The notes under the pieces: generated by a model | The model's database searches: none | What the model was told of the DNA's origin: nothing | Seen by the model: only the letters and a program-made list of their open reading frames with translations | Shown: positions 1 through 64,000 of the stretch, one piece after another | Layout of the letters: the number at the start of each line of letters is the position of its first letter | How positions within the stretch are numbered: the first letter of the stretch is position 1 | Position numbers and translations under genes: made by a program | Source of the DNA: Mycoplana azooxidifex | GTDB lineage: Bacteria; Pseudomonadota; Alphaproteobacteria; Rhizobiales; Rhizobiaceae | NCBI RefSeq assembly: GCF_014196765.1 | Contig: NZ_JACIEE010000004.1 | Span: 356,435-420,434 of the forward strand | Length of the DNA stretch: 64,000 bases | Direction of reading: 5' to 3'

Positions 1-458
1 CGACGCTGCTCTTCGCCCCCCACTACAATTCCTACCGCCGCCTGCGGCCGGACACGCACGCCCCCACATCGATCACCTGGGGTTACGAGAACCGCACGGC
101 AGCCATCCGCATTCCCGGCGGCAACACCGCCGCGCGACGCATCGAGCACCGCGTCGCCGGCGCCGACGCCAACCCCTACCTCGTCATGGCGGGCATCCTG
201 GGAGCGGCCCTGACCGGCATCCGCAACAAGTGGGATCCGCCGGCACCCGTCACCGGCCGCGCCTACCAGGCCAAGGCCGCGCGCATTCCCAGCGAATGGG
301 GCTCGGCGGTCACCGCCTTCGAGAACGGCCCGATCGTCTCGGAGATCTTCGATCCCGATTTCCGTTCCATGCTGATCGCCTGCAAACGGCAGGAGATCGC
401 CGGCTTCGCCGAACAGGTGACCGATTTCGAATTCAGCGCCTACCTGGAAATCGTCTGA
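1..458 (+). CDS. Glutamine synthetase family protein, C-terminal part (cut by window edge)
   Basis: Only the last ~152 codons are present; the reading frame is open from base 3 to the TGA at 456-458. The visible part carries the glutamine-synthetase catalytic-domain signature: an arginine-rich stretch, WGYENRTAAIRIP, then RRIEHRVAGADANPYL. These residues shape the ATP/glutamate site in the family. The stop overlaps the start of an FAD amine oxidase (ATGA), so the two are translationally coupled. Family knowledge: GS-like enzymes paired with such oxidases are often gamma-glutamylpolyamine or gamma-glutamylamide synthetases (PuuA/GlnT type) rather than the housekeeping GlnA. Which amine is used here cannot be read from the fragment. 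Confidence 0.9.
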   Translation, partial: TLLFAPHYNSYRRLRPDTHAPTSITWGYENRTAAIRIPGGNTAARRIEHRVAGADANPYLVMAGILGAALTGIRNKWDPPAPVTGRAYQAKAARIPSEWGSAVTAFENGPIVSEIFDPDFRSMLIACKRQEIAGFAEQVTDFEFSAYLEIV

Positions 459-1780
459 TGCTCGACATTGCCTCCAAGTCCGCACGATCCTACGCCGGCG
501 ACGGCAGCTACCCCGGCAGCTACTATGCCGCCTCCCGCAACATCATCCGCACGCCGAAGGTGCTCGAGGGCGATGTCGAGGCGGACGTCGCCGTGCTCGG
601 TGCCGGCTATTCCGGCCTGTCGACGGCCATCCACCTCGCCGAGAAGGGCTACAAGGTCGTCGTCGTCGAGGGGGCCGGGGTCGGCTGGGGCGCTTCCGGG
701 CGCAACGGCGGCCAGGTCGTCAACGGCCTGAACGCCAGCCTCGAAACGATCAGGCGCCGCTACGGCGAGGAGGCCGGCGCCTTCGTCGGCGCTCTCGTGC
801 AGGAGGGCGGCCGCATCATCCGCCGCATCGTCGGCCAGTACGGCATCGAATGCGACCTGAAGGACGGCAATATCTACGCCGCCTACACGGCAGCGCACAT
901 GAAAGACCTCGAGCACAAGAAGGCCCTGTGGAAGGGCTACGGCATGGACGACCACGAACTCCTCGACCGGGAGGCCATCCGCAAGCTCGTCAACACCGAC
1001 GCCTATGTCGGCGGCATGCTCGACCGCACCGGCGGCCACATGCATCCGCTCAATCTCGTCCTCGGCGAGGCCGCGGCATTGGAGACGCTCGGCGGCGTGA
1101 TCTACGAGCAGTCCCCCGTGACGAGAGTCGAACACGAGGCCGAGCGGCCGGTGATCCACACCGCGAAGGGCCGGGTGACGGCGAATGTCGCCGTCCTTTG
1201 CGGCAACGCCTATCTCGGCGACGTGGTCCCCAAGCTCGTCTCCCGCGTCATGCCGGTCTCCACCCAGATGATCGCCACCGAACCACTCGGCACTGAACGC
1301 GCCGACGCGTTGATCCCGAGCGACATGTGCGTCGAGGACGTGCGCTACATTCTCGACTATTTCCGCCTGTCGGCGGACAAGCGCATGATCTTCGGCGGCG
1401 GCACCGTCTACGGCGGCACCGACCCGGCCGACGTGCGCGCCAAGCTGAAGCCGAACCTGGAAAAGGTGTTTCCGTCGCTGAAGGGCGTGAAGATCGACTA
1501 CGCCTGGAGCGGCAACTTCGCGCTGTCCTTCTCGCGCGTGCCGCAGATGGGCAAGATCGGCAAAAACACCTATTTCGCCCATGGCTACAGCGGTCACGGC
1601 GTCACCGGATCGCACCTCTTCGGCAAGATCCTGAGCGAGGCGATCCACGGCGACCTCAGCCGGTTCAGCCAGTTCGAAAGGCTGCCCTGGATTCCCTTCC
1701 CCGGCGGCCGCACCTTCCGCGCCCAGTATTCGACCATCGGCTCCTGGTGGTACCAGTTCAAGGACGCCTTCGGCCTCTGA
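458..1780 (+). CDS. FAD-dependent oxidoreductase, gamma-glutamylputrescine oxidase-like
   Basis: 440 residues starting at the ATG that overlaps the upstream stop. A Rossmann FAD-binding motif of the DAO superfamily (VAVLGAGYSGLSTAIHLAEKG) begins near residue 47, followed by the conserved GWGASGRNGGQV loop. The C-terminus has the FAD-contact stretch GYSGHGVTGSHLFG. This arrangement and length match PuuB/OrdL-type oxidases, which oxidise gamma-glutamylated amines or secondary amines with release of H2O2. The coupling to a GS-family gene supports the polyamine-type pathway (inference). The frame is open upstream, but the overlap start is chosen because the N-terminus then matches the family. A strong hairpin follows at 1821-1855. 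Confidence 0.85.
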   Translation: MLDIASKSARSYAGDGSYPGSYYAASRNIIRTPKVLEGDVEADVAVLGAGYSGLSTAIHLAEKGYKVVVVEGAGVGWGASGRNGGQVVNGLNASLETIRRRYGEEAGAFVGALVQEGGRIIRRIVGQYGIECDLKDGNIYAAYTAAHMKDLEHKKALWKGYGMDDHELLDREAIRKLVNTDAYVGGMLDRTGGHMHPLNLVLGEAAALETLGGVIYEQSPVTRVEHEAERPVIHTAKGRVTANVAVLCGNAYLGDVVPKLVSRVMPVSTQMIATEPLGTERADALIPSDMCVEDVRYILDYFRLSADKRMIFGGGTVYGGTDPADVRAKLKPNLEKVFPSLKGVKIDYAWSGNFALSFSRVPQMGKIGKNTYFAHGYSGHGVTGSHLFGKILSEAIHGDLSRFSQFERLPWIPFPGGRTFRAQYSTIGSWWYQFKDAFGL

Positions 1781-1820
1781 AGCCGGCGGCGATGGCGCGA
1801 CCGCGCATCGGGCCTGAAAG

Positions 1821-1855
1821 CGAAAGGCCGGCGGAAACCCTCCGCCGGCCTTTCG
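1821..1855. terminator. Bidirectional terminator hairpin
   Basis: A perfect 14-bp stem (1821-1834 with 1842-1855, core CGAAAGGCCGGCGG) closes a 7-base loop. It lies between two convergent genes, so it probably ends transcription from both. The T-rich tail is minimal (TTTCG), so this is judged on stem strength and position. Confidence 0.75.
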
Positions 1856-1877
1856 CCCGTTCGGTCTGCTGCCGTCC

Positions 1878-2762
1878 TCAGCCCATGCGCTCGGACTTGT
1901 AGGAGCCCGGGCTCGCCGGGAAGACGATCGTCTTGTTGCCGTTCATGAATACGCGGTGGTGGATATGGGCGTGCACGGCACGGGCCAGCACCTGGCTCTC
2001 CACATCGCGGCCGATCGAGACGTAGTCCTCGGCGCTCTGGGCATGGGTAATCCGGGCGACGTCCTGCTCGATGATCGGACCTTCGTCCAGATCCTCGGTG
2101 ACGTAGTGCGCGGTGGCGCCGATCAGCTTCACGCCGCGCTCGAACGCCTGCTTGTAGGGGTTTGCGCCCTTGAACGACGGCAAGAACGAATGGTGGATGT
2201 TGATGATCCGTCCCGACATCTTCTTGCAGACCGCATCGGAGAGAACCTGCATGTAGCGGGCCAGCACGATCAGGTCGGCATCCGACTGCTCGACGATCTC
2301 CATCAGCCGGGCCTCGGCCTGCGGCTTGTTCTCCTTCGTCACCTTGACGTGGTGGAAGGGGATGTCGTGATTGACGATGACCTTCTGGTAGTCGAAGTGG
2401 TTGGAGACGACACCGACGATGTCGATCGGCAGCGCCCCGATCTTCCAGCGGTAGAGCAGGTCGTTCAGGCAGTGGCCGAAGCGCGAGACCATCAGCAGCA
2501 CCTTCATGCGCGCTACGGAATCGTGCAGCTGCCAGGTCATGCCGAACTTCTTGGCGACCGGCTCGAAGCCCTCCTTGATGTCGGCTTCGGTGGCGCCTTC
2601 CTGGCTGATGAAGGTCAGCCGCATGAAGAACATGCCGGTCTCGAGATCGTCGAACTGCGAGCTGTCCGAGATGTAGCCACCTCTGTCGGCAAGATAAGTG
2701 GTGATCGCGGCCACGATGCCGCGGGTTGAAACGCAAGATACGGTCAGTACATAGCTCTTCAT
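1878..2762 (-). CDS. purU: Formyltetrahydrofolate deformylase PurU
   Basis: 294 residues. It hydrolyses 10-formyl-THF to THF and formate in cytosolic one-carbon metabolism. The N-terminal ~90 residues form an ACT-type domain (starts MKSYVLTVSC, with RGIVAAITTYLADRGGYI). The C-terminal part is a formyltransferase fold with the catalytic stretch INIHHSFLPSFKG followed by HYVTEDLDEGPIIEQD, which supply the family Asn/His/Asp triad. The ATG at 2762 is chosen because the ACT domain begins there; the frame stays open about 47 codons upstream but that extension is unlike the family. Length agrees with PurU (~280-290). Its proximity to an amine oxidase fits the common pairing of PurU with methyl/one-carbon-releasing catabolism (inference). 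Confidence 0.93.
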   Translation of the reverse strand: MKSYVLTVSCVSTRGIVAAITTYLADRGGYISDSSQFDDLETGMFFMRLTFISQEGATEADIKEGFEPVAKKFGMTWQLHDSVARMKVLLMVSRFGHCLNDLLYRWKIGALPIDIVGVVSNHFDYQKVIVNHDIPFHHVKVTKENKPQAEARLMEIVEQSDADLIVLARYMQVLSDAVCKKMSGRIINIHHSFLPSFKGANPYKQAFERGVKLIGATAHYVTEDLDEGPIIEQDVARITHAQSAEDYVSIGRDVESQVLARAVHAHIHHRVFMNGNKTIVFPASPGSYKSERMG

Positions 2763-3005
2763 CGGTTCCACTCTCGCTGTCGATACGCCCCGCCGCGGCC
2801 CTGGCCTCCGCTGTTCGGCGGTTGACGATATCTCAATCGCCGACGGATTTGGCAAGGCCCGCATGTGAGCGCAAGCTAAGTCGGCCCGGTGGTGCGGGCG
2901 CATCGGTTCGCGACATCCAGTGGCAGGAAAGAGGCAAGGGCTGGCAAGATCGTCCAGGTTCTACGACAAGTCCGCATGCCGCAGCCCGTCCAACGGTGAG
3001 AGCCC

Positions 3006-3593
3006 GTGTTCACCCTGCAAGCCACCGCGACCTTCGAACAGGAGATCAAGAAGGGCCGGTTCCGCGCCACGGCGGGTCCGATAACCGGCGAGCAGGCGGC
3101 AAAAGACTTCGTCGCGGCCCATTCGGATGCGGCGGCGAACCACAACTGCTTTGCCTGGCGCATTGGACAGGTCTATCGCTTCAGCGACGACGGCGAGCCC
3201 TCCGGCACCGGCGGAAAGCCGATCCTGCAGGCGATCGATGGCCAGACACTCGACGGCGTCGCCGTCGTGGTGACTCGCTGGTTCGGCGGCATCCTGCTCG
3301 GCAGCGGCGGCCTGGTCCGCGCCTATGGCGGCACCGCTGCCGCCTGCCTGCGGGCGACGGACAAGATCGAGCTCGTCGTCCGCGTCGAGGCGCGCGTCAC
3401 CTGCATCTTCTCCGACTTGGCCCTCGTCAAGGCCCGCCTCGCAACAGCACCCGGCGTGCGCTTGGACAATGAGAGGTTCTTCGAGACCGGTGCCGAACTT
3501 GCCGTGGCACTTCCGGAATCCGCAGCGGACGCGATCGCCCGCATGCTGATCGATATCACTGCAGGCAGGGCGACTGTCGATTTCGACGCGTGA
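3006..3593 (+). CDS. YigZ/IMPACT (UPF0029) family protein
   Basis: 195 residues from a GTG start preceded by GGTGAG. The family signature FSDDGEPSGTGGKPIL lies near residues 60-75, followed by VVVTRWFGGILLGSGGLVRAY, typical of the IMPACT N-terminal domain. The C-terminal ~60 residues fit the small DUF1949-like ferredoxin-fold domain. Members (YigZ in E. coli, YvyE in Bacillus) are conserved soluble proteins related to the eukaryotic translation regulator IMPACT; the bacterial role is not established. Convergent with an AraC-type gene 23 bases downstream. Confidence 0.85.
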   Translation: MFTLQATATFEQEIKKGRFRATAGPITGEQAAKDFVAAHSDAAANHNCFAWRIGQVYRFSDDGEPSGTGGKPILQAIDGQTLDGVAVVVTRWFGGILLGSGGLVRAYGGTAAACLRATDKIELVVRVEARVTCIFSDLALVKARLATAPGVRLDNERFFETGAELAVALPESAADAIARMLIDITAGRATVDFDA

Positions 3594-3616
3594 ACGGCTG
3601 CGAGCCGTGACGTGAT

Positions 3617-4678
3617 CTAGGGTCGCGCAGACTCGCTCCCGGTTCCGTCTGCTTCGGGCCTGCTGGGTGTCGTTTCGCGCCGGTAGGCGGCCGGGCTCTT
3701 CGAGGTCCATTTCCGGAAGGCGCGGTGGAAGGCGCTGGGCTCGGAAAAGCCGAGCTGCACCGCGATCTCCCCGATCCCGAGCGCGCTCGTCTGCAGCATC
3801 TCGATCGCCATCTCCCGGCGGATCTCGTCCTTGATGCCGCCATAGCTCTGCCCCTCCGCCTGCAGCCTGTGCCGCAATGTCGAAGGCGCGATGCGCATCT
3901 GCGCGGCAAGCGCGTCGAAACCCGTCCACGATGCCGGCGGCACCTGCCGCAGGCGCCTGCGCACACCCGATGCAAGCCCGGCATCATAACGATAGCGAAC
4001 GAGGATATTGGCCGGCGCGCCGCGCAGGAACTGTTTCAGCGCCTGCTCGCTGCGGGCGATCGGCAGCTTCAGTACGCTGGCGTCGAACGAAAGCCGGCTC
4101 GCAGGCTGGGAGAAGCGCACCGGCGCGCCGAAGAACAGGCGGTAGTCCGCCGCCTGACGCGGCTCAGGACAGCGGAAATCCACCGAGCGGATCGGGATGC
4201 GGCGCCCCACCAGCCAGCAGGCGATCCCGTGCAGCAGGATCCAGTAGGTCCGGTAGGCGAACGCCGAACGCGGCCCGTCACGATCCGACAGCGTGACCTG
4301 CGCCAGCCCGTCGGCAAGATCCAGCCGGCCGGCCGGATCCTCCAGCACCACGTCGAGGAAGCGCAGCGCCCGCCGCAGGGCCTGCTCCAGCGTGCCGGCA
4401 TGCAGCACGCAGTGGCAGAGCAGGGTGAAGCTGCCGCGCCGCATCGCCCGCCCGCCCATGCCAAAAAACTCGTCGTCCACCTCGGCAGCGATCGCAAGCC
4501 AGAGACGGCCGTAGCTCTCCGCCGAGACCGGCGCGTCGATCACCGCGGGCAGGCCTATCGCCGCAAGCAACGGCTCCACCGGCTTGCCGTGGCGGCGCAG
4601 GCAATCGAGCGCTTCCTCCACGAAGGAGGGCGATATCATCCGCCGCCCGGTTTCCGTCATCGTCATGGCCGCAAGCAT
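3617..4678 (-). CDS. AraC-family transcriptional regulator (OruR/ArgR-like N-domain)
   Basis: About 353 residues. The N-terminal two thirds resemble the Arabinose_bd-type sensor of OruR-like AraC proteins ([20 protein letters not shown] through the [18 protein letters not shown] stretch). The C-terminal ~100 residues hold two helix-turn-helix motifs ([42 protein letters not shown]). It is divergent from the branched-chain catabolic operon across 174 bases and is its likely regulator (inference from position). The start is uncertain: ATGs at 4678, 4666 and 4660 are possible and none has a clear ribosome site; the longer ORF reaching 4801 seems unlikely. Confidence 0.82.
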
Positions 4679-4852
4679 ATGGTAAAATCGGCCGAAAAAT
4701 CGAGATACTTCGGTCATCGCTTGCAATATTCCGCCGGAATAGGATCCGGCAAACGTCGGGCATGTGCGCCTGGCGGCAATGCAGCGCTGGGAGGACTGCA
4801 TGGCATATCGCGACCGCCTCGCGGATCTCGTCGGCCTCGTGGGAGCGAAGCC

Positions 4853-5620
<768 letters not shown>

Positions 5621-5665
5621 TGCCGATCGGCACTTCGGCCAAACCACGTTTCGGGAGGAAATGAA

Positions 5666-6853
5666 ATGGCAATGGAAGACCCGGTTGTCATCGTCGGCAT
5701 GGCACGGACCCCCATGGGCGGCTTTCAGGGCGACCTGAAGGGCGCCACCGCGCCACACCTCGGTGCGACCGCGATCCGCGCAGCGCTCGATCGCAGCGGC
5801 GTGAACCCCGAAACGGTCGACGAGGTGCTGTTCGGCTGCGTGCTCCCGGCCGGCCAGGGACAAGCGCCCGCCCGCCAGGCCGCGCTCGGCGCCGGGCTGC
5901 CCTTCGGCACCGGTGCTACGACCGTCAACAAGATGTGCGGCTCCGGCATGAAGGCGGTGATGCTCGCCCATGACCTCATCGCCGCGGGCAGCGCCTCGAT
6001 TGCTGTGGCCGGGGGCATGGAAAGCATGACGAATGCGCCCTATCTGCTGGAGCGTGCCCGCAGCGGCTACCGTCTCGGGCACGGCCGGATCGTCGACCAC
6101 ATGTTCCTCGACGGGCTGGAGGACGCCTATGACAGGGGCCGCCTGATGGGAACGTTTGCCGAAGACTGCGCCGAGGCCTACCAGTTCACCCGCCCCGCGC
6201 AGGACGACTACGCCGTGACCTCGCTAACCCGCGCGCAAGCTGCGATCGAGAAGGGCGCCTTCGACGCCGAGATCGCGCCGGTCACGGTGCGGGACGGCAA
6301 GGGCGAGCAGGTGGTCGGCCGCGACGAGCAGCCGGGCAAGGCGAGGCTGGAGAAGATCCCGACGCTGAAGCCGGCCTTCCGCGAAAACGGGACGGTGACG
6401 GCCGCCAATTCCTCGTCCATCTCGGACGGCGCCGCGGCGCTGGTGTTGATGCGGCGCTCGCAGGCCGAGCGGGAAGGCATCGATCCGCTGGCGACCATTA
6501 TCGGCCACGCCACCCATTCGCAGGAGCCGAACCTCTTCGCCACAGCCCCGATCGGCGCGCTGCGCCGGCTTTCGGAACGGACCGGCTGGAACCTGAAGGA
6601 TATCGACCTGTTCGAGATCAACGAGGCCTTTGCCGTCGTCGCCATGGCGGCGATGCGCGACCTCGACCTGCCGCACGACAAGGTCAACGTCCACGGCGGC
6701 GCCTGCGCGCTCGGCCACCCGATCGGCGCATCCGGCGCCCGCGTCATAGTCACCCTGCTGTCGGCGCTCGAGCGCTACGGCATGAAACGTGGCATGGCGA
6801 CCCTGTGCATCGGCGGCGGCGAGGCGACCGCGCTCGCAGTCGAAATGCACTGA
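5666..6853 (+). CDS. Acetyl-CoA acyltransferase (thiolase)
   Basis: 395 residues, well-placed GGGAGGAA ribosome site. Nucleophile Cys91 in [13 protein letters not shown], His351 in [16 protein letters not shown], and Cys381 in [10 protein letters not shown] form the full thiolase triad. Length and motifs fit the AtoB/PhaA-like branch. In this operon it most plausibly cleaves 2-methylacetoacetyl-CoA to acetyl-CoA and propionyl-CoA (isoleucine branch), though acetoacetyl-CoA thiolysis is equally compatible with the motifs. Cytosolic, usually tetrameric. Confidence 0.9.
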
Positions 6854-6891
6854 ACGGTTATACTGAACGGTTTCGGGGAGGAGACCGGCGC

Positions 6892-8019
6892 ATGATCCTG
6901 AACGAAGAGCAGATCCAGATCCGCGACATGGCGCGCGACTTCGCCCGCGAGCGGCTCGTGCCGGGCGCGGCCGAGCGCGATGCCGAGAGCCGCTTTCCCC
7001 GCGAGGAACTGCGGGAGATGGGCGAACTCGGCTTCCTCGGCATGCTGGTGCCGGAAGCCTATGGCGGCTCGGAGACCGGAACGGTCGCCTATGCCGTGGC
7101 CCTGGAGGAGATCGCCGCCGGCGACGGACCCTGCTCGACCATCATGAGCGTGCACAGCTCGGTCGGCTGCGTGCCGATCCTGAAATACGGCACCGAGGAA
7201 CAGAAACAGCGCTTCCTGCCGAAACTGGCATCCGGCGAATGGATCGGCGGCTTCGCCCTGACCGAGCCGCAGGCCGGCTCCGACGCCTCGAATCTGAAGA
7301 CGCGCGCCCGTCGCGACGGCGATCACTACGTTATCGACGGCGCCAAGCAGTTCATCACCTCGGGCAAGAACGGCAACGTCGTCATCGTCTTCGCCGTCAC
7401 CGATCCGGACGCCGGCAAGAAGGGCATCTCCGCCTTCATCGTCCCGACCGACACGCCGGGCTACGAGGTGGTGCGGGTGGAGCAGAAGCTCGGGCTCCAT
7501 TCCTCCGACACCTGCCAGATCGCCTTCAACGCGATGCGGATCCCCGCCGATCTCCGCCTCGGTGGCGAGGGCGAGGGCTACCGGATCGCGCTGTCCAACC
7601 TGGAGGGCGGGCGCATCGGCATTGCCGCGCAGTCCGTCGGCATGGCGCGTTCGGCCTTCGAGGCGGCGCGCGACTATGCCCGCGAGCGTACGGCCTTCGG
7701 GACGCCGATCATCGAGCACCAGGCAGTCGCCTTCCGCCTCGCCGACATGGCGACCCGGATCGAGGTGGCGCGCCAGATGGTCCTGCATGCGGCCCAGTTG
7801 AAGGAGGAGGGGCAGCCCTGCCTCACCGAGGCCTCGATGGCGAAGCTCTTCGCCTCCGAAATGGCCGAGAAGGTCTGCTCGGACGCGATCCAGATCCACG
7901 GCGGCTACGGCTACATGGCCGACTACCCGGTCGAGCGCATCTACCGCGACGTCAGGATCTGCCAGATCTACGAGGGAACGAGCGACGTCCAGCGCATCGT
8001 CATCGCCCGGAACCTGTGA
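6892..8019 (+). CDS. Acyl-CoA dehydrogenase (short/branched-chain)
   Basis: 375 residues from the ATG after GGGGAGGAG; an in-frame upstream extension overlaps the thiolase gene and is rejected. It has the acyl-CoA dehydrogenase layout: N-terminal helices, the FAD loop [17 protein letters not shown] near residue 120, and the C-terminal [18 protein letters not shown] with Glu361 at the position used as catalytic base in SCAD/isobutyryl-CoA dehydrogenases. Reaction: FAD-dependent alpha,beta-dehydrogenation of acyl-CoA, passing electrons to ETF. With mmsB and a 3-hydroxyisobutyryl-CoA hydrolase downstream, isobutyryl-CoA and 2-methylbutyryl-CoA are the likely substrates (inference). Confidence 0.9.
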
Positions 8020-8055
8020 GGGGAATGGAATGATCCTCCTGACAAGCCGGAAAGG

Positions 8056-9495
<1,440 letters not shown>

Positions 9496-9496
9496 C

Positions 9497-10510
9497 ATGG
9501 CAAGAATGACAATGATCGAGGCCGTCCGCAGCGCCATGGACGTATCGATGGGGCGCGACGATGACGTCGTCGTCTTCGGTGAGGACGTCGGCTATTTCGG
9601 CGGCGTCTTCCGCTGCACCCAGGGCTTGCAGGCGAAATACGGCAAGACCCGCTGCTTTGATGCGCCGATCAACGAATCCGGCATCCTCGGAACGGCGATC
9701 GGCATGGCCGCCTACGGCCTGAAGCCCTGCATCGAGATCCAATTCGCCGACTACATGTATCCGGCCTACGACCAGATCACCCAGGAAGCAGCCCGCATCC
9801 GCTACCGCTCCAACGGCGACTTCACCTGCCCGATCGTCGTGCGGATGCCGACCGGCGGCGGCATCTTCGGCGGCCAGACGCACAGCCAGAGCCCCGAGGC
9901 GCTGTTCACCCATGTCTGCGGCCTGAAGGTAATCGTCCCCTCCAATCCCTATGACGCCAAGGGCCTCTTGATCGCCGCGATCGAGGATCCGGACCCGGTG
10001 ATGTTCCTCGAGCCGAAGCGGCTCTACAACGGCCCCTTCGACGGCCATCACGAAAAGCCCGTCACCCCCTGGTCGAAGCACGACCTCGGCGAGGTTCCCG
10101 AAGGCCACTACACCATTCCGATCGGCAAGGCGGAAGTGCGCAGGCCGGGCGAGGCCGTTACCGTGGTCGCCTACGGGACCATGGTCCACGTCGCGCTCGC
10201 CGCGGCCGAGGAAACCGGGATCGACGCCGAGGTGATCGACCTGCGCAGCCTGCTGCCGCTCGACCTGGACACGATCGTCCAGTCCGTGAAGAAGACCGGC
10301 CGCTGCGTCGTCGTGCACGAGGCGACGCTGACCTCCGGCTTCGGCGGCGAGGTGGCAGCGCTGGTGCAGGAGCATTGCTTCTATCACCTCGAGGCGCCGA
10401 TCGTGCGCGTCACCGGCTGGGATACGCCCTATCCGCACGCGCAGGAATGGGACTATTTCCCCGGCCCCGCCCGCGTCGGCCGGGCGCTGAAAGAAGTGAT
10501 GGAGGGCTGA
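9497..10510 (+). CDS. bkdA2: Branched-chain 2-oxoacid dehydrogenase E1 beta subunit
   Basis: 337 residues starting one base after the E1 alpha stop. It has the transketolase pyrimidine-binding domain (DVVVFGEDVGYFGGVFRCT near residue 22, then PINESGILGTAIGMA) and a C-terminal transketolase domain (EVIDLRSLLPLD, VVVHEATLTSGFGGEV). It pairs with BkdA1 to build the TPP active site across the subunit interface. An upstream in-frame extension overlapping bkdA1 was rejected because the family N-terminus begins at MARMTMIEAV. Confidence 0.95.
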   Translation: MARMTMIEAVRSAMDVSMGRDDDVVVFGEDVGYFGGVFRCTQGLQAKYGKTRCFDAPINESGILGTAIGMAAYGLKPCIEIQFADYMYPAYDQITQEAARIRYRSNGDFTCPIVVRMPTGGGIFGGQTHSQSPEALFTHVCGLKVIVPSNPYDAKGLLIAAIEDPDPVMFLEPKRLYNGPFDGHHEKPVTPWSKHDLGEVPEGHYTIPIGKAEVRRPGEAVTVVAYGTMVHVALAAAEETGIDAEVIDLRSLLPLDLDTIVQSVKKTGRCVVVHEATLTSGFGGEVAALVQEHCFYHLEAPIVRVTGWDTPYPHAQEWDYFPGPARVGRALKEVMEG

Positions 10511-10513
10511 GGG

Positions 10514-11821
10514 ATGGGCGAATTCGTCATCAAGATGCCGGACGTGGGCGAAGGCGTCGCCGAGGCCGAACTGGTGGAATGGCACGTCAAGCCGGGCGAT
10601 CCGGTGCGCGAAGACATGGTGCTCGCCGCCGTCATGACCGACAAGGCCACCGTCGAGATCCCCTCGCCGGTCGACGGCACCGTGCTCTGGCTCGGTGCAG
10701 AGGTCGGCGACACGGTCGCGGTCAAGGCGCCGCTCCTGCGCATCCAGATTGCCGGCGAAAGTGGGCAGGTGACCGGTGACGACGAGGCTGCGGCTGAGCC
10801 TGCCCCGAAAGCCGAGGCCGTGGAGCCGACAAGGGCAGAGCCCGTGCAGCAACAGCCGGCACAGGTTCGACAGAACCGGGCGCCCCCTGCGGAACCGGCC
10901 GCGGCAGAGCCGAAACACGCAGAGCGTCCCGTCCCGCGCGAGCCCGCGGAAAGGCCGCTCGCCTCGCCCGCCGTCCGGCTCCGCGCCCAGGAGGCCGGCA
11001 TCGACCTGCGTCAGGTGACGGGCACGGGGCCTGCGGGCCGCATCGGCCACGACGACCTCGACCAGTTTCTGGCCCGCGGCGTCCAGCCCGCCGCAGTCCC
11101 CGCCGGCCTCGCCCGGAAGACGGCGACCGAGGAGATCAAAGTCACCGGCATGCGCCGCCGGATCGCCGAGAAGATGCGGCTTTCGGCCTCGCGCATCCCC
11201 CACATCACCTATGTCGAGGAGGTGGACGTCACCGACCTGGAGGACCTGCGGACGACGATGAACAACGGCCGCAAGCCCGACCAGGCCAAGCTGACGATCC
11301 TGCCCTTCCTGATGCGGGCGATGGTCAGGACGCTCGCCGAGCAGCCGGATGTCAACGCCACCTTCGACGACGATGCCGGCATCGTCACCCGCTACGGTGC
11401 CGTCCACATCGGCATCGCCACCCAGACGCCGGCGGGGCTGATCGTCCCGGTCGTACGCCATGCCGAAGCGCGCTCGATCTGGGACAGCGCCACTGAGCTG
11501 ACGCGTCTCGCCGAGGCGGCCAGGAACGGCACGGCCGCGCGCGAGGAACTGTCCGGCTCGACCATCACCATCACCTCGCTCGGCGCGCTCGGCGGCATCG
11601 TCACGACGCCGATCATCAACCACCCGGAAGTGGCGATCGTCGGCGTCAACAAGATCGCGACCCGACCCGTCTGGGACGGGACGCAGTTCATTCCGCGCAA
11701 GATCATGAACCTCTCGTCCAGCTTCGACCACCGGATCGTCGACGGATGGAACGCGGCGATCTTCGTCCAGCGGATCAAGACGCTGCTCGAAACCCCTGCT
11801 TTGATCTTCATCGAAGGCTGA
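10514..11821 (+). CDS. bkdB: Dihydrolipoamide branched-chain acyltransferase (E2)
   Basis: 435 residues, three bases after bkdA2. One lipoyl domain (residues 1-80, lipoyl-lysine Lys44 in VMTDKATVEIPS), a Pro/Ala/Glu-rich flexible linker (about 88-150), the E3/E1-binding domain (SPAVRLRAQEAGIDLRQV, about 154-190), and the acyltransferase core (about 215-435) with the catalytic FDHRIVDGW near the C-terminus. It forms the structural core of the complex and transfers the branched acyl group to CoA. The GIVTRYGAVHIGIAT and SSSFDHRIVDG contexts fit branched-chain E2 better than acetyl- or succinyl-transferases. Confidence 0.94.
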   Translation: MGEFVIKMPDVGEGVAEAELVEWHVKPGDPVREDMVLAAVMTDKATVEIPSPVDGTVLWLGAEVGDTVAVKAPLLRIQIAGESGQVTGDDEAAAEPAPKAEAVEPTRAEPVQQQPAQVRQNRAPPAEPAAAEPKHAERPVPREPAERPLASPAVRLRAQEAGIDLRQVTGTGPAGRIGHDDLDQFLARGVQPAAVPAGLARKTATEEIKVTGMRRRIAEKMRLSASRIPHITYVEEVDVTDLEDLRTTMNNGRKPDQAKLTILPFLMRAMVRTLAEQPDVNATFDDDAGIVTRYGAVHIGIATQTPAGLIVPVVRHAEARSIWDSATELTRLAEAARNGTAAREELSGSTITITSLGALGGIVTTPIINHPEVAIVGVNKIATRPVWDGTQFIPRKIMNLSSSFDHRIVDGWNAAIFVQRIKTLLETPALIFIEG

Positions 11822-11825
11822 TCGA

Positions 11826-13223
11826 ATGAAAGAGATCGTCTGCAAGCTTCTCGTCATCGGCGCCGGCCCCGGCGGCTATATCTGCGCCATTCGCGCCGGA
11901 CAGCTCGGCGTCGACACAGTCATCGTCGAGGCCGTCAAGGCCGGCGGCACCTGCCTCAATATCGGCTGCATCCCCTCCAAGGCGCTGATCCATGCCGCCG
12001 ACGAGTTCGACAAGGTTCGCCACATGAGCCTTGCCACGGACATACTGGGCATCTCCGTCGAGCAGCCGAAGCTCGACCTGGCCCAGACCGTCCGCTGGAA
12101 GGACGGCATCGTCGGCCGGCTCAACAGCGGCGTGCTCGGGCTGCTGCGCAAGGCCAAGGTCAAGATCGTGCACGGCCCCGCGCGCTTCCGCGACGGCAAG
12201 ACGGTCGAGGTCGAGACGGAAACCGGCACGCAGGTCATCCGCGCCGAGACCGTGGTGATCGCCACCGGTTCCGAACCGGTCGAACTGCCGTTCCTGCCCT
12301 TCGGCGGACCGATCATCTCGTCCACCGAGGCCCTGTCGCTGGCCACCGTGCCGAAGCGGCTCGTGGTCGTCGGCGGCGGCTATATCGGCCTGGAGCTCGG
12401 CACCGCCTTCGCCAAGATGGGCGCCGCGGTGACCGTGGTCGAGGCGACGCCGCAGATCCTGCCGCAATACGACGCCGAACTGGTCAAGCCCGTGGCCAAG
12501 CGGCTTGCCGAGCTCGGCGTGCAGGTCATGACCGATACCAAGGCAAAGGGGCTCTCCGGGCAGGGCGACGGCCTCCTGATCGAGACCGCCGACGGCAAGG
12601 AGCAATCGCTGCCCGCCGACCGGATCCTCGTCACAGTGGGGCGCAAGCCGCGCACCGAGGGCTGGGGGCTCGAGGAACTCGACCTCGACCGCTCCGGACG
12701 GTTCATCCGCGTCGACGACCGCTGCCGCACCTCCATGCGCGGCATTCATGCGATCGGCGACGTCACCGGCGAACCGATGCTCGCCCACCGGGCGATGGCG
12801 CAGGGCGAGATGGTCGCCGAGATCGTCGCTGGGCGCAAGCGTTCGTGGGACAAGCGCTCCATCCCCGCCGTCTGTTTCACCGATCCGGAAATCGTCTCGG
12901 CCGGCCTGTCGCCCGACGAGGCTCGCGCCCAGGGCTATGAGGTCCGTATCGGCCAGTTCCCCTTCAGCGCCAACGGCCGCGCCATGACCACCCAGTCGGA
13001 GGACGGCTTCGTGCGCGTCGTCGCCCGCGCCGACACCAATCTGGTGCTCGGCCTGCAGGCGGTCGGCGCCGGCATCTCCGAACTCTCCAGCGCGTTTTCG
13101 CTGGCGCTCGAAATGGGCGCCCGGTTGGAGGATATCGCCGGCACCATCCATGCCCACCCGACCCGCAGCGAAGGCTTGCAGGAAGCCGCATTGAAAGCCC
13201 TCGGCCATGCCCTCCACATCTGA
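11826..13223 (+). CDS. lpdV: Dihydrolipoyl dehydrogenase (E3) of the branched-chain complex
   Basis: 465 residues. FAD motif IGAGPGGYICAIRAGQLG near the N-terminus, redox disulfide Cys43/Cys48 in GGTCLNIGCIPSK, NAD motif VVGGGYIGLELG near residue 180, and the C-terminal HAHPTRSEG carrying the catalytic His-Glu pair. It reoxidises dihydrolipoamide with NAD+. The dedicated copy within the bkd operon corresponds to LpdV of pseudomonads. The last 17 bases overlap the next gene. Confidence 0.95.
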   Translation: MKEIVCKLLVIGAGPGGYICAIRAGQLGVDTVIVEAVKAGGTCLNIGCIPSKALIHAADEFDKVRHMSLATDILGISVEQPKLDLAQTVRWKDGIVGRLNSGVLGLLRKAKVKIVHGPARFRDGKTVEVETETGTQVIRAETVVIATGSEPVELPFLPFGGPIISSTEALSLATVPKRLVVVGGGYIGLELGTAFAKMGAAVTVVEATPQILPQYDAELVKPVAKRLAELGVQVMTDTKAKGLSGQGDGLLIETADGKEQSLPADRILVTVGRKPRTEGWGLEELDLDRSGRFIRVDDRCRTSMRGIHAIGDVTGEPMLAHRAMAQGEMVAEIVAGRKRSWDKRSIPAVCFTDPEIVSAGLSPDEARAQGYEVRIGQFPFSANGRAMTTQSEDGFVRVVARADTNLVLGLQAVGAGISELSSAFSLALEMGARLEDIAGTIHAHPTRSEGLQEAALKALGHALHI

Positions 13224-14325
13224 CCCCGCAACCACGGCCGCGGCTGCGGCGGAAATCCAGACGCTCGTCGAGCGGACCGGCGCGCTCGGCCGAATCCGGC
13301 TCAACAGGCCGAAGGCGCTGAACAGCCTGACCCTGGCGATGGTGCGCGACATCGAACGGGCGCTGGACGACTTCGAGGACGATCCGCAGGTCGCAGCCGT
13401 CCTTGTCACCGGCGAAGGCGAGCGCGGGCTCTGCGCCGGCGGCGACATCCGCATGATCTACGACGGCGGCAGGGCCGGCTCGGACGCTCCAGCGACCTTC
13501 TGGCGCGAGGAGTACCGCATGAACGCCCGGCTCGCGCGCCTGCGTAAGCCCTATGTGGCGTTCATGGACGGGATCGTCATGGGCGGCGGCGCCGGCGTCT
13601 CCGTCCACGGCAGCCACCGCATCGTCACCGAGCGCACCCGGCTCGCCATGCCCGAAACTGGCATCGGCTTCTTCCCCGATGTCGGCGCCTCGTGGTTCCT
13701 GACGCGCATGAAGGGCGAACTCGGCACCTATGCGGCGCTGACCGGCACACAGCTCCTGGCCGGCGACGCGATCGCATTCGGCCTTGCCGACCACTGCCTC
13801 CCCTCCGCCGGGCTTCCGGCGCTGGTGGACGCGCTGGCGAACCTTCCGGCCCAGGCCACACGCGCCGACGTGTCGGCGACCGTTGCCGCATTGGCCGTCG
13901 CCCCGCCGGATACAGCCGTGGCACAGCAGAAGCCCGCCATAGACCGGCTCTTCGCCTTCGACACGATGGACGAGATCATCCGGGCGCTGCAGGACGACGG
14001 CACGCCCTTTGCGATGGAAACGCTTGCCGCCCTGCAGGCAAGGTCGCCGCTGAGCCTGAAGGTCACGCTGCGGTTGCTGCGCCTCGGCCGCGACGCACCC
14101 TCGCTGGAGGCCTGCCTCGAAAACGAGTTCGCTGCAACCGCGGCCGTCCTGAAGAGCCATGATTTCTACGAGGGCGTGCGCGCCGCGGTGATCGACAAGG
14201 ATCGCAATCCGCAATGGCGCCCGGCACGGCTCGCCGATGTCACCGACACGGACGTCTCTGCGTTCTTTGAGCCCTCGGTCGACCCGCTGTTTCCGGCAGC
14301 CCCTGGGAAAGGAGAGCGCACATGA
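13207..14325 (+). CDS. Enoyl-CoA hydratase/isomerase family, probable 3-hydroxyisobutyryl-CoA hydrolase
   Basis: 372 residues, longer than ordinary crotonases (~260) and matching HIBCH-type hydrolases. The oxyanion-hole segments are ERGLCAGGDIRMIYD and DGIVMGGGAGVSVHG; the hydrolase signature MPETGIGFFPDVGASWFL supplies the Glu and Asp used by HIBCH. It would release 3-hydroxyisobutyrate from its CoA ester in valine degradation, directly feeding MmsB encoded next. The start overlaps lpdV by 17 bases and the stop overlaps mmsB by four, so translation is coupled on both sides. Confidence 0.88.
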   Translation: MPSTSDPATTAAAAAEIQTLVERTGALGRIRLNRPKALNSLTLAMVRDIERALDDFEDDPQVAAVLVTGEGERGLCAGGDIRMIYDGGRAGSDAPATFWREEYRMNARLARLRKPYVAFMDGIVMGGGAGVSVHGSHRIVTERTRLAMPETGIGFFPDVGASWFLTRMKGELGTYAALTGTQLLAGDAIAFGLADHCLPSAGLPALVDALANLPAQATRADVSATVAALAVAPPDTAVAQQKPAIDRLFAFDTMDEIIRALQDDGTPFAMETLAALQARSPLSLKVTLRLLRLGRDAPSLEACLENEFAATAAVLKSHDFYEGVRAAVIDKDRNPQWRPARLADVTDTDVSAFFEPSVDPLFPAAPGKGERT

Positions 14326-15215
14326 CCTCCATCGCATTCATCGGCCTCGGTCACATGGGCGGCCCCATGGCCGCGAACCTGGTGGGGGCGGGGCACGACG
14401 TCCGCGGCTTCGATCTGGCGGGCCCGTCGCTCGAGCTCGCCCGGCAGAACGGCATCGCCACATTCCCCTCCCTTGCCGAGACGGTTTCCGGGGCGGGCAC
14501 GGTCATCACCATGCTCCCGGCCGGAAAGCACGTGCTCGCGGTCTGGCAGGAACTGGTGGAGGCGGTTCCGGCCGGCACGCTCCTCATCGACTGCTCGACG
14601 ATCGACATCGACAGCGCCGGCAAGGCCCATGCGCTTGCGGCTGCAAAAGGTTGCCCGGCGCTCGACGCCCCCGTCTCGGGAGGCACCGGCGGGGCTGCGG
14701 CGGGCACGCTCACCTTCATGATCGGCGGCGCAGTCGAGGTCTTTGCCGGCGCAGAGCCCGTCTTCAAGGCGATGGGCAGCAGGATCATACACTGCGGCGA
14801 CGCCTCGGCCGGCCAGGCGGCCAAGATCTGCAATAACATGATCCTCGGCATCAGCATGATCGCCGTCGGCGAGGCTTTCGTGCTCGGCGAAAAGCTAGGC
14901 CTCACCCACCAGGCGCTCTACGACGTCGCCTCCGTCTCCTCCGGCCAGTGCTGGTCGCTGACGACCTATTGCCCGGTGCCCGGCCCCGTGCCGACATCGC
15001 CCGCCAATCGCAACTACGAGCCGGGTTTCGCAGCAGCCTTGATGCTGAAGGACCTGAAGCTGTCGCAGGCGGCCGCCGAGGACGCGGGCGCCATGACGCC
15101 GCTCGGCGCCAAGGCCGCACGCCTCTATCAGCTCTTTGCCGACGAGGGTTTCGGCGAGAAGGATTTCTCTGGCATCATCAACATGTTGCGCGATAAATCC
15201 GTTTCGGGCGCCTGA
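14322..15215 (+). CDS. mmsB: 3-Hydroxyisobutyrate dehydrogenase
   Basis: 297 residues, ATGA overlap with the upstream hydrolase gene. N-terminal NAD-binding motif [13 protein letters not shown], substrate-binding [19 protein letters not shown] near residue 120, and catalytic lysine in [13 protein letters not shown] near residue 170. These mark the beta-hydroxyacid dehydrogenase family and specifically the HIBADH branch. It oxidises 3-hydroxyisobutyrate to methylmalonate semialdehyde. The following step (MmsA) is not encoded in this window. Confidence 0.93.
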
Positions 15216-15247
15216 CGGGCCCGAACCAGAAAACAGGAGAAACGTCG

Positions 15248-16018
15248 TTGGAAAAGCCGATCATCGTCGAACGTCAGGGCCGCGTCGTCATCGTCAGGCT
15301 GAACCGGCCGGCGGCACGCAACGCGCTCAATTCCGAGATCATGCTGGCCTTAGGGAACGAGCTTGCGCCGCTCGACCGCGATCCCGGCGTCGGTTGCTTC
15401 GTCATCACCGGCTCGGACAAGGCCTTCGCCGCCGGCGCCGATATCAAGGAGATGGCCGAAAAGTCGTTTTCGGAAATGTATAACGACGACTTCTTCGCCG
15501 GCTGGGACCGTTTTGCGGCGCTGCGCACGCCGAAGATCGCGGCCGTCTCCGGCTATGCGCTCGGTGGCGGCTGCGAGCTTGCGATGATGTGCGACATAAT
15601 CTTCGCCGCCGACACGGCCATGTTCGGCCAGCCCGAGATCAAGCTGGGCGTCATCCCCGGCATGGGCGGCTCGCAACGCCTGACGAGACTCGTCGGCAAG
15701 GCCAAGGCAATGGACCTGATCCTCACCGGCCGGATGATGGATGCCACCGAAGCCGAGCGTTGCGGCCTGGTCGCCCGCATCGTTCCCGCCGAGAGGCTGA
15801 TGGCGGAAGCGTTCCAAGCGGCCGAAACCATAGCCGGCTATGGAAAGGCCGCGACGACGGCGGCTCGTGAAGCTGTCGACCGGGCACTTGAAGTGGGCCA
15901 GCGCGAGGGCATCCTGTTCGAGCGCCGGCTGTTCCACGCGCTCTTCGCCACGGCGGATCAGAAGGAAGGCATGGCGGCCTTCGTCGAGAAGCGGAGCCCG
16001 AACTTCGAGGGCAAATAG
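15248..16018 (+). CDS. Enoyl-CoA hydratase
   Basis: 256 residues from a TTG start preceded by a good AGGAG six to eight bases upstream; no ATG lies near the family N-terminus. Oxyanion-hole loops [12 protein letters not shown] and [15 protein letters not shown], and the catalytic pair of glutamates in [10 protein letters not shown] and [20 protein letters not shown], are all present, as in classical crotonase. It hydrates methacrylyl-CoA, tiglyl-CoA or crotonyl-CoA; in this operon the valine and isoleucine intermediates are the obvious substrates. Last gene of the operon, 32 bases after mmsB. Confidence 0.9.
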
Positions 16019-16063
16019 CGCCCCGGCAGGCAGGTCGAGCCCGGTTTTCAGTGGGTCGTACGG

Positions 16064-16228
16064 TCAGTGCCGGGTCTCGGCCGGCATCTCCTCGCGCAGA
16101 AAGCGGCCGGCTTCGTTCAGCGCGCTGACCAGCATGTCGGTCAGGACGTCGCCGTTGCCGCCTTCGAGAAACCGGGCGATCGTCTCCTCGCTGATTTCCC
16201 CGTTCCGCTGTCCATCGTCCGACGTCAT
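16064..16228 (-). CDS. Small acidic hypothetical protein
   Basis: 54 residues (begins MTSDDGQRNGEISEETIARF, ends EEMPAETRH), predicted mostly helical and acidic, no signal peptide or membrane segment. Support comes from a strong ribosome site (GGGGGAG, seven bases before the ATG) and a coding-like composition. It lies convergent with the enoyl-CoA hydratase gene. No family recognised and no function proposed. Confidence 0.55.
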   Translation of the reverse strand: MTSDDGQRNGEISEETIARFLEGGNGDVLTDMLVSALNEAGRFLREEMPAETRH

Positions 16229-16442
16229 GTCGTTCTCCCCCTCTTCCCGCGGCACCTAGGCCAGTCGCGGGTCATTTCAATGGCCGGCCTGCATCCGGGG
16301 CGTCATCGGAGACGCAACCGTGGCAGTACCGTATCGAAGGGAGATAGGAAGCGAGGCTTGCGCTGGGCTGTCCAACGGGACAAGCGGGCGAAGCAGATCC
16401 GGGCCGCTGGTCGCTCGGGACCATGGCCGGCGGATGTGGCGA

Positions 16443-16475
16443 AAGCCCGGCCGGCAGCGGCGGCCGGCCGGGCTT
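16443..16475 (-). terminator. GC-rich hairpin after the molybdenum oxidoreductase operon
   Basis: A perfect 13-bp stem (16443-16455 with 16463-16475, AAGCCCGGCCGGC) with a 7-base loop lies six bases beyond the stop of the molybdopterin subunit gene. On the minus strand only a short TTTC follows, so the intrinsic terminator is plausible but weak. Confidence 0.55.
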
Positions 16476-16481
16476 CGTCGA

Positions 16482-18698
16482 TCAGGCGTTCAGCGCCTTT
16501 GCAAAGGGCATGACGCGGATCCGCTTGCCGAGTGCGCGGTAGGCGGCATTGGCCACTGCCGGGCCGGTCGGCGGAACGCCGGGCTCGCCGATGCCGGAAG
16601 GCGCATTGGCGGACGCCAGGATATGGACCTCCACCGTCGGCATCGCATCGATCCTGAGCGGCGTGTAGGTGTCGAAGTTGCCCTGGTCGACCTGGCCCCC
16701 GGTTAGAGTGATCTCCTCGCCGAGGATCGAGCCGAGGCCGAAGCCGATGCCCCCTTCCACCTGGGAACGAACCTGGTCGGGATTGACCGCCAGGCCGCAG
16801 TCAACCGCGGCGACGATGCGCTCGACCTTGATCCCGCCGCTTCCGTCCGCCGTGACCTCGGCCACCTGCGCAACCACCGAGCCGAAGCTCTCGGCCACGG
16901 AGACCCCGCGGAAGCGACCCTCCGGCAGCGGCTTGTCCCAGCCGGCCTTCTCGGCCACGAGCTTGAGCACGACAGCATGGCGCGAATCCGGCTCCAGCAT
17001 CGACAGGCGGAACTCGACCGGATCGCGTCCCGCCGCCTCGGCCACCTCGTCAAGGAAGACCTCGGCTGCGAAGGCCGTGTGGGTCGAGCCGACCGAACGC
17101 CACCAGAGAACCGGAACGCCGACCTCGGTCGTCGTCAGGCCCACCTTCTGGTTGGGGATGGCATAGGGCAGGTTGTTCGCCCCTTCCACCGAGGTCGGGT
17201 CGACGCCGTTCTGGATCGAGCCCTCGAAGGCCGTCTTCGCCATGATCGACTGGCCCACCACATGGTTCTCCCACGCGACAAGCTTGCCGTCCGCATCGAG
17301 ACCGGCCTTGACGCTATGCACATAGGCCGGCCGGTAGCGACCGGCGCGCATGTCGTTCTCGCGGGTCCACTGCACCTTCACCGGCGCCCGGAAGCCGATC
17401 GCCTTGGCCACATGAACGGCCTCGGCCACGATGTCGCCGTCGAACGTGGCCCGGCGGCCGAAGCTGCCGCCCGCCTTCATGACGTGGAGGTGCACCTTGT
17501 CCACGGCGACCCCGGCGATCTGGCTTGCGATCTGCTGCTGGACATCCGGGAACTGCAGCCCGCCCCAGACCTCCAGCGTGCCGTCCTCGTTCATGCGCGC
17601 AACCGCGTTGAGAGGCTCCATCGGCGCATGCGCCAGATAGGGGAACTCGAAGTTCGCCTCGAGCACCTTGGCGGCCGAGGCAAAGCCCGTCTCGACGTTG
17701 CCGTCGTTGCGGGCCGTGGCGACGGGCGCCTTGCCGGCAAGATCGCGATACATCGCCATCAGGTCGGTCGTGCTGCGCTTTTCTGCGCCGGTGTCGTCCC
17801 ACTCGACGGTCACGGCATCACGGCCCTTGATGGCGGCCCACATGGTGTCGCCGACCACGGCGACGCCGCGGGGCGTCTCGACGACGTCGACCACGCCCTT
17901 GACCTTCTTCGCCTCCTCGGCGTTGAACGACTTCACCTTCGCGCCGAACAGCGGCGGATGGATCATCACCGCCGTCAGCAGGCCGGGCAGCTTCACGTCG
18001 ATCGTGTACTGCTGCGTCCCGTTGGCCTTGCGGGCGCTATCGAAGCGCTTCAGCTTCTCGTTGCCGATCAAGGTCCACTCGGCCGGCTGCTTCAGCGTCA
18101 CCTCGGCCGGCACCGGCAGGGTCGCGGCCTTCGCGGCGAAGACCCCGAAGTGCCCGCTCTTGCCGGACGGATGCGACAGGACGCCGTTCTCGACGGTGAT
18201 CTCCGCCGCGTTCACACCCCACTCGGCGGCGGCTGCCGCGACCAGCATGGTGCGGGCGGCGGCACCCGCCTTGCGATAGCGCTCCCACGACGTCACCATC
18301 GAGGTGGAGCCGCCGGTCCCCTGGATCGCCCCGCCGAAGGCGATGTTGCCATAGACCTTGACGTTTCCGGCAGCACCGACCACGTCGATCGTCGCCCAAT
18401 CGGCACCGAGTTCCTCGGCCACCAGCGTGGCAAGGCCGTTATAGGAGCCCTGACCCATCTCGAACTGCGACGACAGGACCGTCACCTTGCCGTCGCCGTC
18501 GATGACGACATAGGGCGAGAAACTGTGCTGCCCGTCACCGGCCGCCGTCTCGCTTGCGAGCGCCGGCGCCATGGCGGCAATGTTGAAGCCCACCGCAAGG
18601 CCGCCGCCGGCAGCAAGCGCACCGAGCAGGAACTGGCGGCGGGAAGCCTGCACCGACTTTGCCGGCAATGTCATCGATTGCATCATCTTGGGAATCAT
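16482..18698 (-). CDS. Molybdopterin-binding aldehyde/isoquinoline oxidoreductase subunit, Tat-exported
   Basis: 738 residues. The N-terminus carries a twin-arginine signal ([19 protein letters not shown], about residues 19-50), so the folded enzyme is exported to the periplasm. The body is the large xanthine-oxidase-family subunit of the IorB type, with duplicated molybdopterin-binding parts ([20 protein letters not shown] near residue 80; [18 protein letters not shown] near 415) and Glu705 in [15 protein letters not shown] as the expected catalytic base. It hydroxylates aldehydes or N-heterocycles; the substrate is unknown. The start follows TGGAGG. Three bases separate it from the 2Fe-2S subunit gene. 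No cytochrome subunit is adjacent, which some relatives have. Confidence 0.9.
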
Positions 18699-18701
18699 CG
18701 G

Positions 18702-19160
18702 TCAGGCCTCCAGGCGTTTTGCAGCATCGTGGATACCGGCCCGGATGCGGTGATAAGTGGCGCACCGACAGAGGTTTCCGGACATGGCGGCGTCAATGTC
18801 GTCGTCGGTGGGCTTCGGATTGTTGGCCAGCAGGTCGGTCGCCGACATGATCTGGCCGGACTGACAGTATCCGCATTGCGGCACGTCGAGGTCGGCCCAG
18901 ACCGCCTGCACCGTTTCGGCGACCTTGCCGCTGATGCCTTCGATCGTCGTCACCTGTGCGCCCTCGATGTCGCCGACGAAGGTCTGGCAGGACCGGACCG
19001 GGACGCCGTCGACATGAACCGTGCAGGCGCCGCACTGGGCCATGCCGCACCCGAACTTCGTTCCCGTCAGCCCGACGAGATCGCGAATGACCCAGAGCAG
19101 GGGCATGTCCGGCTCGGCGTCCACGCTGTGTGCGGTGCCGTTGATGGTTACAGTCACCAT
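18702..19160 (-). CDS. 2Fe-2S subunit of molybdenum oxidoreductase
   Basis: 152 residues from an ATG with AAGGAGACAATC upstream; an in-frame extension to 19352 lacks support. Plant-type ferredoxin cluster ligands Cys38, Cys43, Cys46 and Cys58, then the C-terminal all-helical domain with Cys96, Cys99, Cys131 and Cys133 ([22 protein letters not shown]). This is the IorA/CoxS layout: two 2Fe-2S clusters carry electrons from the molybdopterin subunit. It has no signal of its own and probably travels out with the Tat-tagged partner. First gene of the two-gene unit. Confidence 0.93.
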
Positions 19161-19382
19161 GATTGTCTCCTTGCGTTGAGGCATGAAGCTGGGGCGGCCG
19201 GCATGCAAATGCCCAGACGAGCCGCCACGGCAGCGAGCCATGCGAGCGGGTGCACGATAGGAGAAGGCGGCTGCAGGGGATAGAAACGATCCTGCCGGAT
19301 TATTGCCCGATCCTGTCGGAAGGGCCAGCCGCTGCCGATCGGCCGGTAACATTTCCGCGACCCGGTGCGGCGGGAGGACGTG

Positions 19383-20327
19383 CTAGCCCACCGATCCCCG
19401 GCGCGTGGAATCGTCCGAATTGAGGATCACCTTGATGTCCCGGACCGGCGGATGGCCGAACATCCTGCGGTATTCGCGGCTGAACTGGGTAGGGCTCTCG
19501 TAGCCGACGCGTAGCGCCACGGTGGCCGCGTCCAGCGGTTCGGCAAGCATGAGATCGCGCGCGTGATGGAGCCGAAGCTGCTTCTGGAACTGCAGCGGGC
19601 TCATGGCCGTCATCGCGCGAAAATGATGGTGCAGCGTGGAAACGCCCATGTTGGCGACTTCGGCGAGTTCCTCGACGCGCAGCGGCCGCGTATAGTTCTC
19701 CTTCAGCCAGGCCACAGCCTTGGCCACGCGATTGCTGCTGGTGCCGCTGAGCGCGATCCGCCGCAGCCGCGCGCCCTGCTCGCCCGTGAGCAGCCGGTAG
19801 AGGATCTCTCCATGGACATGACCGGCCATGAACGGGATATCCTCCGGGGAATTCGCAAGCGAAATCAATCTGTAGAAAGCATCGAGCAATTCCGGCGTCG
19901 CCACCCCCACCGCAACGTCGAGATCGCGGCCGTTCGCCTCCGTGCCGTTGAGATCGAAGTCGGCGATCAGGCGCCGCAGCTTCTCCAGATCGAGCCGGAG
20001 CGACGCCGCAACGTAGGGCTCCCCTTCGCTCGCCTCGCAGATCTGCCCCGTCATCGGCAGGCCGATCGCGGTCAGGAAGAAGCACCGCTCGTCGTAGACG
20101 AAGGTCTCCCCGCCCACATGCACGCGCTTGCTTCCCTTGATGATCACCGAAAGGGACGGCTCGTAGACGGTGGAGAAGGGACCCGCGGGCTCGACGACGC
20201 GGAAGAGGGAAAGACCGGGCACGCCGTGTTCGAAGGAACGTCCGTCCCACGGCAGCCGCGACAGGACCTCCAGAATCCGCTCGCGAATGCCGGCGGTTTC
20301 CGCGCGCAGGTCCAGGTCCGTCACCAT
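19383..20327 (-). CDS. AraC-family regulator (YqhC-like)
   Basis: About 314 residues. The N-terminal cupin-like AraC_N domain contains YEPSLSVIIKGSKRVHVGGETFVYDERCFFLTAIGLP-type features (residues ~55-95). The C-terminal ~100 residues hold two helix-turn-helix motifs (VEELAEVANMGVSTLHHHF; DAATVALRVGYESPTQFSREY). Family members such as YqhC respond to reactive aldehydes and activate adjacent oxidoreductase genes. It sits directly upstream of, and on the same strand as, the iorAB-like operon, so it may regulate that aldehyde-type oxidase (inference). Start either ATG 20327 or the TTG two codons upstream, which is better spaced from GGAG. Confidence 0.85.
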   Translation of the reverse strand: MVTDLDLRAETAGIRERILEVLSRLPWDGRSFEHGVPGLSLFRVVEPAGPFSTVYEPSLSVIIKGSKRVHVGGETFVYDERCFFLTAIGLPMTGQICEASEGEPYVAASLRLDLEKLRRLIADFDLNGTEANGRDLDVAVGVATPELLDAFYRLISLANSPEDIPFMAGHVHGEILYRLLTGEQGARLRRIALSGTSSNRVAKAVAWLKENYTRPLRVEELAEVANMGVSTLHHHFRAMTAMSPLQFQKQLRLHHARDLMLAEPLDAATVALRVGYESPTQFSREYRRMFGHPPVRDIKVILNSDDSTRRGSVG

Positions 20328-20466
20328 GTTCAACCGCTGCCGTCTCCATGCTATCGTGCATCCATACCTACACGATCGGCGGGCGATTGTCGCGCGAAAA
20401 TTGCCGATCGCTTCCGCACGCGAGAGGATCGGGCAATGCTGTGAACCGGCGCTAAGCCGGTGTGCG

Positions 20467-20503
20467 CCGATGCCTCGCCCCTTGTTGCAGGGCGAGGCAT
20501 CGG
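20467..20503 (-). terminator. Strong hairpin after the RTX-repeat gene
   Basis: A perfect 14-bp stem (20467-20480 with 20490-20503, CCGATGCCTCGCCC) closes a 9-base loop 11 bases beyond the RTX gene stop. There is no clear T-run, so it may be a terminator or an mRNA-stabilising end. Confidence 0.6.
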
Positions 20504-20514
20504 ACGGGGGAAGA

Positions 20515-21555
20515 TCAGACGAAGAGGAAGTCGCTTTCGCGCAGCTCGGCGACCGTGGTGTCCTCCAGCGTCAGCCGCGCGCCGCCGAAGTCGAAGCGCA
20601 GGTCGTCGCCGCCATCGACTGGACGCGCCAGCGCCACCAGGTCGTCGAAGTCCGACACACCGAGGGACTTGCCGATCCGGACCGTATCGGTGCCGGCACG
20701 GTAGTCCTCGATCTCCGTGTAACCGCGGGTGAAGACGAACGTGTCGGCGCCGCTGCCGCCGTGCAGCTCGTTGCGGCCGCTGCCGCCGTCGAGCCAGTCG
20801 TTACCGGCACCGCCTTCGAGATCGTCATTGCCCCCCTCGCCATGGAGCCGGTCGTTGCCCTTGCCGCCCTCAAGCTCGTCGTGGCCGGTGCCACCGTACA
20901 GCTTGTCCTTGCCGTCACCGCCACGAATGTCGTCGCTGCCGGTGCCACCCCGGAGCGTATCGTTACCCCCATAACCCCAGATATCGTCGTTGCCGGCGCC
21001 GGCATTGATCGTATCGGCCTTCCCGGTCCCCCTGTGCTGCCCATCCGCGGAAGGCGTGGGATCCAAGGGGTCGGAGGCGGAGAAGCCGAAATGGGACGCC
21101 TTCAGGCTCGAAAGCTTCACGTCCTCGAGGCGCAGCGTGTTGCCGCCGCCGAAATTGAACAGCACGTCCTCGCCGTCATCGACCTGGCGTGCCTTGCCCA
21201 TCAGTTCGGCGAAGGAATCGATGCCCAGCGAACTGGAAAGGCTGATCTTGTCGTCGCGGATGCTGAAATCGTCGATCTCGTCGCGGCCGGAATGATAGAC
21301 GAACAGATCCTTGCCCGCGCCGCCCTCGAGCTCGTCGTTGCCGGCCCCGCCGATCAGCGTGTCGTTGCCGCTGCCGCCCTCGAGCTCGTCATGCCCGGCG
21401 CCGCCGTCCAGCCGGTCGTTGCCCGTGCCGCCTTCGAGGTCGTCATTGCCGGCATAACCGTAGAGCTTGTCGTTGCCGTCGCGTCCGAAAATGTCGTCGT
21501 CCCTGCCCGTTCCCTTCAGCAGATCGGCTTTCGTCGTTCCGTTCAATCTGGCCAT
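20515..21555 (-). CDS. Duplicated RTX (hemolysin-type calcium-binding) repeat protein
   Basis: 346 residues from MARLNGTTKA; AAAGGA lies nine bases before this ATG, whereas the ATG three codons upstream has no room for a site. Two homologous modules, residues ~1-160 and ~175-346. Each begins with GGxGxDxLx nonapeptide repeats (about 7 and 9) that form a calcium beta-roll, and ends with a repeat-free tail of shared sequence (SLGIDSFAELMGKARQVDDG against SLGVSDFDDLVALARPVDGG, then an FGG-LxLEDxxxxxLxxSxFxF end). No enzymatic domain. The acidic, hydrophobic C-terminus (ESDFLFV) fits type I secretion. It is divergent from the PepSY/two-component operon. Function unknown; possibly an extracellular matrix or adhesion factor. 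Confidence 0.88.
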   Translation of the reverse strand: MARLNGTTKADLLKGTGRDDDIFGRDGNDKLYGYAGNDDLEGGTGNDRLDGGAGHDELEGGSGNDTLIGGAGNDELEGGAGKDLFVYHSGRDEIDDFSIRDDKISLSSSLGIDSFAELMGKARQVDDGEDVLFNFGGGNTLRLEDVKLSSLKASHFGFSASDPLDPTPSADGQHRGTGKADTINAGAGNDDIWGYGGNDTLRGGTGSDDIRGGDGKDKLYGGTGHDELEGGKGNDRLHGEGGNDDLEGGAGNDWLDGGSGRNELHGGSGADTFVFTRGYTEIEDYRAGTDTVRIGKSLGVSDFDDLVALARPVDGGDDLRFDFGGARLTLEDTTVAELRESDFLFV

Positions 21556-21655
21556 GTCCAGCATCCTTTCAGTTCTGAGTGGCGGCACCGTCGGAAAGAC
21601 CCAACCGGCGCCATGGCGAATGGGCGGACACTGGACGACACCACCTTTTGCCGTC

Positions 21656-21700
21656 CTGACAGCGGCTGTCAGCGAGTTGTCAGCTTCGCCCGGATATGCA
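21656..21700 (+). promoter_or_regulatory. PhoP-box-like direct repeat and -10 of the two-component operon
   Basis: CTGTCAG (21666-21672) and TTGTCAG (21677-21683) form a direct repeat with 11-base periodicity, typical of OmpR/PhoP-type regulators. An inverted copy CTGACAG lies at 21656-21662. Twelve bases further on, TATGCA (21695-21700) is a possible -10 hexamer; in PhoP-type promoters the box replaces the -35 at this spacing. The inferred start of transcription falls on or next to the ATG at 21706. This is pattern recognition, not an established site. Confidence 0.5.
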
Positions 21701-21705
21701 AGAGC

Positions 21706-22065
21706 ATGTTCACAAATCGAAAATCCACACGCGTCAGCCTTCGGGTGCTGGCAGCATGTCTCGTCCTCTATCCGGTGGTTGCGTTGAGCGAAACCGCGCA
21801 GGATGATGACAACGACGACGCAAACGACGCCCGCGAGCACTACGAGGCCCGCGAGGCACTGAGGCTCGGGCAGATCCTTCCGCTGGACAAGATCATCGAG
21901 GCAGTGCGCAAGGAGATCGCGGGCGATATCATCGAGATCGAATTCGAGCGCAACGACGGGCGCTACGTGTACGAACTCGAGATCATCGATCCGTCGGGCC
22001 GGGTCGTCGAAGTCGAAGTCGACGCCAGGACGGCCGAGATACTGGAGCGCGAGGAGGACGAGTGA
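21706..22065 (+). CDS. Exported PepSY-domain protein
   Basis: 119 residues. Residues 1-29 form a signal peptide (hydrophobic core LRVLAACLVLYPVVAL). An acidic spacer (DDDNDDAND) follows, then a PepSY domain of ~60 residues containing ILPLDKIIEAVRKEIAGDIIEIEFE and ending in RVVEVEVDARTAEILE. PepSY proteins are periplasmic and are often encoded beside envelope sensor kinases, whose activity they are thought to tune. The stop overlaps the response regulator start (GTGA), so coupling is tight. The organisation recalls FeuN-FeuP-FeuQ of rhizobia, where a small periplasmic protein restrains the kinase; homology to FeuN is not claimed. Confidence 0.82.
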   Translation: MFTNRKSTRVSLRVLAACLVLYPVVALSETAQDDDNDDANDAREHYEAREALRLGQILPLDKIIEAVRKEIAGDIIEIEFERNDGRYVYELEIIDPSGRVVEVEVDARTAEILEREEDE

Positions 22066-22724
22066 GGCTGCTCGTTGCGGAAGACGACAAGCGCATCGCC
22101 GAAGACATCCGAACCGTGCTGGCCTCGGCGGGTTATGCCGTCGACCTCGTGCAGCATGGCGAGGAGGCCTGGTTCAAAGGCGACACGGAGGACTACGGCC
22201 TCATCGTCCTCGATCTCGGACTGCCGGGAATGGACGGTATCAGCATCCTCAAGCAGTGGCGCATGAACGGCCGGCACACGCCGGTCCTCGTCCTGACGGC
22301 GCGCGGAAGCTGGGCCGAGCGGGTGGAGGGCATCGACGCCGGCGCCGACGACTACCTGCCCAAGCCCTTCCAGTTCGAGGAACTGCTCGCCCGCGTCCGC
22401 GCGCTGATCCGCCGCTCGGTCGGCCACGGCGCGGCCACCATCGAGATCGGGCGGCTGGTCGTCGATACCCGCACCATGCGGGTCGCCGTCGACGGCATGC
22501 CGCTCAGCCTCACACCCTTCGAATTCCGGCTGGTCAGCTATCTCGCCCATCACCGCGGCCGCGTCGTGCCCGCATCCGAACTGCAGGACCACGTCTATGG
22601 CGACGACTACTCGCGGGACGCAAATGCGCTGGAGGCCATGATCGCCCGCCTGCGCAAGAAGCTCGGCAGCGACATGATCGCCACGCGGCGCGGCTTCGGC
22701 TACCTCATGGGCGAGGACGGGTGA
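22062..22724 (+). CDS. OmpR-family response regulator
   Basis: 220 residues from a GTG overlapping the previous stop. Receiver domain 1-115 with acidic pocket Asp8/Asp9, phospho-acceptor Asp51 (VLDLGLPGMDG), Thr79 and Lys101 (DYLPKPF). The C-terminal winged helix (about 125-218) has LTPFEFRLVSYLAHHRGRVV and the recognition helix ANALEAMIARLRKKL. This is the PhoP/QseB type of two-component regulator. The direct repeats upstream of the operon are its likely target (autoregulation, inference). Confidence 0.94.
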   Translation: MRLLVAEDDKRIAEDIRTVLASAGYAVDLVQHGEEAWFKGDTEDYGLIVLDLGLPGMDGISILKQWRMNGRHTPVLVLTARGSWAERVEGIDAGADDYLPKPFQFEELLARVRALIRRSVGHGAATIEIGRLVVDTRTMRVAVDGMPLSLTPFEFRLVSYLAHHRGRVVPASELQDHVYGDDYSRDANALEAMIARLRKKLGSDMIATRRGFGYLMGEDG

Positions 22725-24067
22725 TCTCGCGGCGTTCCCTGCGGCTCAGGCTCGCTCTCGCGGGCGCGGCGTCGATCGGCGTTGCGTTGGTCGTCGCCTT
22801 CTTCGGCCTGTCCTTCCTGTTCGAGCGGCATGTCGAGCGCCGCGTGGTCGAGGAGTTGCGCCTGCATCTCGACCAGACGATCGCCGGCCTCGGGCGGGAT
22901 GGTTCGGGAAACGTCGACGTCGTCCGTCCCCCGGTCGATCCGCGGTTCCAGACGCCGCTCTCCGGCCTCTACTGGCAGATCGAAGGCGAAGGCCTGGAAC
23001 GCCGCTCGCGTTCGCTGTGGGACGAGGCGCTCGATCTTCCCCGGCTGTCGCCCTCGGCTCCCCGCGAATTTTCCCTGAAGGGACCGGCGGGCGCCGACCT
23101 GCTGGTGCTCGCACGAGAAGTCATCACCAAGCATCAGCTTGGCGATCGGCCGGTCGTCGCAGCGGTCGGCATAGATCGATCCGACATCACGAGGGCAACG
23201 GCAAACTTCCGCCGCGATCTCGCGCCCTTCCTCGCCCTTCTGGCCGCGGTGCTGATGGCCGCGAGCTTCGCCCAGATCGTCATCGGCCTGCGCCCCCTGG
23301 CCGATCTCCGCACCCGGATCGCAAGGATCCGCAGCGGCGGCGCGCAGCGCCTGGGCGTCGCCTTCCCCGACGAGGTGCAGCCGCTGACGATGGAGGTGGA
23401 TGCGCTGCTGGCCTCGCGCGAGGAACAGCTGCGCAAGGCACGCGAGCGCGCGTCCGAACTGGCGCATGCGTTCAAGACTCCCCTCCAGGCACTCTCCGGC
23501 GACGTCCTGCAGCTCAGGCAGCGCGGCGAGGCCGGCGCCGCCGACGAAATCGAGGCTCTTATCGTCGTCATGCGCCGGCTGGTGGATCACGAGATGGCGC
23601 GCGCGCGCATTGCCGGCCAGGGACCTTCGGCGCGCTCGGAGGTGGCCCGCGTCGCATCGAGCGTCGTCGCCGTCGTCTGCCGGACCCCGGCCGCCGCGTC
23701 CATCGAGTGGAACATAGACATACCCGACGGCCTGTTCGCCCGCATCGATGCGGACGATCTCTCCGAGCTGCTCGGCAACCTGACGGAAAACGCGGTCCGC
23801 TACGGGCGCTCGCAGGTCTCGATCACGGCTGCGCGGGACGGCAGTTCCATCCTGCTGGAAATCCGCGACGACGGCCCCGGCATACCGGAGGAGAAGCTGG
23901 GGCACGTGCTCAGAAGGGGCGAGCGGCTCGATACCAGCAGCGGCGGGGCCGGGCTCGGTCTCGCCATAGCCGAAAGCATCATCCAGACCGTGGGCGGTGA
24001 TATCCAGCTCGAAAACGGTGGGCCTGGCCTATGCGTCTCGATACGCCTGCCGATGGCGGAGGCGTAG
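22721..24067 (+). CDS. Sensor histidine kinase (PhoQ/FeuQ-like)
   Basis: 448 residues from a GTG overlapping the regulator stop (GTGA). TM1 ~11-33, periplasmic sensor ~34-165, TM2 ~168-190, HAMP-like linker, then dimerisation helix with phospho-accepting His249 in LAHAFKTPLQALSGDV. The ATPase domain has an N-box (LLGNLTENAVRYG) and G-boxes (DDGPGIPEE; GGAGLGLAIAESI). The H-box with K-T-P-L is the PhoQ-type variant. The sensed signal is unknown; the PepSY protein encoded first in the operon is a candidate periplasmic modulator. Confidence 0.93.
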   Translation: MISRRSLRLRLALAGAASIGVALVVAFFGLSFLFERHVERRVVEELRLHLDQTIAGLGRDGSGNVDVVRPPVDPRFQTPLSGLYWQIEGEGLERRSRSLWDEALDLPRLSPSAPREFSLKGPAGADLLVLAREVITKHQLGDRPVVAAVGIDRSDITRATANFRRDLAPFLALLAAVLMAASFAQIVIGLRPLADLRTRIARIRSGGAQRLGVAFPDEVQPLTMEVDALLASREEQLRKARERASELAHAFKTPLQALSGDVLQLRQRGEAGAADEIEALIVVMRRLVDHEMARARIAGQGPSARSEVARVASSVVAVVCRTPAAASIEWNIDIPDGLFARIDADDLSELLGNLTENAVRYGRSQVSITAARDGSSILLEIRDDGPGIPEEKLGHVLRRGERLDTSSGGAGLGLAIAESIIQTVGGDIQLENGGPGLCVSIRLPMAEA

Positions 24068-24264
24068 GGGACGGCAACGCAAATGCTGTCGCCCATGCGC
24101 AATACCCTGTCCGGGCTTCCCCCTTTGGCCAGATTGCAGCCTTGAGAAGCAGCCGTTACGCTACTCGTAATGCGAGTGGCGGCGGCTCGCGGCGCGGGTA
24201 ACCTGCGCCGGCTTGCTCTCGTCTTGGTCGCAGCCAGGATGGCAGCCGGCAGCGGGGAGATTGC

Positions 24265-25098
24265 ATGGGCGTGGTGCAGATTGTCCTTGGCGTACTCGCC
24301 TTCGCCGCCGTCACCATCGCCGGCGGTATCTGGGCCTTCCAGAACTACGGCATGTATCGTTTCGACCCCGAGCCAAACAGCCCCGCCGAATTCGGACTGC
24401 CATCCACGGTGAGGGTCGTCACATACACCTCGGAGGACGGAGCCCCCATCCATGCCTGGATCGCCGACCCCGCGGCCGGATTGCCCGTGATCCTCAGCTT
24501 CTACGGCAACCAATCGAGCATCGGCGGCTCGATGGGACGGCTCAGCAGCCTGATGGAGGCCGGCTACGGCATCGTCATGATGGAGTATCGCGGATCCGGC
24601 GGAACTGCGGGCAAGCCGAGTGCCGCAAATTTCGCGCGGGACGCGCGCGCTCTCTACGATCAGATAGATACGCTGCTGGGCCAGGCCATTCACCCCGATC
24701 GCCGGGCGCTCTACGGCTTCAGCCTGGGCGCGGGCGTCGCCAGCCAGCTTGCCGGGGAACGCAATTTCGGCGCCGTGATCTTCGAGGCAGCCCCCTACAG
24801 GACCTGCCTCTTCTACGAGGACCGCTACTTCGGCATTCCGCTTTGCCGCCTGATGTGGTCCGAGCGCTACGACATCGTCGATCACCTTCGCAACATCAAG
24901 GCGCCGAAGCTCCTGGTTCACGGCAGGCTCGATCGGTCCCTGCCGGTGGAACGCGCGCGCCGCCTGTTCCAGGAGGCCCCGGAACCGAAGAAATATGTCG
25001 AGCTGTCGGGCGGCGGCCACGCCGATCTGCACGAATACGGCCTGATTCCGGCAATCGAAACCTTCCTCAAGGAACAGTTGCGCCTCGCCGTTCAGTGA
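24265..25098 (+). CDS. Membrane-anchored alpha/beta hydrolase (BEM46/ABHD13-like)
   Basis: 277 residues with GGGGAG before the ATG. Residues ~4-24 form a single N-terminal membrane anchor. The hydrolase fold follows: oxyanion-side LSFYGNQSSIG near residue 78, nucleophile Ser153 in YGFSLGAG, acidic residue in LVHGRLDRSLPVERA, and catalytic His in GGGHADLHEYG. Relatives are uncharacterised esterase/lipase-like proteins at the membrane. It is convergent with the PKS-NRPS gene, 25 bases away with no clear terminator between; no evidence ties it to that pathway. Confidence 0.82.
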   Translation: MGVVQIVLGVLAFAAVTIAGGIWAFQNYGMYRFDPEPNSPAEFGLPSTVRVVTYTSEDGAPIHAWIADPAAGLPVILSFYGNQSSIGGSMGRLSSLMEAGYGIVMMEYRGSGGTAGKPSAANFARDARALYDQIDTLLGQAIHPDRRALYGFSLGAGVASQLAGERNFGAVIFEAAPYRTCLFYEDRYFGIPLCRLMWSERYDIVDHLRNIKAPKLLVHGRLDRSLPVERARRLFQEAPEPKKYVELSGGGHADLHEYGLIPAIETFLKEQLRLAVQ

Positions 25099-25123
25099 CG
25101 AGGCGACATCCTGCAGCAGCCCC

Positions 25124-34354
<9,231 letters not shown>

Positions 34355-34418
34355 GGGCGGTGCATCTTCCCTTCGAGATTTGTCTGGTTTGCCCGGCTGC
34401 CGGCGCCTGCCGCCTCAG

Positions 34419-37400
34419 CTACCGGCCGAAGCGGGCAAGCCGTGCGGCGGCACGTGCGGCGCCGCGATCGGCCGCGCTGGCCGTCCCGGTCGCCTGCCCT
34501 CCCAGGTGTGCGGCAATCGCGCGGATGGTGGGGAAGCGGAAGAGATCGGTGATGGCGACCTCGCGCCCGAGCTTCTCCCTCATCCGCCGCTGGACCTGAA
34601 CGACCAGCAGCGAATGTCCTCCGAGGTCGAAGAAGTTTTCCGTGACCGACACCTCGTCGAGCCCCAGCGCCTCGCGCCAGATTTCGACGATGCCGGTCTC
34701 GATATCGCCCTCCGCCGCCGTCATCCTGCTCCGCTCCGCGCGGCCCTGGGGCACGGGCAGCGCCTTGCGGTCGATCTTGCCGTTCGGCGTCAGCGGCATG
34801 CGCTCCAGAACGACGATCTGCGACGGCACCATGAAGTCGGGCAGCTTCGTCGCAAGAAGGGTGCGCAATCCGGCAACGGCGGGACGCGTTCTCCCTGCCG
34901 TGACATAGGCGACGAGGCGCACGTCGCCCTGGCCGTATTCCACCGCCCTGACGGCGGCCTGTCGGACGCTGTCATCGGATGCGAGCAGCGCCTCGATCTC
35001 CCCGAGTTCGATCCGGTGGCCACGGATTTTCACCTGTCCGTCGATCCGGCCGAGGAATTCCAGCGTTTCGTCCGGATGGCGGCGGACCAGGTCTCCGGTG
35101 CGGTAGTAGCGGCCCTCCGGCGTATCCACGAAGCGTTCGGCCGTAAGCTCCGGCCGGCCCCAGTAGCCGCGGGCGAGCCCCGCGCCGCCGATCCACAGCT
35201 CACCCTCGATCAGGTTCGGAAGCGGCAGCCCCGCGGGCGAGCGCACGCTCAGGTCCGTGTTGGCGATGGGCGCGCCGAGCGGCACGCGGTCGCCGACGGC
35301 ATCCAGCCGCGCGACAGAGGACCAGATCGTCGTCTCCGTCGGGCCGTACATGTTGAGAAGCGTCCCCGGCAACGCCGCCCGCAGGCTGCGGGCAAGATCG
35401 GGCGGGAAGGCTTCGCCCCCCACCATCATGCAGTCGAGACGTCCGAGCGCCTGTCGCCCGGCCGGATCGCCGGCAAGGTAGGTCGCCATCGACGGCGTGC
35501 ACTGCAGGTGCGTGATGCCGCCGGCAACGATGTCTTCGGCAACGGAGGCCTTGCGGGAGATCCCGCCCTCGGCCTGCAGCTTGTCCATCAGCCGCCGGAT
35601 GTTCGGCAGGTTGGCGAGCGCGGTTTCGGTATCGACGCCGAAGTCGATCAGGCAGGCGATCTCGTCCACGCCGATGGCCGCCACGTTGCGCACGATCTCC
35701 CCGGCCGTTTCCGGCGTTCCGAACAGGCCTGCCGTCCGGTAGTAGCGCTCGAAGGCGTGATCGAGCAGCGCGTCGAGTTCGGAAGCGGAAAGCGCCTCCT
35801 TCTCGAACACCTCCTGCGGCGTCATGCCCGCCTTTCCGGCCCGCTCGACGATCGTCGGGAAGGTCCAGGCGGCGCGGCGCACGAGATCGACCGCACTCTT
35901 CAGGTAGCTCTTCATCGGCTGGCGCGCGGCCGCCAGCACCGTCTCCTCGTCCTCGCCGACGAAGGTGTGCAGCATCAGCACCACATGGCCGGGGCCGGCA
36001 TGGCCCGCCTCCGCCCGTGCCACGCGATAGGCGCGGATCTTGTCTTCGACCTCTGCCATCGTCTGGCCGAGCAGATGGGTGAGCACGCCGCAGCCCAGCC
36101 GCCCGGCGGCCTCGAAGGTCTCGGGGTTGCCTGCCGCGGTCAGCCACAGCGGCATATCCCGCTGCACCGGACGGGGGTGGATCTGGATCTCGACCGGCTT
36201 GCCGTCGTGGCCCGGAAACGCCAACGTCTCGCCCCGCCAGAGCTTCCGCATCGTCTCGACCGAACCGAGCATGATCTCCTTCCGGTCGCCGAAGGCCTCG
36301 GGCCGGAGCAGGAAGTCGTTGGGCTGCCAGCCCGAGGCCAGCGCCAGGCCCGCACGACCGTTGGAGAGGTTGTCCACCAGCGCCCAATCCTCGGCGGCAC
36401 GCACCGGATGATGCAGCGGCATCACGGTCGATCCGGCGCGCAGCTTGACGTTCTTCGTCAGCCCGGCAAGGGCTGCCGAACTGATCGCCGGGTTCGGATA
36501 GAGCCCCCCGAAGGCATGGAAATGCCGCTCCGGCGTCCAGATCGCCTCGAAGCCGTTCTCATCGGCGAAGCGGGCTCCCTCCAGGAGCAGCCGATAGGCC
36601 TGGTGGCCGCTGCCGGCCGCCTCGGAGGCGAAGTAGAAGAGGGAGAACGCGGGAAGCGCGCCCTCGCCCGCCCCGTCGGTCTGCAGCACCAGCGTCGCGC
36701 CGCAGGCGAGCGTCCACAGGATCTCCAATACCGAGATATCGAAGGACACGGACGTGACCGCCAGAAGGCGCGCGCCGGGGGAAAACGGCACAGTGGCGTC
36801 CATGCCGGCGAAGAAGTTGGTGACGTTGCGGTGGGCGATCATCACGCCCTTCGGCCGCCCGGTCGAGCCGGACGTATAGATGAGATAGGCGAGGTCGCCC
36901 GGTGTGCCGCGCGCATCCTCGACGGCGGACCCGACCGCGTCGGGCAGGATGACGATGCCGGGATCGAGCGCCAGCCGGCTGGCCGCCGAACGGCTCGCCA
37001 CGACGATCGGCGCCCCGGAGTCTTCGAGCATGAAGCCGATGCGCTCGGCCGGATAGGAGGGATCGAGCGGCAGGTAGGCGGCCCCCGTCTTCAGGATGGC
37101 GAGCATCGCCACGACCAGCTCGGCCGACCGCTCGAGGCATAGCCCGACCACGACGCCGGGCGCGGCGCCGTGTTCGGCAAGCGCACCCGCCAGCCGCGCC
37201 GCCCTTGCGTCGAGTTCGCGAAAGCTCAGCCGGGTTGTCCCCGCCTCCAGCGCCGGCGCATCCGGCATCAAGCGACACATGTCGGCAATCATCGCATGGA
37301 TCGTGCGCGGCTCAGTGCCCGGAGCATCGTTTCGCGCCACCGCCATCTCGCAGCCGAGCGGCAGGGTCGCAAGCGGCGCGCCCGCCCGCGCAACGAACGC

Positions 37401-38882
37401 ATCGAGAAATACGGCGAAGTCCGCGGCAAGCGCTGCGAGCACCGCCGGCGCGAAATGCCCGCTTGCGATGCGGATCGACGGCGGATCGGCGCAGAGCACG
37501 ATGGCGGCATCCTCCGGTGCCTGTTCCGCCCGTCCCGCCAGCACGACCTTGAGCGCCTGCAGCACCCTTTGCCGCGTTTCCGTATCGGTGAGCCGCAGCG
37601 GCAGGTCCGCCGCCATCGGCGCCCGCGCGAAGGCGGCCTGCCGCGCAAGGCGCAACGCCTCCGTCGCATCGTGCGGGGTCATGCCGGCGGCGATGTCGAG
37701 CGTGACAGGACGCCGGTCCGAAAACCAGGGGGCCCGGGGGGCCAAAGGTTCCGGATCAAGATAGGTGATCGTCGCCTCCGCCTGCCCGGTCATGCCCGCG
37801 ATCCAGGCGAGCCAGGCCGCGGCAAGCGTGTCGGCATCCACCTTATCGATGGCAAGCAATGCCGTGCCGCTGCCGGCGGTATGCGACAGCGGATAGGGCG
37901 GCAGCGCCGGGACGGCCCGCCGCAATTCGGCTTCCCATTCGGGCTCGACCTTGCCCGTCTCCGACGATCCCGGCCCCCGGTAGTTCCTAACCGATGGCAA
38001 CACGACGCCCGGCACCAGTCCGGCCGCGGCAGGATCGATCGGCCTGCCGAAGAGATCGGCGAGCCCGCTTAGCCGTACGCCCGAATCTGCCGCCATAATG
38101 GTGACGGACTCGCCATCGCTCGCGACAACGGCTCCGGGGGTTCCCGCACCGCCTGCCACGATCTCGAGCCGGCCGACCGTCAGGAGCGATGTCCCCGTCC
38201 ACAGCTTGGCGAGCGCGAGCGGGTTCGCATAGCCGCCGAAGTTCAGGCCGCGCACCATGCGGCAGAGCACGCCCGCCGGCGCGGCGAAATTGAGCGTGCC
38301 GAGCGCCTCGGGTCGTTTCGCCTTCGCATACCAGCCCCGGTCGCCGGTGGCCGCCGCCGGCTCGCACCGGCCCTCCATGAGTTCGGACAGGAGTTCGCAG
38401 AAGCTTTCGAATCCGGCCTCATAGCATCGCGCGTTGAGGCTGAAGGCCGTGTCGTTCGGCCCGATCGGGAAGCGCCGCTCCTTCAGCACGCGCCCGGCAT
38501 CCACGCGCTCGGTCATCTCGTGCCACGTCACCGCATGCTCGGCCGCGCCCTCGATGACGCTCCAGGCAGGAACGTTCGATCCCGCCCGCGCCGGCAGCGG
38601 CCCGTCGTGGAAATTGACGGCCGCCAGCTTCGCCTTGCCTAGCGTCGCCGGCGACAGCACGGTCAGGTTGGCGACGCTGAAGATGTAGTCCGCTTCCTGC
38701 CCGATCTCGGCCTCTTCGAACGCCATGCGGGCAATGCCCTCGGCCTCCGCCCAGGCGGCGATCTGCGGATCGGTGGAGACGATGCCGGCGATCCTTCCCC
38801 CCGCGTCGCGGAAGGCTTCCGCGCAGCGAAGGAGCAGTGTGCCGTTACCAAAGAAAAAGGCGGTCCGATGAATTTCAACCAC
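34419..38882 (-). CDS. Loading NRPS: formyltransferase - degenerate C - A interrupted by luciferase-like monooxygenase - PCP
   Basis: 1,487 residues from GTG 38882, with GAGG eight bases upstream. Residues 1-190 are a formyltransferase domain with catalytic Asn90, His92 (NFHDGPLPARAG) and Asp128; 195-290 its C-terminal part. Residues ~300-520 look like a remnant condensation half with no HHxxxDG. The adenylation domain starts ~526 (IYTSGSTGRPKG ~666; A4 SFDISVLEIL ~711) and is interrupted at ~740-1105 by an FMN-dependent luciferase-like monooxygenase of the MupA/Atu3671 type (FSLFYFASEAAG, ERHFHAFGG). It then resumes (THLQCTPSMATYL; A5 NMYGPTETTIW ~1176; PNGKIDRKAL). PCP Ser1424 in GGHSLLVV. 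Expected role: load, N-formylate and probably oxidise an aminoacyl unit, then pass it to the following KS. Specificity residues read by eye resemble a glycine code. Confidence 0.92.
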   Translation of the reverse strand: MVEIHRTAFFFGNGTLLLRCAEAFRDAGGRIAGIVSTDPQIAAWAEAEGIARMAFEEAEIGQEADYIFSVANLTVLSPATLGKAKLAAVNFHDGPLPARAGSNVPAWSVIEGAAEHAVTWHEMTERVDAGRVLKERRFPIGPNDTAFSLNARCYEAGFESFCELLSELMEGRCEPAAATGDRGWYAKAKRPEALGTLNFAAPAGVLCRMVRGLNFGGYANPLALAKLWTGTSLLTVGRLEIVAGGAGTPGAVVASDGESVTIMAADSGVRLSGLADLFGRPIDPAAAGLVPGVVLPSVRNYRGPGSSETGKVEPEWEAELRRAVPALPPYPLSHTAGSGTALLAIDKVDADTLAAAWLAWIAGMTGQAEATITYLDPEPLAPRAPWFSDRRPVTLDIAAGMTPHDATEALRLARQAAFARAPMAADLPLRLTDTETRQRVLQALKVVLAGRAEQAPEDAAIVLCADPPSIRIASGHFAPAVLAALAADFAVFLDAFVARAGAPLATLPLGCEMAVARNDAPGTEPRTIHAMIADMCRLMPDAPALEAGTTRLSFRELDARAARLAGALAEHGAAPGVVVGLCLERSAELVVAMLAILKTGAAYLPLDPSYPAERIGFMLEDSGAPIVVASRSAASRLALDPGIVILPDAVGSAVEDARGTPGDLAYLIYTSGSTGRPKGVMIAHRNVTNFFAGMDATVPFSPGARLLAVTSVSFDISVLEILWTLACGATLVLQTDGAGEGALPAFSLFYFASEAAGSGHQAYRLLLEGARFADENGFEAIWTPERHFHAFGGLYPNPAISSAALAGLTKNVKLRAGSTVMPLHHPVRAAEDWALVDNLSNGRAGLALASGWQPNDFLLRPEAFGDRKEIMLGSVETMRKLWRGETLAFPGHDGKPVEIQIHPRPVQRDMPLWLTAAGNPETFEAAGRLGCGVLTHLLGQTMAEVEDKIRAYRVARAEAGHAGPGHVVLMLHTFVGEDEETVLAAARQPMKSYLKSAVDLVRRAAWTFPTIVERAGKAGMTPQEVFEKEALSASELDALLDHAFERYYRTAGLFGTPETAGEIVRNVAAIGVDEIACLIDFGVDTETALANLPNIRRLMDKLQAEGGISRKASVAEDIVAGGITHLQCTPSMATYLAGDPAGRQALGRLDCMMVGGEAFPPDLARSLRAALPGTLLNMYGPTETTIWSSVARLDAVGDRVPLGAPIANTDLSVRSPAGLPLPNLIEGELWIGGAGLARGYWGRPELTAERFVDTPEGRYYRTGDLVRRHPDETLEFLGRIDGQVKIRGHRIELGEIEALLASDDSVRQAAVRAVEYGQGDVRLVAYVTAGRTRPAVAGLRTLLATKLPDFMVPSQIVVLERMPLTPNGKIDRKALPVPQGRAERSRMTAAEGDIETGIVEIWREALGLDEVSVTENFFDLGGHSLLVVQVQRRMREKLGREVAITDLFRFPTIRAIAAHLGGQATGTASAADRGAARAAARLARFGR

Positions 38883-39492
38883 GCGATACCCTCGAGCCTA
38901 GACCGTCGAAAGTGTCGGAGTATCAGCCGGTCCCCCAGTAGAATCCAGCGGTTAAGGGCTTCTAATTATGATGATATTGGCTGCCTTCACAGTCGTAAGG
39001 GGAGTGCACGGTAGGCATTGTCTTCGCACCGCATACAACCTTCAGTATGAGCTAAGGGGTGCTCGTGGACAGCAAGAAGATTGATCCCTACGCCATGTCG
39101 CTAAGCGCGCGGTAGCGTCCATATCTCCACCGGATGATGCGGGTGAATGGGACCGATTGCGCGTTTTCCCCACCATCTGATCATAGGGTTGCACTGCGTC
39201 ACGGCAGGCCTCGCACACGCTTTTGGTGATCGGCGGGGAGGGACTAGAGCTAAATCTTTGGATTTAAATTGATAGTTTGAGGACCCCTTCGGCAAGGGCG
39301 GCTGGAGCAAATCCCCATCACACGCAAGGCGGGCAAAAAAGTCAGCAACCCTGACCTTTACACGCATGCCCCTGTACGCGGACCGCGTAATCACGCCCTA
39401 CCCGCGGCCCGCCTTTTTGGGGCTAAGCCTATTGGCTGCGCAAGACGCATCATCGCCATGCGATCGCGCCACCTCAGTCCGCCGGAGCCGGC
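38883..39492. other. 610-base intergenic region upstream of the NRPS operon
   Basis: The longest non-coding stretch. It is visibly more AT-rich than its surroundings (for example around 38963-38985 and 39248-39285) and should contain the NRPS operon promoter on the minus strand. It also holds a perfect 7-bp palindrome (39375-39389, TACGCGG/CCGCGTA). A pair AAGGCGGGC (39325-39333) and GCCCGCCTT (39407-39415) are reverse complements, the second followed by TTT. A 97-codon minus-strand ORF (39101-39394) has no coding character that I trust. Confidence 0.5.
39065..39115 (+). CDS. Very short ORF, possible remnant or leader
   Basis: GTG start with AAGGGG seven bases upstream encodes 16 residues (VDSKKIDPYAMSLSAR) before a TAG. 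The composition looks like the N-terminus of a real protein that stops early. It may be a gene remnant left by rearrangement or chance. Evidence is only the ribosome site. Confidence 0.2.
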   Translation: MDSKKIDPYAMSLSAR

Positions 39493-40488
39493 CTACGCCC
39501 TCTGCACCGTCGTAATCCTGTCCCATCCGCCGACGACGTCCGCAAAATCACGCCACACGATCTCGGCGCCGCGCTCCCAGGCCTCCCGTGAATCGACCTT
39601 GACGATCTCGCCGCCGCCCGCGACCGCCTGCCGGACCGACGCCGCCTCGTCCTCGACAATCAGCCGGTTGAAATAGTCGGCCCCCATGGCGGAAGCCTCC
39701 CGCAGGACCTCCCTCTCCGCGTCCGTCAGTTGGTTCCAGAAGCCGGCCGCGAAATAGACCACCCCGGAGGCGCGGATATGCGCGGTCTCGGAGAGGTACG
39801 GTACGACCTCATAGAGCCTGAAGCCGGCGTAGGCGGATTTCGTCAGGTCCATGGCGTCGGCCACGCCGGTCGAAAGCGCGTTGTAGGTCTCGGTGATGGG
39901 GATGCCGACGGGAATGGCGCCATAGGCGCTCCACAGCGTCGTGTGAAGCGGACTCTGGATGATGCGCATCTTCATCCCCCGCATCTGCGCCGGCTCGGTG
40001 ACCGGCTCCTTGGTCAGAAGGTGCCGGGCGCCATAGTCTATGAACCCGCCGACGACGAAGTTCTGTGCCTGCAGCCGCAGCTTCAGGTCCTCGCCGACCG
40101 GCCCCTCGACGACCCGGCGCACATGGCTCGCATCCCGGTAGAGGAACGGCAGGTCGAGGATCTGCGCTTCCGGCACCCAGCCCGCCAGCGACGACAGGGT
40201 GGCGAGGCTCGCCTGTACCGAACCCAGCCTTGCCCCCTCCGCCACCTCCTTCTCGCCGCCGAGCGCCCCGTTCGCGACGACATTGAAGCGGAACCGGCCC
40301 GGCAGCCGCGCCTCGACCGTCTCGGCGATCTGCCGCCAGATCTTCGTCTCGGGCTTGTCCTCGCCGAGCAGGGAGGCGACGGTGATCGTCGTCGCACGCG
40401 CCTGCGCCGGGCGGACGAGCGCCGGCGCAGCCAGCACGGCGGCCGTTGCTGAAGAGCGCAGGAACAGGCGGCGTGTCATCTGGGTCAT
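39493..40488 (-). CDS. TRAP transporter solute-binding protein (DctP family)
   Basis: 331 residues; GGAG sits five to eight bases before the ATG. A twin-arginine signal peptide (TRRLFLRSSATAAVLAAPALV, about residues 5-32) sends it to the periplasm. The mature part has the DctP fold features: GALGGEKEVAEGARLG near residue 75, DLPFLYRDASHVRRVVEGPVG, and MKMRIIQSPLHTTLWSAYGAIPV, where the family arginine binds a carboxylate. YFAAGFWNQLTDAEREVL is typical of the C-terminal hinge. It is separated by 11 bases from the fused permease gene and belongs with it. Its position at the end of the thiamin operon suggests a thiamin-related ligand, but the ligand cannot be read from sequence. Confidence 0.88.
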   Translation of the reverse strand: MTQMTRRLFLRSSATAAVLAAPALVRPAQARATTITVASLLGEDKPETKIWRQIAETVEARLPGRFRFNVVANGALGGEKEVAEGARLGSVQASLATLSSLAGWVPEAQILDLPFLYRDASHVRRVVEGPVGEDLKLRLQAQNFVVGGFIDYGARHLLTKEPVTEPAQMRGMKMRIIQSPLHTTLWSAYGAIPVGIPITETYNALSTGVADAMDLTKSAYAGFRLYEVVPYLSETAHIRASGVVYFAAGFWNQLTDAEREVLREASAMGADYFNRLIVEDEAASVRQAVAGGGEIVKVDSREAWERGAEIVWRDFADVVGGWDRITTVQRA

Positions 40489-40499
40489 GGGGGCTCCGA

Positions 40500-42278
40500 T
40501 CACGAAAGAAGCGCGTAGGCGCTGAGAAGAATGAGGGAGAAGAGCAGGGCTGCGAGGTAGGGCAGGACGGCGCGGAACAGCGCCGGCGCCGGCACACCGG
40601 TGACACCGCCAACCACATAGACGAGCATGCCGAGCGGCGGCGTCAGCCCGTGGATCATCAGGTTGACGACCACGATCACGCCGAACTGGATGGGGTCGAT
40701 GCCCGCCGAGACGGCGGCGGGCAGCAGGATCGGGCCGAGAAGCAGGATCGCCGCGCCGATGTCGAGCACCAGCCCCAGGAGAAGCAGCACCACGTTCGAC
40801 AGCAGCAGCACCGCAAGCGCACCACCGCCGAAACTCGAGACGACCTGCGCCACCGCGCCGGCGATGTCGTCCATGGCCAGGAGTGCGGCAAACGGGCCGG
40901 CCGAGCCGATCAGCAGGCCGATCGCGGCAGCCTCCGTCGCGGCACGCCGGAAGGTTGACCAGAGCGTTCCGGCCCTCGTTCCCGCAGTCAGCCCGAGGGC
41001 GAGCGTATAGAAGGCGGCGACCGCGGCAGCCTCCGTCGTGGTGACGACGCCGAGGCGGATGCCAGCCACGACGATCACGCCGAGGCCGAGCGCCGGCAGC
41101 GCGGCCGCTGCGGCCGACCTGCGAACCTCGCCGGAGGCCGGCAGGCTCGAACTGCCCTCGTCCACGCAGACGTGGATGGCCACGGCCAAGCAGGCCGCCA
41201 TCAGCCCGCCGGCGAAGACGCCGCCGACAAGCAGCGGACCGACCGGCAGGCTGGTCGCCGCCGCGAGCAGCAGGAAGGCGATCGATGGCGGGATGACATT
41301 GTCCAGCACCGAGGTCGCGGCGATGATCGCACCCGCCTTCTGCGGCGGATAGCCGTTGCGGACGAGTTCGGGATAGAAGGTCGACGCGCCGAAAGCGGCG
41401 TTGGCGACCGACGAGCCGGAGGCCCCGGAGAAGAACACCCCCGAAAGCAGCGTCGTCTGCGCCAGGCCTGCGCGCCGGTGGCCGACCAGCGCCTTCGCCA
41501 GCCGGACCAGGCGCCCGGCGGCTCCCGAAGCGGTAAGCAGCCCACCAGCGAGAAGGAAGAACGGGATCGACAGCAGCAGGAACCGCGACATGCCGGAGAC
41601 GGCAGTGGAGACGATCGCAGGCTCCGGCAGGCTCGCGCCGAAGGCGATCGCCACATAGGCGGCGGCGAGAAAGGCATGCGGCAGCGGCGCGGCGGCCATG
41701 AGGCCGAGCCCGGCCACGAGCGCGAGGAACAGGCTCGACGGCAGGGAGGTCCCGACCGCCAGATACGGCACCGCCAGGTAGACAGCTGCCCCGACGCCAA
41801 GGGACGAAAGCGCGGGCACCAGCCGGCCCTCCGCCATCCGCTGCAGCAGAAGTGCTACGAGCAGCAGCAGGCCGCCGCCGCCGAGAAAGCCGAACCGCAC
41901 CCATTCCGGCAGCCCCAGCATCGGCGAGATGCCGCCGAGCAGGCCCATGATCTCGTGACTGCCGGACACCAGCACCAGCGCCGCCACGACGCTGAAGACG
42001 TCGCCGCCGGCCTGCCGCCAGCGCGCCGGCAGGCTGCGCGAGAACAGATCCATCCGCATCGCCAGCGCGCCGTTCAGGGCCAGCGGCATGCCCAGCGCGA
42101 TCAGCGCCACGTGCAGCCATATGCACAGCTCCTCCACGCCGACGACGCCGGTATGAAAGACGTATCGCAGGACGACGGAGGCCAGCACGATGGCAAGGAG
42201 CGCGGCAAGGATAAGCGCGCACAACTGGCCGAGCACAGCCTCCATCGATGCGAGCAGTCGCCTGCTCAAGCCGGCCAC
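40500..42278 (-). CDS. Fused TRAP transporter permease (DctQ-DctM)
   Basis: 592 residues. Residues ~1-165 match the small four-helix DctQ subunit (VVLRYVFHTGVVGVEELCIWLHVALIALG). Residues ~165-592 match the large DctM subunit with ~12 helices, including SIPFFLLAGGLLTASGAAGRLV, SGASGSSVANAAFGASTFYPE and DNVIPPSIAFLLLAAATSLPVG, all family signatures. The fusion is complete, with no frameshift. If the GTG at 42278 is used, the gene overlaps thiD by 13 bases; TTG 42269 and ATG 42245 are alternatives and none has a clear ribosome site, so translation is probably coupled to thiD. It couples uptake to an ion gradient. Confidence 0.9.
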   Translation of the reverse strand: MAGLSRRLLASMEAVLGQLCALILAALLAIVLASVVLRYVFHTGVVGVEELCIWLHVALIALGMPLALNGALAMRMDLFSRSLPARWRQAGGDVFSVVAALVLVSGSHEIMGLLGGISPMLGLPEWVRFGFLGGGGLLLLVALLLQRMAEGRLVPALSSLGVGAAVYLAVPYLAVGTSLPSSLFLALVAGLGLMAAAPLPHAFLAAAYVAIAFGASLPEPAIVSTAVSGMSRFLLLSIPFFLLAGGLLTASGAAGRLVRLAKALVGHRRAGLAQTTLLSGVFFSGASGSSVANAAFGASTFYPELVRNGYPPQKAGAIIAATSVLDNVIPPSIAFLLLAAATSLPVGPLLVGGVFAGGLMAACLAVAIHVCVDEGSSSLPASGEVRRSAAAAALPALGLGVIVVAGIRLGVVTTTEAAAVAAFYTLALGLTAGTRAGTLWSTFRRAATEAAAIGLLIGSAGPFAALLAMDDIAGAVAQVVSSFGGGALAVLLLSNVVLLLLGLVLDIGAAILLLGPILLPAAVSAGIDPIQFGVIVVVNLMIHGLTPPLGMLVYVVGGVTGVPAPALFRAVLPYLAALLFSLILLSAYALLS

Positions 42279-43066
42279 CAGCGGTGGAAGTGGTGCACCG
42301 GCCCCCGACCGCCCCCGACGGCCAGGTCGCGCCCGGCCGCCAGCGCCTGCTGCAAGTAGGCCCTGGCCATGGCGGCCGCCGCGAAGAGGTCGTGTCCCCT
42401 GGCGAGGTTGGCGGTGATCGCCGCCGCCAGCGTGCAGCCCGTGCCGTGGTCGTGCCGCGTCTCGATCCGGGGGGCCGACAGGCGGCGCACCTCGTTGCCG
42501 TCGAAGTAGAGGTCGGCGCTCTCGGCGCCGTCGCCATGGCCGCCCTTGACGAGCACAGCGCCCGCGCCGGCCTTCATGATCGCCTCGGCCTGCCGGGTCA
42601 TCGCGGCCCAGTCGGTGGCGACCGGCGTACCGGTCAGCAGCGCCGCTTCGGGCAGGTTCGGCGTCACGATCAGCGACAGCGGCACGAGTTCCTCGGTCAG
42701 CGCTGTGATCGCCTCCTCCCGCAGCAGCTGGTCGCCGGAGGTCGCCACCATGACGGGGTCGAGCACGGGGCGCAGGCCGAACCGCCGCAGGCCGTCCGCG
42801 ATCGTCGCGATCGTTTCGGTCCGCGAGACCATACCGATCTTCACGGCATTCACGGAGAGGTCGGTCAGCACCGCCTCCATCTGCGCCGCCACCATCGGCT
42901 GCGAGATATCCTCCACCGCCGCAACCCCCTTCGTGTTCTGCGCGGTGACCGCGGTCAGCACGCTCGCGCCATAGACGCCGAGCGCCGAGAACGTCTTGAT
43001 GTCCGCCTGGATGCCGGCGCCGCCGCCGCTGTCGGACCCGGCGATGGTGAGTGCGATGGCGGTCAT
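42266..43066 (-). CDS. thiD: Hydroxymethylpyrimidine/phosphomethylpyrimidine kinase
   Basis: 266 residues. Phosphorylates HMP and HMP-P to HMP-PP for thiamin synthesis. Ribokinase-fold signatures: AGSDSGGGAGIQADIK at the N-terminus, DPVMVATSGDQLL near residue 105, NLPEAALLTG, VKGGHGDG, and the catalytic GTGCTLAAA anion hole near 210. Start overlaps the thiE stop (ATGA). It is cotranscribed with thiE, thiM and the transport genes under the TPP riboswitch. Confidence 0.95.
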   Translation of the reverse strand: MTAIALTIAGSDSGGGAGIQADIKTFSALGVYGASVLTAVTAQNTKGVAAVEDISQPMVAAQMEAVLTDLSVNAVKIGMVSRTETIATIADGLRRFGLRPVLDPVMVATSGDQLLREEAITALTEELVPLSLIVTPNLPEAALLTGTPVATDWAAMTRQAEAIMKAGAGAVLVKGGHGDGAESADLYFDGNEVRRLSAPRIETRHDHGTGCTLAAAITANLARGHDLFAAAAMARAYLQQALAAGRDLAVGGGRGPVHHFHRWWPA

Positions 43067-43725
43067 GCGACCCTCCCTTCGAGCGCCGCGTCGACGGCTG
43101 CCCGGAATGCCGCCGTCGCCCGTGCTATGTCGCGGCTGCGGAAGATCGCAGAGATCGCGGCCACGCCATCGGCGCCGGCGGCGATGACGGAGGGTATCCG
43201 GGAGAGATCGATGCCGGCGATGGCGCCGACCGGCAGCGCCGAGTTGAGGCCGCGCAATTGCTCGCGCAGCAGCTTCAGCCCGCCGATCCCGACCGGCTGG
43301 TCGGGGTTTGTCTTCGACAGCGTCTCGAACACGCCGCCGATGCAGGCATAGTCGACTGGCGCCCGGCCGGCGCGCTCCGCATCGGCCGCGTTCTTCACCG
43401 TCAGCCCGATGATCGCCTGCGGCCCCAGCAGCCGGCGCGCGGTCTGCGCATCCATGTCGTCGGCTCCCAGATGCACGCCGTCGGCCCCGGCTGCCAGCGC
43501 CACGTCCACGCGGTCGTTGACGACGAACGGCACGCCGGTGCCCGTCAGCGCCGCGCCGATCGCCTTCGCCTGCATGATCATCTCTGCGGTCGAGGCGGTC
43601 TTGTCGCGATACTGGATCAGCGTCGCGCCGTTGCGGGCGGCCGCCTGCGCGAGCGCGGCAAGCGGGCCGACGTCGGCAAGCCCGGCATCCACCAGCGCGT
43701 TCAGCCGATAGTCAATCCTGGTCAT
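43063..43725 (-). CDS. thiE: Thiamin phosphate synthase
   Basis: 220 residues from the ATG with AAGGA seven bases upstream, overlapping thiM by 14 bases. Joins HMP-PP and thiazole phosphate. TIM-barrel signatures: LIQYRDKTAS, VVNDRVDVALAAGADGVHLGADD, GLTVKNAADAERA, and GIGGLKLLRE. ThiE is normally ~210-220 residues, so it is full length. The GxTxKN variant in place of GxSxH occurs in proteobacterial relatives. Confidence 0.93.
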   Translation of the reverse strand: MTRIDYRLNALVDAGLADVGPLAALAQAAARNGATLIQYRDKTASTAEMIMQAKAIGAALTGTGVPFVVNDRVDVALAAGADGVHLGADDMDAQTARRLLGPQAIIGLTVKNAADAERAGRAPVDYACIGGVFETLSKTNPDQPVGIGGLKLLREQLRGLNSALPVGAIAGIDLSRIPSVIAAGADGVAAISAIFRSRDIARATAAFRAAVDAALEGRVA

Positions 43726-44458
43726 AATGAATCCTTGCATGGGTAAGCAGTTCCCGTTCGCCGATCGCCGACAGCGCGTCGAGAAAGGCCACGCCGAAAC
43801 TGCCGGGGCCGCGAGAGAGGGGGGCGGCGAGCTCGGCTGCGACGCCGGTGACCGCAAGCGCGCTCGCCGCGGCTACAAGGGCATCAGGTTCCACCGCCAT
43901 GAAGGCGGCGATGACGCCGCCGGTCAGGCATCCGGTCCCCGTCACCTCGGCCATCCAGCGGTGACCGTTGGCGACACGGACCCCTTCGCCGCCGCTGCCG
44001 ATCCGGTCGACCTCGCCGGTCTGGATGCGCAGGCCCGGCCCGGTGCTGCCGATGAGGGCCATCTCGGCGGCATTGCCGCGCACGATCGTCGGCCCGAGCG
44101 CGATCAGCTCCTGCGCGAAGGCCAGACGCGAAGGCGAGTAGTCGCAATGGACGGGATCGAGGATCCACGGCTTGCCGGCCGCATTGACGACCTCGACGGC
44201 GCGCAGGATCACCCGCCGGCGCTCCGCGTCGAGCGTGCCGAGGTTGACCGTCAGCACGTCCGCCCTTGCGGCGAAGTCGGCGATCTCCTCCGGCGACGAG
44301 GTCATCGACGGTATGCCGCCGACGACGGTGATGCCGTCGGCGGTGAACTTCTGCACCACCGTGTTCATCAGGCAGTGAACCCGCGGCCTTCGCTCTCGCA
44401 CGCGCGCGAGAACAAGGGCCGCCGTTTGCGGTGTGGGATAGGTACCCATCGCGCTCAC
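43712..44458 (-). CDS. thiM: Hydroxyethylthiazole kinase
   Basis: 248 residues, GTG start overlapping the thiY stop (GTGA). Salvages the thiazole moiety by phosphorylation. Signatures: VHCLMNTVVQKFTADGI near residue 28, DPVHCDYSPSRLAFAQEL, VRGNAAEMALIG, and the ribokinase-like VTGTGCLTGGVIAAF with the Cys at the active site. Together with thiE and thiD, and no thiazole- or HMP-synthesis genes here, the operon is a salvage/uptake set. Confidence 0.93.
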   Translation of the reverse strand: MSAMGTYPTPQTAALVLARVRERRPRVHCLMNTVVQKFTADGITVVGGIPSMTSSPEEIADFAARADVLTVNLGTLDAERRRVILRAVEVVNAAGKPWILDPVHCDYSPSRLAFAQELIALGPTIVRGNAAEMALIGSTGPGLRIQTGEVDRIGSGGEGVRVANGHRWMAEVTGTGCLTGGVIAAFMAVEPDALVAAASALAVTGVAAELAAPLSRGPGSFGVAFLDALSAIGERELLTHARIHYDQD

Positions 44459-45399
44459 CGGACCTCGACGGCAACAGCGTCGACGGCCGGCGCTGCCTCG
44501 ATCAGGCCGCTCTCCTTCATGAACGCGCCGAACCGCTCGTAGCGCGCGCGGTCGAGCGCTGCCGGTCGCTTGGCAAAACGCGGCAGCGTGTCCGTGAAGG
44601 CCTGCCGGTTCAGGGCGTCGTCGAGGTCGGGATAGGTCTTGACGAAGAGCTGCCAGGCCTCGTCCGGATGGTTGGTGATGAACACGGCCGCCGTCTCCAC
44701 GGCGGCGAGGAAGCGCGGGAGGCGGTCGTCGGCGACGAGATCGCTGTGGGTCACGAAGACCAGCTCGTCATAGACCGGCACGCCGTGCTCCTCGGGAAAA
44801 AAGGCACGGCCCTCGTGGCCCGCTAGCCGCATTTGCGTAAGCTCGAAATTGCGAAACCCGCCGAGGGTGGCATCCACCTTTCCGCCGATCAGCGAGGGCG
44901 ACAGCGAGAAGTTGACGTTGATCAGTTCGACGTCGCTCTTGGAAAGGCCTTCGGAGGCGAGCATGCGCCCAAGCATCGCATCCTCGAAGCCGGAGACGGA
45001 GAAACCGATCCGCTTTCCCTTGAGGTCCTTCAGGCTCTTGATCGGACCATCTGCCAGCACGGTGACCGTGTTCAGCGGCGTTTCCACCAGCGTACCGAAG
45101 CGGACGAGCGGCAGGCCGGCGGCATGGTCGAGATACAGGTTCGGCTGGTAGTGCACGCCGATGTCGGCCTGCTTCGCCGAGACCAGCCGCGGCACGGCGG
45201 AGGGGTCGGCCGGCGGCACGAGCTCGACCTCCAGCCCGGCCTCGGCGAAGAGGCCGCGTTCCCGGGCGATCACCATCGGTGCATGGTCGGGATTGACGAA
45301 CCATTCGAGCAGGATCGTCAGCTTGTCGGCGGCGGATACGGGGCCGGCTGCGACGCCGGCGAGCGCCAGCGTCAAGAGGAAGGAAAGGGTGCGGATCAT
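44455..45399 (-). CDS. thiY: ABC transporter substrate-binding protein for thiamin pyrimidine (ThiY-like)
   Basis: 314 residues. Signal peptide 1-23 (RTLSFLLTLALAGVAAGPVSA). The NMT1/THI5-like domain begins LTILLEWFVNPDHAPMVIA, the signature of ThiY/ThiT-type binding proteins that carry N-formyl-aminomethylpyrimidine. It continues with FGTLVETPLNTVTVLADGPI and GKRIGFSVSGFED. Start overlaps the thiX stop (ATGA). It works with ThiX and an ATPase; no ATPase gene is adjacent. Confidence 0.9.
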   Translation of the reverse strand: MIRTLSFLLTLALAGVAAGPVSAADKLTILLEWFVNPDHAPMVIARERGLFAEAGLEVELVPPADPSAVPRLVSAKQADIGVHYQPNLYLDHAAGLPLVRFGTLVETPLNTVTVLADGPIKSLKDLKGKRIGFSVSGFEDAMLGRMLASEGLSKSDVELINVNFSLSPSLIGGKVDATLGGFRNFELTQMRLAGHEGRAFFPEEHGVPVYDELVFVTHSDLVADDRLPRFLAAVETAAVFITNHPDEAWQLFVKTYPDLDDALNRQAFTDTLPRFAKRPAALDRARYERFGAFMKESGLIEAAPAVDAVAVEVR

Positions 45400-46181
45400 G
45401 GTTTGCGAGGTCTCCTGCGCAAGGGATTGAAGGACGGGGTTTCTGTTTCTTCGGCCCAGGGCGTGAGGCCGGCGGTGAGGCGGTCGACGGCGAGCCGCAG
45501 CAGCACGGTCAGTGCGGCGAGAACCGCCATGGCGGCGAAGACGGTCGCGGTCTGCATGCGGGCGTTCGCCTGCACCATGACAAAGCCGAGCCCGGCCGAG
45601 GCCCCCACCCACTCGCCGACGACGGCGCCGAGCGGCGCCAGCGGGGCGGCCACCCGCAGGCCGGAGATGAGCCCCGGCAGCGCCAGCGGCACCCGGACGG
45701 CGAGAAGCGCCTGCCAATGCGTCGCAGGTGTCAGCGACACGGCGTCGAGGATGGTGCGGTCGGTCCGCCGCAATCCGTCGGCAAAGGCGGATGCGACGGG
45801 AAAGAAGATGATGATCGTCGTCATCGCCACCTTCGAGGCCATGCCGAAGCCGAGCCAGAGGACGAGGATCGGCGCCAGCACGAAGACGGGAAACGCCTGC
45901 AGGATCAGCACCATCGGCCAGACGAGCTGGCCGAAGCGCGGCAGCGCCGCAATGCCGAAGGCCGTGGCCGTGCCGAAGAGGGTGCCCGTCAGGAGCCCGG
46001 CCAGGATCTCCGTCATCGTTACCAGGCTGTGGCCGGCAAAGAAGCCGGGACGCTCCGCGAAGGCGGAGACCACGGCCGCAGGCGAGGGCAGGAGATAGGG
46101 TGGGGGAGCGAAAAGCCAGACCGATGCCTGCCAGAGGGCGGCAAGGGTGACCGTGGCCAGCCCCGCGTGAAGGGCGCGCAT
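45396..46181 (-). CDS. thiX: ABC transporter permease (ThiX-like)
   Basis: 261 residues from ATG 46181; a TTG-started extension to 46256 is less likely. About six membrane segments of the BPD_transp_1 family with the EAA-type cytosolic loop (DAVSLTPATHWQALLAVRVPLALPGLISGLR). Related to SsuC/TauC and ThiX permeases. The first main gene after the TPP riboswitch. A 24-codon leader ORF with a better ribosome site ends seven bases before this start. The usual partner ATPase ThiZ is missing from the operon. Confidence 0.88.
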   Translation of the reverse strand: MRALHAGLATVTLAALWQASVWLFAPPPYLLPSPAAVVSAFAERPGFFAGHSLVTMTEILAGLLTGTLFGTATAFGIAALPRFGQLVWPMVLILQAFPVFVLAPILVLWLGFGMASKVAMTTIIIFFPVASAFADGLRRTDRTILDAVSLTPATHWQALLAVRVPLALPGLISGLRVAAPLAPLGAVVGEWVGASAGLGFVMVQANARMQTATVFAAMAVLAALTVLLRLAVDRLTAGLTPWAEETETPSFNPLRRRPRKP

Positions 46182-46188
46182 GGTCCTG

Positions 46189-46263
46189 TCAGACGCCGGC
46201 GGCGCGTCCGTCTTGTGGCAGGTGCAGTGGCCTGTCGGCGGCCGGATGGTTAGCAAGCGTCAT
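46189..46263 (-). CDS. 24-codon leader ORF between riboswitch and thiX
   Basis: ATG 46263 with GGGAG eight bases upstream, the best ribosome site in this region, encodes MTLANHPAADRPLHLPQDGR plus four residues, then TGA. It ends seven bases before thiX. Either a leader that couples translation to thiX, or the preserved 5' end of a deleted gene; an ABC ATPase (thiZ) would be expected exactly here. No homology can be judged from 24 residues. Confidence 0.4.
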   Translation of the reverse strand: MTLANHPAADRPLHLPQDGRAAGV

Positions 46264-46335
46264 GGTCGATCTCCCGAACGATTTCACGGAGATCCAGGTG
46301 AGCGGAGAAGAGAAAGAGGCACCTTGCGGGCGTTT

Positions 46336-46421
46336 TCCGTTCCTACGCCGGTATGACCCGGATCAGGTTCAAGGGTCCGGCTCACCGCCATCTCAGCACC
46401 GTTACGATGCCCCCCTCGGAA
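46336..46421 (-). ncRNA. TPP riboswitch (THI element)
   Basis: On the minus strand the conserved THI-box runs through GGTGCTGAGATGG, ACCCTTGAACCTGATC and CATACCGGCGTAGGAA, with GAGGGGGGC at the 5' side, in the right order and spacing. These bind the pyrimidine and pyrophosphate of TPP. The aptamer starts about 35 bases from the preceding MFS gene's stop and ends about 70 bases before the leader ORF. In proteobacteria such elements usually control translation by masking the ribosome site, here GGGAG before 46263. Confidence 0.95.
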
Positions 46422-46454
46422 TAGTTGGGAAACTGACGACAATATCGGCCGATG

Positions 46455-47873
46455 TCAACGGCCGAATGGAACGGGCGCGACTTTGGCGGATTTCCCCGGT
46501 CTGTCCGCCGGATAGGGCGTCGGCAGCAGGAGGACGAGGCCGACGACGAGGAACACCACCAGCGCGCCCATGCCGAGCGCCGCCGATCCGGTGAAGCTCG
46601 TGACGATCCCGACGGAAAGCGGCGCGGCGAACGAGGTCGCCCGGCCGGTCAGCGCATAGAGGCCGAAATAGCGGCCCGCCTCTTCCGGCGCCACGCTTCG
46701 GGCGAGATAGGAACGGGCAGACGCCTGCACCGGGCCGAAGGCGATGCCGACGAGCAGGCCATAGACGATGTAGGCCTTCTCCGCCGCCGTGCCGAACAGG
46801 CCGCCGGAATCCTCCCTCGACAGCGGCAGCAGGCCGAACAGCGTATGTCCGGGCGCCGTCGAGACGATCCCGAGCGTGGCGACGATCAGGCAGGCGAGGC
46901 TTGCGACCACGACGCTCTTGGAGCCGAGGCGGCTGTCGAGCCGGCTTGCCCAGAAGCAGCCGCCGATCGCCACGACGTTGAGGATGATGCCGTAGATGCC
47001 GAGTTCCATCGTCTGCCAGGCGAACATGCCGGCGGCAAAGGTGCCGCCGAGCGCCAGCAGGCCGTTGACCCCGTCCTGGTAGACCATCCGCGCCACGAGG
47101 AACCGCAGGATGCCGCGTCGCACCTTGAGCTCGCCGAGCGTATCGCCAATGGACGAAAGGCCGGAACGGACCGCCTGCCCGATGGGAAGGCCCTTGCCGC
47201 GGTCGGGCGTGAGCAGAAACATCGGCAGGATGAAGACGAGATACCACACGGCCGATATCGGTCCGGTCACGCGCGCATCCTCGCCGGCTGCCGCATCCAG
47301 CCCGAACAGCGGCGCGATCCCGAGCGCCGTCAGACCGGTATCGGGGCTTGCGGCGAAGAACAGGACGATGGCGATCAGCACCATCATCCCGCCGAGATAG
47401 CCGAGCCCCCAGGCGAGGTTGGACACCCGCCCCGCGTCCTTGGGCGGCACCAGCGAGGGCATCATCGAATCATTGAAGACGATGGAGAACTCGGCCGCGA
47501 CCGTGGCCAGCACCATCATCGTCAGCGGCAGCAGCAGGCTCGTGCCCGGCACCGCATACCAGAGCGTCCAGACCGAGACGATCTGGACGACCGCGAAGGC
47601 TCCGATCCAGGGCTTGCGCCGGCCCGAAGCATCCGCGATGGAACCGAGCACCGGCGACAGCAGCGCGATGATGATGCCGGAGATCGTCAGCGTATAGCTC
47701 CAGGCCGCCTGGCCGGTCACCGGATCGGCCGCCATGCGCGAGACGAGATAGGGGCCGAAGATGAAGGTGGTGATGACCGTGAAGAACGGCTGCGCCGCCC
47801 AGTCGAAGAGCATCCATCCCAGGATTCCGGACCGTCCCGCCGGATGCCCGGCCTCGGCTTGCCCTGTCGTCAT
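46455..47873 (-). CDS. MFS transporter, UMF1 (Atg22-like) family
   Basis: 472 residues from the ATG after GGAGG; an ORF extension to 47906 lacks support. About 12 membrane segments. N-terminal WMLFDWAAQPFFTVITTFIFGPYL is the UMF1/Atg22 hallmark, with the motif-A-like ADASGRRKPWIG between TM2 and TM3. Substrates of bacterial members are unknown; the yeast relative exports amino acids from the vacuole. Same strand as the thiamin operon and immediately upstream of its riboswitch, but the riboswitch lies after it, so it is not under TPP control. Confidence 0.85.
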   Translation of the reverse strand: MTTGQAEAGHPAGRSGILGWMLFDWAAQPFFTVITTFIFGPYLVSRMAADPVTGQAAWSYTLTISGIIIALLSPVLGSIADASGRRKPWIGAFAVVQIVSVWTLWYAVPGTSLLLPLTMMVLATVAAEFSIVFNDSMMPSLVPPKDAGRVSNLAWGLGYLGGMMVLIAIVLFFAASPDTGLTALGIAPLFGLDAAAGEDARVTGPISAVWYLVFILPMFLLTPDRGKGLPIGQAVRSGLSSIGDTLGELKVRRGILRFLVARMVYQDGVNGLLALGGTFAAGMFAWQTMELGIYGIILNVVAIGGCFWASRLDSRLGSKSVVVASLACLIVATLGIVSTAPGHTLFGLLPLSREDSGGLFGTAAEKAYIVYGLLVGIAFGPVQASARSYLARSVAPEEAGRYFGLYALTGRATSFAAPLSVGIVTSFTGSAALGMGALVVFLVVGLVLLLPTPYPADRPGKSAKVAPVPFGR

Positions 47874-48035
47874 CGTCCCTCCGCCCGAAGCGCCGCCTGC
47901 CTTCAAGCTTCCGCCTTTTCAAGGCCGGACCAATCCCCGCGGACCGCGCGATCCCGGGGGACGCACGGAAAAGGTTATCCATCCGCCCGATGGTTAGCCG
48001 GATGCCGAGCGGGATCAGGCGGTTCGGAGCGTGAA

Positions 48036-48063
48036 GCCGGGCGCGACAAGGGCCGCGCCCGGC
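48036..48063 (-). terminator. Hairpin after the glutamate dehydrogenase gene
   Basis: 10-bp stem GCCGGGCGCG/CGCGCCCGGC (48036-48045, 48054-48063), ten bases past the stop. No T-run follows on the minus strand; judged on position and stem strength. Confidence 0.45.
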
Positions 48064-48072
48064 CGGACTGTG

Positions 48073-51000
48073 TCACCTCGTCCTGCCGTGCGCAAGGTCG
48101 CTGACGACCCCGGCGGCGACGGAGATCTTCGCAAGCGTCGCTTCTCCTGCCTCCGACAGCGCGCTCAGCCGGCCGGTGACCATCCCGAGCTTCTCGGCAT
48201 CGGCCGCCTGCCAGGAGGCGAGCGGGTTCTTCTCGCCCTTGTGCCGGTTGAGGACGGCGACCGTCAGCGCCCGTCTCGCATTGGAAATGTCGGAAAGGTT
48301 GCGCGACAGCGCCAGCGATTCGTAGAGGTCCGTCGTCGGCACCCGCCCGGCCGCCCCGAGCAGGGTGCCGATGTTGAGCATGTCGCTGACGCCGGCATAG
48401 GTCTGCGCGGTGCGGATCAGGTTGTCGCCGGTCTCGGTCGAGATCAGCATGATCTCGGGGACGAAGCTCATAGCGCGCAGGTCAGTGATTTCCCGGGCCA
48501 GGTGTTCGGGAACGCCCTTGTCCTCGAAATAGAGCGCCTTGCGGCGCAATTCCTCGCGCGCCGCATCCGGCAGCAGCGTCGACAGGTGCGGGCGGAGTTG
48601 TTTCAGCGCCTGCTTCAGCTTGTGGACCGCCGCATCCATCGGCGCGTCGATCGCCCCGGTGGTCAAAAGTAGCGACGTCGCGTTCGAGAACACCCGGCCG
48701 AGGCTCTCGTAGACCTCGTTCTGGGCCGAACCGCTCATCTGGTTGTCGAGCGCGTCAGTCGCGGCATAGAGCGGGAACAGCTCGTAGCCCTCGAAGGCCA
48801 GCATCGCCGCCTTCACCACGTCTGCGCTGGTATAGCCCGAGCCGTCCGTGAGCTGGCTCACGAAGGCCGGCCCGCCGCGATTGATCACGCCGTTTGCGAG
48901 GATGGTCGCGATGATCTCGCGGCGCAGCCGGTGCGTCCTGATGTCGTCGGCATAGGTCCGCTGCATCTTTGCGGGGAAATAGCCGATCAGCGTCGGTTCG
49001 AAGTAGGGATCGTCCGGCAGCTCGCTGTCAAGGATCTCGTCGAACAATACGATCTTCGAGTAGGATAGCAGGACGCCGATCTCGGCCCGCGTCAGCGGCA
49101 TGCCGGCCCGGTAGCGCTCGTCCATCGCCTGTTCGCTCGGCAGTACCTCGACCTGGCGATTGAGTTGGCCCGCCGCAACCAGCCGGCTCATCAGCCGGGA
49201 AAGGCCGGTCCGGTTTCCCTGCCCCTGACGCTCGCAGAGCGAGATCGCCAGCGGCTGCAGGTAGTTGTTGCGCAGCACCAGCTGTGCGACCTCGTCGGTC
49301 ATGGAAGAGAGCAGCTTGTTGCGCTTCTCCCGCGTCAACCGGTCGTCGCGCATGGCCGAGGCGAGCGCGATCTTGATGTTCACCTCGACGTCGGAAGTAT
49401 TGACGCCGGCCGAGTTGTCGATCGCGTCCGAATTGCAGCGCCCGCCCTTGAGCCCGAAGGAAATGCGGCCGCGCTGGGTGACGCCGAGGTTGGCGCCCTC
49501 GCCGATCACCTTGGCCCGCACCTCGTCGGCGGTGACGCGGATCGCGTCGTTGGCGCGGTCGCCTACCTCCGCATCCGTCTCGCCGGCCGAGCGCACATAG
49601 GTGCCGATGCCGCCGAACCCGAGCAGGTCCACCGGCGCCTTCAGGATCGCGGTCATGATCTCGAACGGCGTCGCCTTCTGCCGGTCGATGCCGATCGCGG
49701 CCATGGCTTCGGCAGTCAGCGTGACCGACTTCTCGTTGCGCGAAATGATCATCGCGCCCTTGGACAGGGCGGCGCGGTCGAAGTCCTGCCAGCTGGAGCG
49801 CGGCAGGGCGAACATGCGCTTGCGCTCGGCAAAGGAGAGTTCGGTATCCGGGTTCGGGTCGATGAAGATGTCGCGGTGGTCGAAGGCGGCGATCAGCCGG
49901 GTCTTGCGCGACAGCAGCATGCCGTTTCCGAAGACGTCACCCGACATGTCGCCGACGCCGACGACGGAGAACGGTGTCTTCTGGATGTCGATGTCCATCT
50001 CGCGGAAATGCCGCTTCACCGCCTCCCAGGCGCCGCGGGCGGTGATGCCCATCTTCTTATGGTCGTAGCCCGCCGAACCACCGGAAGCAAACGCGTCGTC
50101 GAGCCAGAAGCCGGCTTCCTGCGCCAGCGCGTTGGCGGTGTCGGAGAAGGTCGCCGTGCCCTTGTCGGCGGCAACGACAAAGTAGGGATCGTCGCCGTCG
50201 AGCCGCACGGTGTCGGCCGGCGGCACCACCGCCTGGCCCTCGATGTTGTCCGTCACCGAAAGCAGCGTGCGGATGAAGGTCTTGTAGGCCTCCTTGCCGG
50301 CGTTGAAGACGGCGTCGCGGCTGCCACCTGCCGGAAGCTGCTTCGGATAGAAGCCGCCCTTGGCGCCGACCGGCACGATCACCGCGTTCTTCACCTGCTG
50401 GGCCTTGACGAGGCCGAGCACCTCGGTGCGGTAGTCCTGCGCGCGGTCCGACCAGCGCAGGCCGCCGCGGGCAACGCGGCCGAAGCGCAGGTGCACGCCC
50501 TCGACCTCGGCGCCGTAGACGAAGATCTCGCGGAACGGCCGCGGAACCGGCAGCCCTTCCAGCGCCTGTGGATCGAACTTGAAGGCGAGCGTCGCAAGCG
50601 GCTCACCGGAGGCGTCGCGCTGGAAGTAGTTGGTCCTGAGCGTCGACTGGATCGCATTGACGTAGCGGCGCAGGATCCGGTCCTCGTCGAGGCTCGGCAC
50701 GGTTGCGAGCTCGTCTTCGATCCGCACGGCGAGTTCCTCGCCGCGCTTGACGCGCTTGCGTTCGGCAAGCTTCGGATCGAGCCTTGCGGCGAACAGGCGG
50801 AACAGGTCCGCCGCGATCGCCGGGTACTTGTTCAGCGTATCGGCGATGTAGCCCTGCGAATAGGCGATCCCGGTCTGGCGCAGGTAGCGCGCATAGGCGC
50901 GCAGCACCATGATTTCGCGGACGTCGACCCCGGCGGTCATGATCAGCCGGTTGAAGGTGTCGTCGTCCGTCAACCCACGCCAGGTCGACAGGAAGGCATC

Positions 51001-52863
51001 GGTCAGCACGCCGGAAAGCTTCGCGAGGTCGATGTCCAGCCCGTCGCGGTGGCGAAGCTCCATGTCGTGCAGCACGACCAGGCGGCTTGCGCCGTCGAGG
51101 TCCGTGACCGTGATGTCGTGGGTCTGCTCGCTGACGACGTTGAAGCCGAGGTTTTCCAGGAGCGGTACGCGCCGGGAGAGCGACACGGCATCGCCGGCAT
51201 GGAAGATCTTCAACTCCAGCATCTTCGCGTCGGTGTTGCCCGGCTTCCGGTAGAAGGCGATCTGGATCGGGTCTGTTTCCGTCGCCGCCTCGAAGAAGCG
51301 CAGGTCCGCATGGGCCTCGGCCGGGGAGAACGCCTCCTGATAGGCCTGGGGCGTGATCAGCTTGGCGGAATCGGGGCCTGAAAGCGCCTCGAAGCGGTCG
51401 GTCCAGCGGGTGGCGATATCCCGGATCGACAGCTCGAGCTTCTTCTGCGGGACGCGCGGCGTCTTGCCGCCGGAACGGCCGATGATGAAGTGCACGCGCG
51501 CCAGCCCGCCCTCGGGGAAGGCCGGGTAGTAGGCCGATACGCGCCCCTCGTAGACGGTCTTCAGGTAGCTGCCGATCTTCTCGCGCACGTCGGAATCATA
51601 CTGCTCGCGCGGCACGTAGACGATCACGGAGACGAAGCGGTCGAAGTGGTCGATGCGCGGCAGCACGCGGATCCGCGGCCGGTCCGCAAGCTCGTTGATC
51701 TGCTCGCAGAAGCTCGCAAGCACCCCCGTGTCGATCTGAAAGAGGTCGTCGCGCGGATAGGATTCCAGCGTGTTGATCAGCATCTTGCCGGAATGGCTGT
51801 GCGGGTCGTAGCCGAAATGATCGACGATGGCCTGAACCTTCGAGCGAAGCAGCGGGATCTCCGAGGCCGCATGCGTATAGGCGGTCGACGTGAACAGCCC
51901 GACGATCCGCAGTTCGCCCACGACCTTGCCGTTGCCGTCGAAGCGCTTGACCCCGATATAGTCCATGTAGGCGCGGCGGTGGACGACCGAGCGGGCGTTC
52001 GCCTTCGTCACGATCAGGAAGTCCGGCCCTTCGAGGAAAGCCAGGATCTCCGGCGTCGTCGTCACCGCGTCCTTGCCGAGCCGCAGCACGCGGACGTCGG
52101 GATCGGCAAGGATGCCGAGTCCCGGACCGCTGCTGCGCTCGACCGAGGCGCTGTCGCCGTCGCGGCTGTAGGTGTATTCGCGCATGCCGAGGAAGGTGAA
52201 GTTGTTGTCGCGCAACCATTCCAGGAAGGCGACGGCTTCGTCCTTCTCCGCCTGGCGCCGGGCCGGACCGGACACCGCCATCTCCGAGACCGCCACCGCC
52301 AGGGTCTCCATCATCGGCTTCCAGTCGCCGACGGCCATGTGGACCTGGGCCAGCACCAGCCGTATGCGCTCGATCAGGCTTTCGGCTTCGGAGGCGGCGA
52401 GTTCGGACAGGTGGATCTCGATATGGCTGACCCGATGGCGCGGGTCGCTCGCCTCCTCCGGCGAAAACAGCCTCGGCTGCTTGTCCGGCTCGATCACGAG
52501 GATCGGATGTATGGCCAGGTGGATGTCGCGATGCGTGCTCGTGACCTCGCCCATCACCGAGTCGTAGAGGAAGGGCTGGTTGCGATCGGTAACCGAGAGG
52601 ATCGAGACCGGCTTGCCCTGGGGGGCGATCGCCTCGACCGTCGCCACGGTGACCCGCGGCTCGCCGCCGTCCCAGGCGCTGATCTCGCGATAGGCATGGG
52701 CCGCAGTGGCGGCCAGCATATCGGCGCTATAGCCTTCCAGGTCATCGTTGCTCGCTCGCCCGAACAGGGTCGAAGGATCGATCGCCTTCTCTCCCAGTTT
52801 CGACACGGCGGCCGTGACCGCCTCGATCTGCTTCTCGCGCCTGGTGTTGATGCGTGACGCCAT
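48073..52863 (-). CDS. gdhB: NAD-specific glutamate dehydrogenase, large (GDH-180) type
   Basis: 1,596 residues, the usual length of the ~180-kDa class. GGGGAG lies upstream of the ATG. The N-terminal ~700 residues are regulatory, with ACT-like folds. The catalytic part (about 700-1250) contains GGLRWSDRAQDYRTEVLGLV and VIVPVGAKGGFYPK, where the lysines bind glutamate. The nucleotide-binding region contains VVGVGDMSGDVFGNGML, and the 2-oxoacid-side motif is GEGANLGVTQRGRI. It deaminates glutamate to 2-oxoglutarate, linking amino acid catabolism with the TCA cycle. A helical C-terminal domain follows. No frameshift or missing segment seen. Confidence 0.97.
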   Translation of the reverse strand: MASRINTRREKQIEAVTAAVSKLGEKAIDPSTLFGRASNDDLEGYSADMLAATAAHAYREISAWDGGEPRVTVATVEAIAPQGKPVSILSVTDRNQPFLYDSVMGEVTSTHRDIHLAIHPILVIEPDKQPRLFSPEEASDPRHRVSHIEIHLSELAASEAESLIERIRLVLAQVHMAVGDWKPMMETLAVAVSEMAVSGPARRQAEKDEAVAFLEWLRDNNFTFLGMREYTYSRDGDSASVERSSGPGLGILADPDVRVLRLGKDAVTTTPEILAFLEGPDFLIVTKANARSVVHRRAYMDYIGVKRFDGNGKVVGELRIVGLFTSTAYTHAASEIPLLRSKVQAIVDHFGYDPHSHSGKMLINTLESYPRDDLFQIDTGVLASFCEQINELADRPRIRVLPRIDHFDRFVSVIVYVPREQYDSDVREKIGSYLKTVYEGRVSAYYPAFPEGGLARVHFIIGRSGGKTPRVPQKKLELSIRDIATRWTDRFEALSGPDSAKLITPQAYQEAFSPAEAHADLRFFEAATETDPIQIAFYRKPGNTDAKMLELKIFHAGDAVSLSRRVPLLENLGFNVVSEQTHDITVTDLDGASRLVVLHDMELRHRDGLDIDLAKLSGVLTDAFLSTWRGLTDDDTFNRLIMTAGVDVREIMVLRAYARYLRQTGIAYSQGYIADTLNKYPAIAADLFRLFAARLDPKLAERKRVKRGEELAVRIEDELATVPSLDEDRILRRYVNAIQSTLRTNYFQRDASGEPLATLAFKFDPQALEGLPVPRPFREIFVYGAEVEGVHLRFGRVARGGLRWSDRAQDYRTEVLGLVKAQQVKNAVIVPVGAKGGFYPKQLPAGGSRDAVFNAGKEAYKTFIRTLLSVTDNIEGQAVVPPADTVRLDGDDPYFVVAADKGTATFSDTANALAQEAGFWLDDAFASGGSAGYDHKKMGITARGAWEAVKRHFREMDIDIQKTPFSVVGVGDMSGDVFGNGMLLSRKTRLIAAFDHRDIFIDPNPDTELSFAERKRMFALPRSSWQDFDRAALSKGAMIISRNEKSVTLTAEAMAAIGIDRQKATPFEIMTAILKAPVDLLGFGGIGTYVRSAGETDAEVGDRANDAIRVTADEVRAKVIGEGANLGVTQRGRISFGLKGGRCNSDAIDNSAGVNTSDVEVNIKIALASAMRDDRLTREKRNKLLSSMTDEVAQLVLRNNYLQPLAISLCERQGQGNRTGLSRLMSRLVAAGQLNRQVEVLPSEQAMDERYRAGMPLTRAEIGVLLSYSKIVLFDEILDSELPDDPYFEPTLIGYFPAKMQRTYADDIRTHRLRREIIATILANGVINRGGPAFVSQLTDGSGYTSADVVKAAMLAFEGYELFPLYAATDALDNQMSGSAQNEVYESLGRVFSNATSLLLTTGAIDAPMDAAVHKLKQALKQLRPHLSTLLPDAAREELRRKALYFEDKGVPEHLAREITDLRAMSFVPEIMLISTETGDNLIRTAQTYAGVSDMLNIGTLLGAAGRVPTTDLYESLALSRNLSDISNARRALTVAVLNRHKGEKNPLASWQAADAEKLGMVTGRLSALSEAGEATLAKISVAAGVVSDLAHGRTR

Positions 52864-53183
52864 GAATCACTCCCCGAGATTTTTGCTGGACCCTAGCAGA
52901 AGAAAGGCGGTTCGCGACCGTTTTATAGGAGGAGGCCGGATTTCAATCGATTTTGGCAGAAAATCCCCGAAATCCCGACAATACCACCCCGGCACGCGCG
53001 ATTTTTCCAGGATTCCAGAGCAAAATCAGTCGAAAGCGCGGGCGCCGATCGCGCCACGGCATCCCGTCTGGGCAGGATCGCGCGCAGTCACACCGGTAGG
53101 CGCGCCGCCGCAACAATGTCTTGCAGAGCACCGGCCCATGGTTCATTGGATCTGGCGGCATAATGAAGGCGAGGAACGGTCGG
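52864..53183. promoter_or_regulatory. Divergent promoter region of gdhB and pdxY
   Basis: A 320-base non-coding stretch, AT-richer than the flanks between ~52920 and 53040. On the minus strand TATAAAA (52921-52927) lies 58 bases before the gdhB start and is a reasonable -10; a matching -35 at correct spacing was not found. No clear repeats or hairpins. Confidence 0.4.
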
Positions 53184-54062
53184 ATGAACGAGAGCGAAAA
53201 GGGCGCAATCCTGGTCATATCGAGCCATGTCGTGCGCGGCACGGTCGGCAACCGCGCCGCGGTCTTCGCGCTCGAGACCCTCGGCCACCCGGTCTGGGCG
53301 CTGCCGACCGTCATCCTGTCCTGGCATCCGGGCCATGGAAGGTCGACGCGTGTGGCGATGGCGCCTTCCGAGTTCGACGCGATCGTCGACGATCTTCTGG
53401 CCTCACCCTGGCGCGGCGAGATCCGGGGTGTCCTGTCCGGTTATATCGGCGATCCCGCCCAGGCGACGTCGGTCGCCCGGCTGGTGCGGACCCTGAAGGC
53501 GGAAAATCCCGACCTCCTCTATCTGTGCGATCCGATCTGCGGCGACGAAGGCGGCCTCTACGTCCCCGCTGCCACAGCCGAGGCGATCCGCGACGAGCTT
53601 CTGCCGATCGCATCGATCGCCACCCCGAACCGCTTCGAGCTGGCCTGGCTTGTGGGAGCGCCGCTCGAAAGCAATGCCGCGATCATGGACGCGGCCCTGT
53701 CGCTCGGGCCATCGCGCATGCTGGTGACGTCGGCCTACCCGATGATGTCGGGCAGCATCGGCAATCTCTATCTCTCCGGCCGGACGGCCCTTCTCGCCGA
53801 ACACCGGCAGGTGCCCGAACCACCGCACGGCACCGGCGACCTGATGGCGGCCCTGTTCCTGTCGCGCATCCTCGAAGGACATTCCGAGGAGCGGGCGCTG
53901 CATCTCACCACCGCAAGCGTCTTCGAAATCGTGGCGCGCAGCGCCAAGCGTGGCGCCGACGAACTGACGCTGGAGCAGGACGCCTCGAGCCTGTCGACGC
54001 CGATGGCCATGGTACAGATGCGACGGCTCGTTCATCCCGGCGGCGCCAAGCGCGGCCAGTGA
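53184..54062 (+). CDS. pdxY: Pyridoxal kinase
   Basis: 292 residues. The start at MNESEKGAIL is chosen because GAGGA sits upstream and the family begins ILVISSHVVRGTVGNRA; in-frame starts at 53121 and 53163 are less likely. Ribokinase fold with FALETLGHPVWALPTVILSWHPG near residue 30, the DPICGDEGGLYV loop near 125, TPNRFELAWLVG near 155 and the catalytic HGTGDLMAALFLSRIL near 230. It phosphorylates pyridoxal, pyridoxine or pyridoxamine to salvage PLP. No thiamin kinase features. Confidence 0.93.
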   Translation: MNESEKGAILVISSHVVRGTVGNRAAVFALETLGHPVWALPTVILSWHPGHGRSTRVAMAPSEFDAIVDDLLASPWRGEIRGVLSGYIGDPAQATSVARLVRTLKAENPDLLYLCDPICGDEGGLYVPAATAEAIRDELLPIASIATPNRFELAWLVGAPLESNAAIMDAALSLGPSRMLVTSAYPMMSGSIGNLYLSGRTALLAEHRQVPEPPHGTGDLMAALFLSRILEGHSEERALHLTTASVFEIVARSAKRGADELTLEQDASSLSTPMAMVQMRRLVHPGGAKRGQ

Positions 54063-54206
54063 TGTGCGCCGGTTGCGCAAGGGCGCAAAATGTTCTCGCA
54101 GCCGTCGGAGCGTCCGCCGGCTCGAGGCTTGCGCTTGGGCGCCCCGCTCGCTACAGCAATCGCCGCGCCTATTACTCATTCGTCACCGCACGGGGGTATC
54201 GACCAC

Positions 54207-54848
54207 ATGCATCGCTTTCCTGACCGCCTTCTGACCGGCTATCAGAACTTCATGGACGGGCGCTTCAACGAGCAGCAGCAGCGCTACAGGACGCTGGCCG
54301 ACAGCGGCCAGAAGCCCCGGACGATGGTGATCGCCTGTTGTGACTCCCGCGCCGCGCCGGAAACGATCTTCGACAGCGGGCCGGGCGAACTCTTCGTCGT
54401 GCGCAACGTGGCCAACCTGATGCCGCCCTACGAGCCCGACGGACACTATCATTCGACCTCCGCCGCCCTCGAATTCGCGGTCCAGTCGCTGCGGGTGTCC
54501 GACATCGTCGTCATGGGCCACGGTCGCTGCGGCGGCATCAAGGCGGCACTCGACCTGGATGCCGAACCCCTGTCTCCCGGCGACTTCATCGGCCGCTGGA
54601 TGCACCTCCTGAAGCCTGCCGCCGAACAGATCCAGAGCAACGACGTCATGACGCCGGGCGAACGCCAGCGTGCGCTGGAGCGTATCTCGATCCGCAATTC
54701 CATCGCCAACCTGCGCACCTTCCCCTGCGTCGAGATCCTGGAGCAGCGCGGCAAGCTCAACCTTCACGGCGCCTGGTTCGACATCTCCACCGGCGAGCTG
54801 TGGATCATGGATGCCAAGACTGGCGATTTCCGCCGCCCAGGAACGTGA
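54207..54848 (+). CDS. Beta-class carbonic anhydrase
   Basis: 213 residues from MHRFPDRLLTGYQNF; a frame extension upstream to 54090 lacks support. Zinc ligands Cys45 (ACCDSRAAPE), His105 and Cys108 (VMGHGRCGGIKAA), with the Asp46-Arg48 dyad, are complete. It interconverts CO2 and bicarbonate in the cytosol. Length and the C-terminal LHGAWFDISTGELWIMD match proteobacterial beta-CAs. Convergent with the transglycosylase gene. Confidence 0.94.
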   Translation: MHRFPDRLLTGYQNFMDGRFNEQQQRYRTLADSGQKPRTMVIACCDSRAAPETIFDSGPGELFVVRNVANLMPPYEPDGHYHSTSAALEFAVQSLRVSDIVVMGHGRCGGIKAALDLDAEPLSPGDFIGRWMHLLKPAAEQIQSNDVMTPGERQRALERISIRNSIANLRTFPCVEILEQRGKLNLHGAWFDISTGELWIMDAKTGDFRRPGT

Positions 54849-54914
54849 AGCTGGGAACGTGAAAAGGCCCGGCGCGCGACCGAGCCTCTCAGACTGTCTT
54901 CGGTTGGGTGACGG

Positions 54915-55736
54915 TCAGTCGCCGTCAATCTCGGCGGCGATGATGGCGATCGCGCGCTGGTAGACGTTCGCCGCATTCCAGCCCTGGATCGCGGCGAAAT
55001 TCGCCTGACCCGGCTGGTAGCCGGCGCCCGGGGTCCAGCCATGGCCGCGCAGGAAGTTCGCTGTCGAGGCAAGCGCGTCGGCCTTGGAGCGGACGAGATC
55101 GATCCGGCCGTCGCCGTCGCCGTCCACGCCGTATTTCAGCACGTTGACCGGTAGGAACTGCGTCTGGCCGATCTCACCGTGGGCAGCACCGCGCGCCTGG
55201 GTGCTGAGCGTGCCGTTCTGGACGAGGTTCAGCGCCGCATAGAGCTGGTTGGTGAAGTATTCCGACCGGCGGCAATCATAGGCGAGCGTGGCGACGGCAG
55301 AGAGCGTGTGCTCCTTGCCGAGGAAGCCGCCGAAACCGGTCTCCATGCCCCAGATGGCGATCAGCGGGCCGGCCGGCACGCCATACTGGCCCTCAATCCG
55401 GGCAAACAGGGCTGCGTTCTGGCGCTTCAGCCCCTTGCCGCGTTTCATGATCGCCTGGCCGCCGCGCTTCTGCATGAACTGGTCGAGCGACAGCTTGAAG
55501 CTCTTCTGGCCGCGATCGGCGCGGATCGTCGCCCGGCTGTAGTCGACCTGGGCGAAGGCCTGGTCGAGCGTGCGCGGGCTGATGCCGTTGGCGGCGGCCT
55601 CACCCTTGAACTGGTCGACCCAGGCCGCGAAGCCCGTGGCATTGTTGCCGCATTGCGCGGCCGTGGCCACCGCCGGTATCGCAGCCGTCAGCACGATCGC
55701 TGCCAGCCCCTGGAACATCCGCTTCATCAAGCCCAT
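54915..55736 (-). CDS. Lytic murein transglycosylase (MltB/Slt35 family)
   Basis: 273 residues from the ATG with GGGG nine bases upstream; the longer frame to 55901 includes intergenic sequence. Signal peptide ~1-27 (FQGLAAIVLTAAIPAVATA), so periplasmic. Catalytic Glu132 in LIAIWGMETGFGGFLG; substrate-groove motifs AHGEIGQTQFLPVNVLKYGVDGDGDG and SKADALASTANFLRGHGW are typical. The DGDGDGRIDL stretch resembles the calcium EF-hand of Slt35. It cleaves glycan strands with 1,6-anhydro-muropeptide formation. No lipobox cysteine is seen at the cleavage site. Confidence 0.9.
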   Translation of the reverse strand: MGLMKRMFQGLAAIVLTAAIPAVATAAQCGNNATGFAAWVDQFKGEAAANGISPRTLDQAFAQVDYSRATIRADRGQKSFKLSLDQFMQKRGGQAIMKRGKGLKRQNAALFARIEGQYGVPAGPLIAIWGMETGFGGFLGKEHTLSAVATLAYDCRRSEYFTNQLYAALNLVQNGTLSTQARGAAHGEIGQTQFLPVNVLKYGVDGDGDGRIDLVRSKADALASTANFLRGHGWTPGAGYQPGQANFAAIQGWNAANVYQRAIAIIAAEIDGD

Positions 55737-55864
55737 TGAAATAAACCCCGTGATCTCTCGAATCGCTTCGCGCGCAAACTTGCCAATGCCTGTCAGACAG
55801 TTCCTAGCCGTTCGATGCAGTCTCAGGGCGTTTATGGCGCCGCAGTGCGTCGTTTCAGGCAAAA

Positions 55865-55895
55865 GTCCCGCATCGTCTGACGGTGGATGCGGGAC
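55865..55895 (-). terminator. Intrinsic terminator of asd
   Basis: Minus-strand 10-bp stem GTCCCGCATC/GATGCGGGAC (55865-55874 with 55886-55895), followed on the minus strand by TTTT. It lies about 30 bases after the asd stop. Confidence 0.75.
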
Positions 55896-55925
55896 CTTCA
55901 ATTTCGTGGGCCGGGAAAAGTTCCC

Positions 55926-56960
55926 TCAGGCGGCCTGCTTCTTGGACTTGATCAGCCCGCGATTGACGAGAAGTTCGGCAATCTGGATTGCGTTCAGAGC
56001 GGCACCCTTGCGCAGATTGTCCGAGACCACCCAGATGTTCAGGCCGTTCTCGACGGTCGCGTCCTCGCGGATGCGCGAGATGTAGGTCGCATCCTCGCCT
56101 GCCGATTCGTAGGGCGTGATGTAGCCGCCGTTTTCGTGCTTGTCGATCACCTGGCAACCCGGTGCCTCGCGAAGGATGTCGCGCGCCTCGTCGGCGGTGA
56201 TCTCGTTTTCGAACTCGATGTTGACCGATTCGGAATGGCCGATGAAGACAGGAACGCGCACGGCCGTGCAGGTCACCTTGATCTTCGGGTCGAGCATCTT
56301 CTTGGTTTCGGCCAGCACCTTCCACTCTTCCTTCGTGTAGCCGTCTTCCATGAACACGTCGATGTGCGGGATGACGTTGAAGGCGATGCGCTTGGTGAAC
56401 TTCTTGCTCTCGATCGGATCGGCGACGAAGACGGCGCGGGTCTGGTTGAACAGTTCGTCCATGCCGTCCTTGCCGGCGCCGGAAACCGACTGGTAGGTCG
56501 ATACAACGACGCGCTTGATGGTGGCGCGGTCGTGCAGCGGCTTCAGCGCGACGACGAGCTGCGCCGTCGAGCAATTCGGGTTGGCGATGATGTTCTTCTT
56601 CGTGAAGCCGTCGATCGCGTCCGGGTTAACCTCCGGAACGATCAGCGGCACTTCGGAGTCGTAGCGCCAGGCCGACGAGTTGTCGATGACGACGCAGCCC
56701 TGGGCGCCGATCTTGGGCGAGTACTTCAGCGAAACGGCGCCGCCGGCGGACATCAGGCAGATGTCGGTGTCGGAGAAGTCGTAGGTTTCGAGATTGTGCA
56801 CCCTCAGCGTCTTGTCGCCGAAGGAAACCTCCGTGCCGATCGAGCGGCTCGAGGCCAGCGCCACGACCTCGTCAGCCGGGAAGCCGCGTTCGGACAGGAT
56901 GTTCAGCATTTCGCGCCCGACATTGCCGGTAGCGCCGGCGATTGCAATCTTGAAACCCAT
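55926..56960 (-). CDS. asd: Aspartate-semialdehyde dehydrogenase
   Basis: 344 residues. Converts aspartyl phosphate to aspartate semialdehyde, the branch point to Lys, diaminopimelate, Thr, Met and Ile. NADP motif IAGATGNVGREML at the N-terminus, nucleophile Cys130 in NPNCSTAQLV, and the C-terminal NIWVVSDNLRKGAALNAIQIAE are all present. The start is fixed by the family N-terminus (MGFKIAIAG); an in-frame extension to 57146 is not credible. It is preceded by a ~115-base leader holding a short Thr-rich ORF and two hairpins (see the leader entry). Confidence 0.96.
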   Translation of the reverse strand: MGFKIAIAGATGNVGREMLNILSERGFPADEVVALASSRSIGTEVSFGDKTLRVHNLETYDFSDTDICLMSAGGAVSLKYSPKIGAQGCVVIDNSSAWRYDSEVPLIVPEVNPDAIDGFTKKNIIANPNCSTAQLVVALKPLHDRATIKRVVVSTYQSVSGAGKDGMDELFNQTRAVFVADPIESKKFTKRIAFNVIPHIDVFMEDGYTKEEWKVLAETKKMLDPKIKVTCTAVRVPVFIGHSESVNIEFENEITADEARDILREAPGCQVIDKHENGGYITPYESAGEDATYISRIREDATVENGLNIWVVSDNLRKGAALNAIQIAELLVNRGLIKSKKQAA

Positions 56961-57037
56961 GGGTCTTGCTCTCTTTCTCTGCCTCTCCTCGGTTCGTTGA
57001 GGGGAAGCCCGGCAGCCGGAGCACGCGGGCCTCTTGT

Positions 57038-57105
57038 CCCCGGCCGTGCCGGGGAGAGAGCGGCGGCCAAGGACGTCAGACGGTTTTCGTCGTCGTTTTG
57101 GCCAT
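57038..57105 (-). promoter_or_regulatory. Possible asd leader: Thr-rich 9-codon ORF and hairpin
   Basis: On the minus strand 57105-57076 encodes MAKTTTKTV followed by TGA, four threonines and two lysines in nine residues, upstream of the gene that makes the Thr/Lys precursor. A 7-bp hairpin CCCCGGC/GCCGGGG (57038-57044, 57048-57054) follows. This is the layout of an attenuator, but the ORF lacks a ribosome site and no U-run follows the hairpin. Confidence 0.25.
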
Positions 57106-57496
57106 GAATTTGGAAGAAGCGGGCACGCGCCGTGCCTCCCCGGCAATCTCTGCCGGCCGGCTGCTGTCTGCGATTTCTAGCTCGCGGCAAAGCATGGCGC
57201 TGTCCTTTTCCGGAGGCTGCTAATAAGCGTTTTTGCCCGCGAGTCAAGGGATGCTCGACTGCACGGCGATCAAGTTCGCGTCAAGATTGCGTCGCCCTGC
57301 CATGCCCGCCGCCGCCGGGCGCCGCTGCGCAACCGGCGCTTCACATTAGACTAAAGTCATAATCCGAAAGCCGCGCAGCGCAGATTCCCCTTTTCTGCCA
57401 TCCTCTTGCCAGGCGCACCACGCTCGCCTGACCGAGGAGGGTCGGCGTGCAAGGGGACTGGGCGCTCGACAGCTGGTTGAACTGGAGGATTTCACA
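57106..57496. other. Divergent promoter region of asd and the MHS transporter
   Basis: About 390 bases without a credible gene. The stretch around 57340-57365 is AT-rich (ATTAGACTAAAGTCATAAT) and is the best candidate for the transporter promoter; its ribosome site is GGAGG, eight bases before 57497. No repeats beyond short hairpins. Confidence 0.4.
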
Positions 57497-59386
57497 ATGG
57501 CAAATGTCGCGACGGCGGACGACACCAAAACGCGTCCGATGACAGCCGAGGAGAAGAAAGTCATCTTCGCCTCGTCGCTGGGTACCGTGTTCGAATGGTA
57601 CGATTTCTATCTCTACGGCTCGCTCGCCGTCTTTATCGGCGCCGCCTTCTTCAGCGAATACCCGGAAACGACGCGCAACATCTTCGCCCTTCTCGCCTTT
57701 GCCGCGGGCTTCCTGGTCCGCCCCTTCGGCGCGCTGGTCTTCGGCCGACTCGGCGACCTGGTCGGCCGCAAGTACACCTTTCTCATCACCATCCTGATCA
57801 TGGGTCTGTCGACCTTCCTGGTCGGCATCCTGCCCGGTGCCGGGTCCATCGGCATCGCCGCTCCGATCCTGCTGCTCGTCCTGCGCATGCTGCAGGGCCT
57901 GGCGCTCGGCGGCGAATACGGCGGTGCTGCCACCTATGTCGCCGAGCACGCGCCCAACGGTCGCCGCGGCTACTACACCTCGTGGATCCAGACCACGGCG
58001 ACGCTCGGCCTGTTCCTGTCGCTCGTCGTCATCCTGTCGGTGCAGTTCATGCTCGGCAAGGAAGCCTTCGCGGCCTGGGGCTGGCGCATCCCGTTCCTCG
58101 TCTCGGTGGTTCTCCTCGGCATCTCCGTCTGGATCCGCCTGAAGATGAACGAATCCCCCGCCTTCAAGAAGATGAAGGAAGAGGGCAAGGGCTCCAAGGC
58201 TCCGCTGACCGAAGCCTTCGGCCAGTGGAAGAACGCCAAGATCGCGCTGCTCGCGCTGTTCGGCGCCGTCGTCGGCCAGGCCGTCGTCTGGTACTCCGGC
58301 CAGTTCTACGCCCTGTTCTTCCTGACCGGCGTCCTGAAGGTCGACGGCCAGTCCGCCAACATCATGGTGGCCATATCGCTTCTGATCGGCACCGGCTTCT
58401 TCGTCCTGTTCGGCTGGCTGTCGGACAAGGTCGGCCGCAAACCGATCATCATGGCCGGCCTGCTGCTCGCCATCCTGACCTACTTCCCGCTGTTCAAGGC
58501 ACTGACCTGGGCCGGCAACCCTGCCCTCGCCCAGGCCCAGGCAACCGTCCGTGCGACCGTGACCGCAGCACCCGGCGACTGCAAGTTCCAGTTCAACCCG
58601 ACGGGTACGGCGAAGTTCACCACCTCGTGCGACATCGCAACCGCGTTCCTCACCAAGAACTCGGTGCCCTATGACGTCGTGACCACGGCAGCCGCCGGCA
58701 CACCGGCAACGGTCCAGGTCGGCGACACGACGATCAACAGCTTCGACGCCGTCGCTGCCGGCGACCAGGCAAAGGCGATGACGTCCGCCTTCGAGAAGCA
58801 GGTCAACATGGCCCTGCACGATGCCGGCTATCCGCTGGTGCGCGCAGCAGCCAAGGTTCCCGACGCCAGGCTCGACGCCTTCGTCGCAGCCAATCCGGAA
58901 CTCGCCCTCGACGCGGCCGCCATCCGGGCCGGCGACAAGACCAGCATGGCCGGCGCCGATCTTATAGCCGCCAAGCTGCTGACAGCCGAGGAGGCCACCG
59001 GCGTCGACAGCATGCCGGTCTTCACGATCGCCAACGGCGGTGCCTTCACGATGATCGCCGACCCGGCTGCCGTCAACTGGACCATGGTCATCGCCGTCCT
59101 GACGGTCCTCGTCATCTACGTGACGATGGTCTATGGCCCGATCGCCGCTCTTCTCGTCGAACTGTTCCCGACCCGCATCCGCTACACCGGCATGTCGCTG
59201 CCCTATCACATCGGCAACGGCTGGTTCGGCGGCCTGCTGCCGGCAACCGCGTTCGCCATGAGCGCGGCCAAGGGCGACATCTACTACGGCCTCTGGTACC
59301 CGATCGTCTTCGCCGCGATCACGCTGGTGATCGGCCTTCTCTTCCTACCGGAAACGAAGGACCGCGACATCCACGCCATGGATTGA
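57497..59386 (+). CDS. MHS-type MFS transporter with a ~185-residue periplasmic insert
   Basis: 629 residues, excellent ribosome site. Metabolite:H+ symporter features: SSLGTVFEWYDFYLYGSLA at TM1, FGRLGDLVGRKYTF between TM2 and TM3, LRMLQGLALGGEYGGAATYVAE in TM4, and GWLSDKVGRKPIIMAG between TM8 and TM9. The family usually has 430-550 residues. Here ~185 extra residues (about 342-528) fall between TM9 and TM10, a periplasmic loop by topology. They include Cys362 and Cys378, which could form a disulfide. Relatives import dicarboxylates, betaines or aromatic acids; the substrate is not assignable. Strongly biased codon use suggests high expression. Confidence 0.9.
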   Translation: MANVATADDTKTRPMTAEEKKVIFASSLGTVFEWYDFYLYGSLAVFIGAAFFSEYPETTRNIFALLAFAAGFLVRPFGALVFGRLGDLVGRKYTFLITILIMGLSTFLVGILPGAGSIGIAAPILLLVLRMLQGLALGGEYGGAATYVAEHAPNGRRGYYTSWIQTTATLGLFLSLVVILSVQFMLGKEAFAAWGWRIPFLVSVVLLGISVWIRLKMNESPAFKKMKEEGKGSKAPLTEAFGQWKNAKIALLALFGAVVGQAVVWYSGQFYALFFLTGVLKVDGQSANIMVAISLLIGTGFFVLFGWLSDKVGRKPIIMAGLLLAILTYFPLFKALTWAGNPALAQAQATVRATVTAAPGDCKFQFNPTGTAKFTTSCDIATAFLTKNSVPYDVVTTAAAGTPATVQVGDTTINSFDAVAAGDQAKAMTSAFEKQVNMALHDAGYPLVRAAAKVPDARLDAFVAANPELALDAAAIRAGDKTSMAGADLIAAKLLTAEEATGVDSMPVFTIANGGAFTMIADPAAVNWTMVIAVLTVLVIYVTMVYGPIAALLVELFPTRIRYTGMSLPYHIGNGWFGGLLPATAFAMSAAKGDIYYGLWYPIVFAAITLVIGLLFLPETKDRDIHAMD

Positions 59387-59408
59387 TGGAACGACTCTGA
59401 TATCCGCG

Positions 59409-59442
59409 AAGGGCCCGGCGCAAACCGCCGGGCCCTTTTTTT
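59409..59442 (+). terminator. Intrinsic terminator of the MHS transporter gene
   Basis: 10-bp GC stem GGGCCCGGCG/CGCCGGGCCC (59411-59420 with 59426-59435), extended by A-T pairs, then seven T residues (59436-59442). A textbook rho-independent terminator. Confidence 0.93.
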
Positions 59443-59444
59443 GA

Positions 59445-60230
59445 TCAGATCAGCCGGCTGAGCCGCGGCGTCGGCCAGCCCTGGCGGTCGAGGGTGAAGA
59501 CGAGGCCGAAACGGGCAAAGACGATCGAGGTCGCGAACGCAAACCAGCAGCCGAGCGCAAGCCCCGCCGCCACGTCGCTCGGATAATGGACGCCGATGAT
59601 CACCCGCGTCGCCGCAAGCCACAGTCCGAGCCCGATGAAGAACAGCCGGAAGCGGGGAAAGAGCAGCACCAGTGCCATGAACAATGCGCCGATATGGGCC
59701 GAGTGGCCGGAGGGAAAGCTCTCGTGCATCCAGCCCCCGAAGGGGTGGAAGGAGAAGATCCCCTCCTCGTTGTAGAGCGGCGGACGGGCGCGGCCGATCG
59801 AAAACTTCAACGCGTGCACGACGATGCTGGCGGAGACGACCGACAGCGCCACGTAGGCCGCCATCTGCATCAGGTAGACCAGCCTGAATTTTCGCCGAAC
59901 CTTGAACAGCCGCCTGACGAGATAGACGACCGCGGCCAGCATCGCGATCGCGCCGAGAATGAAGGCCAGCTTGCCGATGTCGGTCAGGTCACCGGCGATC
60001 TTGACCAGCGGCGGCGACAGGATCTCGGCGGCCTGCCCGAGCGGCCGGTCGAAGACGAAGAATGCGATCGCCACCACGTTGAGCGCAGAGAGCGCAAAGC
60101 CTCTCCAGGGAACCTGCCGATGCAGCTTGCGCCGCGCCGCATAACGCCGCTTGAGCGCGGTCCAGAAAGACTGTTTTTGACGTGTCCTGTCGATCATCGC
60201 GCCCCGGCTGCCTGTCATGCCCCGTGTCAT
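59445..60230 (-). CDS. PAP2-family membrane phosphatase
   Basis: 261 residues, about six membrane helices. All three PAP2 motifs are present: KFSIGRARP, then ESFPSGHSAHIG, then TRVIIGVHYPSDVAAG, giving catalytic His/Arg residues at the outer membrane face. Family members dephosphorylate phosphatidic acid, undecaprenyl pyrophosphate or lipid-A-type substrates; the substrate here is unknown. The N-terminus is very basic (RQKQSFWTALKRRYAARRK). Starts at 60230, 60218 or 60197 are all possible; none has a strong ribosome site. Confidence 0.88.
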   Translation of the reverse strand: MTRGMTGSRGAMIDRTRQKQSFWTALKRRYAARRKLHRQVPWRGFALSALNVVAIAFFVFDRPLGQAAEILSPPLVKIAGDLTDIGKLAFILGAIAMLAAVVYLVRRLFKVRRKFRLVYLMQMAAYVALSVVSASIVVHALKFSIGRARPPLYNEEGIFSFHPFGGWMHESFPSGHSAHIGALFMALVLLFPRFRLFFIGLGLWLAATRVIIGVHYPSDVAAGLALGCWFAFATSIVFARFGLVFTLDRQGWPTPRLSRLI

Positions 60231-60381
60231 GCTTCGCAGGCGACATAGGCCCCAGCACCGGTTCCTTCAATGAATACGCTGCAAATTTGTCCCGCTCGTC
60301 CCCCTGCCGGCCACCACGGAAAACGGCACCGCCACGTTGCCGTGACGATGCCGCGTTTCGTCGGAAACGGTGCTTCCGAAA

Positions 60382-61494
60382 TCAGGCCGAGAGCGTCTTG
60401 AACTCGGCCAGGATTGCTTCGCCCATCTCCACGGTGCCCACCTTCGTGCATCCCTCGGCCATGATGTCGCCGGTGCGGATGCCGCGGTCGAGCACGTTGG
60501 CGATCGCCTTCTCGAGATTGTCCGCTTCCTTCACCAGGTTGAACGAGTAGCGCAGGCACATCGCGAAAGAGGCGATCATGGCGATCGGATTGGCGATGCC
60601 CTGGCCGGCGATGTCGGGCGCCGAGCCGTGCACCGGCTCATAGAGCGCCTTGCGCTTTGCGGTCTTCGGATCGGGCGCGCCGAGCGAGGCCGACGGCAGC
60701 ATGCCGAGCGAGCCGGTGAGCATGGCGGCGACGTCGGAGAGCATGTCGCCGAACAGGTTGTCGGTGACGATCACGTCGAACTGCTTGGGCGCGCGCACGA
60801 GCTGCATGCCGCCGGCATCCGCCAGCATGTGCTCGAGCTGGACGTCGGAATACCTGGCCTTGTGCGTCTCGGTCACGACCTGGTTCCAAAGTACGCCGGA
60901 CTTCATGACGTTGCGCTTTTCCATCGAGCAGACGCGGTTGTTGCGGGTGCGCGCCAGCTCGAAGGCAACGCCGGCGATGCGCTCGATCTCGTAGGTGTCG
61001 TAGACCTGCGTGTCGATGCCGCGCTTCTGGCCGTTGCCGAGGTCGATGATCTCCTTCGGCTCGCCGAAATAGACGCCGCCCGTCAGTTCGCGCACGATAA
61101 GGATGTCGAGGCCCTCGACCAGTTCGGGCTTGAGCGAGGATGCGGCGGCGAGCGCCGGATAGCAGATCGCCGGGCGCAGGTTTGCGAACAGCTCCAGGTC
61201 CTTGCGCAGCCGCAGCAGGCCGGCCTCGGGACGGACTTCATAGGGGACCGCATCCCACTTCGGACCGCCGACCGCGCCGAACAGCACGGCATCGGCGTCC
61301 AGCGCCTTCTGCATGTCCTCTTCCGAGATCGCCGCGCCATGGGCGTCGTAGGCCGAGCCGCCGACGAGGCCTTCATCGATGACGAAACCGGCGCCCTTCT
61401 CGGCGTTCATGTAGGCGATGATCTTGCGGACTTCCGCCATGGCTTCCGGGCCGATGCCGTCGCCGGGCAGGAGGAAAAGGTTGCGCACTGTCAT
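60382..61494 (-). CDS. leuB: 3-Isopropylmalate dehydrogenase
   Basis: 370 residues with AAGGA before the ATG. NAD-dependent oxidative decarboxylation in leucine synthesis. Signatures: [15 protein letters not shown] at the N-terminus, [15 protein letters not shown] (substrate arginines), [24 protein letters not shown] and [18 protein letters not shown]. Length agrees with LeuB. No leader peptide for leucine attenuation was found in the ~200 bases upstream. Confidence 0.97.
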
Positions 61495-61699
61495 GGGACT
61501 GTCCTTGTCGAATGCTCGGTGGAGTTCAGGTCGCGCGGTTCTTAGCGCAACTTCCGTTCAAGGAAAATCGTCGAAACGAAAGAATTTTGCGCCCCATACG
61601 ACAACTGTCACCGCGGGGACAGAAGCAGGGCCGTCCTCCATGCGATCAAGCGGCGGGCGCCGTCGAACCCGGCACGGCGCACGAGATGGAGCACCTGAA

Positions 61700-61792
61700 A
61701 TGTATCATTACGTGCAGGCTGTCCTCGCCGCGATCCGCTCGGCGATCGATGCGCTTCTCTTCCAGCATCGTCCGCCGCCGGGATTTCGCTGA
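61700..61792 (+). CDS. 30-residue small ORF
   Basis: Starts [20 protein letters not shown], ends PPPGFR. GGAG lies eight bases before the ATG. The first 20 residues would form an amphipathic helix. It lies in the ~400 bases between leuB and the cupin gene, which otherwise hold nothing recognisable. Support is only the ribosome site and composition. Confidence 0.35.
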
Positions 61793-61902
61793 CGGGCGGT
61801 CGACGGTCCGGTCCGGATCGAATGGCGCATCGCATCTTCCCGTCCGCTCCGTTCCGTTGCAGGATGCCTCGTCGCCCGCCACCAACGAGGAGGACATGCA
61901 CC

Positions 61903-62301
<399 letters not shown>

Positions 62302-62305
62302 CGGC

Positions 62306-62333
62306 GACAGGCGGGGACGAGACGCCGCCTGTC
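62306..62333. terminator. Hairpin between convergent cupin and codA genes
   Basis: 9-bp stem GACAGGCGG/CCGCCTGTC (62306-62314 with 62325-62333), 10-base loop, in the 62-base gap between two convergent genes. No T-run, but position suggests bidirectional termination. Confidence 0.5.
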
Positions 62334-62363
62334 GGGCGGATGCGTCGGCGGAACCGGGATATC

Positions 62364-63662
62364 CTACGCCTTGCCCGGCCGCAAAGGCGCGTATTCCGCA
62401 GCGTCCACCGCTGCCGGACGCCCTTCGAGAAGCAGTTCGCTGAAGCGGGGGGCTGCGCGGGCGATGACCTTGCCGCGCCGCATCACCACGAGCCGGTTGG
62501 CCTTCAGCCGCAGCGCCTCGATCGGGTCGCGCGCCTGCAGGACGACCAGGTCGGCGTTGCAGCCCTTTTCCAGCCCGTATCCCTGCAGCCCCATGGTCTT
62601 TGCCGAATTGACGGTGAGCGCGTCGAAGATCTTTCTCTTGTCTTCGATTCCCGCCATCTGCGCCACATGGATCGCCATGTGGCCGACCTCCAGCATGTCG
62701 CCCGATCCCATCGAGTACCAGGGATCCATCACACAGTCGTGGCCGAAGGAGACGTTCAGGCCGGCCGCCATCAGCTCGCGCACCCGCGTCATGCCGCGCC
62801 GCTTCGGATAGCTGTCGTGGCGCCCCTGCAGCATGATGTTGATCAGCGGGTTGGGGATGACATTGATCTCGGCCTCCGCCATCAGCGGGATCAGCTTGGA
62901 GACGTAGTAGTTGTCCATCGAATGCATCGAGGTCAGGTGCGAGCCGGCGACGCGCCCCTTCAGGCCGTAGCGCACCGTCTCGGCGGCGAGCGTCTCGATA
63001 TGCCGCGACATCGGATCGTCCGTCTCGTCGCAATGCATGTCGACGGGCAGGCCGCGGTCAGCGGCAATCTTGCACAGGGCCGCGACGGAAGCAGCCCCGT
63101 CGGCCATGGTCCGCTCGAAATGCGGGATGCCGCCGACGATATCGAGGCCCATGTCGAGCGCCCGGTTCAGCGCCTCCACACCGCCCTCGGCCCGGCAGTA
63201 GCCGTCCTGCGGGAAGGCGACGAGCTGCAGGTCTATATAGGGCGCGACCCTCTCGCGCACCTCGATCAGCGCCTCGGCCGTCACCAGCTTCGGGTCGCTG
63301 GTGTCGACATGGCTGCGGATCGCCAGCAGCCCCTGGCTGACGGCGAGATCGCAGTATCGCAGCGCCCGCTCCACCAGCGCTTCCCGCGTCAGCGTCGGCC
63401 GCAGTTCGCCCCAGAGCGCGATGCCTTCCAGCAGCGTGCCAGAGACATTCATCCGCGGCAGCCCGAGCGACAGCGTCGCGTCCATGTGAAAATGCGGGTC
63501 GACGAAGGGCGGGCTCACCAGCCGGCCGGTCGCATCGATGGTCTCGCCGGCCTCAGCTGCAATCTTCGGCCCGACCTCGGCGATCCTGTCGCCGGCAATG
63601 GCGATGTCGATGCCCTCGCGGCCGTCGGGGAGATTGGCGTTCTTGATCACAAAGTCGAACAT
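62364..63662 (-). CDS. codA: Cytosine deaminase (CodA-like amidohydrolase)
   Basis: 432 residues. Amidohydrolase metal site: His57 and His59 in FVDPHFHMD, with downstream ligands in VDMHCDETDDP, SHLTSMHSMDNYY and GHDCVMDPWYSMGSGDML. The last motif (DPWYxxG) is specific for cytosine deaminase. It deaminates cytosine to uracil, and relatives also act on isoguanine or creatinine. It lies 29 bases downstream of an ABC permease gene of the nucleoside/sugar type on the same strand, so the unit probably imports and salvages nucleobases (inference). Confidence 0.93.
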   Translation of the reverse strand: MFDFVIKNANLPDGREGIDIAIAGDRIAEVGPKIAAEAGETIDATGRLVSPPFVDPHFHMDATLSLGLPRMNVSGTLLEGIALWGELRPTLTREALVERALRYCDLAVSQGLLAIRSHVDTSDPKLVTAEALIEVRERVAPYIDLQLVAFPQDGYCRAEGGVEALNRALDMGLDIVGGIPHFERTMADGAASVAALCKIAADRGLPVDMHCDETDDPMSRHIETLAAETVRYGLKGRVAGSHLTSMHSMDNYYVSKLIPLMAEAEINVIPNPLINIMLQGRHDSYPKRRGMTRVRELMAAGLNVSFGHDCVMDPWYSMGSGDMLEVGHMAIHVAQMAGIEDKRKIFDALTVNSAKTMGLQGYGLEKGCNADLVVLQARDPIEALRLKANRLVVMRRGKVIARAAPRFSELLLEGRPAAVDAAEYAPLRPGKA

Positions 63663-63691
63663 GGGGCACCTGTGCGAATGGACGGAAGAAA

Positions 63692-64000
63692 CTAGCGCTC
63701 GCCGCGCCGGTAGGGCTGCATCAGCGCCTGCGGCACGCGGGCGCGACGGGCCATGACGGCGAGCGCTGCGATCGAGAGGATATAGGGCATCATCAGGAAG
63801 ATCTGGTAGGGCACATTGCCGAGCACCGTCTGCAGCCTCAGCTGGAAGGCGTCGAAGAAGGCAAACAGCAGCGCCCCGAACAGCGCCCGCCCCGGCCGCC
63901 AGGAGGCGAAGACGACGAGCGCGATGCAGATCCAGCCGCGCCCCTGCACCATCGTCGGGAAGAAGCTGTTGAAGGCCGACAGCGTCAGGAACGCCCCGCC
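63692..64000 (-). CDS. ABC transporter permease, nucleoside/sugar type (cut by window edge)
   Basis: The last 103 codons of a gene that continues beyond the window; the frame is open to base 64000. Three membrane segments are visible, with the sequence GRGWICIALVVFASWRPGRAL followed by LFGALLFAFFDAF, typical of BPD_transp_2 permeases (YufQ/NupQ-like, simple sugars or nucleosides). Gene order with codA favours nucleoside or nucleobase uptake. A basic tail (LMQPYRRGER) ends the protein. Confidence 0.88.
   Translation of the reverse strand, partial: GGAFLTLSAFNSFFPTMVQGRGWICIALVVFASWRPGRALFGALLFAFFDAFQLRLQTVLGNVPYQIFLMMPYILSIAALAVMARRARVPQALMQPYRRGER

Follow-up and report, generated by a model that had tools for sequence, protein, structure and literature searches.

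The window, a 64,000-nucleotide stretch of the Mycoplana azooxidifex genome, encodes on its minus strand (34419..38882) a 1,487-residue protein, with a GTG start, that has the architecture of an apparent starter module: a formyltransferase (F) domain, a probable remnant of a condensation (C) domain, a glycine-type adenylation (A) domain split by a luciferase-like monooxygenase (LLM), and a carrier (T) domain, abbreviated F–C-lobe–A(Gly)[LLM]–T. We consider with moderate confidence that this protein is the starter module of a two-gene NRPS/PKS line and that it acts by glycine loading, N-formylation, hydroxylation of the α-carbon by the LLM on the carrier, and transfer to the PKS. In this scheme, glycine activated by the A domain would be loaded onto the T domain of the same protein. 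F, to which the leftover C-lobe is fused, would formylate the glycine nitrogen, the N-acylation task held by a C domain in most relatives devoid of F. The inserted FMN-dependent LLM would then hydroxylate the α-carbon of the carrier-bound N-acyl-glycine, and the product would pass to the KS-AT-KR-DH-ACP part of the next protein and then to its C-A-T-TE part. What we infer are the formylation, the sequence of events, where the hydroxyl is placed, and the identity of the end product. The scheme is favored because the precedents, as described in the accessible parts of the reports, assign Cα-hydroxylation to such oxygenases. The architecture, insertion site, and motifs support it at the sequence level, as do a pocket of the glycine type, signs of purifying selection, the N-acylating partner that is usually present, and the PKS gene often found nearby.

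The F domain occupies residues 1–300 (37983..38882), with a match to PF00551 (Formyl_trans_N) at residues 62–161. It is followed by the probable C-terminal lobe of a C domain, without the N-terminal half (residues 310–520; 37323..37955), by the N-terminal part of the A domain, which extends up to and past core A4 (residues 527–742; 36657..37304), by the FMN-dependent LLM insert identified with TIGR04020 (residues 746–1098; 35589..36647), by the C-terminal part of the A domain containing cores A5 to A10 (residues 1109–1378; 34749..35558), and by the T domain (residues 1398–1460; 34503..34691), all on the minus strand. Pfam matches in the same protein include Bac_luciferase at residues 749–1073, AMP-binding_C at 1295–1369, and PP-binding at 1398–1460; a TE domain was not matched by Pfam in this protein. 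The interruption of the A domain, proposed in the earlier note, was confirmed by AMP-binding matches in two stretches, the better one at residues 538–735, around the TIGR04020 match. The LLM bounds given previously were 35590–36660, and the TIGR04020 match spans 35589–36647. Neither F nor the C-lobe had been pointed out in the earlier note. A promoter scan of positions 38700–39600 returned none.

Core A4 (SFDISVLEIL) starts at residue 713 and the LLM begins approximately 31 residues past Asp715. Following the LLM, the A sequence resumes at ITHLQCTPSM, and the YGPTE motif of core A5 starts at residue 1179. Alignment with eight uninterrupted A domains, seven from relatives and one from the neighboring PKS-NRPS protein, placed the extra residues in a loop that runs from the strand GATLVL, after A4, to the helix before position 278. 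The placement of the insert between A4 and A5 is therefore correct, as the earlier note had it, and an insertion between A8 and A9, of the SolF type, is ruled out. Both halves of the A domain are present on either side of the oxygenase, as in MtaG and MelG, which we take to be the gene names of the glycine A-MOx modules for myxothiazol and melithiazol, respectively. In an alignment of the window protein with 63 of 68 extracted relatives (64 sequences), cores A3, A5, A7, A8, and A10 are largely conserved, and the carrier Ser of the T domain is present in 64/64, which indirectly favors an A domain that would fold across the insert. The idea that the A4–A5 site is unusual did not survive comparison with the literature: the available text of two reports names A4–A5 among the known insertion sites of interrupted A domains (PMC8097286) and places an FMO domain between a4 and a5 in the myxothiazol and melithiazol synthetases (PMC10204066). 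A claim of a new site is thus excluded. The family search led to the same conclusion, both A halves lying directly beside the LLM in 76 of the best 80 loci of the genome scan, so that the insertion is largely a common and characterized one. The A4–A5 oxygenase insertion is already known from the pathways of a few antibiotics; less familiar is the starter module, with F and a C-lobe, that surrounds it.

Other insertions were seen in some LLM-interrupted A domains. Four loci (L092, L104, L112, and L121) encode doubly interrupted A domains, with the LLM at A4–A5 and a second insert of approximately 400–470 residues, SAM-methyltransferase-like by eye, in the A8–A9 region. An F-A[LLM] protein from Anabaena (L086) has approximately 175 extra residues within the N-terminal A part.

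The insert is a member of the MupA/Atu3671 LLM family, as the earlier note had recognized. The 1,487-residue protein matches the NCBIfam model TIGR04020 with 482.7 bits, for a cut-off of 244.45, over profile positions 1–340 of 341, so that nearly the whole model is covered; FMN-dependent oxygenase activity is predicted from sequence. Of eight places in the whole genome with TIGR04020 matches (E-value of 0.001 or lower), only the 34419–38882 protein exceeds the cut-off. The nearest solved relative is the LLM domain of PuwE (PDB 6ket; 480.8 bits). The TPERHF motif is invariant in the 64 aligned sequences. An Arg of the window LLM aligns with His44 of bacterial luciferase, which we take to be the catalytic residue of that enzyme; the active site therefore differs from the bacterial luciferase model.

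The gene is present in five of the six other genomes of the same genus in the draw, with an open frame of 1484–1528 aa, and no match to it was obtained in the sixth (G001). Comparison of the window with these five genomes gave dN/dS values of 0.06–0.11 for the LLM, 0.06–0.18 for the A halves, 0.22–0.27 for F, and 0.32–0.42 for the region between F and A. The conservation of the open frame and the low dN/dS rule out a chance match or an error of assembly, and the LLM-bearing protein is, judging from these ratios, under purifying selection. Distances between A domains and between LLMs are correlated (r 0.54; 0/2000 permutations as high), less strongly than those of the two A halves (r 0.70). The weaker correlation leaves room for an occasional exchange of the oxygenase. 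In a quick tree of A domains, 71 interrupted domains were separated from 18 uninterrupted ones by a branch with a support of 87, which is suggestive, not decisive, of a single group of interrupted domains.

The pocket residues of the window A domain, read from the alignment, are D-I-L-Q-M-G-M-I-W-K. In PheA numbering, which we assume throughout, with a glycine code that we take to be DILQLGLIWK, positions 235, 236, 239, 278, 301, and 517 are identical in all 64 aligned A domains, position 331 is an invariant W, and position 330 is I or V. The same glycine-type pattern is thus found in 64/64 A domains, and the 1,487-residue protein appears, by its pocket, to load glycine, in agreement with the MOx-bearing A domains of the literature, which are also glycine-specific (PMC11342130, PMC10204066). 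In a genome of the window's family (L020:8343-17096), a free-standing LLM gene adjoins NRPS genes with uninterrupted A domains that display a glycine-like pocket pattern; the same chemistry may perhaps occur there in trans.

Residues Asn90, His92, and Asp128 of the F domain occupy the positions of an Asn/His/Asp triad, which we take to be the usual formyltransferase triad. Among 48 aligned F domains, they are conserved in 47, 46, and 47 sequences, respectively. The order of an N-formylating starter of the LgrA type (F-A-T), with a triad-bearing F domain upstream of A, is therefore present, and formyl transfer is predicted. Instead of the upstream C domain that would acylate the nitrogen in an MtaG/MelG-type module, the protein contains F and a C-lobe-like region. 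The assignment of this lobe rests on relatives because the region between F and A of the window protein has no Pfam match. Partial matches to the C profile (413 positions), none beginning before position 126, were detected in 10 of 58 F proteins, and a full C domain in none of the 58; Pfam, run on 48 F proteins, returned Formyl_trans_N in 48, Formyl_trans_C in 41, and Condensation in 12. Since the F–A region of relatives matches only the later part of the C profile, these profiles make F look like a replacement for the first half of a C domain.

The upstream region was inspected for 80 A[LLM] genes, a count that leaves out loci whose flank was limited to 1.5 kb and genes starting at a contig edge. 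The protein itself contains F in 58 cases, a full C domain in 19, and a C-lobe in one (L064), for which F is encoded just upstream, outside the frame. An N-acylating partner was thus found for 78 of these 80 genes. For the two others (L101 and L112), neither F nor a C domain was detected anywhere in the available stretch, so that an N-acylating partner is a strong tendency rather than a rule; L112 is also one of the loci with a second A8–A9 insert. These counts suggest N-acylated glycine as the usual substrate of the oxygenase, though not in every case. The version combining F with a C-lobe was not found described in the open-licence literature, several key papers lying outside that scope, and no characterized F-A[LLM] example was seen in the same literature.

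The downstream partner (25124..34354, minus strand), a protein of 3,076 aa with the order KS-AT-KR-DH-ACP-C-A-T-TE, starts 64 bp after the LLM gene. A terminal position with TE release, as in an MtaG/MelG-type module, is therefore not seen here, the next gene being a KS-led PKS-NRPS gene. A convergent gene on the plus strand (24265..25098) encodes an α/β hydrolase that shares 53% identity with the esterase located next to the equivalent gene pair of Aliiroseovarius sp. M344; an esterase/hydrolase match was obtained in two (L022 and L043) of 11 loci searched. A KS-containing neighbor was found within 3 kb at 44 of 57 F-A[LLM] loci, downstream on the same strand in 36 and upstream in eight, most commonly with the layout KS-AT-KR-DH-TE (25/44). 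Of the 13 F loci without such a neighbor, six have a contig end less than 3 kb away, and the remaining seven have at least 3 kb on both sides. The C-A extension of the PKS partner was found in the window's genus and, judging from the name and size of the product, in Aliiroseovarius; in L056 and L061, a separate C-A gene is located further on.

Elsewhere in the window, ARAGORN placed a tRNA-Ser (gct) at 41130-41223 (minus strand) within a TRAP-transporter gene (40500-42278), probably a false call. A TPP riboswitch (46323-46426, minus strand; 78.1 bits) lies upstream of minus-strand ORFs that are thiamine-like by eye (42266-45717), and seven stretches of the ORF at 20515-21840 match RTX calcium-binding repeats.

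The genome scan covered one genome per species with the LLM alignment as query, and the best 80 of at least 587 matching stretches were kept; among these matches, 585 encode a relative. For four of the best 80, an A half qualified on one side only by our criteria: L074 and L108 stop at a contig edge, the gap is slightly wider in L111, and L084 has no second A half in frame. By record title, the best 80 loci span 13 phyla, F-A[LLM] genes occur in 11 phyla, and F-A[LLM] genes with a KS neighbor in eight; single placements may be wrong since many loci are metagenome bins. The frequency of A-inserted LLMs in the scan is biased because the query was seeded mostly with LLMs of this kind. In family-level draws, TIGR04020 matches were inside A domains in 16 of 19 cases for the phylum, in 8 of 10 for the relatives, a draw that overlaps that of the phylum, and in 1 of 3 for another class. 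Twelve genomes chosen through loci contained 38 such places; among the 30 that were defined as loci, 27 have the LLM at the A4–A5 position.

Eleven of these 27 LLMs are in degenerate A domains. They come from myxobacterial genomes (L130, L136, L140-L143, L145, L148, L149, L151, and L152) and are followed by a C domain; the A domains show 27–40% identity, and their C-terminal A part and T domain were not detected. Motifs A3 and A5 are eroded in the six that were read by eye. The 11 LLMs constitute a single clade of the LLM tree (support 100), and the A domain may be a mere scaffold in these cases.

The genomic context of relatives was also considered in plasmid records, of which 28 matched and nine were fetched, non-randomly and all from Alphaproteobacteria; one is devoid of annotation. 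NCBI names the plasmid genes of the same type as MupA/Atu3671 family. In seven of the eight annotated records, the gene and its PKS-sized neighbor lie among glycosyltransferase, flippase, or sugar-transferase genes. The Aliiroseovarius record, the only one in which the match covers 80% or more of the query, displays exosortase genes and no glycosyltransferase in view. In the genome scan, at least two matches to 29 query proteins taken from the plasmid records, mostly encoded by polysaccharide genes, were obtained for 13 of 52 F loci versus 3 of 28 loci without F, the latter being shorter (approximately 14.8 versus 18.7 kb on average). The esterase was the only match of the window to the 29 query proteins, none of the polysaccharide queries matching there. 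The link to exopolysaccharides was not carried over to the window and, because it is weaker in the wider set and absent from the window, is kept only within a broader and rather doubtful reading. In the latter, F-(C-lobe)-A(Gly)[LLM]-T and KS-AT-KR-DH-ACP-TE would form an uncharacterized two-gene line making a small oxidized glycine-derived acyl group, e.g. formamido-hydroxy-butenoyl or 4-oxo-butenoyl, maybe for surface polysaccharides in some Rhodobacterales, Rhizobiales, and Sphingomonadales.

Several observations weigh against glycine loading, N-formylation, and Cα-hydroxylation followed by transfer to the PKS: the two genes without an N-acylating partner in view (L101 and L112), the 7 of 57 F loci without KS, the replacement of His44 by Arg, the modest correlation of A and LLM distances (r 0.54), the one or two of 48 F domains in which a triad residue is missing, and the fact that sequence does not fix C- over N-hydroxylation. 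The same hydroxylation might also be followed by collapse of the carbinolamide, with release of formamide (or of ammonia if the glycine is not formylated); glyoxylyl-S-T would then serve the PKS as an aldehyde starter. This outcome is tenable, if unlikely. C–N cleavage does follow α-hydroxylation in myxothiazol and melithiazol, according to the available parts of the reports (PMC11342130, PMC10204066), but α-hydroxyglycine is retained in solanimycin B (PMC10204066), and collapse would waste the conserved F domain unless F only directs the cleavage.

Hydroxylation of the glycine nitrogen, yielding N-hydroxyglycine, an oxime, or N-formyl-N-hydroxyglycine as a metal-binding group, is improbable. 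Oxygenase domains, LLM or otherwise, have been proposed to make an oxime on the glycine primer of necroxime-type lines, as far as the accessible descriptions go, and a formylated N-OH would act as a chelator. The relatives of described role were nevertheless assigned to hydroxylation of the α-carbon in the portions available (PMC11342130, PMC10204066, PMC8739492, PMC4219810), and no siderophore-transport family was found among the subset of window ORFs scanned with Pfam.

The earlier note had also suggested that the loaded amino acid is oxidized at the site of loading. Oxidation is still the likely purpose of the insert; its timing is less likely to be the adenylate or loading step than a later one, on the carrier and after N-acylation. 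Oxidation of glycyl-AMP or of free glycine during loading would fit the location of the insert in the A domain itself and the two A[LLM] genes without an N-acylating partner in view. It is highly improbable given the partner found for the 78 other genes and the reported precedents, which, in the text available, act on peptidyl (N-acyl) glycine (PMC11342130, PMC10204066). Finally, a catalytically idle insert with a structural role can virtually be dismissed in view of the low dN/dS of the LLM (0.06–0.11) and of the invariance of TPERHF (64/64).

We retain α-hydroxylation of carrier-bound, probably N-formylated glycine as the preferred reading. Oxygenases housed in glycine A domains are almost always accompanied by a domain that could N-acylate the glycine, either C or F, and the apparent oddity of the insert becomes testable, the two-gene system being small enough to be reconstituted. 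Reconstitution would reveal how a starter unit is modified by MupA/Atu3671-type oxygenases, and the system offers a natural template for oxidizing glycine modules. The protein belongs to a little-studied and widespread kind of apparent starter unit, in which a formyl group may also be added to glycine.

Comparison with known systems, as described in the accessible parts of the reports, revealed partial similarities in each case. The MupA/Atu3671 family (TIGR04020) also includes free-standing and PKS-linked LLMs, unlike the A-inserted LLM of the window. In the puwainaphycin pathway, which yields a 2-hydroxy acyl chain, 2-hydroxylation of the carrier-bound chain has been proposed for PuwE, the nearest solved relative (6ket), whose LLM is located between PKS and NRPS modules and not inside an A domain (PMC4219810). 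An α-hydroxylation by a similar oxygenase has been proposed for palmerolide (PMC8739492). The crz-like clusters of Serratia and Pseudomonas harbor MOx domains within glycine A domains, as in the window, but in the second A domain of a lipodipeptide synthetase (PMC11342130). Module 4 of SolF, for which Cα-hydroxylation of glycine has been proposed, shares with the window an FMO in a glycine A domain and, in solanimycin, has an α-hydroxyglycine product; its FMO is inserted between a8 and a9, whereas the window LLM lies between A4 and A5 (PMC10204066). MtaG and MelG likewise contain a flavin monooxygenase between a4 and a5 of a glycine A domain, and this oxygenase hydroxylates glycine at the α-carbon in myxothiazol and melithiazol synthesis (PMC10204066, PMC11342130). 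Judging from these descriptions, the window protein has F and a C-lobe where MtaG and MelG have a C domain. The MtaG/MelG module is reported to terminate the chain, an amide being left, whereas the window module is an apparent starter beside a PKS gene.
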